64,000 bases of DNA, taken from assembly GCA_015075325.1 (NCBI GenBank), contig JABTUP010000007.1, positions 1 through 64,000 on the forward strand, read 5' to 3'. This DNA comes from Flavobacteriales bacterium (lineage in GTDB: Bacteria > Bacteroidota > Bacteroidia > Flavobacteriales_E > Vicingaceae). The position numbers were made by a program, and so were the translations under genes. Shown piece by piece: positions 1-64,000 of this stretch (positions within the stretch are counted from its first letter, which is position 1; each line of letters opens with the position of its first letter). A model generated the notes under the pieces. That model saw nothing but the letters and a program-made list of their open reading frames with translations, was not told the origin of the DNA and searched no databases.

Positions 1-115
1 ATTCATCTCCATTAAATATAGTTGTTTCAGTATGGTATTTATTGTCGTTTTTAATGATTGTAGCTAGAAGTTCGTCTAGCTCTGATTTGTTAAGCCAAAT
101 TACAAATGGAGTCAT
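1..115 (-). CDS. Partial unknown protein, cut by the left window edge
   Basis: On the minus strand an ATG at 113-115 opens a reading frame that runs off the window after 38 codons. The visible N-terminus begins MTPFVIWLNKSELDELLATI and is followed by a hydrophilic stretch (KNDNKYHTETTIFNGDE). No family is recognised from so little sequence. It is divergent from the XRE-type regulator gene that starts at 252, with 136 bp between the two starts, so the regulator might control it; that is inference only. Confidence 0.45.
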   Translation of the reverse strand, partial: MTPFVIWLNKSELDELLATIIKNDNKYHTETTIFNGDE

Positions 116-251
116 AGTATTTTGTTAATTAGTTATTTTTGTTACTTTTAGATTCTTAAAAGTAGAATTAATTTTAATATAAAATGAAAAAATATTGCAA
201 TTATTGAAATATTTTTTCAAAAATTAAGAATAGCAACCTAATACAAACATT

Positions 252-524
252 TTGAAAACAAATAGTGAGATTCTAAAAAAGATAAAACAAGCTAGACTTA
301 TAAAAGAAATTAGCCAAGAACAAATGGCTAAAAAGTTGATGATTTCTTCACCAACATACTCTCGATTTGAGAGAGGAATTTCCAAAATAAATATTGATTT
401 GCTACAAAAAATATCAACAATTTTAGATGTCGAATTTGTTTTAAATCCGCCATCAGAAACACTTAAAAATATGGTTCAAGAAGATATGAACCTTATCTTT
501 CTATTAAAGACACAAATGGTTTAG
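252..524 (+). CDS. XRE/Cro-type helix-turn-helix regulator, apparently frameshifted
   Basis: A 90-residue product with an N-terminal HTH_3/XRE DNA-binding domain (about residues 8-62): the pattern IKQARLIKEISQEQMAKKL, then a recognition helix around SSPTYSRFERG and a closing helix NIDLLQKISTILDV, is typical of the Cro/C1 fold. The start is TTG at 252. The frame stops early at 522-524, but a different frame continues with coherent coding sequence to a stop at 620-622 (see the entry at 465-622). Loss of one A from the run at 465-469 would explain the break. If intact, the protein would be about 123 residues with an acidic, coiled C-terminal helix. Target genes are unknown; the divergent gene at 1-115 is the obvious candidate. 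Confidence 0.6.
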   Translation: MKTNSEILKKIKQARLIKEISQEQMAKKLMISSPTYSRFERGISKINIDLLQKISTILDVEFVLNPPSETLKNMVQEDMNLIFLLKTQMV

Positions 525-622
525 AAGAAAAAATTGAAGCAGTTGTAAGGTTATTAGAAAAACAACAAAAAGTGAATACTGTGCTTTTAAAGCATTTGAG
601 AGATATGCTAAAAAATAAATAG
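465..622 (+). pseudogene. Out-of-frame 3' part of the XRE regulator gene
   Basis: In the -1 frame relative to the regulator, the sequence reads KYGSRRYEPYLSIKDTNGLE, then EKIEAVVRLLEKQQKVNTVL, then LKHLRDMLKNK, ending at a TAG at 620-622. The amphipathic heptad-like pattern and lack of stops look like real coding sequence joined to the HTH domain before a one-base loss in the A-run at 465-469. It has no start codon of its own. It could be a genuine mutation, a sequencing error in a homopolymer, or, less likely, a programmed -1 frameshift. Confidence 0.5.
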
Positions 623-698
623 CATATCAATTTTTTTCTAAATAATAATTATTTGCAATTTTTAACAAACCAAAAGAAATTTACTTTTTCATAAATCC

Positions 699-706
699 TA
701 TATTTG
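699..706 (+). promoter_or_regulatory. Candidate Bacteroidota -7 element for the bamD operon
   Basis: TATATTTG matches the Bacteroidota -7 consensus TAnnTTTG. It ends only 4 nt before the bamD ATG, so if used it would give an almost leaderless transcript. No convincing -33 TTG was seen. Confidence 0.4.
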
Positions 707-710
707 CCGA

Positions 711-1520
711 ATGTTAAAAATCAAGTCTTTCGTAATTTTCAGTTCACTTTTATTTCTATTTGGTTGTAGTAAATACCAACGTTTGCTCAAAAGCGATGAT
801 TATAACGCAAAGTATGAAGCAGCAATTGATTTATATGAAAGAGGTAAATATGAAAGAGCACTTCCGCTTTTAGAAGAACTTACACCACTATTTAGAGGAA
901 CAGATAAAGCAGAAAAAATATATTATTACTACTGCTATACCAATTACAACCTTGATTTTCTTTACGAAGCAGCTTATCACTTTAAAAGTTTTTCAAATAC
1001 ATTCCCTACAAGTAAACACGTTGAAGAAGCATTTTTTATGAGTGGATATTGTAAGTATTTGCTATCCCCAATTTCTTCTTTAGACCCAACAGATACTTAT
1101 AACGCTATTAACGAATTACAGTTGTTTGCAAACACTTATCCCGAACATAAATTGCTTGATTCAACCAATGTGCTGATGGATAAATTACGTAGCAAATTAG
1201 AAGATAAATCGTTTAATAATGCTAAACAATATTATCATATCTATGATTATAAAGCTGCAATTATTGCTTTAAACAATACTTTAAGAGATTTTCCAGATAC
1301 CAAATACAGCGAAGAAATAGCGTTATTACTTGTAAAATCGAACTACTACTTAGCTGTAAATAGTATAAAAGAAAAAAAGTTGCAAAGATTTAACGAAACT
1401 ATCGAAGCTTATCTTAACTTTGTCGACTCTTATAAAGAGAGTAAGTATTTAAAAGAAGCCGAAAGTTTATATACCAAAGCTATAGAACAGAAAAACAAGA
1501 TATTAAAAGAAAACCTTTAG
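711..1520 (+). CDS. bamD: Outer-membrane assembly lipoprotein BamD
   Basis: A 269-residue lipoprotein of the BAM complex, which folds and inserts beta-barrel proteins in the outer membrane. A signal peptide with a lipobox (LLFLFGC, Cys about residue 19) is followed by a TPR-like solenoid: YEAAIDLYERGKYERALPLLEEL, then helices with FPTSKHVEEAFFMSGYCKY and FPDTKYSEEIALLLVKSNYY. Length and repeat pattern fit Bacteroidota BamD (YfiO). It opens an operon in which rpoZ follows by 3 nt, then coaBC, a DUF4835 gene and recN. This gene order is common in Bacteroidota and supports the call. Confidence 0.93.
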   Translation: MLKIKSFVIFSSLLFLFGCSKYQRLLKSDDYNAKYEAAIDLYERGKYERALPLLEELTPLFRGTDKAEKIYYYYCYTNYNLDFLYEAAYHFKSFSNTFPTSKHVEEAFFMSGYCKYLLSPISSLDPTDTYNAINELQLFANTYPEHKLLDSTNVLMDKLRSKLEDKSFNNAKQYYHIYDYKAAIIALNNTLRDFPDTKYSEEIALLLVKSNYYLAVNSIKEKKLQRFNETIEAYLNFVDSYKESKYLKEAESLYTKAIEQKNKILKENL

Positions 1521-1523
1521 ATT

Positions 1524-1841
1524 ATGAATTTCAAAAATACCAATGCCGAAACATCTACTGTAACTAGAAACATGAATGAAATTGAAGCAGTTACAGGTAA
1601 TATTTACGAATCTTGTGTAATTGTAGCCAAAAGATCTAATCAAATTTCTGTTGAGTTAAAAGAAGAACTTACAAGTAAATTACAAGAGTTTGCATCAAAT
1701 ACTGATAATTTAGAAGAAATTTTTGAAAACAGAGAACAAATAGAGATTTCTAGATTTTACGAAAAACTTCCAAAAACTAACGCTATTGCTCTTAAAGAAC
1801 TATTAGAAGACAAGTTGTTCTTCAAAAAACCAGAACAATAG
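1524..1841 (+). CDS. rpoZ: RNA polymerase omega subunit, Bacteroidota type
   Basis: A 105-residue protein matching the Bacteroidota RpoZ/RpoO form of the omega subunit, which helps assemble and stabilise core RNA polymerase by clamping the beta-prime subunit. The recognisable core is TGNIYESCVIVAKRSNQIS, equivalent to the NRFELVLVAAKRARQ region of classical omega, followed by an acidic helical tail ending EDKLFFKKPEQ. It lies between bamD (3-nt gap) and coaBC (14-nt gap), its usual place in this phylum. Sequence similarity to proteobacterial omega is weak, so context contributes much of the confidence. Confidence 0.88.
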   Translation: MNFKNTNAETSTVTRNMNEIEAVTGNIYESCVIVAKRSNQISVELKEELTSKLQEFASNTDNLEEIFENREQIEISRFYEKLPKTNAIALKELLEDKLFFKKPEQ

Positions 1842-1855
1842 CATCTTTTTTCTAA

Positions 1856-3052
1856 ATGATAAAGGGCAAAAACATACTCCTCGGTATTTCAGGAAGTATT
1901 GCCTCTTATAAAATTACTATTTTAGTACGTTTACTAAAAAAAGCAGGAGCCAATGTAAAAATTGTAATGACTCCAGCCGCTAAAGAATTTGTTACACCGT
2001 TAACTTTAGCAACATTATCCGAAAATCCAGTTTTTTCTGAGTTTTCTAATAAAACAAGTGGCGAATGGAATAGCCATGTGGAGTTAGGATTGTGGGCAGA
2101 TGTATTTTTAATTGCTCCAGCAACAGCAAATACTTTAGCAAAAATGGCAAATGGAATTTGCGATAATTTGCTTTTAGCAACCTATTTGTCGGCCAAATGC
2201 CCCATTTTTATTGCCCCTGCAATGGATTTGGATATGTATAAACACCCAACAACAAAGCGGAATATTGAAACATTAAAAACATTTGGTTATCAAATTATTG
2301 ATGCTACAGAAGGCGAATTAGCTAGTGGTTTGGTGGGAAAAGGTAGGATGGAAGAGCCTGATGCTATGTTTCAACAAATTGTTGAATTTTTTAATGCTGA
2401 TAAGCCTCTTGCCAATAAAAAAGTATTGATTACAGCTGGTCCAACTTACGAACAAATAGACCCAGTTCGTTTTATAGGAAACAATTCTTCAGGAAAAATG
2501 GGGTTGGAATTAGCAAAACAAGCCTTTAAACTTGGAGCCGAAGTTACACTGATTATTGGACCAAATCATTTGCAAATTGAGGATAAAATTTCGGTGATAA
2601 AAGTAAAATCTGCCGAAGACATGTATTTAGCTGTACATAAAAATGTAAAAAAATCGGACGTTGTTATTATGTCGGCTGCGGTTGCCGATTTTAAACCAAA
2701 AAAAGTAAGCAATCAGAAAATCAAAAAAAATAACTCAGATTTAATGGTTGAACTTGAGCCTACCAAAGATATTCTTAAGTCGGTAGGTGAAATAAAATCT
2801 AAAAAACAATTACTTGTTGGTTTTGCTTTAGAATCAATTAACGAATTAGAAAATGCTAAAGCAAAATTAAAATCCAAAAACCTTGATTTAATTGTTTTAA
2901 ACTCATTAAACGATAAGGGTGCAGGATTTGAGTTTGATACCAATCAAATAACACTTATCGATAAACGTAATAAAGTGGAAAAATTTGAGTTAAAATCTAA
3001 AGCAGCAGTTGCTATAGATATCTTTAATAAAATTGTATCTTTACTGAAATAG
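1856..3052 (+). CDS. coaBC: Bifunctional phosphopantothenoylcysteine decarboxylase/synthetase
   Basis: A 398-residue Dfp-type fusion that carries out two steps of coenzyme A synthesis: CTP-dependent coupling of phosphopantothenate with cysteine (CoaB) and FMN-dependent decarboxylation (CoaC). The N-terminal half is the flavoprotein domain, with the glycine-rich start LLGISGSIASYK, the catalytic-His region WNSHVELGLWAD and the substrate motif PAMDLDMY (a variant of PAMNxxMW usual in this phylum). The C-terminal half starts near residue 183 and has the nucleotide-binding signature AGPTYEQIDPVRFIGNNSSG and a conserved SAAVADFKP. It is the third gene of the bamD-recN operon. Confidence 0.95.
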   Translation: MIKGKNILLGISGSIASYKITILVRLLKKAGANVKIVMTPAAKEFVTPLTLATLSENPVFSEFSNKTSGEWNSHVELGLWADVFLIAPATANTLAKMANGICDNLLLATYLSAKCPIFIAPAMDLDMYKHPTTKRNIETLKTFGYQIIDATEGELASGLVGKGRMEEPDAMFQQIVEFFNADKPLANKKVLITAGPTYEQIDPVRFIGNNSSGKMGLELAKQAFKLGAEVTLIIGPNHLQIEDKISVIKVKSAEDMYLAVHKNVKKSDVVIMSAAVADFKPKKVSNQKIKKNNSDLMVELEPTKDILKSVGEIKSKKQLLVGFALESINELENAKAKLKSKNLDLIVLNSLNDKGAGFEFDTNQITLIDKRNKVEKFELKSKAAVAIDIFNKIVSLLK

Positions 3053-3076
3053 TAATTTTAATTCAAAACAGCTCTA

Positions 3077-3976
3077 ATGAAAATAATTTTTACTTTTCAA
3101 CTCATTTTATTGTTTGTTTTTCAACTAAATGCACAAGAATTAAATTGCAATGTTGAAGTAAATTCTACTCAAATTATAGGTTCTGATAAAAGTATTTTTG
3201 AAGTAATGAAAAAAAATATTTCTGAATTTGTAAACAGTAGAAAATGGACAAATCATAATTACCAAACCAATGAAAGAATAGAATGTACGATGTTGCTTAA
3301 TATTACTGAGCGACCAGATGTAAATTCATTTAAGGCAACTTTGCAAATTCAATCTCGTCGACCAGTTCATAATTCCTCATACAACTCAACACTTATTAAT
3401 CATATTGATAAAGATTTTGAATTTACTTTTAACGAATTTGAACAATTAGAATATTCTGAAAATACCTATATTTCCAATTTAACTTCAGTTGTTTCATTTT
3501 ATGTTTATATGATTTTAGCAATGGATTATGAATCGTTTGAAATAAATGGAGGTACTCCATATTTACTTAAAGCACAAACAATCGTTAGCAATGCACAAGG
3601 AGCAAATGCCACAGGTTGGAAAGCTTTTGAAGATACCAAAAACAGGTATTGGATGGTTGAAAATCATTTAAAACCAAACTATGTTCCTTTTAGAGAAGCT
3701 TTGTATAAATATCACCGTTTAGGATTTGATGTGATGTCGTCAGATTTAACAAAGGGTAGATTAGAAGTACTAAATGCCATAAAATTGCTTCAGAGTGTTT
3801 CAACATACGATCCAAACTCATTTCAACTCCAATTGTTTTTTAATGCAAAAGCCGATGAATTGGTTGAATTATTTAAAGAAGCACCAATGTCAGAAAAATC
3901 AGAAATAGTGCCTTTGCTAAATAAAATAAATCCCGCAAACTCTACTACATACGAAAAAATCAATTCTGGAAAATAA
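3077..3976 (+). CDS. DUF4835 family secreted protein
   Basis: A 299-residue protein with a Sec signal peptide ending near LNAQ. It matches the DUF4835 family, a Bacteroidota family of unknown function, found immediately upstream of recN. Recognisable segments are NRKWTNHNY-like text near residue 55, ECTMLLNITERP, and a C-terminal helical part. The stop codon lies directly against the recN ATG, so translation is likely coupled. No catalytic motif was seen. A periplasmic or outer-membrane-associated location is inferred from the signal peptide. Confidence 0.8.
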   Translation: MKIIFTFQLILLFVFQLNAQELNCNVEVNSTQIIGSDKSIFEVMKKNISEFVNSRKWTNHNYQTNERIECTMLLNITERPDVNSFKATLQIQSRRPVHNSSYNSTLINHIDKDFEFTFNEFEQLEYSENTYISNLTSVVSFYVYMILAMDYESFEINGGTPYLLKAQTIVSNAQGANATGWKAFEDTKNRYWMVENHLKPNYVPFREALYKYHRLGFDVMSSDLTKGRLEVLNAIKLLQSVSTYDPNSFQLQLFFNAKADELVELFKEAPMSEKSEIVPLLNKINPANSTTYEKINSGK

Positions 3977-5632
3977 ATGTTACTCCATTTATCTATAACT
4001 AATTATGCCATAATTGAAAAGTTAGAAATTGATTTCAATAATGGTTTTACTGTAATTACTGGCGAAACAGGTGCAGGTAAATCTATCCTTTTAGGAGCTT
4101 TGTCGCTTATTTTAGGTCAGCGGGTTGATACATCAGTTTTAAACGATAAAGAAAAAAAATGTTTAGTTGAAGGAATATTTAAAATTTCAAAAGAAAATTT
4201 CACATCATTTTTTAACGAAAATGATTTAGATTTTGAAGAAGAAACAACCATTAGAAGAGAAATTTCAACTTCGGGTAAATCAAGAGCATTTATTAATGAT
4301 ACACCAGTTAATTTAAATGTAATAAAAGATTTAGCAGAGCAACTCATTAACATACATTCGCAACATCAAAATTTACTAGTAAAAGATGGTAATTACCAAA
4401 TGGCAATTATCGATTCTTTTGCAAACATTCAAAGCAATGTAGAAGATTATAAAAAGAAATATTTGCATTACGTTTCAAAAAGAAATGAGCTAGAAAAGCT
4501 GAAAAATAACGATTGGAATTCGAAAACCGATTTGGATTTTTTAAAATTTCAAGCAAGTGAAATAGAAGTATTAAAACTTCAATTAGGCGAGCAAACTACT
4601 ATAGAAGAACAACTAAAACTTTTAAATAGTGTAGAGGACATAAAAATGGTTTTGCATCAAGCAACCAATTTATTAGTTGATAAAGAAGAAAGCATTTTGG
4701 TTAACCTTAAACAAATCATACAATCATTTTCAAAAATTAACGATTTATTACCCGAATATAAAACACTTTATGAACGATTAAATTCAGTTTCAATTGAATT
4801 AAATGATATTGCTAGAGAAGTAAATTTATTAAACGATAATACCAATTTTGATAAAGAAAATGCAGATTACCTGAATAATCGTTTAAGCAGTATTTATTCA
4901 CTAGAAAAAAAACATCGATTAAGCAATTCCGACGAATTATTAAGTTTTTTAAACGAACTGAACTACAAAATAGCTCAGATTAATTCGGCAGATGATGTGA
5001 TTTTGGATTTAGAAAAAGAAGTTGTAAAACTCGAAAGCGAATTAAGAATAATTGCAAAACAGTTAACCGAAACAAGAAAAAAAATAATTCCAAATCTTTG
5101 CCAAAAAATAACAACAAACCTTAAGGAGTTGGGAATGCCAGAAGCAACATTTAATATTCAACATCAACTCAATACCGAATTGGGCATGTTTGGAATAGAT
5201 AAAATTGAATTTTTGTTTTCAGCAAACAAAGGTTTTAATACTGTAGAAATTTATAAAGTTGCTTCTGGAGGAGAGCTTTCTAGATTAATGCTAACTTTAA
5301 AGTCGTTATTGGTAAAAAGTAAAAATTTAAGCACAATAATTTTTGATGAAATAGATACAGGTGTTTCAGGAGATATTGCTGATAAAATGGGAAATATGAT
5401 GAAACAAATGTCGGAAGATATTCAAATTTTAACCATTACTCATTTACCACAAGTAGCAGCAAAAGGGCAACAACATTTAAAAATTTATAAAACAACAAAC
5501 GATAATAAAACAGTAACCTCGTTGTCAATATTATCACCACTAGAAAAAGTAGAAGAAATTGCAAAAATGTTGAGCGGAAAAGAACTTACAAAAGCAGCAC
5601 TAGAAAATGCTAGAAATCTTATTTCAAATTAA
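3977..5632 (+). CDS. recN: DNA repair protein RecN
   Basis: A 551-residue SMC-like ATPase that acts in double-strand break repair. The N-terminal Walker A is GETGAGKS (residues 29-36). A long coiled-coil middle section separates it from the C-terminal ABC signature ASGGELSRLML and Walker B IIFDEIDTGVSG, followed by the D-loop and switch His in LTITHLPQVAA. The length is normal for the family. It starts at the base after the DUF4835 stop and closes the operon. Confidence 0.96.
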   Translation: MLLHLSITNYAIIEKLEIDFNNGFTVITGETGAGKSILLGALSLILGQRVDTSVLNDKEKKCLVEGIFKISKENFTSFFNENDLDFEEETTIRREISTSGKSRAFINDTPVNLNVIKDLAEQLINIHSQHQNLLVKDGNYQMAIIDSFANIQSNVEDYKKKYLHYVSKRNELEKLKNNDWNSKTDLDFLKFQASEIEVLKLQLGEQTTIEEQLKLLNSVEDIKMVLHQATNLLVDKEESILVNLKQIIQSFSKINDLLPEYKTLYERLNSVSIELNDIAREVNLLNDNTNFDKENADYLNNRLSSIYSLEKKHRLSNSDELLSFLNELNYKIAQINSADDVILDLEKEVVKLESELRIIAKQLTETRKKIIPNLCQKITTNLKELGMPEATFNIQHQLNTELGMFGIDKIEFLFSANKGFNTVEIYKVASGGELSRLMLTLKSLLVKSKNLSTIIFDEIDTGVSGDIADKMGNMMKQMSEDIQILTITHLPQVAAKGQQHLKIYKTTNDNKTVTSLSILSPLEKVEEIAKMLSGKELTKAALENARNLISN

Positions 5633-5640
5633 TATATTTG
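5633..5640 (+). promoter_or_regulatory. Candidate -7 promoter element
   Basis: TATATTTG fits TAnnTTTG. It begins immediately after the recN stop and lies 22 nt before the ATG of the small lipoprotein gene at 5663, a spacing that allows a short leader. The -33 element is not clear. Confidence 0.4.
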
Positions 5641-5662
5641 TAGAATTGATTTAATCATAGCT

Positions 5663-5842
5663 ATGAGTTTTAGAAATAAAATAATTTATACTATCATCAT
5701 CTCATTTGTTGTAGGTATGTTTTCGTTTTCGTGCGACCCACATAGAAGAGGACATACAGCCAGTCAGGTAGGAGCAGGTTCTGGTCAAAAATACCATAAA
5801 ACTCCTGCTTCAGCAAAAAGAAAATACAAATCTAGGTACTAA
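5663..5842 (+). CDS. Small basic lipoprotein, unknown function
   Basis: A 59-residue ORF. The first 20 or so residues form a hydrophobic signal (IIYTIIISFVVGMFSFSC) ending in a lipobox-like FSFSC, with Cys at residue 24. The mature part is short and rich in basic residues and glycine (DPHRRGHTASQVGAGSGQ, ending KRKYKSRY). It sits alone between recN and fabI, 15 nt before the fabI ATG, with its own candidate promoter. No family is recognised. The clean signal-lipobox arrangement and good spacing support it being a gene. Confidence 0.6.
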   Translation: MSFRNKIIYTIIISFVVGMFSFSCDPHRRGHTASQVGAGSGQKYHKTPASAKRKYKSRY

Positions 5843-5857
5843 TATAAAAACAATACA

Positions 5858-6673
5858 ATGTCTAACAATTTATTAAAAGGTAAAAAAGGAATTATTTTTG
5901 GTGCATTAAATTCAAATTCAATAGCTTGGAAAGTAGCTGAGTTAGCTCACGCTGAAGGTGCTGAGTTTGTGTTAAGTAATGCTCCAATTGCATTAAGAAT
6001 GGGAGAAATAAACGAACTTGCACAAAAAACAAATTCAGAAGTAATTCCTGCCGATGCAACATCAAATGAAGAGTTAGAAATTTTGTTTGACAAAACATTA
6101 GCTAAATTTGGTAAAATCGACTTTATATTACATTCAATTGGAATGTCGATGAACGTTAGAAAATCAATTCATTATACGGAAAACAACCACGAATTTTACT
6201 TGAAAGGAATGGATGTTTCTGCACTTTCTTTTCATAAAGTAATGAAAATTGCATACAAAAAAGATGCAATGAATGACTGGGGTTCAATTTTAGCATTATC
6301 TTATATTGCCGCACAAAGAGTTTTCCCTGATTATAACGACATGAGTGATGCTAAGGCTTTATTAGAATCTATTGCAAGAAATTTTGGCTACCATTTTGGT
6401 GTAAGAAATAAAGTTAGAGTTAATACCATTTCTCAATCACCAACTGCAACTACAGCTGGTAGCGGAGTAAAAGGTTTTGATGGATTTATTAGCTATGCCG
6501 AAGATATGTCGCCACTTGGAAATGCAAGTGCCCAAGATTGTGCAAACTATTGTGTAGTAATGATGTCAGATTTAACCAAGTATGTAACCATGCAAAACCT
6601 TTTCCACGATGGAGGTTTTTCTTTTACAGGGGTTAGCCATAAGGTAATGGATAAGTTTGAAAAAGGACATTAA
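5858..6673 (+). CDS. fabI: Enoyl-[acyl-carrier-protein] reductase (NADH) FabI
   Basis: A 271-residue short-chain dehydrogenase that reduces enoyl-ACP in the last step of each fatty-acid elongation cycle. It shows the FabI form of the cofactor site (GKKGIIFGALNSNSIAWKVA), the HSIGM strand and the catalytic pair Tyr-x6-Lys in YNDMSDAK. The Bacteroidota-typical FPDYNDM segment is present. A rho-independent terminator follows at 6688-6714. Confidence 0.93.
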   Translation: MSNNLLKGKKGIIFGALNSNSIAWKVAELAHAEGAEFVLSNAPIALRMGEINELAQKTNSEVIPADATSNEELEILFDKTLAKFGKIDFILHSIGMSMNVRKSIHYTENNHEFYLKGMDVSALSFHKVMKIAYKKDAMNDWGSILALSYIAAQRVFPDYNDMSDAKALLESIARNFGYHFGVRNKVRVNTISQSPTATTAGSGVKGFDGFISYAEDMSPLGNASAQDCANYCVVMMSDLTKYVTMQNLFHDGGFSFTGVSHKVMDKFEKGH

Positions 6674-6687
6674 TTTTTTCCAAAAAT

Positions 6688-6714
6688 AAGCCTTGTATTA
6701 AACAAGGCTTTTTG
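6688..6714 (+). terminator. Rho-independent terminator after fabI
   Basis: A 9-bp stem AAGCCTTGT / ACAAGGCTT with loop ATTAA, followed by a T-run, begins 14 nt after the fabI stop. It lies just upstream of the next gene. Confidence 0.85.
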
Positions 6715-6720
6715 TTACAT

Positions 6721-8754
6721 ATGAATTTGAAAATTGATAAATACACTTATTTACTTATAGTGTTATCAATTATAGCCTTTTTTCCAATTTTATTTAATGA
6801 TTTTACTTATTATAGTGACGATAACTATGTATTGAAAAACCCACTAATTAAGAAGTTTTCAATTAGTAATTTAGAATTGATTTTTACTTCTTTTTTTGAT
6901 GGCCATTATCATCCTTTAACTATATTATCTTTCGCAGTTAACTATTTTATTTCTGAAGAATCTGCCTTTGGTTACCAGTTAACCAATTTAATTTTAAATA
7001 CTATAAATTCAGTATTGGTTTATTTTCTGCTGAACAAATTATTTAAAAATAACCATTTCGCATTTTTAGCAGCTTTACTTTTTGCACTCCATCCAATTCA
7101 TGTTGAATCTGTAGCTAGAATTACAGAAAGAAAAGACACGTTGTATAGCTTGTTTTTTCTTTTAAGTTGTATTTCATTTATTGATTACATAAATAACAGA
7201 GAACTTAAAAAATATGCTCTTACCACATTGTTTTTTGTTTTAGCATTACTCTCAAAAGGACAGGCTGTTACTTTGCCTCTAATTTTAAGCGTTATTTCAG
7301 TTTTTATGATTGGTTTAAAAGAAACTTTTAAATTATCAAGATACATTTTACCTCTATTTGTTTTGTCAATTATTTTTGGTTATTTAAACTTAATGGCACA
7401 AACGTATACTGGATATTTTTTAGATACATCTTCTATTCCAATTCTAAATTATTTTGTGTCAGCTGGCTATGTTCTAACACATTATTTAATTAAATTGTTT
7501 CTTCCATTTCAACTTTCGCCACACTATCCATATCCCTTTAATATATATGAGAAAGCTCCTTACATTTATTTTTTGTATTTACTCATATTTCCAATAATTG
7601 CGTATTTAATTTTTATCATAAAAAAAAATGCTACGTTGCTTTTTGGGGTTGTATTTTACCTAATAAACATTTTTTTAATGATTAGGTTTATTCCAGTTGC
7701 CGAAAACGTAATGCCTGATAGGTATAATTATATAGCATCAGTTGGTTTTGTTGTTGTACTGGTTTTTCTTTTAGAAAAATATTTTAAGTCTAAAATGACA
7801 TACATAGTTTATTTTTTATCAGCTATATTTTTTATTAAAACTTTTTCTCAAACTCAAGTCTGGAAAAATGGAATTCAGGTTTGGACAACAGCATATAATT
7901 ATTATCCCAACGATTCTGAAATAAATCAAAACTTGGGAAGTCATTACTTAATAAAAGGAAAAATTAATGATGCAACTACTTATATTGAAAATGCTATCAA
8001 ATTAGACAAAAATAATCTTTTAGCCTATTTAGATTATTCTACTTTAAATACAGCAAAACATAATTACATCGGCACATTAAATAACTGGAATTATATTGTA
8101 AATTTTTCTGCAAAAAGTACTAAAGATTTATCAAATCAATCAACTGTATTGGTCTACTTGGGCAAATATGACGAAGCATTAAGAAAAATAAACTTAGCAA
8201 TTACTCAACAAAAATATAATGCAAAATTATACTATAACAAATCAGCAATACTAGTTCTTCAAAGAAAGTATAAAGAAGCTATCGAAGCAGCTAATCAATG
8301 TGTTAACTTAAAACCACATTTTTTAGGTGATGTATATTTATTAAAAGTAAAAATTGCCTTATATAATAATGATATTATATTAGCTCAAAAAGAATTGAAA
8401 GAAGCTCAGAAGTATTTGAAAAAATCAATTGAATTAGAAAATACAATTGCAGCAGTACAAAATTATTTAACCTATGAGAATTCGCTCTTTAAAATTACTG
8501 ATGCCAAACAACTTAATACCATTGGTCTTTCATTTTTTAATTTAGGATATTATGGATTAGCAATCGATTATTTTAATAGAGCGGTTGAAATAATGGATAA
8601 TTATAATCCTGCTTACCAAAACTTAGTTTATTCATATTACATGCAAGGAAACTGGTATGAAACTGCAAAAGCATTAAAAAAAGCAAAATTGTTAAATATA
8701 CCAATCGATAATAAAGTAACTCAGCAATTAAATAACTTAGCTATTGATTATTAA
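6721..8754 (+). CDS. Multipass membrane protein with C-terminal TPRs, TMTC-like (DUF1736-type)
   Basis: A 677-residue protein. The ATG at 6721 is preferred over an in-frame TTG at 6712, which lies in the terminator tail. Roughly ten membrane segments fill residues 8-385, followed by a TPR solenoid (about 400-670; e.g. YLGKYDEALRKINLAI, LQRKYKEAIEAANQCVNLKP). The first loop carries an acidic pair (YSDDNYVL), and LFALHPIHVESVARITERKD closely resembles the signature loop of the TMTC family, eukaryotic O-mannosyltransferases of GT-C fold. This suggests a polyprenyl-phosphate-sugar dependent glycosyltransferase acting on the periplasmic side. The reaction is inferred from family resemblance only. 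Confidence 0.7.
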   Translation: MNLKIDKYTYLLIVLSIIAFFPILFNDFTYYSDDNYVLKNPLIKKFSISNLELIFTSFFDGHYHPLTILSFAVNYFISEESAFGYQLTNLILNTINSVLVYFLLNKLFKNNHFAFLAALLFALHPIHVESVARITERKDTLYSLFFLLSCISFIDYINNRELKKYALTTLFFVLALLSKGQAVTLPLILSVISVFMIGLKETFKLSRYILPLFVLSIIFGYLNLMAQTYTGYFLDTSSIPILNYFVSAGYVLTHYLIKLFLPFQLSPHYPYPFNIYEKAPYIYFLYLLIFPIIAYLIFIIKKNATLLFGVVFYLINIFLMIRFIPVAENVMPDRYNYIASVGFVVVLVFLLEKYFKSKMTYIVYFLSAIFFIKTFSQTQVWKNGIQVWTTAYNYYPNDSEINQNLGSHYLIKGKINDATTYIENAIKLDKNNLLAYLDYSTLNTAKHNYIGTLNNWNYIVNFSAKSTKDLSNQSTVLVYLGKYDEALRKINLAITQQKYNAKLYYNKSAILVLQRKYKEAIEAANQCVNLKPHFLGDVYLLKVKIALYNNDIILAQKELKEAQKYLKKSIELENTIAAVQNYLTYENSLFKITDAKQLNTIGLSFFNLGYYGLAIDYFNRAVEIMDNYNPAYQNLVYSYYMQGNWYETAKALKKAKLLNIPIDNKVTQQLNNLAIDY

Positions 8755-8785
8755 AAATAAGAAGTATAATACCAAGTAATACACC

Positions 8786-10900
8786 GTGAAAACCGTGGGT
8801 TTTAAAATATTAATTTTAGCTGTTGTTTTATTAAGCTACAATAATAGACAAACATTTGCACAAACCTTTGGCGATAAAGACTACTTTTTAATTGATTCAT
8901 TAAATGTTGATGATTTATCTGAAGCTGATAAAGATATTTTAAACCAAGCACTAAACAAGTTCCATAATGCTAAACACGATTCATTAAAAATTGAAGCCCT
9001 TGAGGTAATTACCGAAAATTTAATGGATGATGCTTGGGTAAAGTATAATTTGTTGGTTAAAAAAATTGCTGAAAAAAACTTGTTATCATCACCACCTAAC
9101 CATTTAAAAAGAAAATTCCTAAAATCATTAGCTGGAGCAATTAACAACATGGGGGTAGATTGCGAACAGAAAGGAAACCTCGACCAAGCAATTATTCATT
9201 TTCATTCTTGTTTAAAAATACAAGAAATTTTGAACGAACAAGCATCTGTAGCTACCACATTTAATAATATTGGTGCAATATACAGCACATTAGGAAATAT
9301 TGAAAAAACATTAGAATATCTTCAAAAAAGCCTTGCTATCAGAGAGAAAATTAACGATGAACAAGGAATTGCACAGTCTATCAACAACATAGGTACAATT
9401 TATTATAATAAAAAAGAATTAAGTAAAGCACTTAATTATTTTGAACGAAGCCTCGATTTATATAAAAAGGTTGGGGATAAAGAAGGAATGGCTTATTCAT
9501 TAAGTAACATCGGAAACATCTATGATTTAATGAAATCTCCAAAAGGGTTGAGCTTCCATCAACGAAGTTTAAAGCTTAGAGAAGAAATTGGAGATAAGAA
9601 AGGACAAGCTTTTGGATTAGTAAATGTTGCAGAATCTTTCTTTATCAATAACAACATCAACGAAGCATTAAACTATGCTAACAGAGCTTATGAATTATCT
9701 AATTCAATGGGCTTTCCTGATAACATTCAAAAATCAGCTTATATTTTAAGTAAAATATACAAATCACAAGCTAAATTCGCGTCGGCTTTAGAGTTTTACG
9801 AACTATCAGTTCAAATGAAAGATAGTATTAGAACAGAAGAATCGAATAGAGCATCGTATAAACTTCAAACCAAATACGAGTTTGAGAAACAACAAGCTGT
9901 TAAAGATGCTGAGCACAATAAACAAATGGAAATAATTGCCGAAAGAGGTAAAAAGCAGAAAGTTATTACATATTCAATAGCTTTAGGGTCGTTGTTGTTA
10001 TTGGTGTTTTTTATCTTTATTTATAACCGATTACAAATAACTAAACGTCAGAAATCAATTATTGAAGAACAGAAACAATTGGTGGAGGAAAAACAAAAAG
10101 AAATTTTAGATTCTATTAATTATGCCAAACGAATTCAAGCAGCTATTCTTCCTTCTGATAGAGTTATTAAACAGTTTTTAACTGAAAGTTTTATTTTTTA
10201 TAAACCCAAAGATATAGTTGCAGGTGATTTTTATTGGTTGGAAACAAAAGCAGATAGTGAATGGAGTGTGGAGGGTGTTGAGAACCCATCATACAAAACC
10301 CAACACTCACCACATATTCTGTTTGCTGCTGCCGATTGTACTGGTCACGGAGTTCCTGGAGCAATGGTAAGTGTAGTTTGTAATAATGCGTTGAACAGAT
10401 CGGTACGTGAATTTGGATTAACTGAACCAAATAAGATTTTAGATAAAACAAAAGAAATTGTAATACAAGAATTTGAAAAGAGCGATGCAGATGTTAAAGA
10501 TGGTATGGACATAGCTCTTTGTTCGATTAACAATAATGTGTTGCAATATGCTGGAGCAAACAATCCACTTTGGATAATAAGAAAAAATGCTGATACTATT
10601 GAGGAAATTAAAGCAACAAAACAACCTATCGGAAAAGTTGATATCTCAAAACCTTTTGAAATACACACTATTCATTTGGAAAAAGGAGATAGCTTATATA
10701 TTTTTACAGATGGTTTTCAAGATCAGTTTGGTGGTGAAAAGGGTAAAAAATTTAAAGCAGCCAAACTAAAAGAATTACTATTGAAAATTAAACACAAAAG
10801 AATGGATGAACAATATCAACTTATTTCAGAAACTTTTCAAAAATGGAAAGGAAACCTTGAGCAGGTTGACGATGTTTGTATTATAGGCGTTAGAATATAA
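8786..10900 (+). CDS. TPR-containing SpoIIE/PP2C-type serine phosphatase
   Basis: A 704-residue predicted sensor phosphatase starting at GTG 8786. A signal peptide (about residues 1-25) precedes TPRs at about 100-330 (e.g. FNNIGAIYSTLGNIEKTLEY, INNIGTIYYNKKELSKALNY). A coiled linker and one membrane helix follow (about 395-412, YSIALGSLLLLVFFIFIY). The cytoplasmic C-terminus is a PPM/SpoIIE domain with metal-binding motifs GDFYWLE, ADCTGHGVPGAMVS and FTDGFQDQFGG. The layout matches Bacteroidota proteins that read periplasmic signals and dephosphorylate an anti-sigma-factor antagonist or another protein. No partner gene is adjacent. Confidence 0.88.
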   Translation: MKTVGFKILILAVVLLSYNNRQTFAQTFGDKDYFLIDSLNVDDLSEADKDILNQALNKFHNAKHDSLKIEALEVITENLMDDAWVKYNLLVKKIAEKNLLSSPPNHLKRKFLKSLAGAINNMGVDCEQKGNLDQAIIHFHSCLKIQEILNEQASVATTFNNIGAIYSTLGNIEKTLEYLQKSLAIREKINDEQGIAQSINNIGTIYYNKKELSKALNYFERSLDLYKKVGDKEGMAYSLSNIGNIYDLMKSPKGLSFHQRSLKLREEIGDKKGQAFGLVNVAESFFINNNINEALNYANRAYELSNSMGFPDNIQKSAYILSKIYKSQAKFASALEFYELSVQMKDSIRTEESNRASYKLQTKYEFEKQQAVKDAEHNKQMEIIAERGKKQKVITYSIALGSLLLLVFFIFIYNRLQITKRQKSIIEEQKQLVEEKQKEILDSINYAKRIQAAILPSDRVIKQFLTESFIFYKPKDIVAGDFYWLETKADSEWSVEGVENPSYKTQHSPHILFAAADCTGHGVPGAMVSVVCNNALNRSVREFGLTEPNKILDKTKEIVIQEFEKSDADVKDGMDIALCSINNNVLQYAGANNPLWIIRKNADTIEEIKATKQPIGKVDISKPFEIHTIHLEKGDSLYIFTDGFQDQFGGEKGKKFKAAKLKELLLKIKHKRMDEQYQLISETFQKWKGNLEQVDDVCIIGVRI

Positions 10901-10906
10901 TACAAT

Positions 10907-10952
10907 AGCTTTGTCGAATTAAGTCAGTTTATCCTGAGTTTGCCAAAGAGAT
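10907..10952. repeat. Decayed REP-like intergenic repeat
   Basis: The 92-bp gap before the RidA gene holds CTTTG...CAAAG ends around TCGAATTAAGTCAG and TATCCTGAG. The wording resembles dispersed palindromic repeats seen in Bacteroidota intergenic regions. Only this degenerate copy is in the window. Confidence 0.3.
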
Positions 10953-10992
10953 GTTTAAATTAAAAGAATTAGAAAATTGTAAAAGATAAATC

Positions 10993-11370
10993 ATGAAAAA
11001 AATAATTAACACAACAAATGCTCCAGCACCAATTGGACCATATAGTCAGGCAGTTTTAGTTGATAATACGCTCTATGTATCTGGACAAATTCCATTAAAC
11101 CCAAAAACTAACGAGTTGGTGATGACTGATATAAAAGCCGAAACTAAAATGGTAATGGAAAATTTAAAAGCAATTTTAAATGAAGCTGAAATGGATTTTA
11201 GTCATGTGGTAAAATGTTCCATTTTTATTTCAAACATGAATGATTTTGCTCAGATTAACGAAGTTTACGGAAGTTATTTTTCATCAAATTTTCCAGCAAG
11301 AGAAACCGTTCAAGTGGCTTGTTTGCCAAAAAATGTGAATGTAGAAATTTCGGCAATTGCTGTAAAATAA
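10993..11370 (+). CDS. ridA: RidA family (YjgF/YER057c) enamine/imine deaminase
   Basis: A 125-residue protein of normal RidA length. RidA trimers hydrolyse reactive enamines and imines, such as 2-aminoacrylate released by PLP enzymes. Family signatures are PAPIGPYSQAVLVDNTLYVSGQIP near the N-terminus, the middle VMENLKAILNEAEMDFSHVVK, and the C-terminal FPARETVQVACLPKNVNVEI with the conserved substrate-binding Arg. Its stop is 5 bp from the convergent stop of the LTA-synthase-like gene. Confidence 0.93.
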   Translation: MKKIINTTNAPAPIGPYSQAVLVDNTLYVSGQIPLNPKTNELVMTDIKAETKMVMENLKAILNEAEMDFSHVVKCSIFISNMNDFAQINEVYGSYFSSNFPARETVQVACLPKNVNVEISAIAVK

Positions 11371-11375
11371 CTAAA

Positions 11376-13355
11376 CTATTCAGGTATTAAAAGGTTGTTT
11401 TGAAATAAATAATCGTGACATTGATAATAAGAAATCGCTTCTTTTTGCATTTGCTCGTTGTTTGGCAGTAAGTTCAAAACATTCGATTTTTTGTCCCACG
11501 AATAATAGTTGATAGATTTCATATCACCTAAAACCATCAGTTTATCTTCTTTTAAATACCCCATTTTTCTGTAGTTGCCAATAAAAGTTCGCTCATCTTC
11601 GGGTTTCATTTTATTCACATCTCTACCAAATAACTGAGTAGTGTACGACCAGTTTAAATATCCAAATAGAGTAGGGAAAAGGTCGATTTGAGAACATAGC
11701 TGATTCAATTCTTTTGGCTCTTGTTGTGGAAGATTATAAATAAAAGCAGGGATATGGTATTTTGCAACATCAAGTTCTTGTTTTCCTGCACTAGATGCAC
11801 AGTGGTCGGACATGATTACAAAAACAGTATTTTTAAACCATGGTTTCTTTTTGGCTTTTTCTAGAAAATCATAAATGGCATAATCGGTATATTTTACAGC
11901 TCCGCTTCTTCCACTTTTAGATGGAATATCTATTCTGCCTTCTGGATAAGTGTAGGGCTTATGGTTAGAAGTGGTCATTACAAAGTTGAAAAACAACTGA
12001 TTGTTTGCAAAATCTTTATCAGCTTCTTTTAATACTTTGTTATAAATGTCTTCATCACATATTCCCCAAGCGTTTTCAAATTGAACTTCGTTATCATTAA
12101 TATTGGTTCTTTTCGATTTAAAATTATCTCCCATGATGTAGCCTCTACCTCGGTCAACAATTTCAAATCCATTACCTCCAAAATATTGGTTCATGTTATC
12201 AAAGTAACCATCGCCTCCATAAAAGAAAACATTTTTATAGTTTTTTTGTTTAAAAACGGTACCTATGGTAAATAAATCGGAATTGTTTTTTTTACGCTTT
12301 ACAATGCTACTACCAGGTGATGGTGGAACGGAAAGTGAAATAGCTTCCATACCTCTAACTGTTCTGGTTCCTGTAGCAAATAAGTTGGTAAAAAAGATAC
12401 TTTTTGGAGCTAATGAATCTAAGTAAGGAGTAATGTTGTCCTGATTTCCAAAACGACGCATAAAATCGGCACTAAAACTTTCGATGCAGATAAAAATTAC
12501 ATTTGGTTTATATTCTTCACCAGTATTTTTTACTTCTCTCTTTAAACTATAAGGTTTTGGAGAAACAAATGTTTCGTTTTCGGCTAAAATCATTTTTTTT
12601 AATTCAGCAAAAGAATCGTCCAAATCTTGGCTCACATAAAATTCTGGATAACTCAATTCGTTGTTTCTAAAGGCAGCAAAAAAAGAATATATTCCCGATT
12701 TACTCAATTCATTGTCAAAACGGTTTAACGACCAATCGGATAAATTATTCGGAATATAAACAGTATAAATTAAGCTAACAAATATGGTTAGAATAGTTAT
12801 TGGTAATTTTTGAGTAAAAGTTATTGTTGAGCCAAATGTGTTTTTAAAAATATCTTTTTTGGCGGTTAGTAGCATAAATAGGATAACTACTAAAACTACA
12901 CTTGGAAGAAGAATGTAAAGCGGATAAGATTGATGAATATTTTGAACAACTTCAAACGTGTAAATTAAATAATCTACAGCTATAAAGTTAAAACGACTTT
13001 TAAATTCATCCCAAAAGGTAAATTCGGCTAAAAAACTAAAAGTAAAAATGGTTAAACCAACAAAATAAGCAAAATAAGTAATGCTTTTATCGAACAAACT
13101 TCCAGAAAACCTTTTTGGTAAAATTAGCAGATAGAGTAGATAAGGGAGTGAAAAATAGGAGATAACACCAAGGTCGAAAAACAAACCAGTTAAAATTATT
13201 CGAAATAAACCAATAATAGAAAAATCGATAGATTCGAAAGCCCAAATGTATAAAGCTATACGAGTTAAAAACGATAATGTTAAATAAAAGAGAGCAAAAA
13301 AATAAAGCAGTGAAAATCTCTTGTGAAAAAATATGTTTTTAATAATGTTCATCAT
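11376..13355 (-). CDS. LTA synthase family sulfatase-fold membrane enzyme (phosphoglycerol/phosphoethanolamine transferase-like)
   Basis: A 659-residue protein: about five N-terminal membrane helices (residues 15-190), then a large extracytoplasmic alkaline-phosphatase-superfamily domain (about 275-620). Visible site elements are the metal-binding strand NVIFICIESFSADF, a Thr-containing active-site loop ATGTRTVRGMEA, FVIMSDHCAS (Asp-His metal ligands) and a late His in AKYHIPAFIYN. The fold is that of LtaS/MdoB transferases. In Gram-negative bacteria relatives decorate periplasmic glucans or surface polymers with phosphoglycerol or similar groups; the substrate here is unknown. It is divergent from the PAP2 gene at 13460, which may act on the same lipids. 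Confidence 0.85.
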   Translation of the reverse strand: MMNIIKNIFFHKRFSLLYFFALFYLTLSFLTRIALYIWAFESIDFSIIGLFRIILTGLFFDLGVISYFSLPYLLYLLILPKRFSGSLFDKSITYFAYFVGLTIFTFSFLAEFTFWDEFKSRFNFIAVDYLIYTFEVVQNIHQSYPLYILLPSVVLVVILFMLLTAKKDIFKNTFGSTITFTQKLPITILTIFVSLIYTVYIPNNLSDWSLNRFDNELSKSGIYSFFAAFRNNELSYPEFYVSQDLDDSFAELKKMILAENETFVSPKPYSLKREVKNTGEEYKPNVIFICIESFSADFMRRFGNQDNITPYLDSLAPKSIFFTNLFATGTRTVRGMEAISLSVPPSPGSSIVKRKKNNSDLFTIGTVFKQKNYKNVFFYGGDGYFDNMNQYFGGNGFEIVDRGRGYIMGDNFKSKRTNINDNEVQFENAWGICDEDIYNKVLKEADKDFANNQLFFNFVMTTSNHKPYTYPEGRIDIPSKSGRSGAVKYTDYAIYDFLEKAKKKPWFKNTVFVIMSDHCASSAGKQELDVAKYHIPAFIYNLPQQEPKELNQLCSQIDLFPTLFGYLNWSYTTQLFGRDVNKMKPEDERTFIGNYRKMGYLKEDKLMVLGDMKSINYYSWDKKSNVLNLLPNNEQMQKEAISYYQCHDYLFQNNLLIPE

Positions 13356-13459
13356 AGTATTTTAGTTGTAACAAAATTAACAATAAAAGCCTCTATTTTC
13401 TTTATTAATATTGTAGCTTTTTGATTTTAAAAAGATAACTTCGTTGTAAATTTTTTGAA

Positions 13460-14410
13460 TTGAGAATTCTTTTTTTACATATATTTTTAATCGCAACGCT
13501 TTTTACTTTCGCTCAAAACGATAGTGTCGAACTGCAATTTCATCGCATAAATGAGAATATAGAATACGGTTATAAAAAGCCTAAATTCTTTGATTTGTTT
13601 ACTAATATTCCAAAAAACTATGTTGATTTAGGAAAAGGGCTAACTAAAAAAAAGAATTTGGCGTGGGTTGGATTGGCAGTTGCTACAACAGCCGTTTTAA
13701 TACCGCCCGACCAAGATTTAATTATGCACGCTCAAGATATTTCATCAACAGTAGATTTGTCGCAAACTCATACTTATGGAAATATTGCTTTAGGTATTGA
13801 TTATCCAACCAACTCGGCAGCATTGTTTTATCATTTTGGACATGGAAATGTGTCGTTACTATTTGCAAGTGGTTTTTTAGCAACGGGTTTAATTAAAAAA
13901 GATTACAGAGCAATACATACTTCAATTGAAATCGGCGAAAGTATTTTAACTTTAGGAGTGATGACTCAAGGTTTAAAACGTGTTTTTGGCAGACAAAGTC
14001 CGCATAGAGCAACAGTTGACGGTGGAGAGTGGAATTTTTTTCCTAACCTAGGCGAATACATGCGAAATACTTCAAATTTTGATGCAATGCCTTCGGGACA
14101 CATGGCTACCTTAATTTCAACAGTTACTGTTATTTCTAATAATTACCCAGAAATAAGATGGATAAAACCATTAGGTTATTCAATGGCTGCTTTAATGGGT
14201 TTTGAAATGATGAATAGTGGTGTACATTGGGCTTCCGACTACCCAATTGGTTTTTTAATTGGTTATTCCGTAGCAACAGTTTCGGTAAACAGAAGAATTA
14301 CAAAGCATGATTCGACACCCACTTCATCCAACAAAAATAAATTACAACCCAATTTTTTTGTTTCTTCCCTTTATGGAGTTCCTGTTTATGGAATAAGAGC
14401 TGAGTTTTAA
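13460..14410 (+). CDS. PAP2-superfamily membrane-associated phosphatase
   Basis: A 316-residue protein with a signal peptide (ATLFTFAQ) starting at TTG 13460; a TAACTTCG box at 13436-13443 may be its promoter. The C-terminal half carries the three-part acid-phosphatase/PAP2 signature: a KR-containing KRVFGRQSPHRA (motif 1), MPSGHMATL (motif 2, PSGH) and SGVHWASDYPIGFLIG (motif 3, SxxHxxxD). Such enzymes remove phosphate from lipids such as undecaprenyl-pyrophosphate or phosphatidic-acid derivatives. The periplasmic location is inferred from the signal peptide and the exact substrate cannot be told. Confidence 0.88.
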   Translation: MRILFLHIFLIATLFTFAQNDSVELQFHRINENIEYGYKKPKFFDLFTNIPKNYVDLGKGLTKKKNLAWVGLAVATTAVLIPPDQDLIMHAQDISSTVDLSQTHTYGNIALGIDYPTNSAALFYHFGHGNVSLLFASGFLATGLIKKDYRAIHTSIEIGESILTLGVMTQGLKRVFGRQSPHRATVDGGEWNFFPNLGEYMRNTSNFDAMPSGHMATLISTVTVISNNYPEIRWIKPLGYSMAALMGFEMMNSGVHWASDYPIGFLIGYSVATVSVNRRITKHDSTPTSSNKNKLQPNFFVSSLYGVPVYGIRAEF

Positions 14411-14427
14411 AATCTTTTATTGAAATA

Positions 14428-14443
14428 TTTAGATTCGTCTAAA
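14428..14443. promoter_or_regulatory. Candidate DtxR/MntR-type operator
   Basis: TTTAGA-N4-TCTAAA is a perfect 6-bp inverted repeat. It lies 8 bp upstream of the TAAATTTG -7 element (14452-14459) and 31 bp before the regulator's ATG, so a bound protein would cover the -33 region. The TTTAG...CTAAA shape resembles metal-regulator boxes of the DtxR family. Function is inferred. Confidence 0.45.
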
Positions 14444-14451
14444 AAATGGTT

Positions 14452-14459
14452 TAAATTTG
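14452..14459 (+). promoter_or_regulatory. Candidate -7 element of the metal-regulator operon
   Basis: TAAATTTG fits TAnnTTTG and lies 14 nt before the ATG at 14474, just downstream of the inverted repeat at 14428-14443. Confidence 0.45.
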
Positions 14460-14473
14460 CTTAAAAATTAAAC

Positions 14474-15130
14474 ATGAACTCGTTAGCTGAGGAAAATTAT
14501 TTAAAAGCATTATATAAACTAGGTGGAAAATCTGGTGATGTTCAAACCAATGCATTAGCTGAAGAGTTGAACACAAAAGCTTCATCAGTTACTGATATGA
14601 TGAAAAAATTAGCTGAAAAAAAATTAGTTAATTACGAACCTTATAAAGGCGTTTCATTATCCAAAGAAGGGTTTAAAGTAGCCATTTATATTGTTAGAAA
14701 ACACCGCTTGTGGGAAGTTTTTTTAGTAGAAAAATTAGCATTTAAATGGGATGAAGTGCATGAAATTGCAGAACAATTAGAACATATTCAAAGTTCAGAA
14801 TTGATTGAAAAATTAGATGAATTTTTAGATTTCCCCAAATTTGACCCTCACGGAGACCCAATTCCTGATAAAGATGGTAGCGTTTATCAACATTTAGAAA
14901 TAACGCTTTCTCAATTAGAAAAAAAAGAAAAAGGGATTGTTGTGGGGGTTAAAGAACATTCAAAAGCGTACTTAAATTATTTAGATAATTTAAACTTGGT
15001 TTTAGGTGCAGAAGTTTTTGTTGAAGATAAAGTAGAATTTGACTCCTCTATGAAAGTGAGAATAAATAAAAATGACGTAGCAACAATATCTAATCAAGCA
15101 ACAAAGAACCTTTATATAAAAAAGATTTAA
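14474..15130 (+). CDS. DtxR/MntR-family metal-dependent transcriptional regulator
   Basis: A 218-residue regulator. An N-terminal winged helix (residues 1-65: NSLAEENYLKALYKL, then NALAEELNTKASSVTDMMKKL) matches DtxR/IdeR/MntR. The dimerisation and metal-binding domain follows (HRLWEVFLVEKLAFKWDEVH, then a His/Glu-rich helix and FPKFDPHGDPIPDKDG). A C-terminal FeoA/SH3-like part ends near ATKNLYIKKI. Family members bind DNA with Mn2+ or Fe2+ and control metal uptake or efflux. Only 2 nt separate it from the ZIP transporter gene, which makes transition-metal homeostasis the likely role. Which metal it senses cannot be decided from sequence. Confidence 0.9.
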   Translation: MNSLAEENYLKALYKLGGKSGDVQTNALAEELNTKASSVTDMMKKLAEKKLVNYEPYKGVSLSKEGFKVAIYIVRKHRLWEVFLVEKLAFKWDEVHEIAEQLEHIQSSELIEKLDEFLDFPKFDPHGDPIPDKDGSVYQHLEITLSQLEKKEKGIVVGVKEHSKAYLNYLDNLNLVLGAEVFVEDKVEFDSSMKVRINKNDVATISNQATKNLYIKKI

Positions 15131-15132
15131 AG

Positions 15133-15960
15133 ATGTTAAACGAGATAAAAATTTTCTTTGAAAATATTGAAAGCCCAGTTGTTCAAGCAGTAATAGCAAC
15201 GCTTTTTACTTGGGGATTAACTGCTTTAGGAGCGTCTTTTGTTTTTTTATTTAAAAAAGTAAATCGAGCTGTTTTTGACGGAATGCTTGGTTTTACGGGT
15301 GGAGTTATGGTGGCAGCAAGCTATTGGTCGTTATTAGCTCCATCAATAGAACTAGCTGAAAATTCTGGAGTTATTGCATGGATTCCTGCTGCTGTTGGCT
15401 TTGCTGGAGGTGCTTTATTTTTATTTGCTTTAGATAAGTTTTTACCTCACTTACACATTAATTTTCAGCATAACGAAAATGAGGGTATTAAAACCGAATG
15501 GCATCGTTCAACACTATTGGTGTTAGCAATCACTTTACACAACATTCCTGAAGGTTTGGCTGTAGGTGTTTTATTTGGTGGCGTTGCAGCTGGTTTTGAT
15601 GGAGCAACTTTAGGCGGAGCAATTGCTTTGGCAATTGGTATAGGTATTCAAAATTTTCCTGAAGGTATTGCTGTTTCGATGCCGCTTAGAAGACAAGGAC
15701 TTTCTCGTTGGAAAAGTTTTAATTATGGTCAACTTTCGGCTATTGTAGAGCCTTTTGCTGCTGCACTAGGTGCTTGGGCAGTAATAACATTTCAGCCTAT
15801 TTTGCCTTATGCACTTGCATTTGCTGCTGGAGCAATGATATATGTTGTTGTTGAAGAGGTTATTCCAGAAACTCAACGCGATAAATATACCGATGTTGCC
15901 ACTTTAGGGTTTATTGGTGGATTTATTGTAATGATGGTGTTAGATGTAGCTTTGGGTTAA
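15133..15960 (+). CDS. ZIP-family divalent metal transporter (ZupT/GufA type)
   Basis: A 275-residue membrane protein with about eight helices. The two conserved metal-site helices are plain: LHNIPEGLAVGVLFGG and IQNFPEGIAVSMPLR, both with the HNxPEG/NxPEG core of ZIP proteins that move Zn, Fe or Mn into the cytoplasm. VVEEVIPET near the C-terminus is another family feature. It follows the DtxR-family gene by 2 nt and ends against the convergent gene at 15961 with no gap. Confidence 0.92.
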   Translation: MLNEIKIFFENIESPVVQAVIATLFTWGLTALGASFVFLFKKVNRAVFDGMLGFTGGVMVAASYWSLLAPSIELAENSGVIAWIPAAVGFAGGALFLFALDKFLPHLHINFQHNENEGIKTEWHRSTLLVLAITLHNIPEGLAVGVLFGGVAAGFDGATLGGAIALAIGIGIQNFPEGIAVSMPLRRQGLSRWKSFNYGQLSAIVEPFAAALGAWAVITFQPILPYALAFAAGAMIYVVVEEVIPETQRDKYTDVATLGFIGGFIVMMVLDVALG

Positions 15961-16503
15961 TTAATTGGCAATCTGATATTTTTCTTTAAACGCTTCCCAA
16001 TTCCATATAAAGCTTTCCATAATATCGTCCATTCTCTTTAAAAACATTGGATTTGGACTTTTCATTGCTTTAAAGTATTCATCTTGGTAATCGTTGAGGT
16101 TGTATTTTCCAAAAACCGCTTTAGCTATACCATACAATGTATTTTTTGAAGGTTGATTAACCTTTGCAATATAACATTGATATTCGGTAATTACTTTTTC
16201 TAAAGTTTCCTTATTTACTCCAAACACTTGTGAAAGTTGTTCAAAAACCAAATCAGTTATCCGTTCATCTTGGTTGTTGTTAAAGTGTTCTGGTATGTAT
16301 TTTAGATTTGCAGCAATAATAATAAGTAAAAATTTCTCTGAGTTAGTTTCTGAAATGTTTGGTGAAGTAACAAACTCAGGAGAATCATTTATTATTCCAG
16401 CAACTTCTGGAAAACCTTTCTCAACAGTATCCAACAAATTGTTAATAAAGATATTTACTGCAACATCTTCTTTAATTTTCTTTTTGCCAAATATTGTAAA
16501 CAT
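15961..16503 (-). CDS. Uncharacterised cytoplasmic protein
   Basis: A 180-residue protein that I do not recognise. It has no signal peptide or membrane helix. The composition is acidic and mostly helical (EKFLLIIIAANLKYIPEHFN, ITDLVFEQLSQVFGVNKETL), with an aromatic-rich C-terminus (FIWNWEAFKEKYQ). Its stop codon abuts that of the ZIP gene on the other strand. Good coding character and a clear ATG at 16503 support it being real. Confidence 0.65.
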   Translation of the reverse strand: MFTIFGKKKIKEDVAVNIFINNLLDTVEKGFPEVAGIINDSPEFVTSPNISETNSEKFLLIIIAANLKYIPEHFNNNQDERITDLVFEQLSQVFGVNKETLEKVITEYQCYIAKVNQPSKNTLYGIAKAVFGKYNLNDYQDEYFKAMKSPNPMFLKRMDDIMESFIWNWEAFKEKYQIAN

Positions 16504-16598
16504 ATAACGTACTCTTATTATGGTTTATACAAATTTATACTATACTCAATGTTATATTAACATGATGCTAATAGCTTATTAACAAAGTTATTAACTAA

Positions 16599-16629
16599 AA
16601 AAGCCTTACGCATTTGCGTAAGGCTTTTT
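16599..16629. terminator. Strong bidirectional terminator hairpin
   Basis: AAAGCCTTACGC / GCGTAAGGCTTT, a 12-bp or longer stem with a 3-4 nt loop flanked by A- and T-runs. On the minus strand it lies 20 nt downstream of the gene ending at 16650, so it probably terminates that gene. Confidence 0.85.
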
Positions 16630-16649
16630 GAAAAAATAGTAACGAATTG

Positions 16650-17096
16650 TTATTTTCTGAAAATGTATCTGGTTATAAATATACCGTTACCATCTTCTTT
16701 TCCAGCGTCACTTTCAACGCCACTAACAACAGTAAAAAGTTCCCAACCTTGCTCTGATAATGTGTTTAAAATTGATGTAATCATAGCATCGTTAGAGGCG
16801 ATGTTTTGAAAATTTAAACCAACCATGCTGTAAAAGTTAAGTATTTTGGTTTCGTTTAACTCATCAATTTTAGCATCGCTTCGTTTAATGTCACCTTGTT
16901 TACTGTCTTTTCCATCGGTTCTTTGGGTGGTAAATTGTGCGGCATCAACTACTGATGTTCCTTCAATAATTCTTGAACGCCCTAGCCCTCCAGGAACTAT
17001 AGATTCAATGGTTGTTATTATTTTGTATTGTTTTTGAGCCTGGCTTTCAATAACAAAAGCACTAAGCAATACTGCGGTAAATAGAAATTTTTTCAT
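16650..17096 (-). CDS. Secreted protein of unknown function
   Basis: A 148-residue protein with a signal peptide cleaved near ESQAQ. The mature part begins with a strand KQYKIITTIESI. The C-terminus, ILNTLSEQGWELFTVVSG, resembles the LNxLGxEGWEL helix-strand of DUF4177-like small domains; this is a weak resemblance. It is downstream of and co-oriented with the aminotransferase gene, 43 bp away, and is followed by a strong terminator. The periplasmic location is inferred. Confidence 0.6.
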   Translation of the reverse strand: MKKFLFTAVLLSAFVIESQAQKQYKIITTIESIVPGGLGRSRIIEGTSVVDAAQFTTQRTDGKDSKQGDIKRSDAKIDELNETKILNFYSMVGLNFQNIASNDAMITSILNTLSEQGWELFTVVSGVESDAGKEDGNGIFITRYIFRK

Positions 17097-17139
17097 GTGA
17101 TTTTTTTTAAAGATTAATAAAGAAAAAAATAAACAAACA

Positions 17140-18366
17140 TTATGCCTTTAATTGAGCTTCATTTTTTCTTATTGAAGAACCTTTATATACTTCAAGAGCT
17201 TTCTTTAAACAAACCAACGCTTCTTTTAAAGCTTCTTGATTTAAAACATAAGCAACACGAACCTCTTTTACTCCTAAACCTTTTGTAGCATAAAATCCTG
17301 CTGCAGGAGCTAGCATTACTGTTTGGTTGTTGTACTCAAATTCTTCTAACAACCATTGACAAAATTCTTCAGCATTATCAATTGGTAATTCTGCAACTGC
17401 ATAAAACGCACCTCCTGGATTTGGGCATTTAACTCCTTCAATGGCATTTAAGCCTTCTATAACAATGTTTCTTCGTTGAACATATTCGGCAACAACATTG
17501 TCGAAATAACTTTTAGGCGTTTGTAAAGCAGCTTCGCCAGCTATTTGTCCGAATGTTGGTGGGCTTAGTCGTGCTTGTGCATATTTCATTGCGGTAGCAA
17601 CTACTTTTTTATTTTTTGAAACAAAAGCACCAATTCGAGCACCACACATGCTATATCTTTTTGATACTGAATCGATAACTATTGCGTAATCTTCAATTCC
17701 ATTAAGGTTAAATACCGAATAATGCGTTTGATTATCGTAACAGAATTCACGGTAAACTTCATCAGCAATTAAATACAAATTGTGTTTAATTACGATGTTT
17801 TTTAATGTTTCTAATTCCTCTTTTGAGTAAAGATAACCTGTTGGGTTGCCTGGATTACAAATTAGAATTGCTTTTGTTTTGGGTGTTATTAATTTTTCAA
17901 AGTCGGCAATAGGAGGTAGGCTAAAACCTGTTTCTATTGATGAGGTTACAGGAACTACTTTTACACCAGCCGTTGTAGCAAAACCATTGTAGTTGGCATA
18001 AAATGGCTCTGGAATAATTACTTCATCTCCTTCATTTAAACAAGCATTAAAAGCAAAAAGTAAAGCTTCAGAACCTCCTGTTGTAATTAAAATATCTTCG
18101 AACGAAACATTTAAATTTAACTTGTTGTAATATGCTGCTAATCCTTTTCGGTAGCTTTCTATTCCTGCCGAATGGCTATACTCAACAACATTAAATTTGA
18201 TGTTTTTTATTGCGTCTATAGCAACTTGTGGGGTTTCTATATCAGGTTGACCAATATTTAAATGAAATACTTTTCTTCCTTTCTTTTTTGCAGCTTCTGC
18301 ATAAGGAACCAATTTACGAATAGGTGATTCGGGCATTAAATTGCCTCTGTTTGAAATTAATGGCAT
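17140..18366 (-). CDS. Class I/II PLP-dependent aminotransferase
   Basis: A 408-residue fold-type I aminotransferase, aspartate-aminotransferase-like. The ATG at 18366 (MPLISNRGN) is preferred over an upstream TTG. Visible sites are LNIGQPDIETP near the N-terminus, the cofactor loop TTGGSEALLFAF, ICNPGNPTGYLYS (the conserved Asn), LIADEVYREFCYD (Asp and Tyr) and the Schiff-base Lys in DSVSKRYSMCGARIGAF. The closing Arg is in VKEVRVAYV. The amino-acid substrate cannot be assigned; aspartate, aromatic or branched-chain roles are all possible. Confidence 0.9.
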   Translation of the reverse strand: MPLISNRGNLMPESPIRKLVPYAEAAKKKGRKVFHLNIGQPDIETPQVAIDAIKNIKFNVVEYSHSAGIESYRKGLAAYYNKLNLNVSFEDILITTGGSEALLFAFNACLNEGDEVIIPEPFYANYNGFATTAGVKVVPVTSSIETGFSLPPIADFEKLITPKTKAILICNPGNPTGYLYSKEELETLKNIVIKHNLYLIADEVYREFCYDNQTHYSVFNLNGIEDYAIVIDSVSKRYSMCGARIGAFVSKNKKVVATAMKYAQARLSPPTFGQIAGEAALQTPKSYFDNVVAEYVQRRNIVIEGLNAIEGVKCPNPGGAFYAVAELPIDNAEEFCQWLLEEFEYNNQTVMLAPAAGFYATKGLGVKEVRVAYVLNQEALKEALVCLKKALEVYKGSSIRKNEAQLKA

Positions 18367-18469
18367 AGTTTGAAAATTTAATAAAAACCAAAGGTACAAA
18401 GAAGTTTTTATGGCTCGTTAAATTATAACCAAAGAATAATTATCTTAGTGAAACTTTTTATTAAATGAT

Positions 18470-18997
18470 ATGCCTTTTAACAGTCATAATATTGATGTTT
18501 TTGAAATTAAACCTCGATTTAAATTAATATCTCAATTACCAACGGAGGAGATTTTTAATAGAATCAGACAAGCTTTGCCTCAACAACAAAATGTTGAGGG
18601 AGAGGTTAAGGGTACTCATGTATTTTTAAGTATAAACAAAAATAAAATACATTATTGGTCGCCATATATGGAGGTGGTAATTGAGCAGCAGGTGGATGAT
18701 GCTAGTAAATCGTTTGTTCGCTGCTTAATTGGTCCAAAACAAAGTGTATGGGTAATGTTAATGTTGATGTACATTGCCATTGGGGTTACTTCTTTTTTTG
18801 GAGGTATGTATGGTTTTGCAAAAATGAATTTAGGAATTACATCTTCTTTTTTATGGTTTATACCTGCTGGAATATTGTTGTTTTTTGTCGTTTACTTCAC
18901 TTCAAAGTATGGTCAAAAAAAAGGTAGAGATCAAATGTTGTATTTGGTTAGTTTTTTATATCATGCTATTGATGATGATAATATAGAAAGATTATAA
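18470..18997 (+). CDS. Membrane protein of unknown function
   Basis: A 175-residue protein with a cytoplasmic-looking N-terminal region (residues 1-95, including a strand pair around VFLSINKNKIHYWSPYMEV). Two membrane helices follow (about 100-120, MLMLMYIAIGVTSFFGGMYG; and 125-148, SFLWFIPAGILLFFVVYF), then a short charged tail. I do not recognise the family. It stands alone and is followed by a terminator. Confidence 0.6.
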   Translation: MPFNSHNIDVFEIKPRFKLISQLPTEEIFNRIRQALPQQQNVEGEVKGTHVFLSINKNKIHYWSPYMEVVIEQQVDDASKSFVRCLIGPKQSVWVMLMLMYIAIGVTSFFGGMYGFAKMNLGITSSFLWFIPAGILLFFVVYFTSKYGQKKGRDQMLYLVSFLYHAIDDDNIERL

Positions 18998-19000
18998 CAC

Positions 19001-19030
19001 AAAAAAGGGCTACAATTTGTAGCCCTTTTT
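19001..19030. terminator. Bidirectional terminator
   Basis: AAAAAGGGCTACA / TGTAGCCCTTTTT, a 13-bp stem with loop ATT, 4 nt after the stop at 18997. It lies between convergent genes and could also serve the DUF1573 gene from the other side. Confidence 0.85.
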
Positions 19031-19078
19031 AACCTAATGTGAAAAAAAATACTTAAAAACTAATCAATAACCAATATC

Positions 19079-19537
19079 TTAGTTTTCTACTGGACCAGCA
19101 CCACCTTCTTTAACAGGAGTGGTTTTTGGAGCAATTACATTGCCTTTTATTCTTAAAACTTTAGTGGCTTCTGTAGCATTTGAAGTAATGGTTACAGATT
19201 TGTTAATAGCACCTAAACGTTTAGTATCGTATTTTACTTTAATAGATGATGATTCACCTGGTTTAATTGGTTCTTTTGGCCAAGTAGGAACTGTGCAACC
19301 ACAACTTCCAGTAGCATTAGAAATAATTAAAGGTTCTTTACCAGTGTTTTTGAATTTAAATTCTCTCAATCCATCAGCACCTTGTTCAATAGTTCCATAA
19401 TCAACTACATCAGTTTCGAAAGTGATTGTAGCAGCATTTGGATTTGTTATTACTGCGTTATCTGTTTTTGTTTCTTGAGCTTGGATGCTAAAAATAGTAA
19501 GAGTAGCTAATCCAATTGATAATAATATTTTTTTCAT
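19079..19537 (-). CDS. DUF1573 family secreted protein
   Basis: A 152-residue protein with a signal peptide ending near IQAQ. A single DUF1573 immunoglobulin-like domain follows: ITFETDVVDYGTIEQG, REFKFKNTGKEPLIISNATG and SCGCTVPTWPKEPIKPGE with the paired cysteines. This domain is abundant in Bacteroidota periplasmic and surface proteins and no enzymatic role is known. It ends with a short Pro/Gly-rich tail. Confidence 0.9.
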   Translation of the reverse strand: MKKILLSIGLATLTIFSIQAQETKTDNAVITNPNAATITFETDVVDYGTIEQGADGLREFKFKNTGKEPLIISNATGSCGCTVPTWPKEPIKPGESSSIKVKYDTKRLGAINKSVTITSNATEATKVLRIKGNVIAPKTTPVKEGGAGPVEN

Positions 19538-19643
19538 AATCTCTTTTTTTTGTTTTTCAATTTTCTCTTAACCAAAATTAGTACCAAACTTTATTTAGTG
19601 ATTTAACTTTAACACTTCGTTAACAAAAGAAATACTTTGATAA

Positions 19644-21044
19644 TTAAATCAGGTATTCCGAGTTTAAGTCGGGTATTCTAATGTTAGAAAAGCCCATTTT
19701 TTCTAGCTTTTCACGATATTCAACTTGAACTTCATAGTTTCCGTGAACTAAAAAAAGTTCTTTCACTTTTTTCGGATTATGTTGGGTTAAATAATCAATC
19801 ATTTCATTGTAATCACCATGTGCACTATATTCGTCCATTATTTGAACATCGGCTTTAACTTCGTATTCTTCACCAAAAATTTTAACCATTTTATCTCCTC
19901 GTGCAATTCGGTGTCCTAATGTTTGTGGTGAACAATATCCAACAACTAGTATGGTGTTTCGAGCATTACTAATGTTGTTTTTTAAATGATGCATTATTCT
20001 TCCAGCTTCCATCATACCCGATGCAGAAATAATGATACAAGGCTCTTCAATTTTGTTCAACAATTTCGATTCTTCGGCATCTCTAATATATGTTAGTCGA
20101 TTAAATCCAAAAGGATCGGAATCAATTTTCATGTAATTTAAAATTTTTTGATTGTAGCTTTCTGGGTGGTTTCTTATAATTTCAGTTGCATTGGTAGATA
20201 GTGGGCTATCAACGTAAACATTAATCTTTGGGAGTTGTCCGTTGGTTTCTAATTGGTCGAGAGCGTAAACAATTTCTTGAGTTCGTCCTAAACTAAAGGC
20301 AGGAATAATTAATTTCCCTTTTTTTACAACACAAGTATCATGAACAATGCTTAGTAGTTTTCGTTCGGTATTTGTGGTGTTCTCGTGAATTCTGTTGCCA
20401 TAAGTAGACTCAGTAATAATGTAATCTGCTTCATGATATGGCTCAGGGCTTTTAATAATTTTGTGTTCTTTTCTGCCAATATCTCCAGTATAACATAGTC
20501 TATTAATATACCCTTCTTCATTTACTTTTAAATTTACAGCAGCGGCTCCTAATATATGTCCCACAACAGTAAAACACAGTTCAACATCTTCGTCAACTTT
20601 TACCCATTTATTGTAATTTAAAGCGGTAAAGTATTTTAACGATTCCAGTGCATCTTCAATAGTATATAAAGGTTCTATTAATTCCAATTCTTTTTGAGCT
20701 CTTGCTTTATTTACATATTTTACGTCGGCTTCTTGAATGTGAGCACTATCTACTAGCATTATTTCGCACAAATCTTTGGTTGCTGGTGTGCAATAAATTT
20801 TACCCTTAAACCCTTTTTTTACCAAATAGGGAATTGCTCCAGAGTGGTCGATGTGTGCATGAGATAAAATTAAAAAATCCACTTTTGAAGGATCAAAACC
20901 TAAGTTTTTATTAAAGTTGGAATCGGCAGCATCTTTTCCTTGAAACAATCCACAATCTAACAAAAACTTTTTTCCTGAACGAAGGGTAATCAAATGTTTG
21001 CTACCTGTTACAGTTCTTGCTCCACCTTTAAATTCTATTCTCAT
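19644..21044 (-). CDS. Metallo-beta-lactamase/beta-CASP fold RNA-processing exonuclease
   Basis: A 466-residue protein of the CPSF73/Ysh1-like group. The MBL part has LSHAHIDHSGAIPYL (HxHxDH zinc motif) and a later CYTGDIGR. The beta-CASP insert follows, with ITESTYGNR and PAFSLGRTQEIVYAL. The C-terminal RMMBL section has ISASGMMEAGRIMHHL, DEYSAHGDYNEM and a final LVHGNYE. Proteins of this build act as RNA endo- or exonucleases. It is longer and of different type than RNase J and stands alone. Confidence 0.87.
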   Translation of the reverse strand: MRIEFKGGARTVTGSKHLITLRSGKKFLLDCGLFQGKDAADSNFNKNLGFDPSKVDFLILSHAHIDHSGAIPYLVKKGFKGKIYCTPATKDLCEIMLVDSAHIQEADVKYVNKARAQKELELIEPLYTIEDALESLKYFTALNYNKWVKVDEDVELCFTVVGHILGAAAVNLKVNEEGYINRLCYTGDIGRKEHKIIKSPEPYHEADYIITESTYGNRIHENTTNTERKLLSIVHDTCVVKKGKLIIPAFSLGRTQEIVYALDQLETNGQLPKINVYVDSPLSTNATEIIRNHPESYNQKILNYMKIDSDPFGFNRLTYIRDAEESKLLNKIEEPCIIISASGMMEAGRIMHHLKNNISNARNTILVVGYCSPQTLGHRIARGDKMVKIFGEEYEVKADVQIMDEYSAHGDYNEMIDYLTQHNPKKVKELFLVHGNYEVQVEYREKLEKMGFSNIRIPDLNSEYLI

Positions 21045-21113
21045 GGGTTTTTTTGATACAAATGTAAGCCCAAATTTGATTTTTGGTGGGTTTAAACAAT
21101 AGAGTTTTATGTT

Positions 21114-21121
21114 TAATTTTG
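21114..21121 (+). promoter_or_regulatory. Candidate -7 element for bshB1
   Basis: TAATTTTG matches TAnnTTTG, 45 nt upstream of the bshB1 ATG. The predicted leader would contain the short palindromic repeat at 21131-21156. Confidence 0.35.
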
Positions 21122-21130
21122 TCGAAATTA

Positions 21131-21156
21131 TTCCTCCTTCGGGAGCTAGGGGGCTA
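21131..21156. repeat. Short palindromic intergenic repeat (CTCC-TTCG-GGAG)
   Basis: The sequence CTCCTTCGGGAG forms a 4-bp stem closed by TTCG and is followed by CTAGGGGGCTA. Its style is that of dispersed Bacteroidota REP-like elements. It lies between the candidate promoter and start codon of bshB1. Confidence 0.35.
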
Positions 21157-21166
21157 AATTTATAAT

Positions 21167-21883
21167 ATGAAGTTAGATATTTTAGCTATTGGTGTTCATC
21201 CAGACGATGTTGAGTTAAGTTGTTCGGGAACCATTTTAAAGCACATTGCTCAAGGCAAAAAAGTGGGTATTTTAGATTTAACAATTGGTGAATTGGGTTC
21301 TAGAGGTAGTGGCGAATTAAGATTGATTGAAGCAGCTAAAGCAGCTAAAGTATTGGGTGTTTCTGTTAGAGATAACATTGGATTGGCAGATGGGTTTTTT
21401 AGAAACACCAAAGAAAGTCAGTTGGAAATTATTAAAATAATTAGAAAATACCAGCCCAAAGTTGTTCTTGCAAATGCTATTAACGATAGACATCCCGACC
21501 ACGGAAGAGCTGCTAAACTTATTTCGGAGGCTTGTTTTTATTCGGGACTGGTTAAAATTGAAACCGAATTAAACGGAAAGAAACAAGAAAAATGGCGGCC
21601 AACAGCTGTTTATCATTATATTCAAGATAGATATATTGAACCCGATTTTGTTATAGATGTAACCGATTTTGTAGCAAAAAAAATAGAATCAATTCAGTGT
21701 TTTGGTTCACAATTTTATAATCCAGATTCTGATGAACCACAAACTCCAATAAGTGGAGAATACTTTATGGAATTTATTGGGGCACGTATGATGCAGTTTG
21801 GAAGAGAAATTGGAGTGAAATATGCCGAAGGTTTTACTGCCGAACGCTATGTTGGGGTTGATGATATATTAAGTTTAAGGTAG
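21167..21883 (+). CDS. bshB1: Bacillithiol biosynthesis deacetylase BshB1
   Basis: A 238-residue PIG-L/LmbE-fold zinc deacetylase. The signature AIGVHPDDVELSCSGT (HPDD, Zn ligands) at residues 7-22 and NDRHPDHGRAAKL (HPDH) are clear, and the whole matches BshB1. BshB1 removes the acetyl group from GlcNAc-malate to give GlcN-malate in bacillithiol synthesis. The bshA and bshC genes are not in the window. Bacillithiol is a low-molecular-weight thiol also found in many Bacteroidota. Confidence 0.9.
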   Translation: MKLDILAIGVHPDDVELSCSGTILKHIAQGKKVGILDLTIGELGSRGSGELRLIEAAKAAKVLGVSVRDNIGLADGFFRNTKESQLEIIKIIRKYQPKVVLANAINDRHPDHGRAAKLISEACFYSGLVKIETELNGKKQEKWRPTAVYHYIQDRYIEPDFVIDVTDFVAKKIESIQCFGSQFYNPDSDEPQTPISGEYFMEFIGARMMQFGREIGVKYAEGFTAERYVGVDDILSLR

Positions 21884-21886
21884 TAA

Positions 21887-22549
21887 TTAAATAACTACTG
21901 TTTCTTTTGCTCCCAAAAACTTAGGTTTAGTGTTTAAAATGTAAATATCAATTACAGCAAATGTTTTGGCAAAATATTCACGCACTTTTGTTTTAAACGA
22001 ATAATGCTGAGGTGGTGTTTTTGCTGCAAATCCAATAGCATCGATGTTAAATTTTTGAGCAATAAACAAGGCTCGCTCAATATGAAATTCCTGAGATATG
22101 ACAATAAAATTGTTTTGTCCGAAAACTTCCTTGCACCTTACCACTGAATCTAATGTTCTGAAACCTGCAAAATCTAATGTAATAGCACTTTCTGGAATAC
22201 CTTCTTTAACCAAAGCTCTTCGCATTTCTCGTGGTTCGTTATATTCAAACAGGCTGTTGTCGCCACTTACTATAATGTGTTTTATTTTACCAGAATTATA
22301 AAGTTCAACTACTGTATGAATTCGGTATTTAAAAAATAAGTTGACATAACCTTTGGAGGTATATCTACTGGTACCTAAAACCAATGCCACATTTGTGGGT
22401 GGCACTTTTTCGTATGATGTATATATTTTATTTTTTGAAGCTTGTTTTATGGCAATGTTGGTACCAACCACAAACAATACCATTAGTAAAACCAAACCAA
22501 TAATCCATTTGTTAATTAATAGTTTTCTTATAAAAATTAATTGCTTCAA
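21887..22549 (-). CDS. SanA/YdcF-like DUF218 membrane-anchored protein
   Basis: A 220-residue protein with one N-terminal membrane anchor (about residues 14-35). A DUF218 domain follows: ALVLGTSRYTSKGYVNLFFKYRI, then IIVSGDNSLFEYNEPREMR and FIVISQEFHIERALFIAQ. It resembles E. coli SanA, linked to envelope barrier function and vancomycin resistance at high temperature. The gene lies 3 bp from the convergent bshB1 stop and 5 bp downstream of the UbiA-family gene, so it is probably co-transcribed with the latter. Confidence 0.82.
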   Translation of the reverse strand: MKQLIFIRKLLINKWIIGLVLLMVLFVVGTNIAIKQASKNKIYTSYEKVPPTNVALVLGTSRYTSKGYVNLFFKYRIHTVVELYNSGKIKHIIVSGDNSLFEYNEPREMRRALVKEGIPESAITLDFAGFRTLDSVVRCKEVFGQNNFIVISQEFHIERALFIAQKFNIDAIGFAAKTPPQHYSFKTKVREYFAKTFAVIDIYILNTKPKFLGAKETVVI

Positions 22550-22554
22550 TTCGG

Positions 22555-23418
22555 TTATGATAAAAATAAATCCAACAACACAAAAATTGAAAAAACCACA
22601 CTAGCAATTCCATTAGTGGTAAAAAACGCGAAGTTTACCTTGCTCAAATCGTTGGGTTTTACAATGGTGTGTTGATAGAAAAGCAATGCAATAAAGATGC
22701 CAGAACCTATCCAGTAAAATAAATTTAACGAGCCATAAAACCCCGCAAATAAAATAAGCGATGCCGTAACTATATGTAAAATGGTGGATAAAAACAACGC
22801 ATTTTTTTTACCTAATACAACGGGTATAGAGTGTAATTGTTGTTGTTTATCAAATTCTTCGTCTTGCAAAGCATAAATAATATCGAAACCACTAACCCAA
22901 AACAACACCGCAAACGAAAAAAACAACGGCAACCAATCAAATTTGCCAGTTACTGCCAAATATGCTCCAATTGGTGCTAACGATAATCCAACGCCTAAAA
23001 TCAAATGACACAATGCTGTAAAACGTTTGGTTAAGCTATATCCTAAAACCACAAGCAAAGCTACAGGCGACAAATAAAAACAAAGCGGATTAATAAAATA
23101 AGTGGTAGCGATAAATAATACACAGTTAATAATAACAAACACTAAAGCTGATTTGGGTTGTATCGAACCATTTGGGATTTCTCTAACTTTAGCAGTTCTT
23201 GCATTGGCTTTATCAATATCTCGGTCAATGTAGCGGTTAAATGCCATTGCGGCACTACGGGCAAAAACCATACAAAGTAGTACATACAAAAACAACTTCC
23301 AGTTAATGGGAGTTTGCATTTGTGTCACTGCTAAAAAGAAACCGATAACAGCAAAAGGCAAAGCAAAAATGGTGTGACTAAATTTGATTAACGAGAAGTA
23401 ATTTGATATGGAAGCCAT
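22555..23418 (-). CDS. UbiA-family prenyltransferase (menaquinone or related quinone pathway)
   Basis: A 287-residue integral membrane protein with eight or nine helices. The ATG at 23418 (MASISNYFSL) is preferred over a TTG further upstream. The first Asp-rich motif is MAFNRYIDRDIDKANART (NxxxDxxxD), which binds Mg-prenyl diphosphate; the second is SGFDIIYALQDEEFD. Both match UbiA/4-hydroxybenzoate polyprenyltransferase-like enzymes. In organisms that make only menaquinone, close homologues (MqnP) serve the futalosine pathway. The acceptor here is not determinable. Confidence 0.88.
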   Translation of the reverse strand: MASISNYFSLIKFSHTIFALPFAVIGFFLAVTQMQTPINWKLFLYVLLCMVFARSAAMAFNRYIDRDIDKANARTAKVREIPNGSIQPKSALVFVIINCVLFIATTYFINPLCFYLSPVALLVVLGYSLTKRFTALCHLILGVGLSLAPIGAYLAVTGKFDWLPLFFSFAVLFWVSGFDIIYALQDEEFDKQQQLHSIPVVLGKKNALFLSTILHIVTASLILFAGFYGSLNLFYWIGSGIFIALLFYQHTIVKPNDLSKVNFAFFTTNGIASVVFSIFVLLDLFLS

Positions 23419-23630
23419 TCGTTTTTTATTAAACGATGCCAAAGTTAAGAATAACTATTGTCCTTACTGAATTTTATCTTTTTTTTGGTTAAAATGTAAA
23501 TAGATGTAGCTTTTGAGTTGTAAAAAAATATCATAAAACCGCTGATTATTTTAAAATGCTTTTTTTGAGTGCTTAGATTAGAGTAGAGGGGAAGCATACC
23601 GTTTATCACTTGAAAAAATAAATTCATACG

Positions 23631-23640
23631 TGTTTTTAAT
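23631..23640 (+). promoter_or_regulatory. Putative CarH half-site upstream of the regulator gene
   Basis: TGTTTTTAAT ends exactly 19 nt before the TAACTTTG element at 23660. The same decamer at 24750-24759 ends exactly 19 nt before the TAACTTTG of the crtI promoter, where it is part of a perfect inverted repeat. The shared motif and spacing suggest one DNA-binding protein, most simply autoregulation by the CarH-like protein. It could instead reflect an extended promoter preference. Confidence 0.45.
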
Positions 23641-23659
23641 TTGCTCATTTATTTATTGC

Positions 23660-23667
23660 TAACTTTG
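23660..23667 (+). promoter_or_regulatory. -7 promoter element of the CarH-like gene
   Basis: TAACTTTG, a full match to TAnnTTTG, lies 21 nt before the ATG at 23689. A TTG at 23641-23643 is a possible -33 element. Confidence 0.6.
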
Positions 23668-23688
23668 TTTAACAATACAATTATTTTA

Positions 23689-24588
23689 ATGAACAATATT
23701 AAAGAACAGTTCACTATAAAAGATTTAGAAAATCTTTCGGGAGTAAAGGCACATACCATACGAATTTGGGAAAAACGCTACGGTTTATTGGCTCCGCAAC
23801 GAACCGACACCAATATTAGATACTATGATATTGCGAGTTTGCAAAAATTGCTTAATGTGTCGTTGCTCAACTCAAACGGTTATAAAATATCTAAAATAGC
23901 CAATATTCCAGAAGATAAAATTTCGGCTACTGTTCGCGAGCTCATCTCAAAAAAAGGAGTTAATCATCATGCCATCAATTCGTTTAAATTGGCAATGCTC
24001 AATTTCGATCAAAAATTGTTCGATCACACTTATAATCAATTGCTGGCTCAAAAATCGTTTCGCGAAATTTTCCTCAATTTATTTGTCGATTTTTTAGAAG
24101 AAATTGGTTTATTATGGCAAACCAGCTCTATAACTCCAGCTCACGAACATTTTATAACCAATTTAATAAAACAAAAAATTCAGTTGCATTTAGAAAAACT
24201 GCAATTGCAAACTCCCGATAAAACCAACAATGTTTTTGTATTGTTTTTACCCATCAACGAAATTCACGAATTAGGTTTGTTGTATGCACATTTAGAATTA
24301 ATGTTGCATGGATATCATTCTATATATTTAGGACAAAGTGTTCCGCTTAGCAATTTAAAAGCATTGCAACAACTTCATTCAAAAATTGTTTTTGTATCTT
24401 ATTTTACTGTTTATCCGTTGGTTGAGGAGTTAAATGATTATTTAAGTGAAGTAAAACAAGATGTTTTAAGACCCGAAGATGAATTTTGGGTTTTAGGAAA
24501 ACGATTAAACGAAAAAGAAGTCGAAATTCAAACTTATCCTCAATTAAAATCATTTGATAAGCTAACCGATTTTATCAAGCAACTATAA
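23689..24588 (+). CDS. carH: CarH/LitR-like MerR regulator with a B12-binding photosensor domain
   Basis: A 299-residue regulator. The ATG at 23689 follows a good promoter and is preferred over an in-frame codon at 23641. A MerR winged helix occupies residues 7-75 (FTIKDLENLSGVKAHTIRIW, then EKRYGLLAPQRT). The rest matches the CarH cobalamin module: W143-x9-E153-H154 (LLWQTSSITPAHEH), the four-helix lid over adenosylcobalamin, and E191-x-H193-x-x-G (EIHELG), where the His is the lower cobalt ligand. Known CarH proteins bind DNA as B12-bound tetramers in the dark and release it when light breaks the Co-C bond. The carotenoid operon starts 213 bp downstream on the same strand, behind an inverted repeat that is a likely operator. 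Confidence 0.9.
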   Translation: MNNIKEQFTIKDLENLSGVKAHTIRIWEKRYGLLAPQRTDTNIRYYDIASLQKLLNVSLLNSNGYKISKIANIPEDKISATVRELISKKGVNHHAINSFKLAMLNFDQKLFDHTYNQLLAQKSFREIFLNLFVDFLEEIGLLWQTSSITPAHEHFITNLIKQKIQLHLEKLQLQTPDKTNNVFVLFLPINEIHELGLLYAHLELMLHGYHSIYLGQSVPLSNLKALQQLHSKIVFVSYFTVYPLVEELNDYLSEVKQDVLRPEDEFWVLGKRLNEKEVEIQTYPQLKSFDKLTDFIKQL

Positions 24589-24743
24589 TCAAAGTTAATT
24601 TTTAAAACTTACTTAGCTTTTTAGAAACTACAAACATCACTAGTTTTCTATCACTTCATTTATAACTATTGTAGAAAGTAGTTTTGTTAAATATTGAATA
24701 GAATACCTCTAATTCCTTTAAAAATCGTGTGTAATTTAATTTT

Positions 24744-24771
24744 GTTTAATGTTTTTAATAAAACATTAAAC
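24744..24771. promoter_or_regulatory. Perfect inverted repeat at the crtI promoter, likely CarH operator
   Basis: Arms GTTTAATGTTTT and AAAACATTAAAC (12 bp, perfect) flank TAAT. The repeat ends 7 bp before the TAACTTTG -7 element at 24779, so it spans roughly -49 to -22 and would block RNA polymerase. Its inner decamer TGTTTTTAAT recurs at the carH promoter with identical spacing. Assignment to CarH is inference from position, symmetry and that recurrence. Confidence 0.6.
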
Positions 24772-24778
24772 ATTTTTG

Positions 24779-24786
24779 TAACTTTG
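24779..24786 (+). promoter_or_regulatory. -7 promoter element of the carotenoid operon
   Basis: TAACTTTG lies 15 nt before the crtI ATG at 24802. This predicts a short leader of about 9 nt. Confidence 0.6.
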
Positions 24787-24801
24787 GTAAAAAATTACAA
24801 G

Positions 24802-26310
24802 ATGATAAATAACATAAAAATTAAAAAAGTAGTCATAATTGGTTCCGGGTTTTCATCATTATCAGCAGCATGTTATTTAGCAAAAGCTGGTTATGAAGTA
24901 ACTGTTTTAGAAAAAAATGATACCATAGGAGGCAGAGCCCGCCAGTTAAAAAAAGAAGGTTTTTTATTTGATATGGGACCAACGTGGTATTGGATGCCTG
25001 ATGTTTTTGAACGCTTTTTTAGTGATTTCAATAAATTGCCATCTGATTATTACGAGTTAAAAAAACTTAATCCGGCTTATCAAGTTTATTTCAACTTAAT
25101 GGATTCAATAACCATTCATGATAATCTAAAAGAAATTTACGATGTTTTTGAACGAGAAGAAAAAGGGAGTTCTATACATTTAAAGGCTTTTTTAAAATCG
25201 GCAAAAGAAAACTATGATATAGCCATCAAAGATTTGGTTTACAATCCTGGAGTTTCTATTACCGAGTTAATTACGCCTCAAACCATAACTAAACTCAATC
25301 AGTTTTTTACCACCATAAGCAACCAAGTTAGAGCTAAAATAAAGAGCAAAAAACTCATTCAAATTTTAGAATTTCCGGTGTTGTTTTTGGGTGCAAAACC
25401 AAGTAATACACCTGCTTTTTACAATTTTATGAACCATGCCGACTTTGGTTTAGGCACTTGGCATCCAGTTGGTGGCATGTTCGAAGTGGTTAAAGCCTTG
25501 GAAAACCTTGCTTTGAGTTTAGGTGTTACGATTAAAACAAAACAAAACATTTCTAAAATTGTAGTTGAAAACGAAAAAGCAATTGCCGTTCAGGTTGGCA
25601 ATCAGGTTGTTTTTGCAGATGTTATTTTAAGTGGAGCCGATTATCACCATACCGAGACTCTTTTGTCTAAAGAATACCGAGTTTATACCGAAAATTATTG
25701 GGAAAATAAAACCTTTGCTCCATCGTCGTTGTTGTTTTATGTTGGTTTTGACAAAAAACTTAAAAATGTTTCTCACCATACCTTGTTTTTTGACACCGAT
25801 TTTGATGAGCATGCAAAAGACATCTACGACAACAAAAAATGGCCAGAAAAACCATTGTTTTATGCCAGTTTCCCTAGTGTAACCGACCACAATTTTGCTC
25901 CACAAGGCAAAGAAGCAGCCACATTTTTAATTCCTATAGCTCCAGGAATTGAAGATACCAATGAAATTAGAGAGGCATATTTCAACAAAATTATTACCCG
26001 ACTAGAAGAAGTTACCCAACAATCGGTAAAAGACAGCATCATTTTTAAAGATTCATACTGCGTTAAAGATTTTATTGCTGATTACAATTCATACAAAGGA
26101 AATGCCTACGGAATGGCAAATACCTTAATGCAAACTGCTTTTTTACGTCCAAAAATGAAAAGCAAAAAAGTAAACAACCTATTTTTTACTGGTCAGCTTA
26201 CCGTTCCAGGTCCAGGAGTTCCTCCATCCCTTATTTCAGGAAAAATAGTTGCCGAACAAATTGTTAAACACCATCCAATACTTAAAAGTTATGAAGAAAC
26301 AGTTATTTGA
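24802..26310 (+). CDS. crtI: Phytoene desaturase CrtI
   Basis: A 502-residue FAD-dependent desaturase that turns phytoene into lycopene. The ATG at 24802 follows the promoter; the longer frame back to 24694 has no family match. The N-terminal dinucleotide site is VVIIGSGFSSLSAACYLAKA with the second Glu in VTVLEKNDTIGGRAR. FDMGPTWYWMPD is typical of CrtI-type desaturases, and the C-terminal FAD motif is NLFFTGQLTVPGPGVPPSLI. The crtB ATG lies inside its last codons (20-nt overlap), so the two are translationally coupled. Confidence 0.95.
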   Translation: MINNIKIKKVVIIGSGFSSLSAACYLAKAGYEVTVLEKNDTIGGRARQLKKEGFLFDMGPTWYWMPDVFERFFSDFNKLPSDYYELKKLNPAYQVYFNLMDSITIHDNLKEIYDVFEREEKGSSIHLKAFLKSAKENYDIAIKDLVYNPGVSITELITPQTITKLNQFFTTISNQVRAKIKSKKLIQILEFPVLFLGAKPSNTPAFYNFMNHADFGLGTWHPVGGMFEVVKALENLALSLGVTIKTKQNISKIVVENEKAIAVQVGNQVVFADVILSGADYHHTETLLSKEYRVYTENYWENKTFAPSSLLFYVGFDKKLKNVSHHTLFFDTDFDEHAKDIYDNKKWPEKPLFYASFPSVTDHNFAPQGKEAATFLIPIAPGIEDTNEIREAYFNKIITRLEEVTQQSVKDSIIFKDSYCVKDFIADYNSYKGNAYGMANTLMQTAFLRPKMKSKKVNNLFFTGQLTVPGPGVPPSLISGKIVAEQIVKHHPILKSYEETVI

Positions 26311-27124
26311 TCAGGTATCGATTAAAAGTAGCAAATTAGTTACTAAAGAATACAGCACTTCGTTTTCAATTGCTGTTAATATGTTGGCTCCATCAATTCG
26401 TGATGCCATTTACAGTATTTATGGTTTTGTTCGTTTTGCCGATGAAATTGTAGATTCGTTTCACGAATACAACAAAGTGGATTTGTTAAACGAATTTGAA
26501 TTGGAATATTACAAAGCCATGACAAACGACATTAGCTTAAATCCAATTTTAAACTCGTTTCAGCAAACAGTGAAAAAATACAATATTCCAGATGAGTTGA
26601 TAAGTGCTTTTATGAAAAGTATGCGAATGGATTTGCACAAAAACGAATACCATACTCATCAAGAATATCAAGAATACATTTATGGCTCGGCAGATGTAGT
26701 GGGTTTAATGTGTTTAAAAGTATTTGTAAATGGCGACGACCAAAAATACAACGAACTAAAAGATGCAGCCATGAGTTTGGGTTCAGCTTTCCAAAAAGTG
26801 AACTTTTTGAGGGATTTAAAAGACGATGTAAACGATTTGTCAAGAACCTATTTTCCTGGAGTTAATTTAAAATCGCTAACACCCGAAAACAAACAGTTGA
26901 TTATTGATGAAATTGAACACGATTTTAAATTGGCTTATGCTGGTATTGTTCGTTTGCCTAACGAAGCTAAGTTTGGTGTTTACACAGCGTTTGTTTATTA
27001 CAAATCGTTGTTGCAAAAGTTAAAAAATACACCATCACATCAAATTATAGAAAAACGAATAAGGGTTTCAAATCCTGCTAAAGTGGGTTTATTGGCTAAA
27101 TCTTTTTCGGAACTCCTTAGATGA
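26291..27124 (+). CDS. crtB: Phytoene synthase CrtB, C-terminus rewritten by an IS insertion
   Basis: A 277-residue squalene/phytoene synthase that condenses two GGPP to phytoene. The ATG at 26291 overlaps crtI. Asp-rich motifs are GFVRFADEIVDSF (residues 38-50) and LRDLKDDVNDL; YFPGV is also conserved. The last five codons, SELLR, and the TGA come from the left terminal repeat of the IS element at 27108-28637. Rejoining the flanks after removing the IS and one target copy gives AKSFFALKLNLL and a TAA at 28669-28671, typical of flavobacterial CrtB. The protein therefore lost about nine residues and gained five, and probably stays active since the catalytic core is untouched. Confidence 0.93.
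   Translation: MKKQLFDQVSIKSSKLVTKEYSTSFSIAVNMLAPSIRDAIYSIYGFVRFADEIVDSFHEYNKVDLLNEFELEYYKAMTNDISLNPILNSFQQTVKKYNIPDELISAFMKSMRMDLHKNEYHTHQEYQEYIYGSADVVGLMCLKVFVNGDDQKYNELKDAAMSLGSAFQKVNFLRDLKDDVNDLSRTYFPGVNLKSLTPENKQLIIDEIEHDFKLAYAGIVRLPNEAKFGVYTAFVYYKSLLQKLKNTPSHQIIEKRIRVSNPAKVGLLAKSFSELLR
27100..27107. repeat. 8-bp target-site duplication, left copy
   Basis: ATCTTTTT directly precedes the left terminal repeat and is repeated directly after the right one at 28638-28645. Eight base pairs is the size expected for IS1595-family insertion. Confidence 0.85.
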
Positions 27125-27134
27125 TGGTAGTTCA
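27108..27134. repeat. Left terminal inverted repeat of the IS element
   Basis: 27 bp, identical to the reverse complement of 28611-28637. In the crtB frame it encodes the last residues and supplies a stop codon (TGA at 27122-27124). Confidence 0.92.
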
Positions 27135-27146
27135 CTATTTTTATTG

Positions 27147-28076
27147 CTATAATTCACTTTTTACTCCTTTCTTTGGTTTCATGTTTATAAAGCATTTTTC
27201 ATCTTCAACTGCTTCGTTTAGTAAATCGTGAAACATTTGTTTGTTATTTCTGTTGTTGTAACGGTACGCAAATTCAGAAATATAAAAAGGTAGATACCTT
27301 TTTGATAAATGATGATACTGCCCTGTTATACCTCTTTTTATAATAGCCCAAAATGATTCAATAGTATTGGTATTTAAGCCATAACTTGAAAATTCATCTT
27401 TATGTTTAACCATGTATCGTTGAATTATCTTATCAAACTCTTGGGTATATTCTTTTCCCTCATCAGTTATTAAAACAGACCTATCTGCTTTTATATTACT
27501 TTTCAGTAGGTTTAATAATTCTAGTGTTTCAGTATCTTTTTTAACGTGTTTGGCTATTACTTTACCGTTTGGTTTTTTCTCGATATAACCAATAATTTGT
27601 TCTTTGTCTGCTCCTTTACCACGCTTATGTTTTATCCTATCTACTTTTTTATTGGTTTTTCTGGGTTTACCTCCAATATAAGTAGAATCTGATTGTATGA
27701 TACCCTCTAAAATATATGATTGGTCTTGCATAGCACACCTTATACGCATTGATGTGTACCATGCTGTATTCCATGAAACATCTAAGTTTCTTGACAATTG
27801 CATTGCACTCAATCCTTTTTTAGCCGACAACATTAAGTGGATAGCATAAAACCATTTTTGCAATGGTAAGCGAGTACCCTCAAATATAGTATCTTTCAGT
27901 ACGCTAAAAGATTTGTTTTCATCGTTACAATGCCAACGTAACTCACTCTTAAATTTAGTAACATTTGTAGAGCCACAGTTTACGCAAACTGGCTCATCTT
28001 TCCACCTTAAATATTCAAGGTGGTTTAAGCAATCTTTTTGCGTTGGAAAGGTTTTATATATTTCGTGGATATTCAT
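27147..28076 (-). CDS. IS1595-family (ISXO2-like) DDE transposase
   Basis: A 309-residue transposase. The N-terminal zinc-ribbon has CVNCGSTNVTKFKSELRWHC (residues 32-51). The ISXO2-like catalytic core follows: IIQSDSTYIGGKPRK (first Asp; the residue after it is Ser where Glu is usual), SVLITDEGKEYTQEF (second Asp) and TNTIESFWAIIKRGITGQYHH (Glu). The C-terminus ends FRYNNRN-like (EFAYRYNNRNNKQMF). The sequence is full length with no frameshift, so activity is plausible. It starts 5 bp after the passenger gene stop. Confidence 0.95.
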   Translation of the reverse strand: MNIHEIYKTFPTQKDCLNHLEYLRWKDEPVCVNCGSTNVTKFKSELRWHCNDENKSFSVLKDTIFEGTRLPLQKWFYAIHLMLSAKKGLSAMQLSRNLDVSWNTAWYTSMRIRCAMQDQSYILEGIIQSDSTYIGGKPRKTNKKVDRIKHKRGKGADKEQIIGYIEKKPNGKVIAKHVKKDTETLELLNLLKSNIKADRSVLITDEGKEYTQEFDKIIQRYMVKHKDEFSSYGLNTNTIESFWAIIKRGITGQYHHLSKRYLPFYISEFAYRYNNRNNKQMFHDLLNEAVEDEKCFINMKPKKGVKSEL

Positions 28077-28081
28077 TTAAG

Positions 28082-28567
28082 TTAGGTTTGTGTATTATTG
28101 TAATCCATAATTACTTTTTTAATTTTTTCATTCAAGTCTTTTGGAATAGGTTTTAAGCCTTTTATCTCATCAGATGTAAATCCTAAATAAGCTAACTCAC
28201 TTGGAGTAAATCTGTTATTTAATTCATTTAAATAAGCCCCTGTAATATTAGGGTTACTTGATATTATAGCATTAATTAAACTTATTCTTAAAGCATGGTC
28301 GTAAATAGCTAAATTTAACCAATTAATATAATTTGAAATTATATCTTTAATCTTCCAATAAGCTAAGAGTATAACCCCAATTGTAACAACTGAAATTGAT
28401 ATTATTAACCCGAAATTATTTATTAAAAAATGAATCATAACATTAGTATTATTAATAAATGGTTTAAGTGTTACTTTTAAAACATACAAACTTCCATGTC
28501 CTACTATAAGCCATATTATTTTATATAATCTTTCTTTTGTAAAGAATTTTTCTTGTTTATTTTCCAT
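28082..28567 (-). CDS. IS passenger gene: small membrane protein of unknown function
   Basis: A 161-residue protein lying wholly within the IS terminal repeats and immediately upstream of the transposase. It has a hydrophobic segment at about residues 15-35 (IIWLIVGHGSLYVLKVTL) and a clearer membrane helix at about 47-70 (FLINNFGLIISISVVTIGVI). A soluble helical C-terminus (RISLINAIISSNPNITGAYL, FTPSELAYLGFTSDEIKGLK) follows. I recognise no family. Its position suggests a role carried by the element, not by the host operon. Confidence 0.75.
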   Translation of the reverse strand: MENKQEKFFTKERLYKIIWLIVGHGSLYVLKVTLKPFINNTNVMIHFLINNFGLIISISVVTIGVILLAYWKIKDIISNYINWLNLAIYDHALRISLINAIISSNPNITGAYLNELNNRFTPSELAYLGFTSDEIKGLKPIPKDLNEKIKKVIMDYNNTQT

Positions 28568-28590
28568 GATTTTTGAGTTTTAGTTTAACC

Positions 28591-28598
28591 CAAAAATA
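28591..28598 (-). promoter_or_regulatory. Candidate -7 promoter element inside the IS
   Basis: Read on the minus strand this is TATTTTTG, a match to TAnnTTTG. It lies 23 nt upstream of the passenger gene ATG and would drive passenger gene and transposase. Confidence 0.45.
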
Positions 28599-28610
28599 CA
28601 TTTAATTTAT

Positions 28611-28637
28611 TGAACTACCATCATCTAAGGAGTTCCG
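28611..28637. repeat. Right terminal inverted repeat of the IS element
   Basis: 27 bp, perfect complement of the left repeat at 27108-27134. The direct repeat ATCTTTTT follows at once. Confidence 0.92.
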
Positions 28638-28645
28638 ATCTTTTT
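28638..28645. repeat. 8-bp target-site duplication, right copy
   Basis: ATCTTTTT, identical to 27100-27107. The sequence after it resumes the original crtB frame (GCA TTA AAA...) up to a TAA at 28669-28671. Confidence 0.85.
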
Positions 28646-28691
28646 TTGCATTAAAACTAAATTTATTGTAATTTTCTAAAAGTTTTACAAC

Positions 28692-29231
28692 ATGGAAGAA
28701 CCACAGGTAATATTAGTAAACGAAAAAGATCAAGTTTTAGGTACTATGCCTAAAATGGAAGCACATCTGAAAGGAGAGTTGCATAGAGCTATTTCTGTTT
28801 TTATTTTTGATATGGACGGCAATTGGTTGTTGCAAAAAAGGGCTCCTTACAAATACCATTCTGCCAACTTATGGACCAACACGTGTTGCTCTCATCCATA
28901 TCCAAATGAAACTTCGATTGATGCTGCAAACCGAAGATTGCTGGAGGAAATGGGTTTGGAATGTGAGTTAAATTTTGCTTTTAAATATTTGTATAAAGCT
29001 GAATTAGACAACAATTTAATCGAACATGAATTAGACCACGTATTTATTGGTTTTACCAACCAAATTCCTTTGCCCGACTCTGAAGAAGTTTCCGAATGGA
29101 AAACAGCTTCGTTTTTTGATATTGATCAGGATATTGAGTTGTATCCCGAAAGATATACCGAATGGTTTAAATTGCTTTACAAAAAAGTGAACTTGCATTT
29201 GGTTTTAGAAACTACTTTTCGAAAAAATTAA
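28692..29231 (+). CDS. idi: Isopentenyl-diphosphate delta-isomerase, type I
   Basis: A 179-residue Nudix-fold enzyme that interconverts IPP and DMAPP, feeding the carotenoid pathway. The catalytic Cys sits in WTNTCCSHPY, the Nudix-like helix is AANRRLLEEMGLECEL with its Glu residues, and the second Glu region is ELDHVFIGF. Its ATG lies 20 bp after the original crtB stop, so before the IS insertion it was tightly linked to crtB; crtZ follows by 6 bp. Confidence 0.94.
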   Translation: MEEPQVILVNEKDQVLGTMPKMEAHLKGELHRAISVFIFDMDGNWLLQKRAPYKYHSANLWTNTCCSHPYPNETSIDAANRRLLEEMGLECELNFAFKYLYKAELDNNLIEHELDHVFIGFTNQIPLPDSEEVSEWKTASFFDIDQDIELYPERYTEWFKLLYKKVNLHLVLETTFRKN

Positions 29232-29237
29232 AAAATC

Positions 29238-29678
29238 ATGATTTTTACTTTAATTACATTGGCTACTTTTATAGCTATGGAAGGTGTTGCATGGCTTGCT
29301 CATAAATATATTATGCATGGTTTTTTATGGAGTTTACATGAAGACCATCACACCAAAAACCCCAATTCGTTTTTTGAAAAAAACGATTATTTCTTTGTCA
29401 TTTTTGCTGTTCCAGGCATAACTTGTATTTTGTTGGGAACTGTTTTTGAAGTTCCATATACTTTACCCATTGGTTTAGGCATTGCCATTTATGGATTTGC
29501 CTATTTCTGGGTTCACGAAATTTTTATTCACCAACGATTTAAGTTTTTAAGAAACAGCAACTTAACTTATTTTAAAGCAATAAGAAGAGCCCATAAAATA
29601 CACCACAAACATTTGGGTAAAGAGCATGGCGAATGTTTCGGTATGTTGTGGGTACCACTTAAATATTTTAAAAATTAA
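29238..29678 (+). CDS. crtZ: Beta-carotene hydroxylase CrtZ
   Basis: A 146-residue membrane di-iron hydroxylase that turns beta-carotene into zeaxanthin. The His clusters are HKYIMHGFLWSLHEDHH (residues 22-38) and HEIFIHQRF, RAHKIHHKHLGKEHGE. Three or four membrane helices are visible. The length is normal for the short bacterial CrtZ. It is 4 bp from the lycopene cyclase gene. Confidence 0.94.
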   Translation: MIFTLITLATFIAMEGVAWLAHKYIMHGFLWSLHEDHHTKNPNSFFEKNDYFFVIFAVPGITCILLGTVFEVPYTLPIGLGIAIYGFAYFWVHEIFIHQRFKFLRNSNLTYFKAIRRAHKIHHKHLGKEHGECFGMLWVPLKYFKN

Positions 29679-29682
29679 CCAA

Positions 29683-30378
29683 GTGAAAAGTCTTTATCTA
29701 ATTTTATTATTAGCTTCTTTTGCTGTTCCATTTGTTTACAGCTTCGAGAAAAAAATGAATTTCATTAAACATTGGAAAGCCGTTTTTCTATCTATTGCTT
29801 TAGTTGCATCTTTTTATATTGTTTGGGATGTTATTTTTACTTATGCTGGAGTTTGGGGTTTTAACCCCGATTATTTTATTGGATTTACCATTTTTAAATT
29901 ACCCATAGAAGAATGGATGTTCTTCATCCTTATTCCTTACGCAAGTTTGTTTATTCATTATGCTTTACAGTATTTTTTTCCAGCAGTTCAACTGTCGGAT
30001 AAATTGGTGAAATGGTTAACAATTACTTTAATTGGATTTCTGTTTTTGTTGGTTCTGTTATTTTTTGACAGACTGTACACTTTAATCAATTCCCTTGTAC
30101 TTATTGGAGCTTTAATTTTAGGTTTAAAAGACAAGTTCAACATTCTCAACCGATTTTTTCTTTCGTATTTAGTTATTTTAATTCCGTTTACCATCGTAAA
30201 TGGTATTTTAACAGGTAGTTTTATAACTGAACCCATTGTTTGGTACAACAATCAAGAAAATTTAGGAATACGGTTCTTTACCATTCCACTTGAAGATTTC
30301 GGCTACACTTTTAGCTTAATGTTTTTAAATTTATTGTTGATTGAGCGTTTTAAAATTATTTTTAACACCAACAAATGA
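29683..30378 (+). CDS. crtYcd: Lycopene cyclase, fused CrtYc-CrtYd type
   Basis: A 231-residue heterodimer-type cyclase fused in one chain, with about six or seven membrane helices. A GTG at 29683, just after the crtZ stop, is preferred over a frame extended into crtZ. The tandem PxE(E/D) motifs that define this family are both present: PIEEWMFFILIPYASLFI in the first half and PLEDFGYTFSLMFLNLLL in the second. It cyclises lycopene to beta-carotene. Its stop overlaps the next ATG (ATGA). Confidence 0.9.
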   Translation: MKSLYLILLLASFAVPFVYSFEKKMNFIKHWKAVFLSIALVASFYIVWDVIFTYAGVWGFNPDYFIGFTIFKLPIEEWMFFILIPYASLFIHYALQYFFPAVQLSDKLVKWLTITLIGFLFLLVLLFFDRLYTLINSLVLIGALILGLKDKFNILNRFFLSYLVILIPFTIVNGILTGSFITEPIVWYNNQENLGIRFFTIPLEDFGYTFSLMFLNLLLIERFKIIFNTNK

Positions 30379-31283
30379 AAAAAGTAGTTATAACAGGCGG
30401 TACAGGATTGGTTGGCAAAACGCTCACTAAGCTATTGATTTCAAAAGGATTTGAAGTTGTTGTGCTAACTCGAAACCAAAAACTAGCTACTCAATTCACC
30501 AACTTCAGTTTTTGGGATGTTGATAACGAAATTATTGATGAGCAATTGATAAATACAACTGATTACATAATTCATTTAGCTGGCGAAGGAATTGCTGATA
30601 AACGTTGGAGTTTATCGAGAAAAAAACAAATTTTAGAAAGTAGAATCAAACCTTTAAAACTTATTTATAATGTACTTCAAAAAAATCCCTATCAGTTAAA
30701 GGCAATAGTATCGGCATCAGGTGTTGGGTATTATGGAGCTATTACTTCAGATAATATATTTACTGAGGAAGATGTTTCGGCTACCGATTTTTTAGGGCAA
30801 ACTTGTCAGCTTTGGGAAGACGAAGTGGATAAATTCAACACATTAAATGTTAGAACAGTAAAATTGCGAACAGGAATAGTTTTAGCTGAAAATGGTGGTG
30901 CTTTAAAAAAAATGGCACTACCTTTTAAGTTCGGTTTTGGATGTGCAATTGGTAGCGGAAAACAATACATGCCTTGGATTTCATTAAATGATTTGTGCAA
31001 CATGTATTTGTTTGCTATAGATAACAATCATGTTTCTGGAGCTTACAATGCAGTAATCGAGGATGAAACCACCAATTTATCATTCAGTAAAACTTTAGCA
31101 AAAAGTCTGAACAAGAGCATTTGGTTACCAAATATTCCATCACTTTTGCTAAAAATTGTTTTAGGAGAAATGGCTACATTACTACTCGAAGGGAGTAGGG
31201 TAAGTAATAAAAAAATAACTAGTCAAGGATTTGTTTTTCAAGATGTTGATTTGAGTTGTTTGCTAAACAAAACAATTGACTAA
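30375..31283 (+). CDS. TIGR01777/SDR39U1-type NAD(P)-binding protein
   Basis: A 302-residue extended short-chain dehydrogenase-like protein. The cofactor site is VVITGGTGLVGKTLTKLLIS. The family-specific segments LAGEGIADKRWSLSRKKQIL and VSASGVGYYGAI (with the YYG of this group) are present, as is a C-terminal DUF1731-like end with LPNIPSLLLKIVLGEMATLL. Function in bacteria is unclear. It overlaps the lycopene cyclase stop by 4 nt, so it is the last gene of the carotenoid transcript; whether it acts in the pathway is not known. Confidence 0.85.
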   Translation: MKKVVITGGTGLVGKTLTKLLISKGFEVVVLTRNQKLATQFTNFSFWDVDNEIIDEQLINTTDYIIHLAGEGIADKRWSLSRKKQILESRIKPLKLIYNVLQKNPYQLKAIVSASGVGYYGAITSDNIFTEEDVSATDFLGQTCQLWEDEVDKFNTLNVRTVKLRTGIVLAENGGALKKMALPFKFGFGCAIGSGKQYMPWISLNDLCNMYLFAIDNNHVSGAYNAVIEDETTNLSFSKTLAKSLNKSIWLPNIPSLLLKIVLGEMATLLLEGSRVSNKKITSQGFVFQDVDLSCLLNKTID

Positions 31284-31285
31284 AA

Positions 31286-32827
31286 TCATTCCTTCTTTAG
31301 AACGATATCTTTTTTAATTAAACTTCTGAAATCACTTTTTCCGAGTATCTCCATATCCTCAAAGTAATTTTTAAAACCAGGAACTTCAATCATCATGTTA
31401 AATTTACCTTGAGGTAAAATAATAATGTATCTTCCTGTAATGGGGTTGGTTAAATAACTTCCATAAAGTTCGTCAGTTTGCAAATCAATAACAGAAATAA
31501 ACACATCTTTAATGATATCGGTGGTATCTTCAGTAGTTACAAAGCCTTTAATTACTGTGTATTCTGGCTCAACCTCATTAAAAGTAACCGAATAGATATC
31601 ATAATCACCTAAACCCTCAGCTCTTAATGCAGAAATGTAACCAGTTCTACCATTTTCCGATTCTCTAAAATTGGTATTATCTTCTGGTGTGTTAATTGGA
31701 AATCCAACATTTTTAACATCTGTCCAAATACGTTTTACGTTATCCCAAGAAGCTTTAAAAATATCATATCCACCCATGCTGGTATGTCCTTTTGAGCTAA
31801 AATACAACGATTTTCCATCGGCAGTAATGTTGGGGAAATCTTCGTCAAATGGGGTATTTATAGATGGTCCTAAGTTTTGAGCTGGAGCCCAATCGCCGTT
31901 AGGTAGTTTTAACGACATGTATAAATCAACACCTCCAAATCCACCTTCTCTATCGCTAGCAAAGTAAATTACATCGCCATTTTTTGAGATAGTTGCAGCT
32001 ATTTCATGATTTTTGGAGTTGATGGTTTTGGGCAGTTTTTGAAGATTTTTTATTTCTTCATTTTCAAATTCGGCAATAAATAAATCGCCAAAATGTTGTT
32101 CGTTTTCAAAGTAAAACAATAAGAAATCACCATCTGGCGACATACCAACAATTTCTTCATTTCCATTATGGGTATTTATGTTTTGATCTAAAATTCTAGA
32201 TTTGGTTAATTCTCCATTTTTTGTTTTAGAAAAATAAATTTGAGAGGTAAAAGAACCATCCGTTTGTTTTGAACTACCGTCATCGCGTTTTGAATTATAA
32301 ATTAAAAAACTTTCATCTTTTGCTGCAAATGGGTAATAATCTTTTTCTCTTGAGTTAATTAATGAACCTAAGTTGTTAAAGCTAACATCTAATGGAAATT
32401 TCATTAACTCAATGGCGTTGTAGCAATATTCAATTTGTTTATCGGTATCAAGTAAATTTTCTGGAGCTCCTTTGTTTATGCTTTTAAACTGTTCAAACAT
32501 TTTTATGGCTTCCTGAAAACGATATGCAAAATGATAAGCTCTACCCAATAAATAATAGGTGTTTGGGTCGGGTTCGGGTAGTTGAATTGTTTTTTCCAAA
32601 TAGCTAACCGCTTTTGCTTTGTCGATATTGGTATTTAAGTAACAAACGCCAACTCTATAATTGTACTTAGAATTTTCTGGTTCTTGTTTTAAAAGTTCTA
32701 AATAACTAGTTAAAGCTTGGTTAAAATCGCCCTGATTAAAGCTTTCGCTGGCAGTTTTGCTTAAATTTTCTTGTGAAAATACAAGGTTAAAAAATAGAAT
32801 AAAGAGTAATGAAAAGTATAATCGCAT
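31286..32827 (-). CDS. Secreted TPR and WD40-like (PD40) repeat protein
   Basis: A 513-residue protein. The ATG at 32827 directly precedes a signal peptide (MRLYFSLLFILFFNLVFSQ) and is preferred over a frame reaching 32887. TPRs fill about residues 20-150 (SESFNQGDFNQALTSYLELL). PD40/TolB-like blades follow (VIYFASDREGGFGGVDLYMS, SLYFSSKGHTSMGGYDIF), then a carboxypeptidase-regulatory-like beta domain near the C-terminus. It matches the front part of the OmpA-family protein at 62880-64000 but lacks an OmpA peptidoglycan-binding domain. Similar proteins are linked to gliding/T9SS machinery (PorE/SprF-type context), but no such claim can be made here. Confidence 0.8.
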   Translation of the reverse strand: MRLYFSLLFILFFNLVFSQENLSKTASESFNQGDFNQALTSYLELLKQEPENSKYNYRVGVCYLNTNIDKAKAVSYLEKTIQLPEPDPNTYYLLGRAYHFAYRFQEAIKMFEQFKSINKGAPENLLDTDKQIEYCYNAIELMKFPLDVSFNNLGSLINSREKDYYPFAAKDESFLIYNSKRDDGSSKQTDGSFTSQIYFSKTKNGELTKSRILDQNINTHNGNEEIVGMSPDGDFLLFYFENEQHFGDLFIAEFENEEIKNLQKLPKTINSKNHEIAATISKNGDVIYFASDREGGFGGVDLYMSLKLPNGDWAPAQNLGPSINTPFDEDFPNITADGKSLYFSSKGHTSMGGYDIFKASWDNVKRIWTDVKNVGFPINTPEDNTNFRESENGRTGYISALRAEGLGDYDIYSVTFNEVEPEYTVIKGFVTTEDTTDIIKDVFISVIDLQTDELYGSYLTNPITGRYIIILPQGKFNMMIEVPGFKNYFEDMEILGKSDFRSLIKKDIVLKKE

Positions 32828-32947
32828 TTGGTTCTGTATAAAAAAACAATTAACAAATTTAAAATCAATTTTATCAATACACAACAAATATGTTCGATTA
32901 AATCAATTTTTATATAGATTAATGGTGATTAAATTTGTTTAAAAATG

Positions 32948-32955
32948 TACTTTTG
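32948..32955 (+). promoter_or_regulatory. Candidate -7 element of cdaA
   Basis: TACTTTTG fits TAnnTTTG and ends 4 nt before the cdaA ATG, predicting a nearly leaderless mRNA, as at bamD. Confidence 0.4.
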
Positions 32956-32959
32956 AAAC

Positions 32960-33751
32960 ATGCAGATTAGTTTAAATTTATTGTTTATAACCATCCGTTG
33001 GCTCGATGTTGTTGATATACTTTTGGTATCAATAATCATGTACCAATTGTATAAACTAGTTAAAGGTACTGTAGCAATTAAAATTTTTCTTGGTGTGTTG
33101 GCAATTTACATGTTTTGGAAATTGGCCGAAATATTTAAAATGCAATTGTTGAGTGAGATACTTGGGAAGTTTATTGGGTTGGGAATGTTAGCGTTAATCA
33201 TTGTTTTTCAGCAAGAAATACGTCGTTTTTTATTAATGATTGGAAACAACCGTTTGTTCTCTTCCCGAAAAGGCAGTTTTTTTGGTTTAATACAAAATAA
33301 AGAAGCACAGCACGAAAAATTGAATTTAACTCCAATACTCGAAGCCGCTAAAAATTTATCAAAAAATAAAACTGGAGCACTTATTGTTCTTGATTTACAC
33401 GCAGAGTTAAAAACATTTATCGATTCGGGTGAAAAAATAAATGCCAAAATTTCTGCATCGCTGCTTGAAAACATTTTCTTTAAAAATAGTCCGTTGCACG
33501 ATGGAGGAGTTATTATTCAGGAAAACTTGATAAAAGCTGCTCGTTGTATTTTACCAATTTCCGACCATGCCGATTTCCCATCGCGATTTGGGTTACGACA
33601 TCGCTCGGCAGCTGGTATTACCGAATCTACTCAAGCTTTAGCTGTTATCGTTTCGGAAGAAACAGGAAAAATTTCGTTAAGCAAAAAAGGAGAGATTTTT
33701 TATAACCTTACACTCGAAGAGTTGGAACGCCAAATAAACAAAGAGCTTTAA
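32960..33751 (+). CDS. cdaA: Diadenylate cyclase CdaA (c-di-AMP synthase)
   Basis: A 263-residue membrane-bound DAC enzyme that makes cyclic di-AMP from two ATP. Three N-terminal helices fill residues 8-85 (VDILLVSIIMYQLYKLVKGT and so on). The DisA_N/DAC domain follows, with TGALIVLD, the first active-site motif LHDGGVII (the usual form is DGA) and the second motif RHRSAAGITE. The start, near a -7 element, fits CdaA N-termini. The next gene, a DASS transporter, follows by 4 nt, so the two are probably one transcript. Confidence 0.93.
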   Translation: MQISLNLLFITIRWLDVVDILLVSIIMYQLYKLVKGTVAIKIFLGVLAIYMFWKLAEIFKMQLLSEILGKFIGLGMLALIIVFQQEIRRFLLMIGNNRLFSSRKGSFFGLIQNKEAQHEKLNLTPILEAAKNLSKNKTGALIVLDLHAELKTFIDSGEKINAKISASLLENIFFKNSPLHDGGVIIQENLIKAARCILPISDHADFPSRFGLRHRSAAGITESTQALAVIVSEETGKISLSKKGEIFYNLTLEELERQINKEL

Positions 33752-33755
33752 GTAG

Positions 33756-35246
33756 TTGAAAAAACATCCTCATACCAAAAAAGCAATAATTGGGATATTG
33801 TCTGTACTGATTGCAACAGTAACATTTTATTTGGTTCCAGACGAAAATCCTAAAGCTCCAATAATGGCGGCTATTGCTGTAATTATGGCATTGTTTTGGG
33901 TGTTTGAGGTTGTTCCAATTCCAATTACTTCGCTATTACCGTTGGTGTTGTTTCCTGTTTTTGAAATAGCCGATTCTAAAACTACTGCCGTATTTTATGG
34001 AAAAGACATCATTTTTCTTTTTTTAGGAGGTTTTATTTTAGCACAGGGTTTGCAAGAATCGAACTTGCACAAAAGATTGGCATTAAATACCATTAAATTA
34101 ATTGGTACCAATCCAATAAAATTGGTGTTGGGTTTTATGGTGGCAACTGCTTGTTTAAGTATGTGGATTTCAAACACTTCATCGGTTATGGTAATGATGC
34201 CCATTGCTCTTTCCATAATCAATAAAATTTCAGAACACATTTCCGACAAAAAAATAATTAAGAAACTTGGACTAAGCTTGTTGTTGGGTATTGCTTATTC
34301 GGCAGATATTGGTGGAATGTCCACACTTGTAGGCACTCCTCCCAACATGGTTTTTATTGAAATGTACCATACTTTGTTTCCTAATTTACCCAAAGTGGGT
34401 TTTACTGAATGGATGATAATGGGAGTGCCAATTGCAATAGTATTTACGTTTTCAGGTTGGTTGTTGCTTACCAAAGTAATTTTTAGAATACCAGCTTTTA
34501 AATTGTTTGAAAACAAAGAGGTAATAAAACACGAATTAAATTTATTGGGTAAAGCCAAACGCGACGAATGGTTAGCTGGAGGCGTTTTTGGTATAGCTGT
34601 TGTACTTTGGATTACAGGTTCTGATATTACTTTAGCCGAAAATTTTACCATTTACGGTTGGCGTACACTATTTAATTTACCTATGGTAAACGATTCGGCA
34701 GTAGCAATTGGTGCCGCAGTGCTGTTGTTTATGATTCCTTCAAAACAACGTAAAAATGAAATGTTGCTCAAGTGGGATCAGGTAAAAACCTTGCCTTGGG
34801 GAATTTTGCTTTTGTTTGGAGGTGGTTTTGCATTAGCAGGAGGTTTTGAAACATCTGGCTTATCGGTTGTTATTGGTAATGCGTTTAATCATATTGATGC
34901 AAGCTCTCCTTTTGTATTAATTGTTGTAGTTAGCTTTATTCTTACCATATTAACCGAGCTTACATCTAACACGGCTACAACTAACTTGGTGTTGCCTATT
35001 TTAGCTAAAGCAAGTGTGGTACTTGGTATCGATCCTCGTATTTTAATGATTCCAGCAACTTTGTCAGCAAGCTGTGCTTTTATGATGCCTGTTGCCTCGC
35101 CAACACAAGCTATTATTTTTGGATCTGGAAAAGTTCCTATTAAAGAAATGGTTCGTGCAGGTATTTTGTTTAACTTGCTTGGTGTAATTGTAATCAGTGT
35201 GGTTTTCTATTTAGTGGCGTATGTTGCTTTCGGAATAGTTATTTAG
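33756..35246 (+). CDS. SLC13/DASS-family sodium:anion (dicarboxylate/sulfate) symporter
   Basis: A 496-residue membrane transporter with about a dozen helices, starting at TTG 33756. The two family Ser-Asn-Thr motifs that bind sodium and substrate are visible: MWISNTSSVMVMMPIAL (residues about 132-148) and LTELTSNTATTNLVLPI (about 404-420). GMSTLVGTPPNMVF is the other conserved stretch. The substrate could be succinate, other dicarboxylates, citrate or sulfate. It sits 4 nt after cdaA. Confidence 0.9.
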   Translation: MKKHPHTKKAIIGILSVLIATVTFYLVPDENPKAPIMAAIAVIMALFWVFEVVPIPITSLLPLVLFPVFEIADSKTTAVFYGKDIIFLFLGGFILAQGLQESNLHKRLALNTIKLIGTNPIKLVLGFMVATACLSMWISNTSSVMVMMPIALSIINKISEHISDKKIIKKLGLSLLLGIAYSADIGGMSTLVGTPPNMVFIEMYHTLFPNLPKVGFTEWMIMGVPIAIVFTFSGWLLLTKVIFRIPAFKLFENKEVIKHELNLLGKAKRDEWLAGGVFGIAVVLWITGSDITLAENFTIYGWRTLFNLPMVNDSAVAIGAAVLLFMIPSKQRKNEMLLKWDQVKTLPWGILLLFGGGFALAGGFETSGLSVVIGNAFNHIDASSPFVLIVVVSFILTILTELTSNTATTNLVLPILAKASVVLGIDPRILMIPATLSASCAFMMPVASPTQAIIFGSGKVPIKEMVRAGILFNLLGVIVISVVFYLVAYVAFGIVI

Positions 35247-35248
35247 GA

Positions 35249-35370
35249 GAAAGGCGTTAGGCGTTAGTAAAAAGGGGTAAGAAGTTAGTAGATAGTTGTC
35301 AGTCTTTAGTTTTCAGTTCACAATCTACAGTTACCATAAACTAGGAACAAGAAACCAGAAACCAGAAACT
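35249..35370. repeat. Low-complexity intergenic stretch of short degenerate direct repeats
   Basis: The 215-bp gap after the DASS gene contains paired words (GCGTTAG twice, GAAACCA twice) and many GTTAG/CAGTT variants. It is non-coding in all frames. Part of the same vocabulary recurs at 41537-41625. Confidence 0.5.
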
Positions 35371-35428
35371 TTTTAAAAGTGTTTATAAGTTTTCATATTT
35401 ATTTTCTCGTTAACTAAACGAGGTTTGT

Positions 35429-35436
35429 TAAGTTTG
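35429..35436 (+). promoter_or_regulatory. Candidate -7 element for the DUF3127 gene
   Basis: TAAGTTTG fits TAnnTTTG, 25 nt upstream of the ATG at 35462. Confidence 0.45.
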
Positions 35437-35461
35437 TTTAAAAAGTAATAAATAAAATAAT

Positions 35462-35827
35462 ATGAGTTTAGCAGTTAAAGGAAAATTAGTAAAAGTGTTA
35501 CCACTAGAATCTGGAACAAGTAAAGCAGGTAAAGAGTGGAAAAAACAAGGTTTTGTAATTGATTCGGGTGACCAATTTAACCCAGAAATTTGTTTTAGTT
35601 TATTTGGCGATGACAAAATTGCCATGTTAAGAAACTTTGGACCAGGACAAGAAATTGAAGTATCATTTAATGTATCTTCACGTGAGTTTAACGGAAAATA
35701 CTATCACAATTTAGATGCTTGGCGTATTACTGGAGCAAGTGCCTCACAAGGAGGTAACGAACAAGCTGCTGCTCCAACTTATGAAGATGCCCCACTTCCA
35801 ACAGAAGAAGACGATTTACCATTTTAA
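35462..35827 (+). CDS. DUF3127 protein, OB-fold-like with an SSB-type acidic tail
   Basis: A 121-residue protein of the DUF3127 family, confined mainly to Bacteroidota. The body (residues 1-88) is beta-rich: GKLVKVLPLESGTSKAGKEW, VIDSGDQFNPEICFSLFGDD, IEVSFNVSSREFNGKYYHNL. This pattern suggests an OB fold. The C-terminus, PLPTEEDDLPF, closely resembles the DDIPF tip with which single-stranded DNA-binding proteins recruit partners. A DNA-binding role is inference. It has its own promoter and a very strong terminator, consistent with high expression. Confidence 0.85.
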   Translation: MSLAVKGKLVKVLPLESGTSKAGKEWKKQGFVIDSGDQFNPEICFSLFGDDKIAMLRNFGPGQEIEVSFNVSSREFNGKYYHNLDAWRITGASASQGGNEQAAAPTYEDAPLPTEEDDLPF

Positions 35828-35830
35828 TAT

Positions 35831-35868
35831 AAAAAAATAAGCCCCGCAATTGCGGGGCTTATTTTTTT
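35831..35868. terminator. Perfectly palindromic bidirectional terminator
   Basis: AAGCCCCGCAA / TTGCGGGGCTT flanked by A7 and T7 runs; the whole 38-bp block is its own reverse complement. It lies between convergent genes and can serve both. Confidence 0.9.
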
Positions 35869-35881
35869 ATATTAATCAATT

Positions 35882-36349
35882 TTAAAATTTGTAGCCTAAA
35901 AGAAATACTACACAACCATTAGAACCTACTTCTCCCGTTTCAGGAATAATATATGTTATATAAACTGGAGCTGATTTTTCTGGTTCAAATGAATACAATC
36001 CTTCTTTTGCATTTTTAGATTTAGAAGAATACAACAAGTTTCTTCCAGCTTTACCAGCAGGTTTATCGTAAACAAAAATTTCTATACCAGGAGCAGCTGA
36101 AGCATTAAATAACAATTTATATTTTTCGCTTGCAAACAAAGGAACTTCAATTTCTTTTCCTTGTTTTTCTGTTTTGTAAGTAAACTTAGTAATGTTAGAA
36201 GAATCGTATTTATAAACAGGCATTAAAAAAGGTTTTAATGTTGCTTTTAAAGAAGTAGCATCACAATCATCTGCTGTTTCTTGTGCTATGCTCGTTGAAT
36301 AACTTAGTATTGAAAGAGCAATTAATAAGGTTTTAAATAACTTCTTCAT
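35882..36349 (-). CDS. Secreted protein of unknown function
   Basis: A 155-residue protein with a signal peptide ending near TSIAQ. The mature part has one early Cys (ADDCDAT) and one late (NGCVVFLLGYKF) that could pair. Strands such as IEVPLFASEKYKLLFNASAA suggest a beta-sandwich. The start is 2 bp after the lipoprotein gene stop (36352), so both are in one operon. I do not recognise a family. Confidence 0.65.
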   Translation of the reverse strand: MKKLFKTLLIALSILSYSTSIAQETADDCDATSLKATLKPFLMPVYKYDSSNITKFTYKTEKQGKEIEVPLFASEKYKLLFNASAAPGIEIFVYDKPAGKAGRNLLYSSKSKNAKEGLYSFEPEKSAPVYITYIIPETGEVGSNGCVVFLLGYKF

Positions 36350-36351
36350 AA

Positions 36352-37167
36352 TTATCCTTTAATTAAATTGTTTCTAATTTCAGTAACAGTTGTTTTTAAG
36401 CCTTCAACTTGCTCGGTAGTTAAAACACCTGTAGTTTCGTTTATTGCTTTAAAACTATTATTGATTGTTTCTAAGTTTGCAATTAAACCATCTAAATCAC
36501 CTTCTTCGTTTGCTTGTTTAACAGCACCAATAATATTGCTTACAATAACTGATTGTTCTGATAGTCGGTTAGTTAATTTTTCATTATTATTTTTATTTGC
36601 ATTTAATGCTAAATACATTGATTCAATCCATGCACCTGCGAAAATAACTGAACCAGTATAGCTTGCACCATTCTCATCCAAGTATTCATCCATTTCCATT
36701 TGTAAATCTGCCATAATGGTTGTTAATGAATCTTCGTTTCCTACATTTTTTTCAAGACGCTCAGCCACACCAACACTGTTAAATACATCTGTCATCCAAA
36801 TTTTTTCAGACATTTGACGTAAAGCATTTAAGTAATTGATAGATTCTTGAGTTTGATTATTGGTAATAGCGTAAGCCATGTCAGCAGCATAAATACCAAA
36901 ATTGATTTTTTGTCCGGTTTTAGCGTTATAGTTATTAACATTTTCTTTTGCATTAGTTAAACCACCAACGTATTCCAAACCTGCGTTTTTAAATAGATTA
37001 ACTATTTGTAAAGGTGAAGGAAGAACATAAGAAACTTCTTCTTCTGCACTAATTGTTACTTCTTCAGTAACTTCTTCGGTTTCTTCAGTGTCGTTACCAC
37101 TGCAAGAATAAAAAATGGTGCTTGAAACAAGCATCAATGAAAGCAATTTGAACGATAGTTTTTTCAT
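36352..37167 (-). CDS. Lipoprotein of unknown function
   Basis: A 271-residue protein with a lipoprotein signal (STIFYSC, Cys about residue 22) and a Glu/Thr-rich spacer (TEETEEVTEEVTISAEEEVS). A helical body follows (NLFKNAGLEYVGGLTNAKEN, YINALRQMSEKIW-like helices, DEYLDENGASYTGSVIFAGA). It matches no family I can name, although helical lipoproteins of this kind are common in Bacteroidota. It is followed at 2 bp by another secreted-protein gene. Confidence 0.7.
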   Translation of the reverse strand: MKKLSFKLLSLMLVSSTIFYSCSGNDTEETEEVTEEVTISAEEEVSYVLPSPLQIVNLFKNAGLEYVGGLTNAKENVNNYNAKTGQKINFGIYAADMAYAITNNQTQESINYLNALRQMSEKIWMTDVFNSVGVAERLEKNVGNEDSLTTIMADLQMEMDEYLDENGASYTGSVIFAGAWIESMYLALNANKNNNEKLTNRLSEQSVIVSNIIGAVKQANEEGDLDGLIANLETINNSFKAINETTGVLTTEQVEGLKTTVTEIRNNLIKG

Positions 37168-37249
37168 AATTTTTCTTTGAGTTAGGATTTAAAATTTATT
37201 TTGTAAATAAATGAAATTTATATGATTCTGACAAAAATAAATATTGACA

Positions 37250-38887
37250 TTAAACTTGAATTACACCAACATTGTATTTTTCAACGGGAGCATGATTAGC
37301 TGCTTCAATTCCCATCGAAATCCATTTTCTGGTGTCTATTGGGTTTATAATTGCATCAGTCCATAAACGAGCGGCACTGTAATAAGGAGATATTTGTTCG
37401 TCGTATTTATTTTTAATGCGGTTGTATAATTCATCTTCCTTCTCTTTAGTTATTTCCTCTCCTTTTGCTTTTAATGAAGCTACTTCTATAGAAAGTAATG
37501 TTTTAGCTGCCGAAGCACCACTCATAACAGCCAATTGAGCTGTTGGCCAAGCAACAATTAACCTTGGGTCGTAGGCTTTGCCACACATGGCATAATTTCC
37601 TGCTCCGTAAGAGTTGCCAATAATAACAGTAAATTTAGGAACAACAGAGTTAGCTTGTGCGTTTACCATTTTAGCTCCATCTTTAATTATACCACCATGT
37701 TCGGAACGAGAGCCTACCATAAAACCACTCACATCTTGTAAAAACACTAATGGTATTTTCTTTTGATTACAATTCATTATAAAACGTGCTGCTTTATCGG
37801 CCGAATCGGAATAAATAACTCCTCCAAATTGCATTTCTCCTTTTTTTGATTTTACAACAATTCGTTGATTTGCAACAATTCCTACAGCCCAACCATCGAT
37901 ACGAGCATAACCACAAACAATGGTTTTACCATATTCATCTTTGTATTCATCAAATTCTGAATTATCAACCATTCTTAATATAATTTCTTTTACATCATAA
38001 GGTTTTTCTCTTGTATCTGGCAAAATTCCAAAGATTTCATTTTCATCTAATTTTGGTTTTTGTGGTTTTACTCGGTCAAATCCTGCTTTATCGTAATCGC
38101 CAATTTTGCTCATTATCTTTTTCAATCTATCCAAGCAATCTTTGTCGTCTTTACATTTGTAATCGGTTACTCCAGAAATTTCGCAGTGCGTTGTAGCTCC
38201 TCCCAAAGTTTCGTTATCAATGGTTTCACCAATTGCAGCTTTAACTAAATAGGAGCCAGCTAAGAAAATTGAGCCTGTTTTATCTACAATCATTGCTTCA
38301 TCGCTCATAATTGGAAGATAAGCACCTCCAGCAACACAACTTCCCATAATGGCTGCTAATTGTGTAATTCCTAAAGCCGACATTTTAGCATTGTTTCTAA
38401 AAATTCTTCCAAAATTTTCTTTGTCTGGAAAAATTTCATCTTGCATAGGTAAAAACACTCCTGCACTATCAACTAAATATATTATAGGCAATCGGTTTTC
38501 CATCGAAATTTCTTGTAATCTCAAATTCTTTTTTCCAGTAATAGGAAACCAAGCACCAGCTTTTACTGTTGCATCGTTTGCCACCACTAAACATTGTCTT
38601 CCACTAACATAGCCTATAACACCTACAACACCACCAGAAGTGCATCCACCATGCTCGGGATACATATCTTCTCCAGCAAAAGCACCAATTTCAATTCTAG
38701 GAGTTTTTGGATCAAGTAAATAATCTATTCTTTCACGAGCCGTAAGTTTACCTTTTTCGTGTTGAGCATCAATTCGTTTTTTACCACCGCCTAAATAAAC
38801 GCGTTCTAAATTTCTGTTTAATTCTGAAACCAACAATTTGTTTACATCTTCGTTTTTATTAAACTCTAAATTTTCTTTTTTTGCCAT
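37250..38887 (-). CDS. Acyl-CoA carboxylase, carboxyltransferase (beta) subunit
   Basis: A 545-residue biotin-dependent carboxyltransferase of the MCC/PCC beta type. The N-terminal half binds CoA (KGKLTARERIDYLLD, GGVVGVIGYVSGRQCLVVAND). IFPDKENFGRIFRNNAKMSA resembles the methylcrotonyl-CoA carboxylase group more than propionyl. The C-terminal half has the oxyanion and biotin regions IPLVFLQDVSGFMVGSRSEH and NSYGAGNYAMCGKAYDPR. The partner biotin carboxylase/carrier subunit is not adjacent. The substrate, methylcrotonyl-CoA or another branched acyl-CoA, is uncertain. Confidence 0.88.
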   Translation of the reverse strand: MAKKENLEFNKNEDVNKLLVSELNRNLERVYLGGGKKRIDAQHEKGKLTARERIDYLLDPKTPRIEIGAFAGEDMYPEHGGCTSGGVVGVIGYVSGRQCLVVANDATVKAGAWFPITGKKNLRLQEISMENRLPIIYLVDSAGVFLPMQDEIFPDKENFGRIFRNNAKMSALGITQLAAIMGSCVAGGAYLPIMSDEAMIVDKTGSIFLAGSYLVKAAIGETIDNETLGGATTHCEISGVTDYKCKDDKDCLDRLKKIMSKIGDYDKAGFDRVKPQKPKLDENEIFGILPDTREKPYDVKEIILRMVDNSEFDEYKDEYGKTIVCGYARIDGWAVGIVANQRIVVKSKKGEMQFGGVIYSDSADKAARFIMNCNQKKIPLVFLQDVSGFMVGSRSEHGGIIKDGAKMVNAQANSVVPKFTVIIGNSYGAGNYAMCGKAYDPRLIVAWPTAQLAVMSGASAAKTLLSIEVASLKAKGEEITKEKEDELYNRIKNKYDEQISPYYSAARLWTDAIINPIDTRKWISMGIEAANHAPVEKYNVGVIQV

Positions 38888-38957
38888 AGGTAATTTTTTT
38901 AAGTGTTCAAAGATAAAACAATCTAATGCTTTTTAAAACAAAATGTGTGTTATGATT

Positions 38958-39449
38958 TTAAAACATTTTTGGGTAAATAAAGAAAATTTTTCGTCCTATT
39001 CCTTTGATTATTTCCGACCATTGGTCAATTAATAATTCTATTTTACCAATTCCACATGTAGGGAAATGCTGCAAATCATCGTCTGTAAGGTAATTAAATA
39101 GTTGATTTATTGCTGGATTATGCCCAACTATAGCAACACTATTCAATTGATTGGGTATTTCATTTACTACTTTTATCAAATCAACTAATGAAGCTTCATA
39201 AACTCGGTTATCAAAAATTATTTTTTCTAAATCATAGTTTAATTCACAGCAAATTAGAAAAGATGTTTCGGTAGTTCGCTTAGCTGGACTACTAATAAAA
39301 CAGTCAATAGTTGCATTTTCTTCAACCATTTTTTTACCCATGAAAGGTGCGTTTAATCTTCCTCTAGCATTTAACATGCGATTAAAGTCGCTTAACGCGG
39401 GATTATCCCAACTCGATTTGGCATGTCGTATTAGATAAATCGTTTTCAT
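38958..39449 (-). CDS. sixA: SixA-type histidine phosphatase
   Basis: A 163-residue protein of the histidine-phosphatase superfamily. The RHG-like motif with the phospho-accepting His is YLIRHAKSSWDNP (residues 5-17). A second catalytic His is in VAIVGHNPAINQL, and SPAKRTTETS holds the Arg. Its size matches SixA, which in E. coli acts on phospho-His of phosphorelay or PTS proteins. Its target in this organism is unknown. Confidence 0.85.
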   Translation of the reverse strand: MKTIYLIRHAKSSWDNPALSDFNRMLNARGRLNAPFMGKKMVEENATIDCFISSPAKRTTETSFLICCELNYDLEKIIFDNRVYEASLVDLIKVVNEIPNQLNSVAIVGHNPAINQLFNYLTDDDLQHFPTCGIGKIELLIDQWSEIIKGIGRKIFFIYPKMF

Positions 39450-39542
39450 TTTTCGATGAAATTAAAAAAAAGTTCGACAAATATTTTTTATTTCGATAAA
39501 AGTTGTATATTTGTAGACGAAAATTAAAAAACACATCGACCA

Positions 39543-39683
39543 ATGTTAGTATTTATTTTTATAGTTTCACTTGTATTGTTCTTGGTGTTTGCACTAAGAG
39601 GCGAAGGTAGTACTTATGGAAACAGTATTAATGAGAACATGAAAAATAAGTTAAGAATTAACGATAAAAATTTTTTCTTGTAG
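39543..39683 (+). CDS. Small single-pass membrane protein candidate
   Basis: A 46-residue ORF, ATG 39543 to TAG 39683: a membrane helix at residues 1-18 (MLVFIFIVSLVLFLVFAL) followed by a polar tail RGEGSTYGNSINENMKNKLR ending NDKNFFL. It lies 93 bp upstream of, and divergent from, sixA. The sharp helix/polar division suggests a real small protein, but no homologue can be checked here. Confidence 0.5.
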   Translation: MLVFIFIVSLVLFLVFALRGEGSTYGNSINENMKNKLRINDKNFFL

Positions 39684-39732
39684 TTCTCCAATAAATTGTA
39701 CCCCCTTTTTTTAGATAAGTTTTATGTTAATT

Positions 39733-39768
39733 AAAAAGTCCGGTAGCGAAATGCTCCGGACTTTTTTA
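39733..39768. terminator. Terminator hairpin
   Basis: AAAAGTCCGG and CCGGACTTTT arms, with extra TAGC/GCT pairing around GAAAT, followed by T-run. It lies downstream of the small ORF ending at 39683 and convergent with the one ending at 39810. Confidence 0.85.
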
Positions 39769-39809
39769 CTACTAACCTTTCCTAAACTAACTATAAAAAA
39801 ACTATCTTA

Positions 39810-39944
39810 TTATTTAGATTTTACTAAAACCATACTCAATTGCTCTGCTTCAAATATTAATTGTATGTATTGATTTATCTGCCCATTTAACATGGCTTGT
39901 TTAGCTCTTCGTTTTAGTATAATGTATTTATCTTTTAGTGTCAT
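39810..39944 (-). CDS. Small helical protein candidate
   Basis: A 44-residue ORF on the minus strand, ATG 39942-39944 to TAA 39810-39812. The sequence MTLKDKYIILKRRAKQAMLN, then GQINQYIQLIFEAEQLSMVL, is amphipathic and basic in the first half, like many short conserved helical-hairpin proteins of Bacteroidota. The terminator at 39733-39768 would end its transcript. Function unknown. Confidence 0.5.
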   Translation of the reverse strand: MTLKDKYIILKRRAKQAMLNGQINQYIQLIFEAEQLSMVLVKSK

Positions 39945-40082
39945 GGTATAATTTTTTTTTCAAAGTTAACTTTCAATATACGTGCCAAATTGAGTTTATA
40001 TTTTAGGTTAAAAGTTAAAAAAAGTTAAATGTTTTTTACAAGAACAATTGTCGTTACTTTTTCCTAATTTTACCTTGTTATA

Positions 40083-40733
40083 ATGAAGTTAAGACTATTT
40101 TATACCATTCTTTTTACCTTTGTTTTTGGATATACAAAAGCACAAGAAAACAATCCTCCAATAATTCAAGAAGACCAATATGTATTACCTTTCGATTCGT
40201 TAAAAGCGAAAGACAAAATGCATTTTAATTTTTCTACAGGAGTTGGAATCGGTTTTTCGGGTTCAAAATCAAATTCTATTAGTACATATTATAGTCCAAA
40301 TGTAAGTTATGAAGTTTCGCCAACACTAGATGTGAGTGCTGGTATGACTTATGTAAATAGTGATGTTTCGAATTTTAGAACACTACATGATTTTGGCTAC
40401 CGACCTTTTACTGGTAATATTTCACAATACTACACCTATGTTGCTGCTCGTTACCAATTAAATGAACGATTAAAAATTGGAGGAAGTGTTTTTTATAATC
40501 TGACTGATTTTAATTCTTCTGCCTTTAATGCAAATCAACCTAAAACCTCTTTCGACAAAATAGGTTATTCTGCTTTTTTTGAATATAAAATTGGAGAAAA
40601 TGCCTATTTACAAGGCGAAATAAGAGTTAATGACAACAATAGAGGTGGTTTTGGTATGGATCCGTTTGGAACAAGTATGGGTATGGGTAGATTTAATCAA
40701 AATAACAACTTTGGTTCACCTTTTGGTCGATAA
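40083..40733 (+). CDS. Secreted or outer-membrane beta-rich protein, unknown function
   Basis: A 216-residue protein with a signal peptide ending near YTKAQ. The mature part has alternating aromatic/polar strands typical of outer-membrane barrels (MHFNFSTGVGIGFSGSKSNS, YYTYVAARYQLNERLKIGGS, YSAFFEYKIGENAYLQGEIR). The C-terminus is rich in Gly, Phe, Met and Asn (GGFGMDPFGTSMGMGRF). No specific family was recognised; it may have 6-8 strands. Confidence 0.65.
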   Translation: MKLRLFYTILFTFVFGYTKAQENNPPIIQEDQYVLPFDSLKAKDKMHFNFSTGVGIGFSGSKSNSISTYYSPNVSYEVSPTLDVSAGMTYVNSDVSNFRTLHDFGYRPFTGNISQYYTYVAARYQLNERLKIGGSVFYNLTDFNSSAFNANQPKTSFDKIGYSAFFEYKIGENAYLQGEIRVNDNNRGGFGMDPFGTSMGMGRFNQNNNFGSPFGR

Positions 40734-40771
40734 ATCAGTTGAATTACAATTCTTTTTTTTGAAACAACATC

Positions 40772-41536
40772 ATGATAGTTTTATTATCACCAGCTAAGAA
40801 ATTAACCATATCAGGAAATAAACCTTCTTCATTTTCTGAACCTGAATTTATTAATGAAGCTCAGAAACTAATAAAAGAACTTCAAAAATATTCGCCACCC
40901 AAATTGCAAAAGTTAATGAGTGTAAGCACCGATATTGCTGAACTTAATGTTAATAGGTTCGCAAACTGGACAACAAATCACTCATTAGAAAATGCTAAAC
41001 AAGCCATACTTACTTTTACAGGAGAGGTTTATAATGGTTTACAAGCATCAAAACTTAACAAAACAGAATTAGCTTATGCTCAAGAACATCTTCGAATTCT
41101 ATCAGGTTTGTATGGAATTTTAAAACCGCTTGATTTAATTCATGAATACCGTTTAGAAATGGGCACAAAATTAAAAGTGGGTAAACACACGAATTTGTAT
41201 AGTTTTTGGGGAGATGTTATTAGCGAAAAATTGAACGATTCAATTAAAAATCATTCAGATAAAACAATTGTCAATTTAGCTTCTACCGAATATTTTAAAG
41301 TAATAAATACTAAAAAGCTTAATGCAAATGTAGTTACACCAATTTTTAAAGATGGTAAAAATGGCGACTACAAAGTGGTGATGATGTATGCCAAAAAGGC
41401 ACGAGGCATGATGGCAAACTATATCATTAAAAACAAAATTGAGAATCCAGCTAATTTGATTGGATTTAATGAAGACGGATATTATTTTAATCCTAAAATA
41501 TCAACTGATAAAGAATTGGTTTTTTATAGAAATTGA
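40772..41536 (+). CDS. yaaA: Peroxide stress protein YaaA (UPF0246)
   Basis: A 254-residue protein matching YaaA/DUF328 along its length: IVLLSPAKKLTISG at the N-terminus, then TGEVYNGLQASKLNKTELAYAQEHLRILSGLYGILKPLDLI in several conserved blocks, YRLEMGTKL, VNLASTEYFK and KARGMMANYI. In E. coli YaaA lowers free intracellular iron during H2O2 stress and binds DNA. No metal-stress gene adjoins it. Confidence 0.95.
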   Translation: MIVLLSPAKKLTISGNKPSSFSEPEFINEAQKLIKELQKYSPPKLQKLMSVSTDIAELNVNRFANWTTNHSLENAKQAILTFTGEVYNGLQASKLNKTELAYAQEHLRILSGLYGILKPLDLIHEYRLEMGTKLKVGKHTNLYSFWGDVISEKLNDSIKNHSDKTIVNLASTEYFKVINTKKLNANVVTPIFKDGKNGDYKVVMMYAKKARGMMANYIIKNKIENPANLIGFNEDGYYFNPKISTDKELVFYRN

Positions 41537-41625
41537 AATTAGACGATAGAAGTTAGAGGTTAGATGTTAGACATAAGACATAAGACTGAATACTGTAAAC
41601 TGAATACTGAATACTGAATACTGAA
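41537..41625. repeat. Intergenic tandem short repeats
   Basis: After yaaA the sequence contains GTTAGA/GGTTAGAT words, ACATAAG twice, and then ACTGAAT repeated several times (CTGAATA tandem at about 41595-41624). It is non-coding and similar in style to 35249-35370. Confidence 0.55.
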
Positions 41626-42096
41626 TCAAATGCACTTTACAGAAACAATCATTTCAAATTCGGCAACTATTTCAGCATTTTTATTGTAAGCAATAACTTT
41701 AGTGGTTTCATTTATTCGCTCTTTGGTTTCAATTGATAAAAGCACGGCATCAGCTACTTTTTTTCCATCATTACAAACAAAAAGACAATCGGATTCTGCA
41801 CGTTTAAAAAATTGAGCATTCATACCTTTAAATGCAAACGAAATTTTTTTGTTCATTTTTTCGGCATAGTAAAACGCATGAATACCACCTGCAACATCGG
41901 CTCCAACTGCCAATGCTCCAAAATACATGGAGTTTAAGTGGTTTTTTGTTCTACGTTTTAGTTTAATTTCTACTCGAGCTTCAGAATCTGTAATTGAAAT
42001 TAATTTTACACCTGTGTAACTCAACATCGGAATTTTCAACTTTCCCAAAAGAAAAAGATTCCATTTCATTTTTTTAAATAGCGATTTATTTTCCAT
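41626..42096 (-). CDS. DUF4442 hot-dog-fold protein (possible thioesterase)
   Basis: A 156-residue protein of the DUF4442 family, related to hot-dog thioesterases. Recognisable parts are KIPMLSYTGVKLISITDSEA, TKNHLNSMYFGALAVGADVAGG and a closing strand set. Its start overlaps the end of the nitronate monooxygenase gene by 11 bp, so the two are translationally coupled. Acyl-CoA hydrolysis is only a family-level guess. Confidence 0.82.
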   Translation of the reverse strand: MENKSLFKKMKWNLFLLGKLKIPMLSYTGVKLISITDSEARVEIKLKRRTKNHLNSMYFGALAVGADVAGGIHAFYYAEKMNKKISFAFKGMNAQFFKRAESDCLFVCNDGKKVADAVLLSIETKERINETTKVIAYNKNAEIVAEFEMIVSVKCI

Positions 42097-43054
42097 TTAC
42101 CAGTTCTTCTACAATTTGAGCAATAGGACGAATAGCTTTTACTTCTTCAATACTTGGACCAGCACACCAAACTGTTTTGTATGTTGCACTAAAAGCTGCT
42201 TGATTAAGTTTTTTCATGCCATTATAAAAGGTAAAAGCTTTAAACCATTTTTTTAGTTGTTTATTTTTGTTGAGTAGTTTTTCCAATGGATTTTGTTCTG
42301 TTCCAATTTTTTCTACATAAGGAGTTTTTATTACTGTACAAGGAGTTCCAGATAATTTTGTTGTCATTACAATGTCTTTTGCTCCATAGTTTACACAAGC
42401 TTCTTTATATTCTTGAGAAACACCACACTCGGTAGAAGCAATAAAAATACTACCTATAGATAAGCCAGCAGCTCCGTAAGATAAAATTTGCTGATATTGT
42501 TGATGATTACCAACTCCACCTGCCGATATTACAGGAATATTGCAAGCTGCATTCAACTCTTCAATCAGTTCTTTTGCTGGTTTTGGTCCTGCATGACCGC
42601 CAGCTTGGTTATTTACTGCAATAATGGCATCAGCTCCTAAAGCTTCTACTTTTTTTGCATAAGCAACATCAACAACATCACAAAAAACTTTAACACCAGC
42701 TTGGTGGGCTGCTGCAATCGTTTCTTCGGGCGAACCCAATGAAGTGATGATGTAATCAACCTTTAATTCGCAGCAAACTTGCAATTGTTCTTTGTATAAA
42801 AAATTTGATTTATTTACAATTAAATTAATACCAAAAGGAGCTGGACAAAGCTGTTTCAATTCTGTTATTGCAGCTTTTAGTTCAGGAATGGTTTTAAAAT
42901 TTAATGCTGGTATTGAACCCGAAATTCCTGCTTTTCCTGCAGCAATAACCATTGCGGTGTTTGATACCAAAAACATTGGTGCCATAATAATAGGGTATTT
43001 TATTCCTAACATTTCGGCAAGTGTGGTTTTTTGATTATTAATTTGAACAGACAT
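42086..43054 (-). CDS. Nitronate monooxygenase family (NMO/2-nitropropane dioxygenase-like)
   Basis: A 322-residue FMN-dependent TIM-barrel oxidoreductase. The N-terminal MLGIKYPIIMAPMFLVSN, the glycine-rich VNNQAGGHAGP with the conserved His, VISAGGVGNHQQYQQILSYG and GAAGLSIGSIFIAS phosphate loop are all family features. Homologues oxidise nitronates; others are enoyl-ACP reductases (FabK), so the physiological substrate is open. It is followed directly by the DUF4442 gene. Confidence 0.88.
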   Translation of the reverse strand: MSVQINNQKTTLAEMLGIKYPIIMAPMFLVSNTAMVIAAGKAGISGSIPALNFKTIPELKAAITELKQLCPAPFGINLIVNKSNFLYKEQLQVCCELKVDYIITSLGSPEETIAAAHQAGVKVFCDVVDVAYAKKVEALGADAIIAVNNQAGGHAGPKPAKELIEELNAACNIPVISAGGVGNHQQYQQILSYGAAGLSIGSIFIASTECGVSQEYKEACVNYGAKDIVMTTKLSGTPCTVIKTPYVEKIGTEQNPLEKLLNKNKQLKKWFKAFTFYNGMKKLNQAAFSATYKTVWCAGPSIEEVKAIRPIAQIVEELVNGK

Positions 43055-43130
43055 GTATATAAATATATTTTATTGTAGTGAGGATTAAACTTTTTATTTA
43101 ATTTCGCGACTACCAAATTACACTCTTATT

Positions 43131-43502
43131 ATGGAAAATTTAGAAGGCAACAAATTAATTGTAAAGATACAACGTGATTTAGCAAAATCAGGGATAGTTA
43201 AAGATAATTTAGTGAAAGACTTAAAAGAATTAAGAAATTTCGCTTTGGCAGAACAAGATCCAACTTTAACTAAAGTAATTCGCTTAACTTACGAACACAT
43301 TGAACAAACAGGAACATTTAGCATTCCTATTCCGGCTGATGAAGCAGTAGTTGAAGGTGAAGAACCAGAAACTATGGATATGGAAGATTTTGATAACAAA
43401 AGAGAAAGTTTAAACTACTTGTTGTCGTTAATGTTGGATAGAAAAAACCCAACCAACCGACAAGATTTGGAAGAATATCGCGATATGCTGAAAGATTTTT
43501 AA
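43131..43502 (+). CDS. Conserved Bacteroidota protein of unknown function
   Basis: A 123-residue, acidic, helical protein without signal peptide. Blocks such as KIQRDLAKSGIVKDNLVKDL, ALAEQDPTLTKVIRLTYEHI and ESLNYLLSLMLDRKNPTNRQ suggest a compact cytoplasmic helical domain with an acidic linker (EGEEPETMDMEDFDN). I recall no function for it. A TAATTTCGC box near 43098 may be the promoter, and a strong terminator follows. Confidence 0.7.
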   Translation: MENLEGNKLIVKIQRDLAKSGIVKDNLVKDLKELRNFALAEQDPTLTKVIRLTYEHIEQTGTFSIPIPADEAVVEGEEPETMDMEDFDNKRESLNYLLSLMLDRKNPTNRQDLEEYRDMLKDF

Positions 43503-43503
43503 T

Positions 43504-43532
43504 AAAAAAACCCACGATTTCGTGGGTTTTTT
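43504..43532. terminator. Bidirectional terminator
   Basis: AAAAAAACCCACGA / TCGTGGGTTTTTTT stem, directly after the stop at 43502 and 16 bp before the end of convergent lpxD. Confidence 0.88.
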
Positions 43533-43547
43533 TATTGTTATTTTGGT

Positions 43548-44573
43548 TTAACTGTTTTTGCTTAATAGTTTCTCCAGTTCGTTTATTTTATCTACTATTT
43601 CAGACAAATTTCTGAAATGGATATAGTTTTTTCGGTATTTGTTAATTTCCATTGCAGGGCTTCCCATTAATGCCGTTCCATTTTTTGTAATGCTTTTAGA
43701 AATGCCCGATTGAGCTGCTATAACCGTATTGTCGGCAATAGTTAAATGACCAACAATACCTACTTGTCCGCTAAACATACAGTTTTTACCAACAGTGGTT
43801 GAACCAGCTATAACATTGTGTGCCGCTAAATAGCTGTTTTCTTTTATCTCCACATTATGAGCAATATGAACAAGATTATCTAACTTAACACCACTTCTTA
43901 AAATAGTTGAACCAATTGTAGCTCTATCTATTGAGCAATTTGAACCAATTTCAACATGGTCTTCAATTACCACATTTCCAATTTGAGGTATTTTTTTTCC
44001 ACCATCTTGTAATGCAAAACGGAAACCATCACTTCCAATTACAGTTCCAGAATGAATAATGCAATTTTTTCCAATTACACCATCCGAATAAATTTTAACC
44101 CCAGCAAACAGCGTGGTATTGTCGCCAACAGTAACATTTTCGCCGATATACACCTGAGGATAAATTTTTACATTATTGCCAATTTTAGCATTTTCAGCAA
44201 TAACTGCATATTCGCCAACGTAACAATCAGAACCTATTGTTGAAGATGAATGAATAAATGAAATTTCGGAAATGCCCGATTTATTTAGTTTTACCTGATT
44301 ATACATTTCCAACAACTGACCAAAAGCATTTTCGGCATTTTTAACTCTAATTAGTGTTGAATTAATAGGCTCGGTTGGTTTAAAATCGTCGTTAACAATT
44401 ACTATTGATGCTTGAGTGGAATAAATGTACTGAGTATATTTTGGATTTGCCAAAAATGAAATTGAACCTGGTTTGCCTTCTTCAATTTTTGAAATACTGT
44501 TAACTTCAACTGCTTGATTTCCTTCGATGGTTCCGTTAAGAGCTGCTGCTATTTGTTGTGCTGAAAATTTCAT
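43548..44573 (-). CDS. lpxD: UDP-3-O-acyl-glucosamine N-acyltransferase LpxD
   Basis: A 341-residue trimeric left-handed beta-helix acyltransferase that adds the second acyl chain in lipid A synthesis. The N-terminal UDP-binding domain (residues 1-95) leads into hexapeptide repeats ([40 protein letters not shown]). The catalytic His is in [19 protein letters not shown], and a C-terminal helix closes the chain. It is the last gene of the minus-strand group cca-pRiA4b-miaA-DUF4870-lpxD. Its presence confirms a Gram-negative envelope. Confidence 0.94.
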
Positions 44574-44608
44574 GTAAAATAGTAAAAATAAAAACGACGG
44601 ATTAATTT

Positions 44609-44965
44609 TTAATTAATTCCTTTAAGTAAATTTTGATAAAAAGCACCTACAAACGGAACTTCTTTTTTTTCTTGATTTATAGCTGAAATCAAGCCTAAAA
44701 TCCAGAATACAAAAAGAACAACTAACGAAATAGAAATGGCTACATTAATTAACCAACCTAAAAAAGGAATAAACACAAATATAAATTGAGCTATGGTTAA
44801 TGCCAATCCAGTTAATATAATACCTAAAGCTTGGCGAATATGGAAAGCTCCTAGTTCTGATTTATTTTTTTCATCGTTGTGCAATACTAATGCTATTATT
44901 AAGCCAATTAAAGTGATGTAACTTAAAATTGCAACTGTTTTTCCTTTGTCTTGTTGAATTTCCAT
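44609..44965 (-). CDS. DUF4870 small membrane protein
   Basis: A 118-residue protein with three or four membrane helices ([59 protein letters not shown]). The pattern [13 protein letters not shown] between helices one and two is the mark of DUF4870/TIC20-like proteins. Function unknown. It lies 32 bp downstream of miaA and 35 bp upstream of lpxD in the same operon. Confidence 0.85.
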
Positions 44966-44997
44966 TTTATTTAAAAGTTTAGTTTGCTAATTTATAA

Positions 44998-45900
44998 CTA
45001 TTTATTCGAATTGATAAAAGAAATTATTTTTTCAGTTTCATTTGGATGAAACCAGTTGTAATCGTTTGATTTGTTAAACCAAGCCAATTGTTTTTTTGCA
45101 TACCTACGCGTATTTACCTTTATTTTATCAATTGCTTCTGGCAACGAAAGTTTTTCGTCTAAGTAATCAAACAATTCGGTATAACCAACTGTTTTTAACG
45201 CGTTGTGAGTTCTGTAGGGCAACACTTGTTTAACTTCATCAATTAATCCATTTTGTATCATTAAATCTACTCGCTGATTAATTCTATTGTAAAGTTCTTC
45301 TTTATCTCTATTTAAAGCAATTTTAATAATGTTAAATGGTCGGTTTTGCTTAATGCCTTGCCTAAGTTGTTTGTATGAACTGTTGCTAAGCAAGCAAACT
45401 TCAATAGCTCTATACAAGCGATTAATGTTTTTTAAATCGATTTCCTGATAAAAATCGGGATCGAGTTGTTTTAGTTTTTCTCGTAAAATTTCAATTCCGT
45501 ATTTATTGTAAAGTTGTTCTAATTCGGTTCTAAGTTGCTCATTTCCTTCTGGAATATTTTCGTCGAAACCATTACAAACCGCATCAATATATAAACCCGA
45601 ACCTCCAGTTAAAATGACTAATGGATAAGTTTTAAACAGTTTGTTTAATAATGCTAATACATCTTGTTCGAAGTTGGTAGCATTGTATGTTTGGTTTATG
45701 GAATGTGAATTTACCAAATGGTGCGGAACATTTTTCATTTCCTCATTTGTTGGTTTTGCGGTACCAATGCTCAGTTCTTTAAAAAACTGACGCGAATCGG
45801 CATTGATAATTTCAGTGTTAAAATGTTGAGCAAGTTCAACACACAAATTGGTTTTTCCTACAGCTGTTGGACCAGTAATTACAACTAGAGTAGGTTTCAT
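44998..45900 (-). CDS. miaA: tRNA dimethylallyltransferase MiaA
   Basis: A 300-residue enzyme that transfers a dimethylallyl group to A37 of tRNAs reading UNN codons. The P-loop VVITGPTAVGKTNLCVEL (residues 5-22), NADSRQFFKELSIGTAKPT, GGSGLYIDAVCNG and the tRNA-binding DINRLYRAIEV-like and QRVDLMIQNGLIDEV segments are visible. The start is 3 bp after the pRiA4b-like gene. The substrate DMAPP is also a product of Idi. Confidence 0.94.
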   Translation of the reverse strand: MKPTLVVITGPTAVGKTNLCVELAQHFNTEIINADSRQFFKELSIGTAKPTNEEMKNVPHHLVNSHSINQTYNATNFEQDVLALLNKLFKTYPLVILTGGSGLYIDAVCNGFDENIPEGNEQLRTELEQLYNKYGIEILREKLKQLDPDFYQEIDLKNINRLYRAIEVCLLSNSSYKQLRQGIKQNRPFNIIKIALNRDKEELYNRINQRVDLMIQNGLIDEVKQVLPYRTHNALKTVGYTELFDYLDEKLSLPEAIDKIKVNTRRYAKKQLAWFNKSNDYNWFHPNETEKIISFINSNK

Positions 45901-45903
45901 GAT

Positions 45904-46464
45904 TTAATAATAGTTTTCGTTGTCGTCGAAACCTTCGTTGTTGTCAAAGTCATTAAAATCCTCAAACATGTCGTCTTTAAAAGGTTCGTCTTCGTTAAAC
46001 TCATCGGCATCATAAATTTCATTATTAAATTCATCTGCAATTTCATCAGTAAATTCATTAGAAAGTTCGCCTTGAGAATAAACTACACGAGGATAAAAAC
46101 CATCGTCTTCTTTAACTTTTATTTCGATTAGTTCGATAAAAAAATTACGTATGTTTAAGAAGTCATAAACGTAAAGCAGGTGGTCGCCTAAACAATTGGT
46201 AATGCTATTTATTTTGGTGTTTTCCATTACCAATACTTTTTCCATTCCTTCTTCCTCAGCACCAACATCAAAAAGGGTAATTTCTTGTCCTTTATTCCAA
46301 TTGTCGTCGCTTACATAAAATGAAGCCATTTGTGAACCGTCAAAACCGAATGAAGCTACAATCATTTCGTGTAAATCTTCAAAATTTTGAGTGCTTTTAA
46401 TTTCTATATCACTAAATATTTCTTGTTCGCCTTCGGCTAAAACTCTTATTTTATATATGCTCAT
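45904..46464 (-). CDS. pRiA4b ORF-3-like (PRiA4_ORF3) domain protein
   Basis: A 186-residue protein. The N-terminal 125 residues match the plasmid pRiA4b ORF-3-like domain: YKIRVLAEGEQEIFSDIEI, FEDLHEMIVASFGFDGSQMA, and LLYVYDFLNIRNFFIELIEI. A highly acidic low-complexity tail (Asp, Glu, Asn, Phe) makes up the last 50 residues. Despite the name it is a chromosomal gene here, between cca (5 bp) and miaA (3 bp). Function unknown; the tail suggests protein or RNA interaction. Confidence 0.85.
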   Translation of the reverse strand: MSIYKIRVLAEGEQEIFSDIEIKSTQNFEDLHEMIVASFGFDGSQMASFYVSDDNWNKGQEITLFDVGAEEEGMEKVLVMENTKINSITNCLGDHLLYVYDFLNIRNFFIELIEIKVKEDDGFYPRVVYSQGELSNEFTDEIADEFNNEIYDADEFNEDEPFKDDMFEDFNDFDNNEGFDDNENYY

Positions 46465-46469
46465 AACCT

Positions 46470-47870
46470 TTAAATTAAATTCAATTCTTTTCCTTTGTTC
46501 ATCATGTAATCATAAGCTTCATCATAATTGTTAGCAATTTCTCCTTCTAAAATTGCTTCTCTTATTGCTTCTTTTATTAAACCAACTTCTTTGCATGGCT
46601 TGAGGTTAAAGGTTTTCATAATAAGTTCTCCAGTTATAGGAGGTTGCCAGTTACGCAATTGGTCTTTTTCTTCTACTTCTTTTAATTTTTGTTTAACTAA
46701 TTCAAAATTAGCTAAATATCTTTTAACTTTCTCTTCATTTTTTGAAGTAATATCGGCACTACACAGCGTAAGTAAATCATCAATATCTTCTCCTGCATCA
46801 AATAATAATCTACGCACCGCACTGTCCGAAACAATTTCGTTAACCAAAGCTATTGGGCGTAAATGCAAACGAACCAATTTCTGTACATACTTCATTTTAT
46901 GATCAAGTGGCAGTTTCAGGTTTTTAAATATTTTAGGAACCATTTGAGCTCCTTTGTCTTCGTGTCCGTGAAAAGTCCAACCGTGCTCAGGTTCAAATCG
47001 TTTAGTAGCTGGTTTTGCAATATCATGTAAAATGGCTGCCCAGCGAAGCCATAAATTGTCGGTTTTCGGACAAATATTGTCTAAAACTTGTATGGTATGG
47101 TAAAAGTTATCTTTATGACCTTTGTTGCCAATAAATTCAACACCGTGTAATAATTGCATTTCGGGAAAAATAATTTCTAATAACCCTGTATTGAACAAAT
47201 GTTTAAAACCAATAGATGGAATAGGAGCGAGGATGATTTTATTTAGTTCGTCTATTATTCGTTCTTTGGAAACAATTCGAATACGTTGGCGGTTTTCGCT
47301 AATGGCTTTTAACGATTTTTCTTCAATTTCAAAACCCAATTGGGTAGCAAAACGTATGGCTCGCATCATTCGTAATGGGTCGTCGGAATAGGTGATATCA
47401 GGATTTAATGGTGTTTTAATTATTTTTTTTTCAATGTCTGCTAAGCCTCCAAATGGGTCGAGTATTTGCCCGTAAGTTGCTGAATTTAAGCTTATAGCTA
47501 GTGCGTTTATGGTAAAATCTCTTCTGTTTTGGTCGTCTTCTAGCGTACCATTTTCAACAATAGGTTTTCTAGAACCTCTGTCGTAGCTTTCTTTTCTTGC
47601 ACCAACAAATTCTATTTCGTAATCTTGGTATCGAAGCATTGCTGTACCATAATTTCTAAAAACAGCAACTTTAGTATTTTGACCAATAAGTTTAGCTACT
47701 TTTTCAGCTAAATCGATTCCAGAACCAATGGCAACCACATCAATATCTTTGCTAGGTCTGTTGAGAATAATGTCACGAACAAAGCCTCCAATTACATAGG
47801 CGTCAATATTTAATTCGGTTGCTGCCTTTGCAATTATTTCGAAAATAGGATGTTTGATGTGTTCTTTCAA
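46470..47870 (-). CDS. cca: CCA tRNA nucleotidyltransferase / poly(A) polymerase family with HD domain
   Basis: A 466-residue class II nucleotidyltransferase. The N-terminal head has [26 protein letters not shown] (GGxxRD and the DxD metal ligands, residues about 25-45) and [14 protein letters not shown]. The neck has [19 protein letters not shown]-terminal HD domain is seen at [20 protein letters not shown] and FHGHEDKG. It adds or repairs the tRNA 3' CCA end. It is the first gene of the minus-strand operon leading to lpxD. Confidence 0.92.
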
Positions 47871-47939
47871 ATTAGTTTACTTTTTGCAAAAGTAACTTTT
47901 TTAAAAGTATTTACAGAGAGCAAACTAAAGTTCTCAACC

Positions 47940-50900
47940 TTATTTAATCACCTTAGTATTAAATAAACTACCATCGTTATTGATAATTACTACTTCATAA
48001 GCTCCTTTAGCCCAGTTGCTGGTATTTATCTCTTTTTCGGTTCCGTTATAAACTAATTGACCAATAGCGGAATATACTTTAATGATACAATTTTCGCAGT
48101 TAGTTTTTATGGTTAGTAAATCTTTAACAGGATTAGGATAAACAACAATATCCCCTAAACTCTTATTGTTAATAGCAACAACATCGCTATATGAAAAGTC
48201 ACCATTAAAATCGGTTTGTTTTAAACGATAGTAAGAAACACCAGTTAAAGGTTTCTCATCGATAGCAGAGTAGTTTATAACAGTATTGCTGTTACCAGCA
48301 CCTTTTAACTTTTTTACAAATTCCCAATTTTCTAGATTAGCACTTCTTTCGATAGTAAAATAATCATTGTTAATTTCAGTTTCTGTTTTCCATTCTAACC
48401 AAACATCTTTTTTTACAAGATTTGCTTTGAATGAGATTAATTTAATTGGTAAGGGATTTGTCCCTAATAAAGATCCAAGTGTTATTGGACTAAATGAAGT
48501 AAAAAGTACCGAAGAAAGAATTGTCCCTGCAGAAGAAGAACCCGCTGCTAATCCTCCCATATTTTCCCATTGGTTTGTTCCACTATCATAATGACTAACG
48601 GCTAAATCGGGAAGGCTAGTTATGCCATGATCTGAACTATTCCAATATAGGGTTATATATAGAGAAGAAGAACCAGAGATTCTGTTTAAATCCCATAAAT
48701 CTAGAGAACTAACATGACTTAAAGTTGGAGCTAAATTGTTGCGATTATTAGGCTGAGTTCTTTTATATTCAGCTCTAAACTCATCAGTTATTGTAGAAGG
48801 TGGAGAGATTCCAATAGGACAATAATATCCATTATTTCCAGTAGGAAATGTAAATGAAGTATTTCCTATCTTACTAATAGGCCCATCAATATAAGAGTTA
48901 GAAGATCCTCCTGAAATAGTTCCTCCAGCTTCAATAGTTAACAAATTAGTAGTAGATGTTGCTATAATTCCATCTATTAATGTAACAGAACTTCCATTAG
49001 GAATAGAAATATTACCATTTAACGTAAATTGTGGTATAGAAATATGAGTATTATTAAATACCAAGTTTCGATAGGTTATAAGATCACCAGTGCCCGATCC
49101 ACCTCCTGCAACAATTTGAGAATTTCCAGTTCCGTTATAAGTAACTGTAGAGTTGTTGTTACTTGTAAGTATGCCATAAGCAGGAGTTCCTCTTAAAAAA
49201 TTTCTTTTTATTCGTAAGTTACTATTATTGTTTAGTTCAATTTCTACTTTGTTGTTATTTGTTGCTTGAATACTTAAATTTCTATTAACATTTAATGCTG
49301 CGTTATTATTCAGTTGAACCAACGTTTTTATTCCTCCAGTTTCTGTTAAAAATAAATCTCTATTTATAGTAAGAATTCCATTTCCATTTAAGGTAAGTTG
49401 ATTGTTAATAGTTCCACCTCCAGAGGAAATAAATGAGAAATCTTTATTAATAGTTAAAGATGAATTGTTATCAATATTTATATAAAATGGATTGTTACCA
49501 CCTGCACGAGTGGCTGTAAATTTATCGTTAATAACGAGAGAGCCTCCTCCTGTTATATTAATCAGTTGATCTAGATTAGTGCCATCATTCCTCATGCTTG
49601 CTTGACCTGAAATGGTTAATGTTCCACCATTAATGGTTAAATTAGTTGCAGCCAAAGATGTATCACTTAAATTAATTTCTGCAGCTACTTCATTGCCTGT
49701 TACTGTTATTGTATTTCCTTTGATGTAAGCTATGTCCCCAGCATTAGGATAGGATGCCGCAGCTGGTCCATTATGGTAAACTATTGACCAATTGTTTCCA
49801 TCATTCCATGCACCATCGACTATAGAATAATATTCAGTATCAACATTATCTATACAAAGCGTAAAAGTTCCTCTATATCCGGAGCCTACATAATTATCAC
49901 AAGAAATGTAATAAGTATTTCCAACAACTAATGCTGCAGAACTTAAAGAAATATCTGTAGAAGCATTGATACGTTTGGTACAACCTACTTGAGTAACTGC
50001 ATCTGATTGCCATAATGCTATGTTTGGATGTTGAAGAGTGCCTTCTGCTCCACCAACTTTCATTTGTAAGGTTACATTAGGAGATACAGCTACAAACTTA
50101 AACCAACGAGTATAGTTTGGACCATTCTCCCAGCAAGAACCTTTTAGACCATCAGGAGTTGCGTGTATGGTAGTGTATTCAGCATCTTGAGAACACCAAT
50201 TGTTTAGATTAGTTAATTCTATTGCACCTTCAACATAGTCATAGGTTAACTGGTTGTCTATACATAAGGTAAAAGAACCTCTATAACTTAAACCGACAAA
50301 ATTATCAACAGATACATAATAAGTGTTACCAATAACCAAGTTTGGATAGGCTATTTGTACATCTGTAGTGGCATTAATTCTTCTTACACAAGCAATTTCT
50401 GTGGTTGCATCGCTTTCCCAAAGAGCCATATTAGGGTGTTGCATCGTTCCTTCTGCTCCACCAACTTTTAAATCTAAGGTCAAGTAATTTGTTGTAGCAA
50501 CAAATTTAAACCAACGGGTATAGTTTGGTCCGTTTTCCCAGCAAGAACCTTTTAGCCCGTCGGCAGTTGCATTAACTGTAGTATATGCAGCATTGGAAGA
50601 ACAATTGTTGGCAGTATGAATGATGGTTAATGCTCCCGAAATGTTGTCGTAATTTGATTGGTCTGAGATACAAAGTGTAAAAGTACCTCTATAACTCATT
50701 CCTACAAAATTATCAACAGAAACATAGTAGGTATTTCCGATAGAAAGACTTGAATAAACAATTTGTACATCTTCAGTAGCATTAATTCTTCTAACACAGT
50801 TTATTTCTGTTATTCCATCACTTTCCCAAAGAGCCATATTGGGATGTTGTAGAGTTCCTTCAACCCCACCAACTTTTAAGTCGAGTATTACCTCATTTGT

Positions 50901-52348
50901 TGTAGCCACAAATTTAAACCAACGGGTATAGTTTGGTCCGTTTTCCCAACAAGAACCTTTTAACCCATCAGGCGTTGCATGAACAGTAGAGTAAGCTGCA
51001 TTTGGCGAACAGTTATTAGTAGTGTGAATAATTTCTATAGCTCCTGCAATATCATCATAGGTTACAGCATTGTCAATACAAAGCGTGAAAGTACCTCTAT
51101 TGCCTAATCCAACATAATTATCGACAGAAACGTAATAGGTGTTACCAATGGTTAGCCCCGATGTGCTGATTTGTACATCTGTAGTAGCATTAATCCTTCT
51201 AACACATTTTACTTCTGTGGTAGCATCACTTTCCCAAAGAGCCATATTAGGGTGTTGTAGAGTTCCTTCTGCACCACCAACTTTTAAATCGAGAGTAACG
51301 TTTGTTGTTGTAGCAACGAATTTGAACCAACGAGTATAATTTGGACCGTTTTCCCAACAGCTTCCTGCATTTCCGTCGGCAGTTGCATGAACAGTAGAAT
51401 AAGCTGCATTTGGAGAACAATTATTAGTGGTGTGAATAATTTCTATTGCCCCTGCAATATCATCATAGGTTACAGCATTATCAATACAAAGCGTAAAAGT
51501 ACCTCTATTGCCTAATCCAACATAATTATCGACAGAAACGTAATAGGTGTTACCAATGGTTAATCCAGATGTGCTAATTTGAACATCAGTAGTCGCATCA
51601 ACTCTTCGAACACATTTAATTTCTGTTGTTGCATCACTCTGCCATAAAGCCAAATTAGGGTGTTGCATAGAACCTTGTGCTCCACCAACTTTTAGGTCTA
51701 ATGTTACATTTGAAGTTGTTGCCACAAACTTAAACCAACGTGTATAATTTGGCCCATTTTCCCAACAGCTTCCTGCATTTCCATCTGCCGTAGCATGAAG
51801 GGTTGAGTATGCCGCATTTGCAGAGCAATTATTTGCTGAATGTGTTATTGTTATTGCTCCTGCTGGTTCATCGTAATTTACAGCATCATCAATACAAAGC
51901 GTAAAAGTTCCTCTATATCCTGCACCTACGTAATTGTCAACAGAAATGTAATACGTATTACCAATGGTTAATCCAGATGTGCTTATCTGAACATCAGTGG
52001 TTGCATCAATTCGTCGAACACATTTAATTTCTGTTGTTGCATCAGCTTGCCATAATGCCATATTAGGGTGTTAGAACCTTGTGCTCCACCAACTTTTAAA
52101 TCTAGCGTTACTTCTGTAGTTGTGGCTACAAAAGAAAACCAAACATTGTAGTTAGGTCCATTTTCCCAGCAGCTTCCTGCATTGCCATCTGCAGTTGCAG
52201 CTAATGAGGTATAAGCTGCATTGGCAGAACAATTATTGCTGGTATGAGTTAATATTATTGCACCTGCAATGTTATTATTTACTGGTTGTGCATAGATAAT
52301 AAATGAACTGATTGAAAATAATATAAATAGTGTAATTTTTTGCATCAT
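47940..52348 (-). pseudogene. Large repeat-containing T9SS-secreted surface protein, broken by a 4-bp deletion
   Basis: The gene begins at ATG 52348 with a signal peptide (ISSFIIYAQ) and the first repeat, then shifts frame near 52068-52074. The body continues as an open frame from about 52061 to 47940. In the equivalent place, repeat two (51657-51680) reads GGGTGTTGCATAGAACC, whereas here it is GGGTGTTAGAACC, a 4-base loss. Restored, the protein would be about 1470 residues: signal, six beta-rich ~135-residue repeats (with GSCWENGPNY and GTFTLCIDN; resembling pre-peptidase C-terminal-like domains), a parallel-beta-like Asn-rich region (about 49850-48900), a further beta domain, and a T9SS type A sorting domain (VVYPNPVKDLL). 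As it stands, the long part lacks a signal peptide. Confidence 0.8.
49850..52285 (-). repeat. Six tandem ~405-bp coding repeats
   Basis: Repeats of about 405 nt (135 residues) carry, in order, NNCS-A-Y, GSCWENGPNY-RWF, LDLKVGG, QHPN-ALW, a Cys-Val-Arg-Arg stretch, GNTYY-SVDN and GTFTLCIDN. The GSCWENGPNY core recurs six times. Two neighbouring units (about 51000-51200 and 51410-51620) are nearly identical at the protein level, a sign of recent duplication or gene conversion. Confidence 0.85.
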
Positions 52349-52473
52349 TTTTAAAAAAAAATTAACTTACGGTAAAGTACTGCCGAAAGTTACAAAAAAT
52401 ACTTACGGGTATTACATAAACTACGTATTAATACTGACTATTAATAATAAATATAACAAATTAACAAATTATG

Positions 52474-53034
52474 TTATTTTCTTAACACTTCAATTTCTCC
52501 TTTTAAACCTAGTTTTAAAATAGAAGATGGTTGATGATTTCCTTTGTCGAAAGTAGCATTAACAACATAATCAACACTACTTTTAATTTCGTTTGTTATT
52601 TCTGAAAAGTTGTTGGGAGTCGATTTTCCACTCGTGTTTGCCGAAGTTGAAACAATTGGTTTGCCAAATTTTTGAACCAATTGATTTGCAAAACCCTCTT
52701 TTACCAATCGGATACCAACAGAACCATCGTTGGCAACAACATTTTTTGCAAGTTGAGTGGCGTTTGGATAAATAATAGTTGTTGGTTTTGTTGCTAAATC
52801 AATAATATCCCAAGCCAAATCAGGCACATCTTTTAAGTGCTTTTGTAGCATAGCGTCGTTGCCAACAATCACTATCATGCTTTTGCTGTCTTCGCGTTGT
52901 TTGAGTTCGTAAATCTTTTTTACAGCTTCTTCGTTGGTAGCATCGCAACCAATACCCCAAACAGTATCGGTAGGGTAAAGTATAATACCGCCTGATTTTA
53001 ATACTTCAATACACTTGTTGATTTCGTTAATCAT
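52474..53034 (-). CDS. tsaC: L-threonylcarbamoyladenylate synthase (TsaC/Sua5/YwlC)
   Basis: A 186-residue YrdC-fold enzyme that makes threonylcarbamoyl-AMP for the t6A37 modification of ANN-decoding tRNAs. The core is GGIILYPTDTVWGIGCDATN (residues 15-34), then KIYELKQREDSKSMIVIV, and the C-terminal VSTSANTSGKSTP. The short form lacks the Sua5 extra domain. It lies 9 bp after the response-regulator gene and probably shares its transcript. Confidence 0.92.
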   Translation of the reverse strand: MINEINKCIEVLKSGGIILYPTDTVWGIGCDATNEEAVKKIYELKQREDSKSMIVIVGNDAMLQKHLKDVPDLAWDIIDLATKPTTIIYPNATQLAKNVVANDGSVGIRLVKEGFANQLVQKFGKPIVSTSANTSGKSTPNNFSEITNEIKSSVDYVVNATFDKGNHQPSSILKLGLKGEIEVLRK

Positions 53035-53043
53035 AAAAAAATG

Positions 53044-53754
53044 TTATAGTTTATTAAAAAAGCTAAAAACTGATTTTTGGTAAGATTTACTGATGGGTAG
53101 TGTTTTTCCATTTATTACCACAGTATTGTTATCAAAAGCTTCAACTTTTTTAATGTTTATAATGTATGAGCGGTGAATTCGCACAAAAATTGGATGATTC
53201 AAGTTTTCCTGAAAGTGGTTTAAGTTGGTTGAAAGCGTATAGTTTTTTGTGGGTGTAAATATTTCGGTGTAACTGCCATTTGCTTCCAAATAATCAACTT
53301 CGGAGAGGTTTATTTTAGTGAAGTATTTTCCTGACTTCACAAAAAAATTGTCGTCGTTAATCAATATTTTTTGCTTGAGAAGAGCTTCGTTATGTGTGTT
53401 AAAAGCCAATTCTAGGGCAATAATCACATCTTTTTTATTAAAAGGTTTGGAAATAAATGCACTTGGAGCTGTTTCAATTGCTCTTTGTATGGTGTGAGAA
53501 TCGGTGTTTGCTGTTAAATAAACAATGGGTATTCGATGATTTCCATTTATGATTTTTGCGGTTTCAATGCCATCTTTCTGACCTTTAATGTTGATGTCCA
53601 TTAAAACAACATGAGGTTTGTTTTTAGAAATAGAATCCATACATTCTTCTGAAGAAATGGCAATTGCTGTTACTTCAAAACCATTTTCTTCTAAATCTAA
53701 AGACAATTCTTCGGCTACCAACACTTCATCTTCAACAATTAAAACCTTTATCAT
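53044..53754 (-). CDS. LytTR-type response regulator
   Basis: A 236-residue regulator. The ATG at 53754 (MIKVLIVEDEVL) is preferred over one 27 nt upstream inside the kinase gene end. The receiver domain (residues 1-120) has the acidic pocket VEDE, the phosphorylated Asp in VVLMDINIKG, the Thr in YLTANTD and Lys in SKPFNKKD. The C-terminal LytTR DNA-binding domain has VDYLEANGSYTEIFT and FVRIHRSYIINIKKVEAF. It is 4 bp downstream of a histidine kinase, which is its evident partner. Confidence 0.93.
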   Translation of the reverse strand: MIKVLIVEDEVLVAEELSLDLEENGFEVTAIAISSEECMDSISKNKPHVVLMDINIKGQKDGIETAKIINGNHRIPIVYLTANTDSHTIQRAIETAPSAFISKPFNKKDVIIALELAFNTHNEALLKQKILINDDNFFVKSGKYFTKINLSEVDYLEANGSYTEIFTPTKNYTLSTNLNHFQENLNHPIFVRIHRSYIINIKKVEAFDNNTVVINGKTLPISKSYQKSVFSFFNKL

Positions 53755-53758
53755 GAGT

Positions 53759-55723
53759 TTAAACCAATTTGTATGATGCAAAAGTAATCGTTATCTTTAA
53801 TCCATTAGCGTTGATTATTGATAAGTTTCCACTTAATTGACGAGTTAACGATTGAATTAATTTCATTCCAAATGAATGTAAAGATTCTTTTAAATCTTCA
53901 GCTTTTCCGTTACCGTTGTCAGAAAATTCCAATACCATTTGTTGGTTTTGTTCAAAAAGTTTGATGTTTAAAATAGGTTTTTCAACTCCGTCAAACGCAT
54001 ATTTTAACGAATTCATTATCAATTCATTTAAAATTAACCCAAGAGGAATAGCAGTATCTACATCCATTTTAATGTTTTCAATACTCACATTTAAATCAAC
54101 TTTGTTTAAGTCAAAAGTGCTTATTAATCCATCTGCAAGTTCGTGAACAAAAGAGTTCATTTCAATGCCAGTATAATTGTCGTTTTGATAAAGCATTTTG
54201 TGTATTAACCCCATCGATTTAACACGTTCTTTTCCTTCTGAAATGGCTGTTTTTGCAGTTTCATCTTTGATATTCCGCTCTTGCAAACTAAGTAAACTTG
54301 ATACTACTTGAAGATTGTTTTTTACTCGATGATGAATTTCGCCGAGCAACAAATTAATTTTCTTATTTTTTTCTTCAATTAGAACTTTTTGTTTTTGAGT
54401 TACTCGCCATCTGTTTAATGCAAATAATCCTAAAACTAAAGCAAGAAATAAACCTATTGAAATGGCTAAAATAATTGCTCTTTGTTTTTGTTTTTCGTTT
54501 TGAGCAATGGCTAACTTTTTATCGTTTTCGGCACGTGTCAATAACTCTTTCTTTTCGTAATCATAAGCCAATTGTTGTTGAATGGTTGAGCGTTGTGTTT
54601 CCTTGTTTTCTATGCTATCTCGAGAGCTGATATACAACTGATGCATCTCTAGAGCATCTTTATATCTTTCTTTTTGTTGATAAGCTTTGCCAAGCAGTTG
54701 TGCAGCATTTTGAATGTTGTACAAGTTTCCATTCTCTTTTGCTAATTGAAGAGCGTTTTCTCCAACAGAAATAGCTTTTTCAAAATCATTGTTTTCTAAA
54801 TGAATTTTACCAAGATTAACCAATGCAATGGTAATTCCACCAATTCGATTGTTTTTTTTGTATAGTTTTAAGCTGTTTTCAATATAAACCAATGAGGAGT
54901 CGAATTGTTTTAAATCAAAGTAAGCCACGCCGATATTTAGCAGAGCAGAAGCCATTCCTAATTCATTCGAAAGCTTTGTGTAATTGTCTAAACTTTGTTG
55001 AAAATAGCTGAGCGAGGGTGTTGTTTTTCCCTGTTTTCGGTTTATTGAGCCAATGTTGATAAGAACTGCCGCCTCACTGTTTACATCATTGTGTTTTTGA
55101 AAATATTGTTGAGCTTTTTGATAATACATCAACGCATTTGAGGTGTCGCCTTGTTGCTCGTATGTGTAAGCAATGTTGTTCAATGAAGAGCCAATGGTTT
55201 CTTCGTCTTGTAAAAACTCATCAATTTTTAAACTGATTAGATAGTATTTTAGTGCTTTTTTGACGTTTCCTTTGTAGGTAAAAAGCATACCTATGTTATT
55301 AAATGTAGATGAAAGTCCTTTAAAGTTTTTTATTCTTATGTCTATTTTCAAACATTTTATGTAATAGCGAAAAGCTTCATCATAATTTCCTATGGTTTGA
55401 TAGTAATAGCCAATATTCGCTAATGCTTCTGAGTTTAATTTACTAAAAGTAAGATGTTCGTTTTCTGACAAATTTAGACGAAGATTTTTTTCTGCAATTT
55501 TTGATGCTTCATTACATAAATAATAAAGTGTATCGAGGTTGTTAATATATAAAATGGTTGCTAACTCCGTATATGCAGCAGCTCTTGTGCTGTCGTGTTG
55601 TTGGGTTGATATCAGATTAGCCAGTTCTTCAATTCTCATTTGCTCCTCATTGCCCATTGAGTTTAGGCTAAAAAGTGAGAACAAAAAGATGAAAAAGCAA
55701 GTGATAAAATTTCTGAATTCCAT
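53759..55723 (-). CDS. TPR-containing sensor histidine kinase (HisKA_2 type)
   Basis: A 654-residue kinase. A signal peptide (residues 1-24) is followed by about seven TPRs (80-370; e.g. FNNIGMLFTYKGNVKKALKY, LNNIAYTYEQQGDTSNALMY). A membrane helix lies at about 418-438 (AIILAISIGLFLALVLGLF). The kinase core has the HisKA_2 phospho-acceptor GEIHHRVKNNLQVVSSLLSL and an ATPase domain with GLILNELIMNSLKYAF (N box) and FSDNGNGKAED (G box). The pair with the adjacent LytTR regulator would sense a periplasmic signal. TPR-containing kinases of this kind are numerous in Bacteroidota. Confidence 0.92.
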   Translation of the reverse strand: MEFRNFITCFFIFLFSLFSLNSMGNEEQMRIEELANLISTQQHDSTRAAAYTELATILYINNLDTLYYLCNEASKIAEKNLRLNLSENEHLTFSKLNSEALANIGYYYQTIGNYDEAFRYYIKCLKIDIRIKNFKGLSSTFNNIGMLFTYKGNVKKALKYYLISLKIDEFLQDEETIGSSLNNIAYTYEQQGDTSNALMYYQKAQQYFQKHNDVNSEAAVLINIGSINRKQGKTTPSLSYFQQSLDNYTKLSNELGMASALLNIGVAYFDLKQFDSSLVYIENSLKLYKKNNRIGGITIALVNLGKIHLENNDFEKAISVGENALQLAKENGNLYNIQNAAQLLGKAYQQKERYKDALEMHQLYISSRDSIENKETQRSTIQQQLAYDYEKKELLTRAENDKKLAIAQNEKQKQRAIILAISIGLFLALVLGLFALNRWRVTQKQKVLIEEKNKKINLLLGEIHHRVKNNLQVVSSLLSLQERNIKDETAKTAISEGKERVKSMGLIHKMLYQNDNYTGIEMNSFVHELADGLISTFDLNKVDLNVSIENIKMDVDTAIPLGLILNELIMNSLKYAFDGVEKPILNIKLFEQNQQMVLEFSDNGNGKAEDLKESLHSFGMKLIQSLTRQLSGNLSIINANGLKITITFASYKLV

Positions 55724-55912
55724 TTACAAAAAAAATAGGTCTATTCACAAAACTAATTAATCCATTGGCAAAAACCTCTTTTTTTTATCGCCGAATGAGA
55801 GGTTATTTTGAAGAGAAATAGAGCTGTTCGTTGCCGAATAACAATTGATAATGATTAAACAAAGGCTGTTCGTAACAAACTTGTTAAATTTTTTATTTTT
55901 TAGCATATAATT

Positions 55913-56578
55913 ATGGGATACAGAAGATTACCAACTACAGACAGAGCGAGGTATTTGGCATTAGAACGAATGTCGAACATAATAAGCAGCGATGAGTTAG
56001 GTGTTTTGTTGAACAAAGAAAAGGAGTTGATGACTTTATTGGATGAATTTGGAAATCTTTTAGAGAAAAGAGAACGATTGGCAGAACAGAAAAAAAACAC
56101 CAATAGAACAAAAAGCATTTTAACAACTAAATTGAGATTATATGTTTCGCATTATTTACAAGTGTTGAATTTTTCGATTGATAGGGGTGAGATGGACAAA
56201 ATGGTGAGAAAGTTATACGGTTTACAGGTTAATATGGGAAATATTCCAGAACTGTCAAACATAGAACACTTAATGACTTGGGTTGAAAAGATTATAAATG
56301 GAGAAGAGAAAAGAGTATTAACTGATAAAATGCCAATTTCTCACCCAAATGTTAAAAAAATTGAAGGGCAAAAAGAACAACTCATTGTTCAACAGCAAGA
56401 GCTTTTGACAATAGAAAACGAAATAAAAATCAATAAGCAAAAAATTGTGGACACCAGATTTTTGGTTGATCAATTCATCAAACAAGCATGGAATGACATT
56501 GAAGCAAAATTTAGCAATGAAACCAATGCTGTTAAACAACAAAAAGCTGCTCGATATGGAGTGGTGTATGTAAACTAA
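55913..56578 (+). CDS. Uncharacterised coiled-coil-rich protein
   Basis: A 221-residue protein beginning MGYRRLPTTDRARYLALERM, a start I associate with hypothetical proteins of Bacteroidota. It has a first helical part (KEKELMTLLDEFGNLLEKRE), a middle with YVSHYLQVLNFSIDRGEMDK, and a second coiled part (LIVQQQELLTIENEIKINKQ). There is no signal peptide. The 189-bp gap upstream holds no other gene and no firm promoter. Function unknown. Confidence 0.7.
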   Translation: MGYRRLPTTDRARYLALERMSNIISSDELGVLLNKEKELMTLLDEFGNLLEKRERLAEQKKNTNRTKSILTTKLRLYVSHYLQVLNFSIDRGEMDKMVRKLYGLQVNMGNIPELSNIEHLMTWVEKIINGEEKRVLTDKMPISHPNVKKIEGQKEQLIVQQQELLTIENEIKINKQKIVDTRFLVDQFIKQAWNDIEAKFSNETNAVKQQKAARYGVVYVN

Positions 56579-56669
56579 TTGTAAAAAATACTAGAATAAT
56601 GTTTTACTAGGTATTTGAGATAGTATTTTTAAATAAAGAACAAACATTTATAAACTAAAAATAAAAAAT

Positions 56670-58628
56670 ATGAAAAAAAGATTACTGATTAATAGTGTTT
56701 TAGGAGCTGCAATATTTTTCAATACACTATATTTAGCTGCTCAAGTTTGTTTTACACCACCTGTCCATATTAATAGTGGAAAAAATGAAGTTCATAGTGC
56801 TGATTTAAATGGTGATGGAAAAATTGATTTAATATCATCTGCGTTTGGTTCAAATGTTATTGTTAATTTAGGTAATGGAGACGGCACTTTTGGTATGGCT
56901 AATGTTTTTTCTTCAAATTCAGCATCGTATAAAATTGCTAGTGCAGATTTTGATGGTGATGGAGATGTTGATTTAGCAGTTACAAATGATGATGTAAACG
57001 GAACAGTATCAATATTATTAAATAATGGCTCTGGAAGTTTTGGAAGCCCTACTGCTATTGCAGTTGGTTCAAATCCAGAATCAATTATTGTTGGGGACTT
57101 TAATGATGATGGTGACCCTGATTTAGCTGTTGTAAGTTTTAATAGTCCTTTTCAAAGTGTAACAATTTTGTTAGGTAGCACAGGCTCTACATTTGTTGCA
57201 GCACCAACTTTAACTGGTGGAGGTTTTTCTGCTATTACTGTAGCTGATTTTAATGGCGACAATAAATTAGATATTGCTACAACTAAAAAAACAGATGATT
57301 TAGTTTATGTATTTTTAGGAAATGGCGATGGTACTTTTGCTTCTGCATTTACTTTTTCTAGCAATGGAGATAACCCAATTTCAATTACAAATGGAGATTA
57401 CAATAATGATGGATTTGTTGATATTGTTGTAGGTCATGATGGAGCATCAGGGCCAACAACTACAACATGTTTATTTTTAGGAAATGGTACTGGAGCATAT
57501 GGAACTTTTTCAGCTTTTGCCACTTATACATATAATTCATCACTATTCTCAGTTGATTTTAATGGAGATGGTCATCTTGACTTGGCAGGTGCAGGAAAAA
57601 GTGGTTTTAGTACGGTGAATGTTTACCTTGGTAATGGGCTAGGAAACTTTGATTCACATATGTTTGTTGTTAATAATTCTACATTTCTTACACAAGCTAT
57701 AACTGTTGCAGATTTTAATGGTGATTCAAAATTAGATATTGCAACGGCAAATGGTACAAATACTAATTCGAATGCAATTATTTTAAATACGATTGTTCCT
57801 GTTATTAATGCAAATGGATCTGATTTAGAGGTCTGCGAGGGTAATTCAGTAACACTTTTTGGAAGTGGTGATGGTACTTCTTATACTTGGAATAATGGTG
57901 TAACCGATAATGTTCCATATTATCCTTCTTCTACTTCAGATTACATCGTAACTGGTTATGATGCAAATGGATGTAAGAATGTTGACACAATTACTATTAC
58001 AGTTAATCAACCTTCTTATGGAATGGTTATAGAAACCGCTTGTGGTAGTTTTACTTTAAATTCACAAACCTATACTGAAACGGGTGTTTATCCTCAAAAC
58101 TTAATAAATCAACATGGTTGTGATTCAAATTTAACTGTTGATATTACTATAATCAATGTAGATACTTCATTAATAGTAGATAATCTAATTATTACTGCAA
58201 ATGCAACTGGAGCTGCTTACCAGTGGTTAGACTGTGATAATGCATTTGCTATTATTTCTGATGAAACAGCACAAAGTTATACAGCTACAGCAAATGGAAA
58301 TTATGCAGTTGAAATTACTCAAAACAGTTGTGTTGATACTTCTAGCTGTGTTAGCATTGTAAGTGTTGGAACTATTGAGAATTCATTTAGTCGAAGAATA
58401 AATCTTTTCCCAAACCCAACAACTTCAATTTCTACGTTGTTGTTGAGTAACTCAACTAAAAATGCTCAACTTTCAATTGTTGACATTACAGGGAAAGAGG
58501 TGTATTTTATGAATGATATCAAATCGGATAAAGTAAATTTAAACTTGACCAAACTTAACAAAGGAATATATTTTGTGAAAGTTATTTTAAATGAAAAACA
58601 AGAAGTAATCAAACTAATAAAAGAGTAA
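56670..58628 (+). CDS. FG-GAP/VCBS-repeat secreted protein with T9SS sorting domain
   Basis: A 652-residue protein. A signal peptide (residues 1-25) is followed by seven FG-GAP-like blades (about 30-370), each with a calcium-binding loop: DLNGDGKIDL, DFDGDGDVDL, DFNDDGDPDL, DFNGDNKLDI, DYNNDGFVDI, DFNGDGHLDL, DFNGDSKLDI. Two small beta domains rich in Cys and Thr lie in the middle. The last 75 residues are a T9SS type A sorting domain (NLFPNPTTSIS, then GKEVYFMN and LNKGIYFVKVILNEKQEVIK). This predicts export through the T9SS and anchoring or release at the cell surface. Confidence 0.9.
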   Translation: MKKRLLINSVLGAAIFFNTLYLAAQVCFTPPVHINSGKNEVHSADLNGDGKIDLISSAFGSNVIVNLGNGDGTFGMANVFSSNSASYKIASADFDGDGDVDLAVTNDDVNGTVSILLNNGSGSFGSPTAIAVGSNPESIIVGDFNDDGDPDLAVVSFNSPFQSVTILLGSTGSTFVAAPTLTGGGFSAITVADFNGDNKLDIATTKKTDDLVYVFLGNGDGTFASAFTFSSNGDNPISITNGDYNNDGFVDIVVGHDGASGPTTTTCLFLGNGTGAYGTFSAFATYTYNSSLFSVDFNGDGHLDLAGAGKSGFSTVNVYLGNGLGNFDSHMFVVNNSTFLTQAITVADFNGDSKLDIATANGTNTNSNAIILNTIVPVINANGSDLEVCEGNSVTLFGSGDGTSYTWNNGVTDNVPYYPSSTSDYIVTGYDANGCKNVDTITITVNQPSYGMVIETACGSFTLNSQTYTETGVYPQNLINQHGCDSNLTVDITIINVDTSLIVDNLIITANATGAAYQWLDCDNAFAIISDETAQSYTATANGNYAVEITQNSCVDTSSCVSIVSVGTIENSFSRRINLFPNPTTSISTLLLSNSTKNAQLSIVDITGKEVYFMNDIKSDKVNLNLTKLNKGIYFVKVILNEKQEVIKLIKE

Positions 58629-58652
58629 TAAGTATAGTTAGGTTAAAAATTA

Positions 58653-58684
58653 AGAAGCCCCACGCAAAGCGTGGGGCTTCTTTT
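58653..58684. terminator. Bidirectional terminator
   Basis: AAGAAGCCCCACGC / GCGTGGGGCTTCTT with loop AAA and a T-run. It lies between the convergent FG-GAP and rlmD genes and overlaps the last bases of rlmD by 2 nt. Confidence 0.9.
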
Positions 58685-60110
58685 ATTTTACAAATAAAGC
58701 AACCGCTTCCACGTGTGCAGTATGAGGAAACTGGTCGACTAAACTTAACTTTTTTAATTGATATCCTGCGGCAAACAAGTCTTCCATGTCGCGAGCTTGC
58801 GTTGATGGATTGCAGCTCACGTAAACAATTTGTTTGGCATTTAATTCAATTACTTTTAGCAACGCTTTACGAGCAATTCCTGCACGAGGCGGGTCTAAAA
58901 TAATGGTGCCAATTTGGTTTTTGTATTGCGGATATTCAAACAAAAATTTATTGACATCAGCAGCAAAAAACTCCACGTTTTTAATGTTGTTTTTTATTGC
59001 ATTTTCTTTGGCATTTTCTATGGCTTCTTCAACAATATCAACTCCAATAACGCGTGTGTTAGTTTTAGCAGCAATTAACTGACCAATGGTTCCTGTTCCG
59101 CAAAATAAGTCCATAACCAATCCATCAGCAATAGTTGAATTGTTTTCAACTGCGTATGAAATTGCTTTTTGGTACAACAGTTCGGCACATTTTGGGTTGG
59201 TTTGAAAAAAACTTTGCATGCTTACATCAAACGATAAACCCAGTAAATTTTCTGAAATGGTCGATTTTCCGTAAAGCAGTGTTTCATTTCCTAATCGAGA
59301 TTGGGCATTGTCTCCAATGTCGTTATTTATGGTGTGTAAAATTCCGGCAACTCTATCGCCAAACAACTCCACAATATAATCGGCAAAAGCTTTGAAGTTA
59401 AACAAACCAATGTTGGTATCACTGGTTACTAATTTAATCAGTAATTTATTGTTTTGATAGCTTTTTCGAACAATTAAAAAACGGAAAAAACCTTCTTTCT
59501 TTGGTGGGTGCCAAGCAGGTAAACCTGTTTTAAAGCAGAAATCTCTAATCAGTTTTAATTTGTCTTCAAATTCGGCATCAAACATACCCGAATCTTTCTC
59601 TAAGTTTTCCACTATCCACCAAGTTCCACGTTTTTTAAAACCCAATGCAAAACCATCAAATTCTTCCTTTTTTTCTAAGTCGTAACCAATGGCACTAAAC
59701 GAATATTCCATTTTGTTACGGTAGTGGTAAAACGCTGGCGATTCAATGTATTCATCAAAAACTTGTTCAACATTTTCAACCCTCCCAATGCGTTTGTATA
59801 TGTTTAAACACGAATCGTATTTAAACTTTTTTTGAACTTCAATAGGCAAAGTAATGTAAGGAGCACCAGAAATAGGTTGGTAAGGCACATCATGTTCTAA
59901 CGATGATTTATTTATAATCTCAACCAACTTGCATTCGGCGTGTTTCTTGCGTTTGTTGGTAATCCTAGCTTTAACTCGCTGACCAGTAAATGTATTTGGA
60001 ACAAATACCACAAAGTCGCCTTGTTCGGTAGCAATTTTAGCAATTCCATTTCCTCCAAAAGCAACATCTGTAATGTCAACTTCAATAAGTTCTCCTCTTT
60101 TTAACGACAT
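58683..60110 (-). CDS. rlmD: 23S rRNA (uracil-5-)-methyltransferase RlmD/RumA
   Basis: A 475-residue SAM-dependent methyltransferase of the RumA/TrmA family. An N-terminal TRAM domain (residues 1-60: VDITDVAFGGNGIAKI) is followed by a central domain. The SAM fold has VMDLFCGTGTIGQLIA, and the catalytic cysteine is in IVYVSCNPSTQARDM near residue 430. The Cys cluster of classical RumA is not evident. It methylates a uracil in 23S rRNA, position 1939 in E. coli. Downstream convergent terminator at 58653. Confidence 0.92.
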   Translation of the reverse strand: MSLKRGELIEVDITDVAFGGNGIAKIATEQGDFVVFVPNTFTGQRVKARITNKRKKHAECKLVEIINKSSLEHDVPYQPISGAPYITLPIEVQKKFKYDSCLNIYKRIGRVENVEQVFDEYIESPAFYHYRNKMEYSFSAIGYDLEKKEEFDGFALGFKKRGTWWIVENLEKDSGMFDAEFEDKLKLIRDFCFKTGLPAWHPPKKEGFFRFLIVRKSYQNNKLLIKLVTSDTNIGLFNFKAFADYIVELFGDRVAGILHTINNDIGDNAQSRLGNETLLYGKSTISENLLGLSFDVSMQSFFQTNPKCAELLYQKAISYAVENNSTIADGLVMDLFCGTGTIGQLIAAKTNTRVIGVDIVEEAIENAKENAIKNNIKNVEFFAADVNKFLFEYPQYKNQIGTIILDPPRAGIARKALLKVIELNAKQIVYVSCNPSTQARDMEDLFAAGYQLKKLSLVDQFPHTAHVEAVALFVK

Positions 60111-60130
60111 ATAATTTTCTTTTTAAATTT

Positions 60131-60197
60131 CAACTCACCCCTGATTATCTTCGATAATCTTTCCCCTCTCTTGCAAGAGAGGGGGTAGGGGGAGAGT
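60131..60197. repeat. Structured palindromic repeat, copy A
   Basis: About 67 bp. It begins CAACTCACCCCT, holds a 7-bp stem GATTATC-TTC-GATAATC and a perfect palindrome CCCTCTCTTGCAAGAGAGGG, and ends GGTAGGGGGAGAGT. It lies between rlmD and the DUF559 gene. Copies B and C are at 60227 and 60674. Confidence 0.85.
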
Positions 60198-60226
60198 CAT
60201 TTTTTGTATTTTAATTCTAAATTTTT

Positions 60227-60294
60227 CAACTCACCGCTGATTATCTTCGATAATCTTTCCCCTTTCTTCTAAAGAGAGGGGTTAGGGGAGAGTT
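60227..60294. repeat. Structured palindromic repeat, copy B
   Basis: Same layout as copy A, with GATTATC-TTC-GATAATC identical and a weaker second stem (CCCCTTTCTTC / AAGAGAGGGG). Its last part overlaps and encodes the C-terminus of the DUF559 protein (ELSPNPSL and stop). Confidence 0.85.
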
Positions 60295-60652
60295 CATAAC
60301 TAATCTTTTCCAATACTTTTGAAATATTTTCTAGTTCCTCATTTTTTATTCTGATAACATTAAGCCCAAGCTGATTTAAAATAGAATCTCTTTCTTTATC
60401 GTATTCTTTTTGGAAATTATGAATTTTTCCATCAAGTTCGATTACTAATTTCTTTTCATGACAATAAAAATCAGCAATAAAAAAATGAGATGTTCCATTA
60501 AAATCACGACCATATACTATAGGAAATTGTCTGTTAAATTTAAAACCATTAAGTTTTCGATTTCTTAAGTTCATCCAAAGTATTTTCTCTGAGCTAGTCT
60601 GATTTTTTCTTAAATCTCTTGCAAGCTGTGTTATGTTTTTTCTTTCCTCCAT
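60269..60652 (-). CDS. DUF559 (Vsr-like) endonuclease-domain protein
   Basis: A 127-residue protein of the DUF559 family, related to the very-short-patch repair and PD-(D/E)XK nuclease fold. The core shows LRKNQTSSEKILWMNLRNRK, LNGFKFNRQFPIVYG, the acidic strand HFFIADFYCHEKKLVIELDG (D...ExK-like) and HNFQKEYDKERDSILNQLGL. The last eight residues are encoded by palindromic repeat B. The 60653-60673 gap holds nothing before repeat C. The gene is therefore bracketed by repeats on both sides, as expected for a repeat-associated module. Confidence 0.88.
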   Translation of the reverse strand: MEERKNITQLARDLRKNQTSSEKILWMNLRNRKLNGFKFNRQFPIVYGRDFNGTSHFFIADFYCHEKKLVIELDGKIHNFQKEYDKERDSILNQLGLNVIRIKNEELENISKVLEKISYELSPNPSL

Positions 60653-60673
60653 TTAGGATGAATTCTGCATTTT

Positions 60674-60739
60674 CAACTCACCCCTGAATAACTTCGTTAT
60701 TCTTTCCTCTCTCTTGCAAGAGAGGGGGCAGGGGGTAAG
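60674..60739. repeat. Structured palindromic repeat, copy C
   Basis: Same order of elements as copies A and B, but the first stem is GAATAAC-TTC-GTTATTC. Both arms changed together, so base pairing is preserved. The second palindrome CCTCTCTTGCAAGAGAGG is intact. It lies 22 bp upstream of the DUF559 start. Confidence 0.85.
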
Positions 60740-60773
60740 TAAATTTAATTTAGCAAATTTAGTTATCTTTTGT

Positions 60774-60781
60774 TAACTTTG
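60774..60781 (+). promoter_or_regulatory. Candidate -7 element for ornithine aminotransferase
   Basis: TAACTTTG, a full match to TAnnTTTG. It lies 193 nt upstream of the rocD ATG, so a long leader would be made. Confidence 0.45.
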
Positions 60782-60974
60782 TGTTGGATGATTTCTCTCC
60801 AAATGAATAACCTCTCGTGTTATTTTAATGAGGAAAGGATAGGAGCTCTCCGCGATGAGCCATAAAAATTTTATGATAACATAAGACAAAATTCAAATCC
60901 CAATTTTAAGTTAGTTCAAATCTTGGAATTTATTTTTTTGTTCATTGTTAAGTTTATTTAAGAAACAAATTATT
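60782..60974 (+). other. Long leader of rocD with several potential stems
   Basis: A stretch without ORF. It contains AATAAC-N7-GTTATT, CCTC...GAGG, GCTC-N8-GAGC, and a CATAAAA-A-TTTTATG palindrome near 60863-60877. The middle (about 60830-60862) is more GC-rich than its surroundings. It does not match a riboswitch I know. It may be a structured 5' UTR or another decayed intergenic repeat. Confidence 0.35.
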
Positions 60975-62222
60975 ATGGAAACAATGGTAAAAGAAAAATT
61001 AAACTCACAACAGCTAATTGATTTAGAAAACAAATATGGTGCTCACAATTACCACCCACTTCCTGTTGTGTTAGCAAAAGGCGAAGGTGTTTATGTTTGG
61101 GATGTTGAAGGCAAAAAATATTACGATTTTTTATCGGCTTATTCGGCAGTAAATCAAGGACACAGCCATCCAAAAATTCTTAAAGCCTTGGTTGACCAAG
61201 CTAGTACATTAGCATTAACGTCGCGAGCTTTTTACAACAATGTGTTGGGAGTTTATGAAAAATATGTAACCGAATATTTTGGCTACGACAAAGTATTGCC
61301 CATGAACAGTGGGGCAGAAGCAGTAGAAACTGCTTTAAAAATTACCAGAAAATGGGCTTACGAGGTGAAAGGAATTGACGAAAACGAAGCAAAAATTATT
61401 GTTTGCGAAGGTAACTTTCATGGACGAACCACTACCATTGTTTCGTTTAGTAGCGACCCAACTTCTTACACTAATTTTGGTCCCTATACACCTGGTTTTA
61501 TTAAAATTCCTTACAACGATATTGATGCTCTAGAACAAGCTTTAAAAGACGATAATGTTGCTGGTTTTTTGGTTGAACCAATACAAGGTGAGGCAGGAGT
61601 TTATGTGCCAAACGATGGTTATTTAGAAGAAGCTTACGAACTGTGTAAAGCAGCAGGAGTGTTGTTTGTGGCTGACGAAGTTCAAACAGGTATTGCTCGT
61701 ACAGGACAACTACTAGCTTGCGACCACGAAAATGTAGTGCCAGATGTTTTGATTTTAGGAAAAGCTTTGTCGGGAGGGGTTTATCCAGTTTCGGCAGTTT
61801 TAGCTAACGATAACATCATGAACGTAATTAAACCAGGTGAACACGGTTCTACGTTTGGAGGAAACCCTATTGCTGCTAAAGTTGCTATAGCTGCTTTAGA
61901 AGTGATAAAAGACGAAAAATTAGCCGAAAATGCTCAAGTTTTAGGCGAATTGTTCCGTTCGGAAATACAAAAATTGGTTGACCAATCTCCTTTGGTGAAA
62001 TTGGTTAGAGGAAAAGGATTGTTAAACGCTATTGTAATTAACGATACCGAAGACAGCTCAACGGCTTGGGATATTTGTATTAAATTACGAGATAACGGTT
62101 TGTTGGCAAAACCAACGCATGGTAACATCATCCGTTTTGCACCACCATTGGTAATGAACAAAGAACAGCTTTTGGATTGTGTTGCCATCATCAAAAAAAC
62201 CATTTTAGAGTTTAAAAAATAA
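60975..62222 (+). CDS. rocD: Ornithine aminotransferase RocD
   Basis: A 415-residue class III PLP aminotransferase that turns ornithine into glutamate-5-semialdehyde. The ATG at 60975 ([11 protein letters not shown]) follows the long leader; an earlier codon at 60945 is less likely. Marks of the family are [59 protein letters not shown], the cofactor Asp in [16 protein letters not shown] and the Schiff-base Lys in [15 protein letters not shown] strong terminator follows. Confidence 0.95.
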
Positions 62223-62244
62223 AAATAGTTTAATTGGATATTAT

Positions 62245-62277
62245 AGAAGCCAAGCTTTTTTAAAAAGCTTGGCTTCT
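62245..62277. terminator. Terminator after rocD
   Basis: AGAAGCCAAGCTTTTT / AAAAAGCTTGGCTTCT, 16-bp stem, followed by TATTTTTTTT, 22 nt after the rocD stop. Confidence 0.9.
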
Positions 62278-62387
62278 TATTTTTTTTGATTCCTAAATAT
62301 TCATCCTTCGTTCATGCAAAATTTATGTCTAATTCACGTTAATTAGTCTAATTTTACTTCTTTAACAGTTTTAAATTCATTTTTCGA

Positions 62388-62843
62388 GTGGAAGAAAATA
62401 TAAAATTAAAATTGCATCAACAGGCTATTGAAATGGCAAACAAACGAGTTGATGAATTGAAAGTAGCTTTAGTAGATGTGCAAGATGCTGCAAATAATGA
62501 AACCAAAAGTACTGCTGGAGATAAGCACGAAACAGCTAAAGCAATGGCTCAGTTGGAAACTGAAAAGTTGAGCATTCAATTAAACGAAGCAATAAAAATA
62601 ATTCAGACCTTGTCGCAAATAAACCCAATATTAAGGTTTAATAAAGCAAATTTGGGTAGTTTGGTTTTTACCAACAAAGGAAATTTTTATTTATCGGTAA
62701 GCTTAGGTAAACTGTTGCTCGATAATGAAACTTATATTCTAATTTCAACATCATCACCAATTGGTAAATTGCTTCAAACAACAAAAGAGAAGGAAAACTT
62801 CTCTTTTAATGGTATTGAATATGTGATTGAAAAAATATTATAA
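62388..62843 (+). CDS. GreA/GreB-like protein of unknown detailed role
   Basis: A 151-residue protein starting at GTG 62388. The N-terminal 75 residues form a helical hairpin (KRVDELKVALVDVQDAANNE, TAGDKHETAKAMAQLETEKL), reminiscent of the GreA coiled coil that enters the RNA polymerase secondary channel. The C-terminus is a small beta-rich FKBP-like domain (LGSLVFTNKGNFYLSVSLGK, SSPIGKLLQTTKEKENF). Acidic tip residues are present but differ from GreA. A polymerase-binding role is inference. Confidence 0.7.
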   Translation: MEENIKLKLHQQAIEMANKRVDELKVALVDVQDAANNETKSTAGDKHETAKAMAQLETEKLSIQLNEAIKIIQTLSQINPILRFNKANLGSLVFTNKGNFYLSVSLGKLLLDNETYILISTSSPIGKLLQTTKEKENFSFNGIEYVIEKIL

Positions 62844-62879
62844 TCTATATCAATGGTTCATTAATCAATCTATAACAAC

Positions 62880-64000
62880 TTATTTGCTCAAAATTTTAAA
62901 TTCTGTTCTTCGGTTTTGTTGATGAGCATCTTCTTTTTCGTCTTCAAATTTCAATTTCGCAATTTCAGCATCAGTAATAATTAGTTTTTGCTCACCATAA
63001 CCTTTAGAAACCAAACGGTCGGTTGCGATACCAGCTTTTATCAAATAATCAACACACGATTGGGCTCTTTTTTGCGACAAATCTTCGTTGTATTTGTCAC
63101 CTCCACGAGAATCGGTATGTGCCGAAAGTTCAATTTTAATGGTTGGGTTTTCTAGTAACAATTTGGCTAAACGATCCAATTCATTTTTTGATGCATCACG
63201 TAAGGTTGCTTTGTTGTAATCGTAAAAAATGTTTTTTAATACAATGGTACTTCCAACTTCCACTTTTTGTAAGTCGATGTTTTTTTCAACTTCCTGGTAG
63301 GCAGCAGTTTCGGGTATATCGAAGTTTTCGGAATGGAATAAATAACCATCAGCACGAACAATTAAACCATAGTTTTTACCAGAAGGTAACGATACCAAAT
63401 ATTTACCTGTGGTAGCATTCGATTCAAATTTTGCCAGTGTTTTGTTTTCTTCCACATCAATCAATTCAATGTCAGAATATAAAGGTTTTAAGGTTTTTGC
63501 ATCACGTACAACTCCTTTTAAAATGGTAATTCGTTTGGTTGCAGCATCAACTTGTTTTTCAACTATTTTTTCGCGAACAGGCTCAGTAATATTTGCCAGT
63601 AAGTTATCTTCGGCACTCAACTGAACTGGTTTTTCTGGTCCTAAAAAAGTAATCATGTAAATATCTTTTTCACCAAAGCCATCTGCTTTAAATGATGAGT
63701 AGTAACCTCTTCTACCACTTGCATTAATTACAAAAAACACATCATCATCAACTGAGTTGATTGGGTACCCAATGTTTTCTGGTTTGCCCCAAGTAACGCC
63801 ATCATCTTGTAATTTCGACATAAAAATATCGTAACCACCCATGGTTTCGTGTCCTTGCGAACTAAAATACAATGTTTTACCGTCGGGGTGAATTACCACA
63901 CTTTCTTCATTGTATTTGGTATTTATAGTTGGACCAACATTTACAGCAACTCCCCATTCTTTTTTAACATCATCCCACTTGGTGAAGTAAATATCATGTT
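62880..64000 (-). CDS. OmpA-family protein with PD40 repeats, cut by the right window edge
   Basis: The frame is open to the window end; the visible part is 373 residues and lacks the N-terminus. It begins with PD40/WD40-like blades (TLYFSSQGHETMGGYDIFMS), then a carboxypeptidase-regulatory-like beta domain. The C-terminal OmpA domain (about the last 110 residues) has the peptidoglycan-binding stretch IELSAHTDSRGGDKYNEDLS, then QKRAQSCVDYLIKAGI and GYGEQKLI. It should anchor the outer membrane to the cell wall. The front part resembles the protein at 31286-32827. In Bacteroidota such proteins include PorE and other gliding/T9SS-associated factors; no specific assignment is made. Confidence 0.9.
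   Translation of the reverse strand, partial: HDIYFTKWDDVKKEWGVAVNVGPTINTKYNEESVVIHPDGKTLYFSSQGHETMGGYDIFMSKLQDDGVTWGKPENIGYPINSVDDDVFFVINASGRRGYYSSFKADGFGEKDIYMITFLGPEKPVQLSAEDNLLANITEPVREKIVEKQVDAATKRITILKGVVRDAKTLKPLYSDIELIDVEENKTLAKFESNATTGKYLVSLPSGKNYGLIVRADGYLFHSENFDIPETAAYQEVEKNIDLQKVEVGSTIVLKNIFYDYNKATLRDASKNELDRLAKLLLENPTIKIELSAHTDSRGGDKYNEDLSQKRAQSCVDYLIKAGIATDRLVSKGYGEQKLIITDAEIAKLKFEDEKEDAHQQNRRTEFKILSK

Follow-up and report, generated by a model that had tools for sequence, protein, structure and literature searches.

Which DNA site could serve a CarH-type regulator at both its own promoter and that of the carotenoid genes beside it? The question is raised by a locus in a 64,000-nucleotide stretch (the window) from a Flavobacteriales bacterium of the Vicingaceae, positions 1 to 64,000 of contig JABTUP010000007.1.

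The regulator and its carotenoid neighbours

The gene in question, and the genes and insertion element downstream of it, are:

23689–24588, plus strand: carH, 299 aa, with a MerR-type DNA-binding domain, a B12-binding four-helix bundle and a Rossmann-like cobalamin domain (Pfam, AlphaFold/Foldseek/VIA, invariant residues)
24802–26310, plus strand: crtI, phytoene desaturase (NCBIfam CrtID, 737 bits, above cut-off)
26294–27124, plus strand: crtB, phytoene synthase (SQS_PSY)
27109–28636: IS1595-family element at the crtB stop codon
28692–30378, plus strand: idi, crtZ-like hydroxylase and lycopene cyclase genes, separated from crtI-crtB by the IS1595 element

A preliminary description had taken the product of 23689–24588 for a CarH-like MerR regulator carrying W143-x9-EH and ExHxxG, and this identity was confirmed by domain searches, structural comparison and residue conservation. 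Pfam analysis revealed the N-terminal winged-helix DNA-binding domain MerR_1 (4.1e-14) and B12-binding_2 (3.6e-11), and the cobalamin motifs read W143-x9-E153H154 and E191-x-H193-xx-G196. W143, E153, H154 and H193 were invariant in an alignment of 30 relatives, with E191 and G196 conserved in at least 90%. An AlphaFold model built from this alignment (mean pLDDT 89.7) gave TtCarH as its top Foldseek match in the PDB (E 1.5e-13), and its residues 90–299 aligned with the cobalamin domain of TtCarH at a VIA-align Z of 19.9 and rmsd 2.6; the Thermus CarH/LitR proteins are the closest solved relatives having both domains. Against the NCBIfam CarH equivalog NF052513 the protein scored 82.6 bits (E 2.8e-23), below the curated cut-off of 400 bits; judged by sequence, it is a member of that family outside its equivalog group. 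The MerR domain, the cobalamin domains, the W-x9-EH and E/DxHxxG motifs and the association with carotenoid genes, all present here, are traits of the CarH/class I LitR group of AdoCbl-binding MerR photoreceptors. A carH homologue was present in 29 of 29 genomes tested from the class Bacteroidia, and in most relatives carH lies immediately 5′ of crtI or crtB. The genome also encodes an ATP:cob(I)alamin adenosyltransferase (PF01923, E 2.2e-62), so AdoCbl is plausibly made in this host, provided that cobalamin is available.

An inverted repeat at the carH and crtI promoters

The sites considered upstream of the two genes are:

23631–23640, plus strand: decamer TGTTTTTAAT, with a second copy at 24750–24759; not conserved and not considered functional
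23660–23667, plus strand: carH -7 box TAACTTTG, whose last G is the first operator base
23667–23694, plus strand: predicted carH operator GTTTAAC-N14-AATGAAC, whose right arm takes in the start codon and codon 2
24737–24744, plus strand: candidate crtI -7 box TAATTTTG
24744–24771, no strand assigned: predicted crtI operator, a perfect GTTTAAT-N14-ATTAAAC, also readable as GTTTAATGTTTT-TAAT-AAAACATTAAAC
24779–24786, plus strand: second candidate crtI -7 box TAACTTTG, the one used in the preliminary description

The element truly common to both promoters, missed in the preliminary description, is TAAyTTTGTTTAAy (23660–23673 and 24737–24750), and its 3′ end is the left arm of GTTTAAY-N14-RTTRAAC. 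By comparison with relatives, the conserved 28-base inverted repeat (T)GTTTAAY-N14-RTTRAAC(A) is the site to which CarH most likely binds. At the carH promoters of relatives TAnnTTTG runs into TTTAAY, and at 41 of 49 non-redundant loci its first base lies precisely 29 nt ahead of the start codon; with GTTTAAY as the left arm, RTTRAAC falls 14 nt on, across the start codon and codon 2. When spacings of 0–30 nt between the arms were scanned with up to one mismatch, 32 of 50 carH promoters of relatives matched at N14, with no other spacing exceeding 3, and more distant carH genes gave 7 of 36 against at most 2, the loci being mutually related and their counts therefore not independent events. The right arm of carH in the window, AATGAAC, has one mismatch. 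Several distant carH loci place the arms on either side of the -7 box (GTTTAAT-TATATTTGnnnnnn-ATTAAAC), and many distant class-level carH genes have no site at their own promoter. A search for inverted repeats of any kind in the carH upstream region was set aside, having returned mostly terminator-like hairpins of the preceding gene.

Conservation of the right arm at carH could come in part from the start codon and the Met-Asn that it encodes. Signs of selection on the DNA itself are seen in codon 2, which reads AAC at 61 of 69 loci and AAT at two more, when AAC makes up 29% of the Asn codons in the rest of carH; in the TTG or GTG start of 32 of the 69 loci; and in Lutibacter-type loci, where GTTCAAC is paired with TTTGAAC and the symmetry is retained. 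That the carH start codon belongs to one operator arm in many members is somewhat favoured, as part of the joint regulon reading given below.

The perfect repeat described earlier for the crtI promoter is present at 24744–24771, and it is unique in the 3.3-Mb genome, the next best match to TTAATGTTTT-N4-AAAACATTAA having two mismatches. The 14 perfect matches found among 51 non-redundant carH-crtI gaps were without exception at N14; with up to one mismatch, 23 of the 51 matched at N14 and no more than 3 at other spacings. No operator was found in carH-crtI gaps of the Eudoraea, Muricauda and Aquimarina types, loci that probably rely on the carH promoter alone. The gap measures 213 nt in the window versus 55–66 nt in the closest relatives (G001, genus g6), in which the operator is present; the idea that this long gap is itself a repeat was rejected, there being no full copy elsewhere and only operator-like sites on contig C61. 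Of the two candidate boxes, TAATTTTG at 24737–24744 keeps the register that TAACTTTG has to the operator of carH and may therefore mark the crtI promoter in place of TAACTTTG at 24779; at one relative locus (L034) the operator ends 7 nt before its TATATTTG, the geometry of the 24779 box. On its own, TAnnTTTGTTTAA showed no enrichment in the genome, with 23 occurrences versus 27 for its reversed control; what is diagnostic is the two-armed site, not the promoter half by itself.

Distribution of the site and its predicted targets

Across 46 family genomes, perfect GTTTAAY-N14-RTTAAAC sites numbered 67 versus 8 reversed-pattern controls in the 31 bearing carH, and 15 versus 7 in the 15 without it, some of these carH-negative assemblies being incomplete. 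Most inspected sites in the carH-negative genomes lie inside genes. The flanking T and A, which were outside the search pattern, are 95% conserved among the family sites, giving TGTTTAAY-N14-RTTAAACA. Intergenic family sites precede carH, crtI, and genes for ECF sigma factors (3 genomes), DNA photolyase (3), rhodopsin (3, perfect), SRPBCC proteins (3), 6-pyruvoyl-tetrahydropterin synthase (2) and GTP cyclohydrolase I (1, at 106 nt upstream), as well as glutathione peroxidase, SOUL, fasciclin, DUF4397 and TetR_C_23 genes. At three loci of other family members (L193, L216 and L013) carH and crtI are separated by an ECF sigma gene that has an operator before it, an arrangement resembling a CarH-to-sigma cascade.

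Five of nine family rhodopsin genes carry the site (up to one mismatch) 48–62 nt before the start, the order-level Rhodopsin search having returned only the 46 genomes of the family; among Bacteroidia rhodopsin loci N14 accounted for 13 of 38 and no other spacing for more than 3. Most photolyase genes sampled across the class lack a site, which among those seen was present only in G030, G031, G032 and G099, and the photolyase of the genome under study has none. G032 (contigs C23 and C115) holds three carH homologues and eight perfect operators.

In the genome under study the credible targets, as read from the sequence, are carH, crtI and a 55-aa ORF without a Pfam match, which is preceded by two perfect operators in tandem, 35 nt apart (L158:5013-5252; C61:7612-7851). 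The G001 homologue of this ORF (L189:2103-2270) shares its site with a divergent 6-pyruvoyl-tetrahydropterin synthase gene. A RidA-like (Ribonuc_L-PSP) ORF at L158:5314-5706 has an N-terminus unlike that of its G001 homologue, as if replaced by unrelated sequence. One-mismatch sites in this genome are mostly inside genes and were unconvincing. Two perfect sites on contig C62, one of them beside CRISPR repeats, have a recurrent palindromic sequence in common and were not counted as operators. This sequence, GTTTAAT-TCCGTT...-ATTAAAC, occurs without gene context in several genomes (L223:2056-2083, L224:2064-2091, L332, L344) and probably represents a different repeat family despite fitting the operator pattern. 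The adjoining CRISPR-like repeats (L224:1900-2060, on C62 near 23300) end in AATTTCTACTATTGTAGAT, the form of type V-A (Cas12a) repeats.

Downstream of carH the order is crtI, crtB, the IS1595 element, idi, the crtZ-like gene, the lycopene cyclase gene and an SDR gene. The element is bounded by 26-bp perfect terminal inverted repeats (27109–27134 and 28611–28636), and no operator-like site was found upstream of idi. Because the element separates crtB from idi-crtZ-cyclase and the upstream region of idi has no site, light control in this strain may be limited to carH and crtI-crtB.

A predicted light switch and the alternatives to it

The operators of TtCarH and BmCarH consist of three or four 11-bp direct repeats nAnnTnnACAn with a TnnACA core (PMC8156234). 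TnnACA pairs at offset 11 were absent from 51 carH promoters and 32 crtI gaps; inverted TGTnnA/TnnACA with starts 24 nt apart occurred in 43 of the 51 and 26 of the 32. The present system resembles CarH/LitR of Thermus thermophilus, and CarH of Bacillus megaterium, in domain layout, cobalamin residues, fold, carotenoid neighbour genes and half-site core, but has two inverted arms where theirs has tandem direct repeats. Class II LitR proteins of Pseudomonas (PplR1, PmlR2) recognise an inverted TGTACA-N12-TGTACA whose arms start 18 nt from each other; it lies at light-induced genes, folM among them, either covering the -35 region or downstream of the start site and before the start codon (PMC9758184). 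The inverted repeat and its TGTnnA/TnnACA layout are alike; however, the class II protein lacks the second cobalamin domain that the present one has, and a distance of 18 nt between arm starts, as in the class II operator T(G/A)TACA-N12-TGTA(C/T)A, was found in 0 of 51 carH promoters and 1 of 32 crtI gaps. In Chryseobacterium lacus, likewise of the Bacteroidota and with the same crtB, crtI, crtZ and CarR_dom cyclase genes, these genes are light-induced, and its authors reported no car or lit genes there (PMC7064467). A search of open-licence papers returned nothing on a CarH/LitR operator in Bacteroidota or on CarH control of proteorhodopsin.

We put at about 0.77 the probability that the locus encodes a CarH-type switch with a conserved autoregulatory inverted-repeat operator. 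The gene product would be an AdoCbl-binding CarH/LitR repressor whose AdoCbl form occupies (T)GTTTAAY-N14-RTTRAAC(A) in the dark, blocking RNA polymerase at its own promoter, where the site starts in the -7 box and extends into the start codon, and at crtI, where it covers the promoter region; in light the Co-C bond would be broken, CarH would leave and carH and crtI-crtB would be transcribed. The comparisons establish the identity of the protein and the anatomy, conservation, spacing and genomic targets of the operator; we infer binding of the site by CarH, repression, and dependence on AdoCbl and light by analogy with known CarH, which represses in the dark as AdoCbl-CarH and is released by light (PMC8156234). 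A carH site that begins in the -7 box and reaches the start codon is in keeping with a repressor that feeds back on its own gene, and the autoregulation proposed in the preliminary description holds at the level of sequence, crtI and carH each having a conserved site. In favour of this switch we count the CarH identity with its invariant cobalamin residues, the N14 spacing tests at carH promoters and crtI gaps, the AAC preference at codon 2 and the frequent TTG or GTG starts, the excess of sites in carH-bearing genomes, the light-related and photo-oxidative targets, the TnnACA core and the adenosyltransferase; against it, that the repeat is inverted where those of TtCarH and BmCarH are direct, the mismatch in the right arm at carH, the distant carH genes with no site, and the patchy photolyase sites together with the siteless photolyase of this genome. 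In relatives the same site would widen the regulon to rhodopsins, ECF sigma factors, pterin synthesis, photolyase and peroxide defence. That Bacteroidota share an AdoCbl-CarH light regulon through this undescribed operator, with direct control of rhodopsin as well as carotenoid, ECF-sigma, pterin and oxidative-stress genes, we consider somewhat better than an even bet.

The inverted repeat might instead belong to another regulator, such as a TetR_C_23 protein or an ECF sigma system, with carH and crtI merely among its targets, as sites before TetR_C_23 genes (L190, L205) and before ECF sigma genes (L193, L216, L013) could suggest. However, no gene is tied to the site as constantly as carH, which has it in three promoter layouts; sites are in excess mainly in carH-bearing genomes, and the arms share their TnnACA core with known CarH sites. 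This makes the alternative unlikely.

Marginally less probable still is that CarH binds the site without acting as a light switch, either as an activator or without B12. The M. xanthus paralogue CarA keeps a B12 motif yet binds without B12 (PMC8156234), so B12 dependence is not certain here, and MerR-family proteins can activate, several sites (crtI, rhodopsin) lying upstream of the -7 box. Against this stand the invariant cobalamin residues, the AdoCbl-making enzyme, the light-related targets and the position of the carH site, which overlaps -7 box and start codon as a repressor site would.

The preliminary description had instead taken TGTTTTTAAT at -19 for the half-site, present singly at carH and within a complete palindrome at crtI. 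Both copies do end 19 nt before TAACTTTG (23660–23667 and 24779–24786), and an exact 10-nt identity at equal offset has a chance probability of 4.5e-4 for one chosen pair (Markov null); no shared run of at least 10 was found between TAnnTTTG upstreams in 351 window pairs examined. When promoters of relatives were aligned, as had been proposed, the inverted repeat proved conserved but the decamer did not, occurring in 0 of 68 carH upstreams with a mean match of 3.7/10 at its offset, and it was rejected as a half-site together with its -19 spacing. A different conserved two-armed site stands at both promoters, and carH has, in place of a half-site, two arms with the same 14-nt gap as crtI, making the decamer reading very improbable. 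Least probable of all is that the crtI palindrome, which lies between the two genes before a short T run, is a terminator or RNA hairpin of carH, since its stem is almost entirely A/T, the same arms and gap recur across start codons and in front of the genes for CarH, rhodopsin and sigma factors, and conservation is confined to the arms, sparing the inner part.

CarH photoreceptors are known from few bacteria and with direct-repeat operators; here the same TnnACA core appears in an inverted repeat, which provides an explicit, mutable 28-bp target and a list of predicted regulon members, making CarH and its operator directly testable for lineages carrying the site. The predicted regulon in relatives is wider than carotenoids, and the supply of vitamin B12 would be expected to govern how light controls carotenoids and, in some lineages, rhodopsin.

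Follow-up and report, generated by a model that had tools for sequence, protein, structure and literature searches.

A DUF559 nuclease gene bracketed by hairpin repeats as a probable mobile unit with REP-like ends

Introduction

REPtrons, in which REP or REPIN sequences accompany a RAYT gene, are described as dispersed, tagged hairpins, with inverted pairs, that flank a single enzyme gene and occur in dozens of solo copies per genome (PMC3116915, PMC3733652). The RAYTs are HUH tyrosine transposases (PMC3733652). For palindromic repeats located in frame within genes, no enzyme has been identified in the years since they were recognized, and the CGTC class, as described in PMC3733652, apparently has no dedicated transposase. 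DUF559, a family of hitherto unknown function, has already been assigned in print to the EDxHD homing family (PMC9403480).

Here we analyzed a window of 64,000 nucleotides (contig C60 of a 3.3-Mb Flavobacteriales genome in 62 contigs), in which a DUF559 gene is bracketed by three hairpin repeats. A preliminary description of this window had read the repeats as REP-like elements and the nuclease as their possible mobilizing or maintenance enzyme, in analogy to RAYTs. This interpretation is partly supported by our results, which point to a kind of mobile element that has received little attention. Searches of the literature, covering few subscription journals, retrieved no paper on DUF559 together with repetitive extragenic palindromic sequences, on GIY-YIG with such sequences, or on in-frame insertion in leuS with a homing endonuclease.

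Results

The DUF559 gene (60269..60652, minus strand) encodes a 127-aa protein of the EDxHD/Vsr-like PD-(D/E)XK family that matches the PF04480 profile with an E-value of 4e-33 and 113.9 bits (curated cut-off 20.6); the profile scan gave no Y1_Tnp (PF01797) match for this gene. Repeats A (60131..60199) and B (60227..60295) lie on the 3′ side of the gene and repeat C (60674..60739) lies upstream, on its 5′ side, all three in direct orientation on the plus strand. Repeat B supplies the last eight codons of the gene, E-L-S-P-N-P-S-L. The neighbors are an rRNA methyltransferase-like gene and an ornithine aminotransferase-like gene, which we take to be rlmD and rocD. The three repeats form one family (B and C are 79% and 87% identical to A, respectively), and their core, TCAACTCACCNCTGA, occurs three times in the window with at most two mismatches, versus 0.20 occurrences expected, a count reached in none of 100 shuffles.

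In each repeat of about 69 nt, the tag CAACTCACCCC and its inverted counterpart GGGG-GAGTTG enclose a 7-bp hairpin followed by a 10-bp pyrimidine/purine hairpin, and the whole is predicted to fold as a three-way junction in single-stranded DNA. In repeat A, which is 69 nt long and ends in CAACTCACCCC..GGGG-GAGT, the two hairpins occupy 60143-60159 and 60163-60184. In single-stranded DNA folding, A, B and C were each better than all 200 shuffles (z -5.3, -4.3 and -3.8, respectively). The stem of the first hairpin changes from GATTATC/GATAATC in A and B to GAATAAC/GTTATTC in C, and across an alignment of 18 copies (16 from the same genome and two from a congener, with the composite L018 and the fragment L025 excluded), both sides are changed at six of the seven pairs. 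The second hairpin stem is nearly invariant in this alignment (97% paired), and the outer stem, helix 1, has 63.8% paired cells, a low value because, by our reading, rows with four or five Gs were misregistered by MAFFT. Thus, the three features first noted in this DNA, namely structured repeats bracketing the gene, stem pairing maintained by compensatory change and a gene end made of repeat B, are all borne out. The tags are C-rich, either CAACTCACCCC..GGGG-GAGTTG or AGCCCC..GGGGCT, and do not resemble GTAG.

The window copy is intergenic, and its site is filled in G000 and G003 and empty in G001. The congener G001, with a RocD fragment 91% identical, has the same neighbors and a clean empty site, with neither gene nor repeats, and the congener G003 has the DUF559 gene with one repeat per side. 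The A-B-gene-C unit (approximate extent, 60111..60760) was therefore gained or lost as one block, and repeat A, which has no counterpart in G003, is an extra copy in the window. In a third congener, G002, the site has a different neighbor. The genome harbors two further DUF559 genes, both with hairpin repeats whose tags differ from those in the window. One is located, judged by eye, between topoisomerase IV subunit genes, and the other interrupts recG in frame, with AGCCCCTCC..hairpin at one boundary and hairpin..GGAGGGGCT at the other.

Genome-wide, we counted about 20 distinct repeat copies (our reading of 34 BLAST rows; a covariance model gives 35 matches, some of which represent both strands of one place), and only A, B and C sit at the window DUF559 gene. 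The covariance model detects the repeat in 25 of 60 related genomes, and DUF559 was found in 29 of them: 19 genomes have both, 10 only DUF559, 6 only the repeat and 25 neither (Fisher p 5e-4). All nine genomes with at least 10 repeat copies contain DUF559; one of the six genomes with model matches and without DUF559 has 8 copies. With the own genus excluded, the association of DUF559 with at least three repeat copies has p 0.003, these p values being optimistic, given that the 60 genomes are kin. In G016, which has 60 matches, the model finds the repeat in tandem arrays with a spacing of about 155 nt on contigs C3, C7 and C12. A CRISPR-type repeat was considered for the window family and rejected because the copies are dispersed here, not arrayed.

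The association with hairpins extends far beyond this repeat family. DUF559 occurs in 222 of 395 Bacteroidota genomes, and a collection of 84,980 species genomes yielded at least 580 confirmed candidates. Among the best 80 of these, of which 78 were testable and two had insufficient flanks, the best upstream/downstream repeat score averaged 26.8, compared with 10.9 for controls in the same contigs, and 44 of the 78 loci outscored every control position in their contig. GIY-YIG genes (PF01541; loci L170-L199, from the 60 related genomes), included to serve as the negative control for repeats in the flanks, failed in this role: 24 of 29 scored at least 16 in this generic test, and DUF559 scored no higher than GIY-YIG (p 0.94). 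We therefore used a specific hairpin class, a perfect stem of at least 6 bp with a C/T arm, located within 250 nt, which separates the two families. This class, defined post hoc, after inspection of DUF559 flanks, and then applied unchanged to Y1_Tnp, flanks 115 of 135 DUF559 loci versus 24 of 1049 control windows, and is present on both sides at 79 of 135 loci versus none of the 1049 (four of the 139 loci, L067, L070, L055 and L222, were left out because their flanks were shorter than 120 nt). It occurs at 59 of 67 free-standing DUF559 genes (frames of at most 220 aa) and at 16 of 19 loci outside Bacteroidota, in several other phyla, and was found near 0 of 29 GIY-YIG and 2 of 28 Y1_Tnp genes. 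No two of the DUF559 loci surveyed share identical cores. The link between nuclease and repeat that had been suspected from the window is hence wider than could be seen there, and it holds in one direction: most solo copies of the window repeat lie far from any DUF559 gene, yet most DUF559 genes adjoin a hairpin.

The repeats at GIY-YIG genes belong to a different class, or else represent tRNA halves or tandem copies of the gene. Small stand-alone GIY-YIG genes, e.g. L174, L175, L176, L182 and L183, are bracketed by repeats of the CCTGAG..TCGAAGG / CCTTCGAG..CTCAGG type, and may form a second nuclease-repeat partnership; a motif for this class was dropped as too strict (2 of 29 loci). At L192, L195 and L197, the genes are flanked by apparent duplications of tRNA 3′ halves (GGTTCGAATCC-like), which gives the appearance of insertion at tRNA genes, and tandem GIY-YIG arrays were observed at G012:C9:906073-910392 (ten listed copies, about 457 nt apart) and G016:C2:183601-186426 (eight copies).

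Y1_Tnp is present in 43 of the 60 genomes and is associated with at least one repeat match (p 0.004), but does not track at least three (p 0.12) or at least 10 copies (p 0.42), whereas within Y1-positive genomes, the repeat copy number tracks DUF559 (p 0.009). Two Y1_Tnp domains lie in very long frames (G025:C102:520-858, 881 aa; G034:C225:8145-8480, 1118 aa) and are perhaps in-frame insertions of a tyrosine transposase. Relatives of the window protein were found in only 2 of 50,697 records of a phage collection; phages are therefore not an obvious vehicle.

Many of the loci reside within longer reading frames: 69 of 139 DUF559 loci, and 50 of 151 rows in the phylum listing, lie in open frames of more than 220 aa. 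Many of these are in-frame insertions that are bounded by hairpins, with a frame that stays open through the insert; in this clade, the ends are inverted, and a short stretch with a Y-x-T-A-like motif lies, by eye, between hairpin and nuclease. Hosts were sorted by sequence for 53 of the first 109 loci, the sites being our reading. The recurrent sites are in leuS before the editing domain (11 loci), ileS (9), a second leuS site (2), valS (1), the metH linker (7) and other metH sites (4), followed by recG (3), a RecB-like helicase, hsdR and hsdM (2 each); the remaining sorted loci are single cases, some perhaps chance fusions. In leuS, ileS, metH and recG, insertions recur at the same codon; such sites are loops, occupied at identical positions in genomes of different families. 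NCBIfam confirmed the host family for all 10 proteins scanned, although not all above the curated cut-off, and Pfam placed DUF559 between host domains in four of four. An intein or intron was considered and appears unlikely, as the frame is open throughout and no intein family was among the NCBIfam matches of the 10 interrupted proteins; terminators were rejected because the hairpins occur inside coding frames. The units L035, L107, L109 and L141 lie in the type I restriction genes hsdR/hsdM of different phyla, and three of the four cluster on the DUF559 tree, which suggests horizontal spread with restriction loci.

Occupied and empty alleles coexist at these sites. The recG insertion is present in 3 of 15 genes (the own genome and 14 relatives), with 12 empty, including those of two congeners, and each filled genome has a single recG match. 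In one genus, 5 of 30 metH loci are filled and 25 are empty (30 of the 54 loci found were read). A host linker of 10-12 aa is replaced in filled metH, which fits repair and also other routes; no target-site duplication was seen. The five filled loci are dispersed over the metH tree (4 changes, compared with a mean of 4.8 after shuffling), compatible with repeated gain or repeated loss.

Ends without the nuclease were also found. In the own genome, the recG-type end recurs at further places; at one of them, metH carries a nuclease-less pair of these ends at the exact site of full elements elsewhere, and others are in frames that we read by eye as those of a LysM protein, murD and murG. In the murD/murG-type frames, the ends lie near the N-termini, so that the start may be wrong; two such ends (L233 and L234, C12) are 3 kb apart.

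Turning to the enzyme, 14 columns are invariant in an alignment of 24 DUF559 sequences, including E15, Q35, D44, E55, D57 and H61. A profile search of solved structures matches 3HRL, a DUF559 protein, and 3R3P, the catalytic domain of I-Bth0305I (E 1.4e-7); the window protein used alone matches 3HRL. The predicted model of L042, a relative from alignment A1 and not the window protein itself (pLDDT 83.7), has 3HRL and 3R3P as its best matches (TM 0.71-0.77), and Vsr is a weaker match than I-Bth0305I (TM 0.49 vs 0.71). By sequence and by this model, DUF559 resembles the homing endonuclease I-Bth0305I. The family is under purifying selection (dN/dS 0.09-0.32, computable in 11 of 13 pairs).

In a DUF559 tree of 107 rows (few columns and many open forks; L055 and L058 left out), in-frame genes largely branch apart from free-standing ones (9 changes, compared with 36 after shuffling). 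Host sites also form clusters, although they do switch along the tree (27 changes, compared with 50.3 after shuffling); within one well-supported Flavobacterium trio, two distinct metH sites are occupied. Together with three further proteins, the window protein forms a group (SH-aLRT 96, the fork being drawn open) whose members share its insertion loop and have, as judged by eye, C-rich tags that are CTCACCCC-like. Similarity between tags is weakly correlated with similarity between proteins (Mantel r 0.19, 0 of 2000 permutations), and this link is absent for intergenic pairs below 50% identity (280 of 2000 permutations). A classification of tags by fixed hexamers was abandoned because it left 80 of 109 loci unclassified.

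Discussion

Taken together, block-wise presence and absence, insertion into unrelated genes, ends that persist without the gene, selection on the nuclease and its homing-type fold make it very likely that we are dealing with a mobile unit. Specifically, we consider it probable that the DUF559 gene and its flanking hairpin repeats constitute one selfish element, a single nuclease ORF between REP-like ends, each with a C-rich tag and a pyrimidine/purine hairpin and often inverted with respect to each other. All the data are compatible with the nuclease itself mobilizing or maintaining the unit. In this scenario, the enzyme would cut either an allele that lacks the unit or a site that bears a hairpin, and the unit would be copied in during repair, that is, homing by gene conversion; new sites would be founded by rarer ectopic repair, aided by the hairpin ends, and solo repeats would be non-autonomous or internally deleted short derivatives. 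Such an enzyme would most simply serve for homing into fixed sites, with the hairpins possibly guiding the rarer new insertions. Given that the whole repeats of the window unit are in direct orientation and the ends of the in-frame clade are inverted, the two might move in different ways.

The main rival is that the hairpins are merely tolerated linkers around a homing nuclease: DUF559 would spread only within fixed host sites, the hairpins would serve as foldable linkers (or RNA hairpins), in frame and free of stops, that ease tolerance, and the solo repeats would be dead, immobile remnants. The recurrence of identical codon positions in leuS, ileS, metH and recG, the homing-endonuclease fold and the nuclease-less copy at the metH site would all be expected under this explanation, which we nevertheless regard as unlikely, because about 20 copies of a 69-nt repeat with covarying stems are dispersed at places that are not known homing sites, and because free-standing DUF559 genes have the same hairpins. 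It is more doubtful still that another enzyme, such as a Y1/RAYT-type transposase, moves the repeats and that DUF559 rides as a passenger between two copies. Published terminal inverted repeats of tyrosine transposases share GGGGWSAS, which GGGGTGAG fits (PMC3733652), and the presence of Y1_Tnp is associated with that of the repeat; against this stand the hairpin class near only two of the Y1_Tnp genes, high copy numbers that are tracked by DUF559 and not by Y1_Tnp, and the purifying selection on DUF559.

Two further explanations fare worse. DUF559 could be a Vsr-like mismatch nuclease useful to the cell, with the hairpins as incidental terminators or REP sequences, and a role in short-patch repair has indeed been proposed for the Caulobacter DUF559 protein VsrA, which causes an SOS response in a methylase mutant (PMC12907096). 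Host repair, however, sits poorly with in-frame insertion in unrelated genes that have empty alleles, several DUF559 copies per genome, hairpins on both sides at 79 of 135 loci and the weaker fold match to Vsr, and we consider it very improbable. Least probable of all, in our estimate, is that the hairpins act in transcripts, in termination or stability, and were recruited beside DUF559 genes: stable, covarying folds are equally expected of RNA, but the hairpins are found inside frames that encode other proteins and on either side of the insertions, and their class is absent from 29 GIY-YIG flanks.

If the selfish unit proposed above is correct, it could be one member of a wider class spanning many phyla, a generalization that we put forward tentatively and hold to be somewhat less probable than the unit itself. 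In this class, a lone EDxHD-type nuclease would lie between REP-like ends and give rise to MITE-like, nuclease-less progeny, with an own tag for each nuclease lineage; one lineage would have acquired stop-free ends and a frame-through ORF, and persist as an unspliced extra domain in essential LeuS, IleS and MetH. Such elements would parallel REP/RAYT with a nuclease as the enzyme and might supply the mobilizer that in-frame palindromic repeats have so far lacked, and GIY-YIG with its own repeat class would be a second case. DUF559 is now tied to hairpins, in Bacteroidota and, by a sample of 19 loci, in several other phyla, as well as to elements inserted within essential genes. Should the nuclease move the hairpins, DUF559 gains a function, REP-like repeats gain a second, non-transposase engine, and the unspliced persistence of a mobile element in tRNA synthetases becomes testable. 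For annotation, this would mean that the synthetases and MetH proteins labeled “DUF559-fused” are genes with a selfish element aboard.

Compared with the known systems, the unit has the REP features of dispersed tagged hairpins, inverted tags and compensated structure, and shares with REPtrons the hairpins flanking a single enzyme gene and the many solo copies. The analogy to RAYTs drawn in the preliminary description therefore holds for the layout and not for the chemistry of the enzyme, which is a PD-(D/E)XK/EDxHD, homing-type hydrolase instead of an HUH tyrosine transposase; furthermore, the REPtron tag is GTAG whereas that of the unit is C-rich (CTCACCCC or AGCCCC), and, unlike REPtrons, the DUF559 unit is itself found repeatedly in frame within genes. 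Rickettsia palindromic elements (RPE) and intragenic CGTC REPs are likewise palindromes kept in frame in conserved genes (as described in PMC10969869 and PMC3733652), a trait of the recG- and metH-type relatives and not of the window copy, and differ from the unit, which carries a nuclease between its ends, in that no dedicated transposase is apparent for the CGTC repeats. VsrA of Caulobacter belongs to the same Pfam family as the window protein and acts on DNA in vivo, in connection with DNA damage, but it is presented as a repair enzyme, with no link to repeats in that description (PMC12907096). I-Bth0305I resembles DUF559 in sequence, in the fold of its catalytic domain and in insertion at fixed sites of conserved genes, and the presence or absence of the insert at the same site of host alleles, a homing-element trait, is seen here at recG (3 of 15) and metH (5 of 30). 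However, the DNA-binding regions of I-Bth0305I are long (PMC3943268), and the PDB names it a mobile intron protein, whereas the DUF559 unit, in which no intron or intein was recognized, combines a lone catalytic domain with hairpin ends.
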